A stretch of 13,957 nucleotides of DNA from positions 1 to 13,957 of the forward strand of contig JAFYZZ010000042.1 in the NCBI GenBank assembly GCA_017548445.1. The letters run 5' to 3'. A program made the translations under genes and the position numbers. Shown piece after piece: positions 1-13,957 of this stretch (positions are counted from its first letter, which is position 1; every line of letters begins with the position of its first letter). The notes beneath the pieces are model-generated. The model was not told where the DNA came from. It searched no databases and worked only from the letters and a program-made list of their open reading frames with translations. Origin of the DNA: Bacteroidales bacterium (GTDB lineage: Bacteria; Bacteroidota; Bacteroidia; Bacteroidales; UBA932).

Positions 1-10
1 CTCCTTCAAG

Positions 11-108
11 CTCCACTCCTTGTGTAGCGACTGAGATCCAGGCACACGCCCCTCCCGGCATAGCCCAGCGGCACGGCCCAAAGGGCCGGGGCGCGGCGCA
101 AAGTGGAG
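11..108. other. GC-rich nested inverted-repeat element, no gene seen
   Basis: The first 140 bases hold no convincing gene. Three inverted repeats nest inside one another: CTCCACT at 11-17 with AGTGGAG at 102-108, CGCCCC at 47-52 with GGGGCG at 88-93, and CGGCCC at 74-79 with GGGCCG at 83-88 around an AAA loop (the last two share base 88). The segment is much richer in GC than the promoter region after it. It could be a structured RNA, the 3' end of a transcript entering from the left, or a copy of a dispersed intergenic repeat. The minus strand is open in two frames here but shows no start signal. The pairing is seen; any function is inference. Confidence 0.35.
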
Positions 109-143
109 ATTCTCAAGAAAATGCAAAATTTTTTCAAAAAAAG

Positions 144-174
144 TTTGGAATTCCAAATATATCGTCTACCTTTG
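144..174 (+). promoter_or_regulatory. Bacteroidota-type promoter of the padR operon
   Basis: A TTTG -33 box at 144-147 and a TACCTTTG -7 box at 167-174 are separated by 19 bases, an exact match to the Bacteroidota housekeeping pattern. Transcription should start at about 178-180, about 30 bases before the PadR start codon. Confidence 0.85.
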
Positions 175-189
175 TATCGGAATCCGATA
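175..189. promoter_or_regulatory. Palindromic operator overlapping the padR transcription start
   Basis: TATCGGA and TCCGATA form a perfect 7-base inverted repeat around a single central A, directly after the -7 box and across the expected transcription start. A dimeric repressor bound here would block the promoter. PadR proteins commonly repress their own operons through palindromic sites, so this is the likely PadR binding site. The palindrome is seen directly; the binding partner is inferred from position. Confidence 0.7.
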
Positions 190-210
190 TAACGATTAAC
201 AATATAGCTT

Positions 211-531
211 ATGAAAAATTCAACAACCGCTTTAACTGAAGCAATCTACTACATCCTGCTCGCCTTGCAGGAACCGATGCACGGGTATGGCATCATGCAG
301 AAAGCCTCCGCGATGAGCAACGGCCGCCTTACGCTCTCGGCCGGTACCCTGTACGGCGCCATCGCCAACCTGCTGGAGAAACGCTGGATCGAGCCCTGCG
401 GGGAGACCTCCGACGCGGAAGGCAGAAGAAAGATGTACCGCATCACGAGTGCGGGTCAGAACGTCCTCCTGCTCGAATTCGAGCGCCTCGAGGAACTTGT
501 AGAAAATGGAAGAAAGAACATTAAAAAGTAA
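211..531 (+). CDS. PadR family transcriptional regulator
   Basis: A 106-residue DNA-binding repressor, the usual size of the short PadR subgroup, which lacks the long C-terminal domain. The winged-helix signatures are clear: MHGYGIMQ near residues 23-30, the recognition-helix region SAGTLYGAIANLLEKRWI at about 44-61, and the wing and following helix RRKMYRITSAG at about 72-82. The C-terminal helix (about 84-106) should mediate dimerisation. It is the first gene of a two-gene unit with the DUF2812 gene 6 bases downstream, a known pairing. The perfect palindrome over its own promoter points to autoregulation. The signal it senses cannot be told from the sequence. The start is the first ATG after the promoter, in an A/T-rich context without a Shine-Dalgarno site, as is normal in this phylum. 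Confidence 0.93.
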   Translation: MKNSTTALTEAIYYILLALQEPMHGYGIMQKASAMSNGRLTLSAGTLYGAIANLLEKRWIEPCGETSDAEGRRKMYRITSAGQNVLLLEFERLEELVENGRKNIKK

Positions 532-537
532 CGACAT

Positions 538-1107
538 ATGAAAACGAGAAAAATTTCAATCAACTGGTTCGTCGACTTCGACAAAGAGGAGAAGTGGCTG
601 AACGACATGGCCAAGGAAGGCTGGGCCTTCTGGCACACCAACGGGATCATCTACCGCTTCAAGCAGTGCAAACCCGGTGAATTCATCTATCAGATCGACT
701 TCGACGAGGACAAGTCGAAGCAGGGTGTCGGCGACTATGTGGTGTTCCGCAAGTCCTGCGGCGACCAGTTCGTCCATCAGTGGAAGCGCAAGATCTACTG
801 GAAACGAGAAACGGCGTCCGGCCCGTTCGAAGCGGAAAACAACGTGGCCGCGAAGCTGCGCCTGACCAACAAGGCCTTCAACTTCCACCTGAAGAACCTG
901 CTCGGCCTCACGTTCATCGCCGCGATTTCCTTCCTGGTCCTGAGGACGGTGGGCACGCATCTTCCGCCCAGCGCATTCGCCGAATGGCTGACCGACGTCA
1001 GCACCGGATTGACGTTCGGCATCTTCGTGGCGGAGCTGATCATCCTCCTCCCCATCCTGAAGAAGCTGCAGAAGAAGATCAACGAACTGATCGACCAGAT
1101 CTTCTAG
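538..1107 (+). CDS. DUF2812 domain-containing membrane protein
   Basis: A 189-residue protein with the DUF2812 pattern: an N-terminal soluble part containing FDKEEKWLNDMAKEGW at about residues 14-29, followed by aromatic-rich beta segments to about 90, then two probable membrane helices at about 121-137 and 157-175. A lysine-rich amphipathic tail ends the chain. It has no signal peptide, so the N-terminal domain is probably cytoplasmic. DUF2812 proteins are typically encoded next to PadR regulators, as here, where 6 bases separate the genes. That suggests the protein is the output of the repressor and may act in membrane or envelope stress. The biochemical role of the family is not established and none is claimed here. 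Confidence 0.88.
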   Translation: MKTRKISINWFVDFDKEEKWLNDMAKEGWAFWHTNGIIYRFKQCKPGEFIYQIDFDEDKSKQGVGDYVVFRKSCGDQFVHQWKRKIYWKRETASGPFEAENNVAAKLRLTNKAFNFHLKNLLGLTFIAAISFLVLRTVGTHLPPSAFAEWLTDVSTGLTFGIFVAELIILLPILKKLQKKINELIDQIF

Positions 1108-1260
1108 CCCTTGTCCGGAAGGCCGGCCCCCTATTTCTATCACCCGACATCCGTCTTTTCGGGCAAACTATTCGAGTCTTAGTCTATGCGAAATATTGGT
1201 TAAAAAGGAAGACCCTCCCGGAAAAGATCCGTAATCCAGACGGGGTCGGCCTGCCGGACA

Positions 1261-1290
1261 ACAGCCAGTCGGAAGCGACTGGCTGTCTTC
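1261..1290 (+). terminator. Probable terminator after the padR-DUF2812 operon
   Basis: ACAGCCAGTC (1261-1270) and GACTGGCTGT (1277-1286) form a perfect 10-base stem, extended by one G-C pair to leave a GAAG tetraloop. Only a weak T-rich tail follows (CTTCGTTTCC). It lies in the 235-base gap between the DUF2812 gene and the hydrolase, just upstream of the hydrolase promoter. The rest of that gap (1108-1260) shows nothing I can name. Confidence 0.6.
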
Positions 1291-1305
1291 GTTTCCGGCC
1301 GCAGA

Positions 1306-1337
1306 TTTGGACTTCTCCGGCCAATCCCCTATCTTTG
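1306..1337 (+). promoter_or_regulatory. Promoter of the alpha/beta hydrolase gene
   Basis: TTTG at 1306-1309 and TATCTTTG at 1330-1337 are 20 bases apart. The predicted transcription start (about 1341-1343) coincides with the ATG at 1343, so the mRNA should have little or no leader. This also rules out the in-frame TTG at 1307 as the start codon, because it lies inside the -33 box. Confidence 0.8.
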
Positions 1338-1342
1338 AGATA

Positions 1343-2035
1343 ATGGACATCCAACACTTCTACAAAGAGCAGGGGACGGGATTCCCGCTGATCCTGCTCC
1401 ACGGCAACGGCGAGGACGGCAGCTACTTCGAGCACCAGATGGCGCCGTTCGCGGAGCATTTCCGCGTGATCGCAGTCGATACGCGGGGCCACGGGCAGAC
1501 GCCCCGCGGCGACGCCCCCTTCACCATCCGGCAGTTCGCGGAAGACCTGCTGGCCTTTATGGACCGCCTCGGCATCGAGAAGGCCCACCTCCTCGGCTTC
1601 TCCGACGGCGGGAACATCGCGCTGGTCTTCGCGCTCGCGCATCCGGAGCGCGTGGAGAGGCTCATCCTCGACGGCGCCAACCTGGACACCTCCGGCGTCA
1701 AGCGGAGCATCCAGATCCCGATCGAGATCGGCTACCGCATCGCGAAGCTGTTCGCGAAAAAGAAGCCGGAGGCCCGCAAAAACGCCGAAATGCTGGGCCT
1801 GATGGTCAACGACCCCAACGTCCGGCCGGAAGAGCTGGCGCGGATCCCGAATCCGACGCTGGTCGTCGCCGGAAACAAAGATATGATCCGCGAGAAGCAC
1901 ACCCGCCTGATCGCGCAATCCATCCCCGGCGCCCGCCTCGCCATCCTCCCGGGCGACCACTTCGTCGCCAACAAGAACCCCGAAGCCTTCAACGACACGG
2001 TCCTGCGCTTTTTGCTGGCCCCGGGCCAGCCTTGA
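1343..2035 (+). CDS. Alpha/beta hydrolase
   Basis: A 230-residue cytoplasmic hydrolase of the alpha/beta fold, without a signal peptide. The catalytic machinery is complete: oxyanion-hole motif HGNGEDG from residue 20, nucleophile elbow GFSDGG with Ser87, acid Asp180 in VVAGNKDM, and base His206 in LPGDHF. The strand with VDTRGHGQT at about 46-54 is typical of esterase and 2-hydroxymuconate-hydrolase-like members. A short cap region lies at about 118-165. The substrate cannot be inferred. The gene appears monocistronic, with its own promoter upstream and a strong terminator downstream. The ATG at 1343 was chosen because the next in-frame start upstream lies within the promoter; the resulting mRNA would be essentially leaderless. 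Confidence 0.92.
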   Translation: MDIQHFYKEQGTGFPLILLHGNGEDGSYFEHQMAPFAEHFRVIAVDTRGHGQTPRGDAPFTIRQFAEDLLAFMDRLGIEKAHLLGFSDGGNIALVFALAHPERVERLILDGANLDTSGVKRSIQIPIEIGYRIAKLFAKKKPEARKNAEMLGLMVNDPNVRPEELARIPNPTLVVAGNKDMIREKHTRLIAQSIPGARLAILPGDHFVANKNPEAFNDTVLRFLLAPGQP

Positions 2036-2052
2036 CGGCGTCCGCCTCCGAT

Positions 2053-2086
2053 AAAAAAAGCCAGCCGGAATCCGGCAGGCTTTTTT
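2053..2086. terminator. Bidirectional rho-independent terminator
   Basis: An A-run and a T-run flank a GC-rich stem: AAAAAAGCC pairs with GGCTTTTTT and GCCGG with CCGGC, with one A/A mismatch and an AAT loop. It lies between the convergent hydrolase and minus-strand operon and can serve both strands. Confidence 0.9.
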
Positions 2087-2093
2087 CGTGCCG

Positions 2094-3188
2094 TCAATGA
2101 AAGAACGGCGTGTCGATCTTGGTGAATTTCTTCCCCTCGAGGGTGGGCGGCGTCCGGACAAGGGGCGCGCTGCCGATGAACTCCAGCCAATCGTAATAGC
2201 GCCGGAAGAACAACTCCACGCTGGAATTTGCCTGCAGTTGGGCGCTCACATACTCGTTGGTCATCTCGTCGTCGCCACGGACGGCCTCGACTTCGCGGAG
2301 GTAGGCGATCACCTTCGGGATGATGGCCCGCTCCTTCTCCAGGTGCGGCTTCACCTTCTGGATCCAGCGCTTGAGCACCTGCTGGTTGTAGGCCTCCACG
2401 AACTCCAGCTCAGCCTTGCGCCCTTCGATGAACCAGCCCGGCGTCCGTTTGACGCCTTCCGCCAGGGCGCGCTCGATCAGCGGTGCGTCCATCTGCGCAA
2501 TTTTCTTGCAGGCGCTCGAGGCGAACCACTCGTGGCACAGCTGTTTGCGGAGCGGCGCGAATTCGTTGAAGATGGTCTTGTTGGTGCCGACCAGCTGGAA
2601 GGTCAGGAGGAAATCCTTATAGCCCGGATCGCTCTGCGAGAAGGGCGAGATCGAGTTCTGGCTCTCCTTGTATGCCGGATCGGTGTAGACGCGGATCTTT
2701 TTCAGGACGGCGTCATACTGCTTCGCCTTGGGGTCGAAATGCAACACGGTGTCGTAGGGCTGCCCCTTCGCGGCCCGCTTGGCATTGTCCATCATCGCGT
2801 CGGCGAGCCGCTTCTTGGCGGCCTGGACGTCCTCGCGCGGCTCCTGCCGCTCCAGGGCCCAGTCGGCGGCACGGACCTGGCTCAGCCAGTCCGAGAGTTT
2901 CTCGCGTGTATCGATTTCGGAAAGGTCCGGAATCGTGGGCAACTTCTCGAAGGCCTCGTCGTAGCTGTGGTAGACGTATTCCTCGATGAGCGCCTTGCCC
3001 GCCTTCTTGTTGAAATCGAGCGACGGATCGTTCCACAGATAATCCAGTTCGGAGTAGCCGCCCAGCTTCTGGGCGAAATTGCGCTCGGACTCCGGAACGA
3101 AGAAGGTCTTCGCAGCCTGCGCGTCCGCGCGCTGACCGGTAGCCATCACCGCGAGCGCGGTGAGGCAGAAGAGAATGAATCGTTTCAT
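2094..3188 (-). CDS. Exported protein of unknown function
   Basis: A 364-residue protein I do not recognise. It begins with a signal peptide (MKR, a hydrophobic stretch to about residue 17, probable cleavage after ADA near residue 23), so it is probably periplasmic or exported. The mature part looks mainly helical and rich in charged residues, with repeated Lys/Glu/Ala stretches (for example at about 139-170 and 255-305) and tryptophans scattered along its length. There is no visible catalytic motif or membrane helix. It is the last gene of a minus-strand set, 28 bases after the DUF6273 lipoprotein gene with no promoter or terminator between them, so it is probably cotranscribed and may act with the lipoprotein at the cell surface. 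It ends at the shared bidirectional terminator. Confidence 0.8.
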   Translation of the reverse strand: MKRFILFCLTALAVMATGQRADAQAAKTFFVPESERNFAQKLGGYSELDYLWNDPSLDFNKKAGKALIEEYVYHSYDEAFEKLPTIPDLSEIDTREKLSDWLSQVRAADWALERQEPREDVQAAKKRLADAMMDNAKRAAKGQPYDTVLHFDPKAKQYDAVLKKIRVYTDPAYKESQNSISPFSQSDPGYKDFLLTFQLVGTNKTIFNEFAPLRKQLCHEWFASSACKKIAQMDAPLIERALAEGVKRTPGWFIEGRKAELEFVEAYNQQVLKRWIQKVKPHLEKERAIIPKVIAYLREVEAVRGDDEMTNEYVSAQLQANSSVELFFRRYYDWLEFIGSAPLVRTPPTLEGKKFTKIDTPFFH

Positions 3189-3216
3189 ATAAATGGTTGG
3201 ATGATTTGAAATTCAG

Positions 3217-4719
3217 TTAGTTGACACAGATGGCCGGGACGACGCCGGCAGCGCCTCTCACATTCATGCCGAAGACCGTGGGGTAATCGTTCACGCCGGC
3301 GGCTTCCTGCTCCAGACGCTCGGAGAAGAGCGTGTGGAAGTACGGCGGGAGCACGGGCGTACGCAACCACCAGGTGGTCGTGGTCTCATCGTCGAAATGC
3401 GCGGCCCCGCGTCCGCGGGAGAAATCCGTCAGCGGGCGGGCCAGGCCCTTGTAGGTGGTCGCCGTTTCCGAAGCCCGCCACTGCTCGCCGGCCCAGAACT
3501 TGTCCATCACGTTTTCTTCCGTCACCTTGGGCGGGACCTTGATGAAGCCATAGTCCGAACGCGTCACCTCCTTGGGGCTCAGCACGAACACCTTGTCCTT
3601 CGTGTTGTTGCTGGTGAGCTTGGGGAAATACACGCGCTTGTGCTCCTCGCCGCGCTCGTAGTACATGGTCCCATCGTACAGGCTGCGGTCCACCGCCGTG
3701 AGGTCCTGGACCAGGTCGATGCCGGAGTTCTGCCGGCTGCTGTTGTCCACGGTGGTGACGGCGATCTTGCCCTGCAGGGCCGGCGTGAAGGCGGTCTGCA
3801 GGAAGCCGCGGCCGACGAATTCCTCGTTGATCCGCGTATAGGGCTTGAGTCCCTTGCGGTAGATCTCATCGTCGCCCTGGACATAGGGAATGCCGTTCAG
3901 GAAGGCGCGCAGGCGGCTGTGCTCATAGTTGTTGTGATGGATATAGGTGCCGTTCTCCAGCTGGCGGATCGTCACGTCCAGCGTGAAGGCGTAGCGGTTG
4001 CCGTCCACCGCCTCGAAATGCGAATGGTCGCCGAACGTCTCGCAGAACTGCTCGTTGGTCAGGGCGGCCTCGGCGAGCAGGAGTTTCTTGCCGCTGCCGT
4101 TGTAGTTGTTCGTCAGGATGCGCCACTTGATGGGCTCGACCTTGAAGTAGCGGTAGGACTTCTTGTAGCTGGTCTGGACCCGCGTCCCGTCGCTGTAGCG
4201 GAAGCCGTTCGGGCCCTCGTAGCCACTGGTCTTGTTCTCCAGGAGCTTGATGTACCAGGCGCCGTCGCTGCCCTTGTAGTAGGTGTGGGCGCCGGCAACG
4301 GCAATCTGGGACTCATCGACCGTCACGTTCGCGGCCTTGATGGTCTGCGGCCAGTCGCCGAACAGGACATAGGTGCCGCTCTTGCCCACCGATCCGTCGG
4401 TCCCGGCGGGGAGCACCGTGTACGGCGTCCCGACGAATTCGTGGACGGTCGCGTTTTTCGGGACGGGTGCCGGCGCCGGCCTGGCGGGCGCCTGGGCGAC
4501 CGTCGTGGACGAAGCGGATTTCTTCGCCTCCGCGCGGGCGGCGGCCTGTTCGCGGGCCTCCGCGGGAACGGGAACGATTTCGACACCGTCCGACAGCTTC
4601 TCGTTCAGGGCATTGATCGAGTTCGACAGCGAGGTGAGCATACTGGAACAGGCGGCACAGACCAGCCCGAGGGAAAGGGCCGCCAACAACCGGGCGACCG
4701 TACACAAAGCGCGTTTCAT
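3217..4719 (-). CDS. DUF6273-type surface lipoprotein
   Basis: A 500-residue protein with an N-terminal lipoprotein-like signal: a hydrophobic stretch followed by a Cys-Ala-Ala-Cys sequence, with Cys24 the probable lipidated residue (the box is imperfect because residue 21 is Cys). An Ala/Pro-rich linker at about 57-90 follows. The remainder resembles DUF6273 proteins, which I know mostly from Treponema and Firmicutes: FGDWPQTIKA at about 120-129, HTYYKGSDGAWY at about 145-156, YFKVEPIKWRIL at about 191-202, then LLLAEAALT, NNYEHSRLRAFLNG at about 263-276, GFLQTAF, WWLRTP at about 450-455 and the C-terminal GVVPAICVN. This fold is related to formylglycine/C-lectin-like modules, so ligand or surface binding is plausible but unproven. 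It lies 11 bases after the araC-type gene and is probably cotranscribed with it. Confidence 0.85.
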   Translation of the reverse strand: MKRALCTVARLLAALSLGLVCAACSSMLTSLSNSINALNEKLSDGVEIVPVPAEAREQAAARAEAKKSASSTTVAQAPARPAPAPVPKNATVHEFVGTPYTVLPAGTDGSVGKSGTYVLFGDWPQTIKAANVTVDESQIAVAGAHTYYKGSDGAWYIKLLENKTSGYEGPNGFRYSDGTRVQTSYKKSYRYFKVEPIKWRILTNNYNGSGKKLLLAEAALTNEQFCETFGDHSHFEAVDGNRYAFTLDVTIRQLENGTYIHHNNYEHSRLRAFLNGIPYVQGDDEIYRKGLKPYTRINEEFVGRGFLQTAFTPALQGKIAVTTVDNSSRQNSGIDLVQDLTAVDRSLYDGTMYYERGEEHKRVYFPKLTSNNTKDKVFVLSPKEVTRSDYGFIKVPPKVTEENVMDKFWAGEQWRASETATTYKGLARPLTDFSRGRGAAHFDDETTTTWWLRTPVLPPYFHTLFSERLEQEAAGVNDYPTVFGMNVRGAAGVVPAICVN

Positions 4720-4730
4720 TATCTACTTGA

Positions 4731-5636
4731 CTATTTGTTTTGATAATACTTCTGACGGAATTCCAGCGGGGTCATCCCCGTGTGCTCCTTGACGAACTTG
4801 CCAAAGGAGGACGCGCTGGAGAAGTGCAGGTCGTCGGCGATCTGCTGCATAGTCAAGTCGGTAAAACGTAAACGGTTTTCGATAGCTTTTAAGGTAAAGA
4901 GGGCGACGATGACGCTGGGTTTGCGGTGCATCGTCTTCATCAGCAGTTTGGAGAGATACTTCGGCGTGACGTTGAGCATCGCGGCGAACTCTTCGACGCG
5001 CCGGATGCGGCCATCGCTCTGCTCCACCAGCTCGACGAACCTGTCGGCCAGCAGCTTGCCGTGAAGCTTGCCGCCGCCGGCTTCCGCCGTCTCCCCCCGG
5101 GTGCGCCGCATCATCGCGAGCGCTTCCAGGATGAAGGTGCTGAAAAGGGAATGTACGATCTCGCGGTTGTCCGAGCGGGCGCTCTCGCGCAGATTCTGGC
5201 AGAGCAGCTGGAAATACGTCCCGAGCTTGGCGGCATCTGCGTCGGCGAGCGCCACCTTGGGGCGCTGCTTCAGCGTCACCAGGTCGGAGAGGCTGCTCTT
5301 GCCGTACATATTCATATCCCACAGCGCCCCGCGCGAGAACCAGACCTCCCGGCAGTCGAAGTCGGGCGAGGACATGAAGTTCTCCAGGACGCCGTGTGCG
5401 AAAAAGAGGAAAAGATCGTTCGGAGACAGCTGGATCGGCTGGCCGTCATATTCAAACTGGGCCTTGCCCGCCGTGCAGAGGATGAAGATTCCGTGGTTCA
5501 TCGGCCGCACCCGGCCGGCGGGGAGCCCCGTGAAGTGCTCCATCAGGACAAGGCCGTCGTCAAGCGTCCGCAAGACGTCCGCGCCCTTCCCGGGTTCCAA
5601 CCCGACTATCTCCATCGATGTTCCGTTCTTCTCCAT
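4731..5636 (-). CDS. AraC family transcriptional regulator
   Basis: A 301-residue activator-type protein. Residues about 25-190 resemble the cupin-like ligand-sensing domain of AraC proteins (for example IQLSPNDLFLFFAHG). Residues about 199-301 carry the double helix-turn-helix, with VEEFAAMLNVTPKYLSKLLMK as the first and MQQIADDLHFSSASSFGKFV followed by TGMTPLEFRQKYY as the second, the standard AraC signature. The reading frame stays open upstream to 5906, but that extension overlaps the divergent gene and its promoter and is not protein-like. The ATG at 5636 is the likely start; the ATG at 5615 is an alternative. It is the first gene of a minus-strand operon with the lipoprotein and exported protein, and faces the exported-protein gene at 5858. 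Confidence 0.9.
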   Translation of the reverse strand: MEKNGTSMEIVGLEPGKGADVLRTLDDGLVLMEHFTGLPAGRVRPMNHGIFILCTAGKAQFEYDGQPIQLSPNDLFLFFAHGVLENFMSSPDFDCREVWFSRGALWDMNMYGKSSLSDLVTLKQRPKVALADADAAKLGTYFQLLCQNLRESARSDNREIVHSLFSTFILEALAMMRRTRGETAEAGGGKLHGKLLADRFVELVEQSDGRIRRVEEFAAMLNVTPKYLSKLLMKTMHRKPSVIVALFTLKAIENRLRFTDLTMQQIADDLHFSSASSFGKFVKEHTGMTPLEFRQKYYQNK

Positions 5637-5679
5637 TTGTTTTGCAATATTAGCGATAAAAGGCGAAAAACTGCTATTC

Positions 5680-5687
5680 CAAAAGTA
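5680..5687 (-). promoter_or_regulatory. Candidate -7 box for the araC operon
   Basis: Read on the minus strand this is TACTTTTG, a match to TAnnTTTG, placed to start transcription about 40 bases before the AraC start codon. I see no TTTG at the correct -33 distance, which would fit a promoter needing an activator. A second, weaker candidate, TAATATTG at 5645-5652, lies almost on the start codon. Confidence 0.4.
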
Positions 5688-5709
5688 ACAATTACTGTAC
5701 GAATGGTAT

Positions 5710-5803
5710 CCTTTTCCACAAAAGGCGTCATTCCGCCAGGCTTTGTTCCATACTTCGCCAAGCCGGGATACGCGGCGCCATTTTTTGGAGAAATGGCGGA
5801 ATG
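5710..5803. promoter_or_regulatory. Cluster of inverted repeats between divergent araC and exported-protein genes
   Basis: Three perfect inverted repeats crowd the divergent control region: CCTTTT/AAAAGG at 5710-5715 and 5720-5725, CATTCCGCCA/TGGCGGAATG at 5729-5738 and 5794-5803, and CGCCATTT/AAATGGCG at 5776-5783 and 5791-5798. The -33 box of the plus-strand promoter lies in the loop of the last. CGCCA/TGGCG half sites recur in both longer repeats. They are probable binding sites for the AraC regulator or another factor, and a loop between the sites 55 bases apart is possible. The repeats are seen; the regulator is inferred. Confidence 0.5.
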
Positions 5804-5815
5804 TCGTTATCTTCA
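5784..5815 (+). promoter_or_regulatory. Promoter of the exported-protein gene at 5858
   Basis: TTTG at 5784-5787 and TATCTTCA at 5808-5815 are 20 bases apart. The -7 box is a variant of TAnnTTCG. Expected start near 5820, giving a leader of about 38 bases. Confidence 0.65.
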
Positions 5816-5857
5816 CATCGACAAACGGACTTGTAAAGTCATAAAAACCACGGCAAT

Positions 5858-6475
5858 ATGAAACGGATCGCTTTGGCCGCCCTCTTCTTCTGCTGCTCGC
5901 TGGCACTCGCGGCGCAGGATGGCATTCAGGTAAACTATCAGGGCGAAAAGCCCACCATCAGCGACTTTGTCCAGGCCCTCCTCGACACCCCTGACGAGGC
6001 GGACGACGAAGAAGGCTATTACGACGAATCGACCAACGCCTTCCGGCAGGCCTGGATCCGCTACCGCCAGGGCGAGCCGCTGGAGGAGAACGAGACCCTG
6101 ACCGTCGACCAGCGGAACGGGTTCGTCTGCTTCGAGTCCCGCTACGAAGAGAATCTGCTGCGGATCGAGATGTGCTTCTGGAACGAAGCCGACCGGGCGC
6201 ACAAGATCATCGCCTACAACGTAATGTGCTATACGGACGGGAAATACAGCCCCGGCCAGTTCGACGGCCTCGCCTTCCTCCGCTACGACAACGCCTCCCG
6301 GGAGATGCTGTGGTACGACGATTTCGGTTTCACCGTGGAATACGGCACGGAAGACGGCGCCTATGTATCGTACGACCTGCCCCGCAGCGGCAAGGACATC
6401 ACGGCCACCTACTGGTACGCGGACCGCAAGGAGCAGAAGACCCTGAAATGGGACGGACGCCGCTTCAATCCCTGA
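5858..6475 (+). CDS. Small exported protein of unknown function
   Basis: A 205-residue protein with a clear signal peptide (MKR, hydrophobic core to about residue 17, cleavage probably after ALA near residue 18-19). The mature part is acidic, with an Asp/Glu-rich stretch at about residues 44-54 (TPDEADDEEGYY), and rich in Trp and Tyr in the second half, where alternating hydrophobic residues suggest a beta-sheet domain. No catalytic motif, lipobox or membrane anchor is visible, and I do not recognise the family. It has its own promoter and faces the AraC operon, so control by that regulator is plausible. It ends 85 bases before the next exported-protein gene, with no evident terminator. Confidence 0.8.
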   Translation: MKRIALAALFFCCSLALAAQDGIQVNYQGEKPTISDFVQALLDTPDEADDEEGYYDESTNAFRQAWIRYRQGEPLEENETLTVDQRNGFVCFESRYEENLLRIEMCFWNEADRAHKIIAYNVMCYTDGKYSPGQFDGLAFLRYDNASREMLWYDDFGFTVEYGTEDGAYVSYDLPRSGKDITATYWYADRKEQKTLKWDGRRFNP

Positions 6476-6503
6476 CCGCCGGCGTACCGTCCTCACCATC
6501 AGC

Positions 6504-6534
6504 TTTTTATTTCCAGGCGAAATACTTATCTTCG
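6504..6534 (+). promoter_or_regulatory. Promoter of the exported-protein gene at 6561
   Basis: TATCTTCG at 6527-6534 is a good Bacteroidota -7 box. A T-run at 6504-6508 gives a weaker -33 box (TTTT) at the expected 19-base distance. Expected start near 6539, about 20 bases before the ATG. Confidence 0.65.
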
Positions 6535-6560
6535 CATCATAACCACATAAAATTCCGCTT

Positions 6561-7151
6561 ATGAAAAAGATCTTGTTGATTGCTGCGGGTCTGCTGATGG
6601 GCGCCGCGGCGCTTTGTGCCCAGGAAGCCATGTACGGCATCAAGTCCGGCCATCTGAAGTTCGAGACCCAGACCAGCGGGGGCATGCAGTACAACGAACT
6701 CTGGTTCGACGACTACGGACGCCTCCGGAAACAGCACGACCAGACGGCGATGGAAGGCTTCGGAACCTACCACACCGAGATCCTGTATCGCGACGGCAAG
6801 GCATACACCAACGCCTGGTTCGACAACGAGAAGAAGGACGAGGCCAAGATGACCGACCTCGGCGAAATGCCCAACTTCCTGAAGATGGACGAGGAGTATC
6901 TGAAGAACAACAAGATTCAGATCCTCGGCACCGAAGAGGTTCTCGGCCGGACCTGCACGATCTACACCTACAAATACAAGTCGATGCTCCGCACGATCAC
7001 CCGCAAGGACTGGGTCTGGAAGGGCATCGTCCTGAAGATGGAGACCAAGGGCATCCTCGGCGCCAATAACAATATGGTAGTCACCGAGTTCCAGGAGAAC
7101 ATCAAGATTCCCGCCTCCACCTTCGCCCTCCCGGCGAAAATCATCGAGTAA
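6561..7151 (+). CDS. Exported protein, possibly LolA/DUF4412-like
   Basis: A 196-residue protein with a textbook signal peptide (MKK, hydrophobic core, probable cleavage after LCA near residue 20 before QE). The mature domain begins with alternating hydrophobic and polar residues (IKSGHLKFETQTSGGMQYNELWFDDYG, about residues 27-53). Near the C-terminus it has KGIVLKMETKGILGANNNMVVTEFQENIKIPASTF (about 153-187). This order of beta strands and the IPASTFALP ending recall LolA-like and DUF4412 periplasmic proteins, which bind lipids or lipoproteins. That assignment rests on pattern memory and is only tentative. It has its own promoter, and the SulP gene that follows has another, so it is probably transcribed alone or with the preceding gene by read-through. 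Confidence 0.8.
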   Translation: MKKILLIAAGLLMGAAALCAQEAMYGIKSGHLKFETQTSGGMQYNELWFDDYGRLRKQHDQTAMEGFGTYHTEILYRDGKAYTNAWFDNEKKDEAKMTDLGEMPNFLKMDEEYLKNNKIQILGTEEVLGRTCTIYTYKYKSMLRTITRKDWVWKGIVLKMETKGILGANNNMVVTEFQENIKIPASTFALPAKIIE

Positions 7152-7180
7152 ACAACTTTGAAACATTGGCCGCGCCACAT

Positions 7181-7211
7181 TTTGAAAAAAATTTAATAAT
7201 GTGTAATTTCG
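7181..7211 (+). promoter_or_regulatory. Promoter of the SulP transporter gene
   Basis: TTTG at 7181-7184 and TAATTTCG at 7204-7211 are 19 bases apart. Expected start near 7216, leaving a leader of about 60 bases that contains a hairpin. Confidence 0.75.
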
Positions 7212-7241
7212 CGGCCAGTTTAGTTAAGTGTATTACCTGAC

Positions 7242-7260
7242 AGCCGGCAAGGAGCCGGCT
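7242..7260 (+). promoter_or_regulatory. Hairpin in the SulP 5' leader with an AAGGA loop
   Basis: AGCCGGC (7242-7248) and GCCGGCT (7254-7260) form a perfect 7-base stem with loop AAGGA, 14 bases before the start codon. No T-run follows, so it is not a simple terminator. AAGGAG lies 9 bases before an out-of-frame ATG at 7264 and 20 before the real ATG, so a role in translation control or mRNA stability is possible but unproven. Confidence 0.45.
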
Positions 7261-7274
7261 TAGATGCTATTAGT

Positions 7275-8960
7275 ATGGATTTCAAAGTTGGTTTCAAGCC
7301 CAAGCTGTTCTCGACGTTCAAGAACGGCTACAACAAACAGACCCTCGTCCAGGACCTGCTCGCCGGTGTCATCGTAGGCATCGTGGCGCTGCCGCTCGCC
7401 ATCGCGTTCGGTATCGCATCGGGCGCCTCGCCGGAGGCCGGTATCCTGACGGCCATCGTGGCCGGTTTCCTCATTTCCTTCTTCGGCGGCAGCAAGGTCC
7501 AGATCGGCGGTCCGACCGGCGCCTTCATCGTCATCGTTTATGGAATCATCCAGCAATACGGCATGGGCGGCCTCGCCATCGCGACGTTCATGGCCGGTGC
7601 TTTCCTCATCCTGATGGGCGTGCTCCATCTCGGCACGATCATCAAGTACATCCCCTACCCGATCGTCGTCGGCTTCACCAGCGGTATCGCCCTGACGATC
7701 TTCGCGACCCAGATCAAGGACCTCTTCGGCCTGCAGATCGAAAGCGTCCCGGCCGGTTTCCTGGACAAGTGGGCCGTCTATTTCCAGCATTTCGACACCG
7801 TGAACTGGTGGACGCTGCTGATCGGCGTGCTCAGCATCCTGGTCATCGTCTTCACGCCGAAGATCAGCCGCCGCATCCCGGGCTCGCTCGTGGCGATCAT
7901 CCTGATGACGGTCGTCGCGCTCGTCCTGAAGCGGATGGGCATCGAGGGCATCGAGACCATCGGTGACCGCTTCTCCATCTCGTCCAGCCTGCCCCAGCCG
8001 GAGGTCCCCAAGCTCAACTGGGAGAGCATCACGCGCCTGGCGCAGCCGGCGATGGTGATCGCGATGCTGGGCGCCATCGAATCGCTCCTTTCCGCGGCCG
8101 TGGCCGACGGTGTGATCGGCGACCGCCACGACAGCAACCAGGAACTGGTCGCGCAGGGCATCGCCAATATGGTGTCGCCGCTCATCGGCGGCATCCCCGC
8201 CACGGGCGCCATCGCCCGTACGATGACGAACATCAACAACGGCGGCCGCACGCCCGTCGCGGGCATCGCGCACGCCATCGTCCTGGCACTCATCTACCTG
8301 TTCCTGATGCCGCTCGTGCAGTACATCCCGATGTCCTGCCTCGCCGGCGTGCTGGTGGTGGTGTCCTACAATATGAGCGAGTGGCGCAGCTTCAAGGCCA
8401 TCCTCAAGAACCCGAAATCCGACATCATCGTGCTGCTGGTCACGTTCTTCCTGACCGTGATCTTCGACCTGACCGTCGCCATCGAGGTCGGCGTGCTGAT
8501 CGCCTGCCTGCTCTGTATGAAGCGGATGGCCGAGACGACCAACGTCTCCGTCCTGAGCGACGAGATCGACCCGAGCGCCGACACCGACGTCCAGGGCAAT
8601 CTCGAGCACCTCATCATCCCCGAGGGCGCCAAGGTCTATGAGATCAACGGCCCCTACTTCTTCGGCATCGGCAACAAGTTCGAGGAAATGATGGGCGATA
8701 TGGGCGGCCGCGCCAAGGTCCGCATCATCCGGATGCGCAAGGTCCCGTTCATCGACTCGACCGGCGTGCACAACCTGTCCAACATGTGCCGGATGTGTAC
8801 GCAGATGGGCGTCAAGGTGGTGCTCTCCGGCGTCAACCCCAACGTGATGAAGGTCCTCGAGAACGCGGGCATGGACGACCTGGTGGGCAAGGAGAACATC
8901 TGCAGCCACATCAACCTCGCCCTCAAGCGCGCCGAGGAGATCCTCGCAGAGAACAAATAG
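7275..8960 (+). CDS. SulP family inorganic anion transporter with STAS domain
   Basis: A 561-residue inner-membrane transporter of the SulP (SLC26-like) family, which moves sulfate, bicarbonate or dicarboxylates by proton or sodium coupling. The membrane domain (about residues 18-415) starts with the family signature LLAGVIVGIVALPLAIAFGIASG and continues through GGSKVQIGGPTGAF, the substrate-site region. Later helices include GAIESLLSAAVADGV and NMVSPLIGGIPATGAIARTMTN, both typical of the family. A cytoplasmic STAS domain (about 430-556) ends the chain and keeps the DSTG motif (Asp494-Gly497) found in anti-sigma antagonist folds. Length is normal for the bacterial family. The exact substrate cannot be decided; BicA-like bicarbonate uptake and sulfate uptake both remain possible. 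It appears monocistronic, between its own promoter and a strong terminator. Confidence 0.95.
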   Translation: MDFKVGFKPKLFSTFKNGYNKQTLVQDLLAGVIVGIVALPLAIAFGIASGASPEAGILTAIVAGFLISFFGGSKVQIGGPTGAFIVIVYGIIQQYGMGGLAIATFMAGAFLILMGVLHLGTIIKYIPYPIVVGFTSGIALTIFATQIKDLFGLQIESVPAGFLDKWAVYFQHFDTVNWWTLLIGVLSILVIVFTPKISRRIPGSLVAIILMTVVALVLKRMGIEGIETIGDRFSISSSLPQPEVPKLNWESITRLAQPAMVIAMLGAIESLLSAAVADGVIGDRHDSNQELVAQGIANMVSPLIGGIPATGAIARTMTNINNGGRTPVAGIAHAIVLALIYLFLMPLVQYIPMSCLAGVLVVVSYNMSEWRSFKAILKNPKSDIIVLLVTFFLTVIFDLTVAIEVGVLIACLLCMKRMAETTNVSVLSDEIDPSADTDVQGNLEHLIIPEGAKVYEINGPYFFGIGNKFEEMMGDMGGRAKVRIIRMRKVPFIDSTGVHNLSNMCRMCTQMGVKVVLSGVNPNVMKVLENAGMDDLVGKENICSHINLALKRAEEILAENK

Positions 8961-8981
8961 CCGCCGCGGCCGGTTCCGCGG

Positions 8982-9036
8982 ATTTCCCCGCAACCGCCAA
9001 TATTATTTGGCAGTTGCGGGGAAATTCGTATTTTTG
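8982..9036 (+). terminator. Strong terminator after SulP
   Basis: A 19-base stem (8982-9000 with 9007-9025, one C/A mismatch) with a 6-base loop, followed by a T-rich tail to 9036. The right arm and tail also carry the promoter of the next gene. Confidence 0.85.
9006..9036 (+). promoter_or_regulatory. Promoter embedded in the SulP terminator
   Basis: TTTG at 9006-9009, at the loop and right arm of the terminator hairpin, and TATTTTTG at 9029-9036, the terminator tail, are 19 bases apart, an exact match to the Bacteroidota pattern. Transcription from here would serve the 611-residue gene after a leader of about 120 bases. Confidence 0.65.
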
Positions 9037-9040
9037 GGTA

Positions 9041-9076
9041 ATGAAATTCCCACGGACACTCCTTAGCCCACGCTGA
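9041..9076 (+). other. Possible leaderless 11-codon ORF in the leader of the 611-residue gene
   Basis: An ATG lies 4 bases after the -7 box, at the expected transcription start, and opens an 11-codon frame (MKFPRTLLSPR) ending in TGA. It could be a leaderless leader peptide or chance. The rest of the leader (9077-9161) holds a run of eight T residues at 9131-9138 without a hairpin before it, and A-rich sequence before the real start. Confidence 0.25.
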
Positions 9077-9161
9077 ACCACACAGCATCTACCGCCCTTC
9101 CACCTGAACCCGAATTTTAACCTAACCCTATTTTTTTTACTATAACTAAAAACCAAAAAGC

Positions 9162-10997
9162 ATGGAAGAAATCAGAAAGGTTTCGTTGAGGAACAAAGCT
9201 ATGGCGGTGATTGACATTCACATTGTCAGCGATTCCGCACGATGTGTCGCCGTAAAGGGACTTGCCTGGGACAAGACGGCCGTGGTAGATCTGCACGATT
9301 TGAAAGAGTTCAAAGAAGGTGACGTCTTACACCTGGAGATCAAGCCCCGGGGCGGGAAAGACGCCAGATCGAAAGAGTTTTTCACCTACCGGATGCGTGG
9401 CGTGAAAACGGCGTACTTCAGATTCGACGGAACTACTTTCCGTAACAAGCTGACCTTTCTCCGCGTTGCCAAAGGCGGTGAAGGGCCTGCGGAAGTCCGC
9501 GGCATCAAGGTGCTTAACCAGACCTCTGCGAATGGCCTCCTGATCGGCATTGAAGGAGGGACCAAGCCCTTCAGCTATCCTTTAACAACCGGCCTGGACA
9601 AGGACCGCGTCACGGACCTTACCGAGATCAAGGGACTTGTCGATGGAGACGAAGCCACGGTAAGCCTTCATACAATCAACGGGATTACAGGATCATCCTA
9701 TACCGTCGTCTTGAACAAGGCCGCCAGGAAGAATGCAGTCCTCTCCGTATACGGCAAGGCCCTTTCTCCTTCGATGAGGCTCCTGTATCTCTCAGATGAT
9801 TTCACCTATTACAAGACGCCTGTCCGGATCTTGAGGGTCAGCCAATATGACAAGGACTACCCGCTCCGGATATGCATCAAGAGCGGTCCGAATGTCTACA
9901 ATGTGACCAGGGAGATTTCGCTTGGGGGCAATTGGTTCGATCTCGCCGACGCCGCGGATATCATCAAAGACGGGGATGAATTCTGGATGGAGGCCACCGA
10001 CGACAAGAAGTTTTACCAACCCGGAGAGCGATTCATCTATCAGAAGGCCTCCACAAAGGAAGCCCGGTACGAGCGCAAAGACTGGAAGATGGTGTTCAAC
10101 GGGATCGCCGAAGCGACGACACACATCAAAAGCCCCGAAGAAGAGAAACTCCTTCAAAAGATTGACGCCTGGGAGAAGAAAGGCAACACGGAAAGCGCCT
10201 GGCCGGGGATCAAGAAAAGCGCCGTCGTCGCAGGCCTGCGGGATCTTGCGGACAGATATTACGTGAAGACAGGCAGGTATACGAATTTCTCAACCGACGG
10301 CAGTTCTACACAAGAGTATTGTACGCGCGTCTACCAGAGCGACGACTACCCGAATTGCGGTTCTGTCGCCATTATGTTCTATGCGGCAAAACTGAATTTC
10401 AGCAAGTTCGTCGATACGGTCATCACATTGTACGAAAAGGGCACGCTATACGGACGGCCCGTGGAGGAAAAACTCCGCAAGGCCAGTACCGATATCGCCA
10501 ACAAGTATCCTTGCCCGGGGAAGGTCGCCGAGGTCTGCTGGATGTTCCAGGGTTCCGTGACGCAGGAAGAAACCAATTATTCGGTCAAACCTGAGCCCTG
10601 CACGGTCAAGATGTTCATGTACCCGGACGAGGAAGCGCGGCTGATCAAATTAGCATTCAAGGCCACCTGTGTCAAGCATCAGAGGATGGCCACCTGGGCT
10701 ACCACGCCAAAAGCCCTGGAGCACCTGGACGAATGGATCAAGTATCTGGACAACTCCGGCTCGGTCTTCTGGCTGATGCACGCCAACGCTTTGGCGCCCT
10801 ATTTGATCGACACCCACAAGTCCTTCACGCACCTGTCGTTCAAAGACCTCCATTGGGTAGTCGTCCTGAAGGCACAAAAAACGGCCAAATACGTCTATCT
10901 CAACATACACACCTGGGGACAACTCCACCGAATCAAAGTGACCCACGCCGAGTTCCGGAAGATGTCATATTCCGCCGTCCTGTTCAAAGCGAAGTAA
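9162..10997 (+). CDS. Multidomain protein: three beta-type modules and a papain/C39-like peptidase domain
   Basis: A 611-residue protein without a signal peptide or membrane helix. Three related modules fill the first half, each about 95-110 residues. They align at VIDIHIVSDS (about 16), VRGIKVLNQT (112) and VRILRVSQYD (221), each followed by a DL-x-GD motif: VVDLHDLKEFKEGD (41-54), VTDLTEIKGLVDGD (150-163) and WFDLADAADIIKDGD (258-272). A linker to about 360 is helical. The C-terminal part has NCGSVAIMF with Cys399, then HWVVVLK with His564 and YVYLNIHTWG with Asn581: the order and spacing of a papain/C39-like cysteine peptidase. Codons are richer in A and T than in neighbouring genes. It could be an effector, a toxin or a housekeeping processing enzyme; no function is assigned. 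An ATG at 9201 is an alternative start. Confidence 0.8.
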   Translation: MEEIRKVSLRNKAMAVIDIHIVSDSARCVAVKGLAWDKTAVVDLHDLKEFKEGDVLHLEIKPRGGKDARSKEFFTYRMRGVKTAYFRFDGTTFRNKLTFLRVAKGGEGPAEVRGIKVLNQTSANGLLIGIEGGTKPFSYPLTTGLDKDRVTDLTEIKGLVDGDEATVSLHTINGITGSSYTVVLNKAARKNAVLSVYGKALSPSMRLLYLSDDFTYYKTPVRILRVSQYDKDYPLRICIKSGPNVYNVTREISLGGNWFDLADAADIIKDGDEFWMEATDDKKFYQPGERFIYQKASTKEARYERKDWKMVFNGIAEATTHIKSPEEEKLLQKIDAWEKKGNTESAWPGIKKSAVVAGLRDLADRYYVKTGRYTNFSTDGSSTQEYCTRVYQSDDYPNCGSVAIMFYAAKLNFSKFVDTVITLYEKGTLYGRPVEEKLRKASTDIANKYPCPGKVAEVCWMFQGSVTQEETNYSVKPEPCTVKMFMYPDEEARLIKLAFKATCVKHQRMATWATTPKALEHLDEWIKYLDNSGSVFWLMHANALAPYLIDTHKSFTHLSFKDLHWVVVLKAQKTAKYVYLNIHTWGQLHRIKVTHAEFRKMSYSAVLFKAK

Positions 10998-11080
10998 GCG
11001 GCTGTCGATTTTGGCGCCTGGATCCCCTGGGTCGCGGCAAGACTTCAAGAGAACCAATAGCAAAATCAATCGAAAGTACG

Positions 11081-11209
11081 ATGGAAGATTATATCAAACG
11101 TGAAATCGACCGATTCGGGGAATTGCTTTTAGCGATCGCCCACAAGATGGGTTTGTTCCTGGACAACAAGGGATACTACTCATTCCGGCTCCACGCCCTG
11201 CTCAGCTGA
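11081..11209 (+). CDS. Small 42-residue protein of unknown function
   Basis: A short frame starting MEDYIKREIDRFGELLLAIAHK with a predicted amphipathic helix of about 22 residues, then LFLDNKGYYSFRLHALLS. The first half looks like the N-terminus of small helical proteins found in Bacteroidales, so this may be a full small protein or a truncated copy of one. It lies 83 bases after the 611-residue gene and directly before a strong terminator, so the two are probably cotranscribed. No toxin, immunity or regulator motif can be seen. It might be a partner or inhibitor of the peptidase-like protein, but only position supports that. Confidence 0.6.
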   Translation: MEDYIKREIDRFGELLLAIAHKMGLFLDNKGYYSFRLHALLS

Positions 11210-11228
11210 GCGCTTCCACCTTTTCCGA

Positions 11229-11282
11229 GGACCGGGCCGAAGGCATTTTTGAAATGCCGGCGGTCCGGCCATTGTTTTTTCC
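11229..11282 (+). terminator. Terminator after the 42-residue gene
   Basis: A two-part stem: GGACCG (11229-11234) with CGGTCC (11261-11266), and GGCATTT (11242-11248) with AAATGCC (11252-11258) around a TTG loop. A run of T (11275-11280) follows. It closes the segment that starts at 9006. Confidence 0.85.
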
Positions 11283-11306
11283 GATAGCAAGTTTCGGAGA
11301 TTTGCC

Positions 11307-11333
11307 TATCTTTGCAATCGTGATGAACGATTG
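11307..11333 (+). promoter_or_regulatory. -7 box with palindromic site at the transcription start
   Basis: TATCTTTG (11307-11314) is a perfect -7 box, although no TTTG lies at the right distance upstream. Immediately after it CAATCGT (11315-11321) and ACGATTG (11327-11333) form a perfect 7-base inverted repeat with a 5-base centre. The weak -33 suits a promoter that needs an activator, and the palindrome suits a regulator site. A 25-codon frame opens at 11337 and ends at 11414, with no recognisable content. Confidence 0.5.
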
Positions 11334-11394
11334 ATAATGCGCGCGGCGTTCGGAAATTCCGATTGCCGTTATAGAAACAAACACGAACCAAAGC

Positions 11395-11425
11395 TTTCCC
11401 ATCGTGTAGAGTGAACCTACCTTTG
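11395..11425 (+). promoter_or_regulatory. Promoter of the small membrane protein-lysR-antiporter operon
   Basis: TTTC at 11395-11398 and TACCTTTG at 11418-11425 are 19 bases apart. The expected start is near 11430, leaving a leader of about 47 bases to the ATG at 11477. It may work in tandem with the site at 11307-11333. Confidence 0.7.
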
Positions 11426-11476
11426 CATTGTCGAAACGACGACGAAGTAATTTTGTTTCACTTAACACAAAACAAC

Positions 11477-11677
11477 ATGAAAGCATTGATCATTATCGCA
11501 GCTTGCCTCGGACTCGCAGTGGTCCTCAGAATCGCGGACGTCCTCCTCTCGCGCAAACCTATCAACAGCGTCGGCGCCAAAGCCAACGACAAGTCCAAGG
11601 GTATGCCGAAGATGGATATCAACAATCCGGAATCTGTCGCCGAGGCGCTGGCTCACTACAAGGACCTCGACGACTAA
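11477..11677 (+). CDS. Small single-span membrane protein, 66 residues
   Basis: A 66-residue protein with one hydrophobic segment at about residues 2-25 (ALIIIAACLGLAVVLRIADVLL) and a charged tail (about 28-66) rich in Lys, Asn and Asp. The hydrophobic segment may be a membrane anchor or an uncleaved signal, leaving the tail outside or inside the membrane. I do not recognise a family. It is the first gene of the operon containing lysR and the antiporter, 23 bases before lysR with no terminator between. Such small membrane proteins often modulate a neighbouring transporter, but nothing in the sequence proves this. The reading frame is open upstream to 11411, but that extension covers the promoter box and leader, so the ATG at 11477 is preferred. 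Confidence 0.75.
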   Translation: MKALIIIAACLGLAVVLRIADVLLSRKPINSVGAKANDKSKGMPKMDINNPESVAEALAHYKDLDD

Positions 11678-11700
11678 TCCACTAACTAATTATCTATATC

Positions 11701-12606
11701 ATGGAACTCCGGCAGCTTAAGTATTTCGTAAAAACGGCGGAAACGCTCAATTTCTCGGAAGCGGCACGCGCCCTCTTTGTCACACAGAGCACCCTCTCCC
11801 AGCAGATCAGATCGCTGGAGGAAGAGATGGGCACCGAGCTCTTCCAGAGAGACAGCCACAGCGTCAGCCTCACCGAGAGCGGCGAGCATCTGCTGCCCAT
11901 TGCGAAACACACGCTGCAGGACGCCGAAGACTGCTACACGCAGATCAGCGACCTCAAGCAGATGCTGTCCGGAGTTCTTAACATCGGCATCACGTACACT
12001 TTCGCGCCGGTCCTCACCGAGACCGTCGGAGAATTTACCAAACAATATCCGGGAGTCAAACTCAACATCATCTGCCAGACGATGGCCGCCCTGCTTGAAA
12101 TGCTCAAGCGCCGGGAGGTGGACTTCGTCCTCTGCTTCAAGCCGAACGTGGTGGATGACGAGATTGAATCGCATACCTTATTCGACAACCAGCTGTCCGT
12201 CATCCTGAGCAACGAGCACCCGCTCGCCGGCCGGTCCACGCTGACGCTGGAGGACATCCGCCCCCAGCGCATCGCGATGCCCGCCAAGGAGACGCAGGCG
12301 CGGAACGCCTTCGACAGCATGTTCCCCGGCGAGCTGCAGCGGCTTGACGTCCAGGTCGAGATCAACGAGGTCAATGTCCTGCTGGATCTGATCCGGGCCA
12401 CCCAGATGATCACCTTCCTGTCCGAAGCCACGCTGTACCAGAAGGGAGGCCTCAAGGCCATCCCGCTCGACGCCCCGAACACCCAGATGGAAGGCTGTGT
12501 CCATACCCTCAAGAAAGTTTACCGCAAACGTGCCGCCGATGAGTTCATCCGCATCCTCAGTCAGTCCAACGCTGTGATGGAGCGGGCTCATAACTGGCTC
12601 AAATGA
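11701..12606 (+). CDS. LysR family transcriptional regulator
   Basis: A 301-residue LysR-type regulator of normal length. The N-terminal winged helix-turn-helix is complete: [20 protein letters not shown], then [30 protein letters not shown] to about residue 56. A linker helix leads to two substrate-binding subdomains (about 90-295). The closest look is to the CynR/OxyR-like group, but the inducer cannot be told. It is followed by a transporter whose ATG overlaps the lysR stop as ATGA, so translation is coupled. LysR proteins usually control neighbouring genes, so the operon is probably autoregulated and responds to a small molecule carried by the transporter. Its start is the first ATG after the small gene, in an A/T-rich leader. 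Confidence 0.95.
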
Positions 12607-13957
12607 CACTCGCATTATCTCTTATCATTCTCAGCACCGTCATCGCCCTCGGAAAGATACTCGGCCGGTGCAAACTGTTTGGAATTTCACTCGGCGTCAC
12701 CTGGATCCTCTTCGTCGGGATCGTGTTCGCCCATTATGGATATAATCTCGATCCGCAGCTGCTGCATTTCGTCAAGGAATTCGGCCTGATCCTCTTTGTC
12801 TATTCCATCGGCATGCAGGTCGGCCCCAGTTTCTTCTCGAGCTTCCGCTCCGGCGGCGTCAAACTGAACCTCCTGGCCACGCTCCTGGTCCTTTGCGGCG
12901 TGGCAGTCACCTGTATTCTCACCAAGGTCACCGGAACGGATCCGGCCACGATGGTTGGCGTGATGTCCGGAGCCGTGACCAACACTCCCGGCCTTGGTGC
13001 CGCGCAGCAAGCCTATGCAGACGCGACCGGCGGCGACCCGTCGAGTATCGCGCAAGGCTATGCTGTCGCTTACCCCCTGGGTGTCGTAGGCTGCATTCTT
13101 TCCTTCATTCTCCTGAAAAACTTCTTTAAGAAGGAAGAGAAGCCGCAGCCCGTCTCCCGTCAGAGTGAGATGTCCGACACCCAGGTTTCCGGTAAGCTGG
13201 TCCAGCGCAAGATCAGCATCTCCAAGCGGAAACTGAACGGCGCCGTGCTCGGCAAGCTGGAATTCGACAAATATATGGGAGTGACCATCACCAAGATCCG
13301 CCGCGCGGGCATCGAGCTCACGCCGGGCCCCGACGCCATCCTGCAGATGGGCGACGTGCTGACCGTCGTGGGCAGCGAGCCGGCCGTGGCCGGGATGGAG
13401 AAGGTGCTGGGCAATTCGATCAAGCGGCTCGACGAGCCGAACCTGATTGCCATCTTCGCGGGCATCGCGCTGGGTTGCGCCCTGGGCAGCATTCCGATCC
13501 ATTTCCCGGGCATCCCCCAGCCGGTCAAGCTCGGCCTGGCGGGCGGCCCGCTCATCGTGGCCATCCTGATCAGCTGCTTCTGCCCGCGCTTCAAGGTCGT
13601 GACCTACATCACGACGAGCGCCAACCTGATGATCCGGGAGATCGGCATCTCGCTGTTCCTCGCCTGCGTCGGGCTGGAAGCGGGCGCCGGCTTCGTGGAC
13701 ACGATCGTCAACAAGGGCGGCCTGCTCTGGATCGCCTACGGCGCCATCATTACCGTCGTACCCATCCTGACCTGCGGCCTGATCGGCAAATTCTTCTTCA
13801 AGCTTCGCTACAACACGCTGATCGGCGTCCTGTCGGGCGCCAGCACGAACCCGCCGGCACTCGCCTTCGCCGGCGAGCAGGACAAGAACAGCGACGAAGC
13901 GGCCGTCGGCTACGCGACGGTCTATCCCCTGACCATGTTCCTGCGGGTCCTCGCCGC
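12603..13957 (+). CDS. AspT/YidE-type antiporter (partial, cut by window end)
   Basis: An inner-membrane transporter of the aspartate:alanine exchanger family (YidE/YbjL duplication type). The first 451 residues are present and the frame runs off the end; related proteins are usually about 550 long. The two halves repeat the family signature: [20 protein letters not shown] at about 119-138 and [19 protein letters not shown] at about 408-426, each followed by GYAxxYPL ([18 protein letters not shown]). A cytoplasmic loop between the halves carries one TrkA-C/RCK-C-like domain at about 210-272 ([21 protein letters not shown]), whereas many relatives have two. The start ATG overlaps the lysR stop. 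Its role is probably exchange or export of an amino acid or dicarboxylate under LysR control; the substrate is unknown. Confidence 0.92.

Follow-up and report, generated by a model that had tools for sequence, protein, structure and literature searches.

A candidate family of papain-like Cys-His-His proteins with exchangeable N-terminal modules at a Bacteroidales locus

The large gene, its setting and its relatives

The window analysed here, 13,957 nucleotides of contig JAFYZZ010000042.1 from a Bacteroidales bacterium, raises the question of what role could be played by a protein in which repeated beta modules precede a domain likened, in a preliminary description, to papain/C39-type peptidases. 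The gene is, as first described, a single ORF with an ATG start that encodes 611 residues, and its start codon is backed by the N-termini of relatives (e.g. MEEIRW, MSEEIRW, MNQEIRW). It is flanked by a SulP permease gene on one side and a LysR/Asp-Al exchanger pair on the other. The features of the gene and of the region behind it are the following.

9162-10997, + strand: gene of the 611-residue protein, three beta modules and a papain-like C-terminal domain (ORF call, start shared with relatives)
9171-9470, + strand: beta module 1, residues 4-103 (module HMM, iE 5.4e-18)
9516-9782, + strand: beta module 2, residues 119-207, the most divergent (module HMM, iE 2.8e-4)
9864-10106, + strand: beta module 3, residues 235-315 (module HMM, iE 1.7e-13)
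10137-10994, + strand: papain-like domain, residues 326-611 (family alignments, model and PDB matches)
10335-10337, + strand: Gln392, probable oxyanion-hole residue (invariant, 18/18 and 20/20 sequences)
10356-10358, + strand: Cys399, predicted nucleophile and first residue of the core helix (invariant; the helix starts there in the model)
10851-10853, + strand: His564, predicted general base (invariant; second residue of model strand 241-251, model numbering)
10908-10910, + strand: His583 in H-[S/T]-W-G, predicted third catalytic residue (H in 20/20 sequences)
11081-11209, + strand: 42-codon open frame, possible small partner (tail of the open frame 10733-11209)
11226-11274, + strand: hairpin with T-rich tail, probable terminator (dG -29.9 kcal/mol, z -3.78)

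The composition of the gene sets it apart from most of its surroundings. Both its GC3 (0.699) and its CAI (0.491) fall below the ranges of eight reference genes of the window (0.75-0.92 and 0.54-0.82, respectively), which belong to the CAI reference set and were themselves among the genes compared, and its CAI was the lowest among the compared correctly framed genes of more than 100 residues. Because both values lie under those of the reference genes, the gene was probably acquired horizontally, with the qualification that two more genes of the window, an AraC gene (CAI 0.541) and a PadR-like gene (0.527), are likewise low; the latter stands outside the reference set, as do g538 (0.743) and abhyd (0.773).

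No export signal could be recognized by eye in the 611-residue protein, and a Pfam scan of nine window proteins detected no ABC domain in it or in the other eight, in agreement with the initial account on both points. With no ABC part and a domain of about 285 residues, the protein is not an ordinary C39 exporter peptidase. The same scan recognized neither defence genes among the window proteins nor a biosynthetic gene adjoining the large gene. Elsewhere in the window, a 500-residue protein with an N-terminus that looks lipoprotein-like by eye is encoded at 3217-4719 (- strand; DUF6273, E 7.7e-12), and a tandem pair of proteins, both secreted-looking by eye, at 5858-6475 and 6561-7151 (+ strand), the second with a weak, below cut-off resemblance to DUF4412 (E 0.013).

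Searches of a set of 5.8 billion proteins, the first of which scored the 7994 candidates with the most shared words, returned 2, 17 and 10 proteins, corresponding to 23 different database proteins and, with the window protein, to a family of 24 members that have in common a C-terminal domain of about 285 residues. The closest, P0002, is 99% identical to the 611-residue protein (20 member sequences on 8 contigs), and two members are named Fibrobacter, one of them P0015 of Fibrobacter sp. UWB11. The name under which P0003 is recorded, "molybdopterin converting factor small subunit", finds no support in the domains detected. The first reading of the protein as undescribed is consistent with its having no match above cut-off in Pfam or NCBIfam (the latter run on five members of the family and a single-module protein from Paracoccus) and none to any PADLOC defence model, for which 0/8 scanned proteins matched; a known defence system was set aside on that ground. 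We consider this a sound new family, the enzyme part of which is apparently without a named family in the libraries searched.

Several candidate labels were rejected. A C1q match on P0003 (PF00386, E 1.3e-6, 29.1 bits against a cut-off of 23.7) covered profile positions 80-113 alone, and a DUF7881_N match on P0013 (E 1.9e-7, 31.5 bits against a cut-off of 27) had no single significant stretch; neither was present in the 611-residue protein. K1-lyase_Rider and GbpA_2 were below cut-off on relatives, and SufBD chains (E 0.03 against the full profile), HemS (E 0.006 in 1/11 domain sequences) and NCBIfam NF007648 (E 0.013, 15.6 bits against a cut-off of 254) were equally discarded. No relative was found among 50,697 phage records or, with the PLAT-bearing member P0015 as query, on plasmids; five viral and two genome contig scans also returned none, a weak absence given that these scans relied on short exact patterns. 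An origin as a phage or plasmid gene was rejected, since these records and scans yielded no phage or viral relative and, on plasmids, the module alone, in Paracoccus.

The C-terminal domain and its conserved residues

The preliminary description placed Cys399 in NCGS, His564 in HWVVV and Asn581 in the order expected of a papain-like site. Two alignments, one of 18 sequences and a wider one of 20 that omits P0002, P0007, P0013 and P0018, together cover all 24 members, and in both of them Gln392, Cys399, Gly400, Asp562, His564, Trp565, His583 and Trp585 are invariant. The cysteine and the first histidine were thus as described. Asn581, in contrast, occupies a variable column (D12, V2, L2, N1, C1, S1 and R1 in the 20 sequences) and was rejected as third catalytic residue in favour of His583, which is histidine in 20/20 sequences and heads an H-[S/T]-W-G motif (S/T 20/20, W 20/20, G 19/20). 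Papain has the motif N-S-W-G at this very place. By conservation, the triad would be Cys-His-His and not Cys-His-Asn, in which the family differs from papain-type (C1) and calpain (C2) enzymes, whose third residue is Asn.

The model of residues 323-611 was confident (pLDDT 84.9, pTM 0.88), with Cys399 opening a helix and His564 and His583 on successive strands. In structure comparison, among the matches listed, the highest Z-scores were those of calpain-3 (10.4), phytochelatin synthase (10.2), PCAT1 (10.0), SpeB (9.8), ComA (9.5), PeiR (9.5), interpain (9.4), the papain-like toxin 9l5u (9.3) and CdiA-CT (9.2), where differences of less than 1 are to be read as ties. Foldseek, in agreement with this comparison, placed phytochelatin synthase first (E 6.5e-4) and CtaG close to it (E 2.1e-3), with modest TM-scores. 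Judging from their titles, we take nearly all PDB matches of the domain to belong to the papain superfamily. The viral model most similar to the domain was that of a phage protein annotated as papain-like cysteine protease AvrRpt2 (E 5.4e-5); next came models of a peptidase from a phage (8.6e-4), a peptidase of C1A type (2.3e-3) and a lysin, also from a phage (4.8e-3).

The predicted domain has an alpha/beta core, a conserved Cys at the N-terminus of the core helix and a conserved His on the sheet that follows. It shares with the papain-like superfamily (calpain C2, phytochelatin synthase C83, the C39 peptidases of PCAT1 and ComA, and SpeB and interpain of C10) the predicted fold, the Cys at the start of the core helix, the His at the start of a strand, a Gln before the Cys, and S-W-G after the third residue. 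The family departs from that superfamily in having His as third residue, in its length of about 285 residues and in its lack of any match among PDB sequences or significant match in Pfam: a profile of the domain gave zero matches to PDB sequences even at an E limit of 10, and 11 domain sequences gave none to Pfam and PHROG at E 0.001 or better. Peptidase_C39 was not found by Pfam in the 611-residue protein, and DUF3335 (Peptidase_C39 like) appeared at E 0.14 in 1/11 domain sequences. Taken together, the conserved motif residues, the model and the structural matches lend good support to a papain-like fold with a Cys-His-His site, which we predict with high confidence and which supports the early assignment of this half of the protein. 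The family, apparently unnamed, would enlarge an enzyme superfamily that has been studied in depth; the catalytic His predicted in its papain motif is unusual, and its putative docking domains are exchangeable.

Cys-His-His triads have been described in NlpC/P60, DUF1460, DUF1287, Amidase_5, DUF6540, LRAT and Ac81 (PMC10318531). NlpC/P60, DUF1460 and LRAT have such a site (PMC10318531), as predicted also for the present family, which differs from them in its papain-like HSWG motif and by matching none of them in Pfam; NlpC/P60 and LRAT folds were not among the structural matches listed, which does not amount to an exclusion. Papain-like interbacterial toxins were compared as well. The toxin in 9l5u is, going by its title, presumably Cpe1. 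PMC12136450 describes Cpe1-type toxins as Cys-His-Asp/Asn enzymes on T6SS or CDI carriers, none of which was seen with the 611-residue protein. The solved domains of these toxins, including a second one, the Citrobacter rodentium CdiA-CT (8ssk), are of about 140 residues (138 in 9l5u, 143 in 8ssm), in contrast to about 285 here; a literature search on this papain-like CdiA-CT found no paper.

The N-terminal modules

The DL-x-GD signature was seen at all three places where it had been reported (residues 41-54, 150-163 and 258-272). A module HMM, for which 40 copies from relatives and the single Paracoccus module, 41 in all, were used with the 611-residue protein left out, and which was run on the relatives other than P0022-P0027, detected three copies in that protein, so that the triplication initially proposed holds. 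Residues 1-325 scored 115.2 bits, whereas none of 1000 shuffles exceeded 8.0 bits, and the separate module pieces scored 61.2, 16.8 and 46.5 bits, module 2 being weak when taken alone. PepT sandwiches topped the Foldseek ranking for the module model, and the model of module 2 showed likeness to HGSNAT and transthyretin sandwiches.

Relatives have N-termini made of modules, three or four in number, or, as in P0009, P0011, P0012 and P0015, of a single PLAT/LH2 domain where the 611-residue protein has modules. The C-terminal domain of these four is the same (E 7e-86 to 4e-99 against that of P0003); P0009 and P0015, both of Fibrobacter, are labelled at source merely as PLAT/LH2 domain-containing or hypothetical proteins. 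P0013 carries four N-terminal modules and a fifth, complete one (residues 510-610) within its papain-like domain, ahead of the Gln-Cys segment. From these alternative N-termini and the inserted fifth module, it follows that the modules move as units. Among the remaining members, P0025 corresponds approximately to the C-terminal domain alone, P0026 and P0027 have short, different N-termini without significant Pfam match, and P0022-P0024 are fragment-like. A literature search on bacterial PLAT domains joined to papain-like cysteine protease effectors found no paper.

The plasmid relatives detected were single-module proteins of 107 residues on five Paracoccus plasmids. The first-round module HMM matched this module with an iE of 3e-22, which is the independent figure, since the second-round HMM contains the Paracoccus module and matches it by construction. 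On 3/3 plasmids examined, the module gene follows a 661-codon gene, the product of which is recorded as MAC/perforin protein on two of them and as hypothetical protein on one; the one product scanned has a MACPF domain (PF22693, PF01823) and no evident signal peptide by eye. The gene order was the same in L001 (4907-8642, Paracoccus versutus plasmid pTAV3), L002 and L003, namely a 338-residue protein, the 661-residue protein, the single module and a small protein, and because one of the three plasmids carries other genes further downstream, this four-gene set looks like a cassette. The pairing of a MACPF protein with a putative docking subunit is reminiscent, by analogy, of the fungal aegerolysin/MACPF pairs; PMC9937505 concerns a different binary protein.

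The modules were also compared with domain 4 of cholesterol-dependent cytolysins (CDC), to which sequence homology is not detectable. CDC domain 4 adjoins a pore-former, whereas the modules here are fused to a hydrolase-like domain, and the Thr-Leu pair in its loop L1 is absent from the modules of the 611-residue protein: the corresponding column, set by the module alignment and not by a residue-level CDC alignment, reads TF in module 1, AL in module 2 and a gap in module 3. The three repeated modules may serve to dock the enzyme on a membrane or some other surface. Should the module bind lipid, it would constitute a new docking unit linking pore-forming MACPF systems to membrane-directed hydrolases.

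Proposed role, alternatives and the downstream frame

Our preferred reading, held tentatively and at somewhat less than even confidence, is that the accessory and probably acquired gene encodes a surface-docked papain-fold Cys-His-His hydrolase acting as an effector on other cells. The cysteine hydrolase would be made without an evident export signal; its beta-sandwich modules would bind membrane, lipid or another surface and, once bound, keep the catalytic domain beside its substrate, where Cys399 would attack an amide (or thioester) bond with His564 as base, oriented by His583. The enzyme would most likely serve as an effector on other cells and not in housekeeping, and any delivery route to such cells is putative. 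We regard this mechanism for the new family as plausible but unproven. We consider doubtful an extended, joint reading in which one mobile docking unit resembling domain 4 serves two weapons, as a separate subunit next to a MACPF pore-former in Paracoccus and as a tandem array on the papain-like enzyme, and in which the Cys-His-His family of Fibrobacter and metagenomes is a bacterial counterpart of calpain directed against protists or competing bacteria, whose membranes or membrane-bound proteins it would attack.

In an alternative that we deem unlikely, the protein would be a lysin-like or bacteriocin-like cell-wall amidase, with modules binding the cell surface, the Cys-His-His domain cutting peptidoglycan and lysis releasing the enzyme; the absence of relatives from the phage records and viral contig scans speaks against it, as does the lack of an NlpC/P60 Pfam match and, in the members scanned, of any wall-binding Pfam domain above cut-off. 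A calpain-like intracellular processing enzyme, which would dock to the inner membrane of its producer and cleave host proteins once damage or phage attack has occurred, perhaps in a defence role that would itself be conjectural, appears a shade less probable still, considering the PADLOC result, the lack of defence genes in the Pfam scan of the window proteins and a Cys-His-His site where calpains have Cys-His-Asn. The Foldseek ranking and the site of LRAT (PMC10318531) suggest an enzyme similar to phytochelatin synthase, CtaG or LRAT, acting as acyltransferase or transpeptidase or on thioesters, but this reading appears improbable, as C39, calpain and SpeB peptidases reach equally good scores, the HSWG motif is of papain type and no biosynthetic gene was recognized beside the large gene.

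The preliminary description also proposed a 42-residue partner followed by a strong terminator. The frame at 11081-11209 is indeed open; it is, however, not a separate stop-to-stop ORF but the tail of a 158-codon frame (10733-11209) that begins inside the large gene. That the frame encodes an inhibitor of the enzyme, or an immunity protein cognate to it, is improbable: it shares the strand of the large gene, precedes the terminator and resembles that gene in composition (CAI 0.453, against a mean of 0.30 in 13 control ORFs, 11 of which were lower), but no relative was found in Pfam or by tblastn against plasmids (best E 7) and, as the end of a longer frame overlapping the large gene, it may be due to chance. 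The terminator held up, the hairpin being followed by six T, with 0/200 shuffles as stable and a terminator-like site at 11256-11269.

The sequence TAnnTTTG is a motif of Bacteroidota promoters. The window contains, in raw counts, six matches on the + strand and six on the - strand, and those at 11307 and 11418 (+ strand) lie upstream of the next small ORF.
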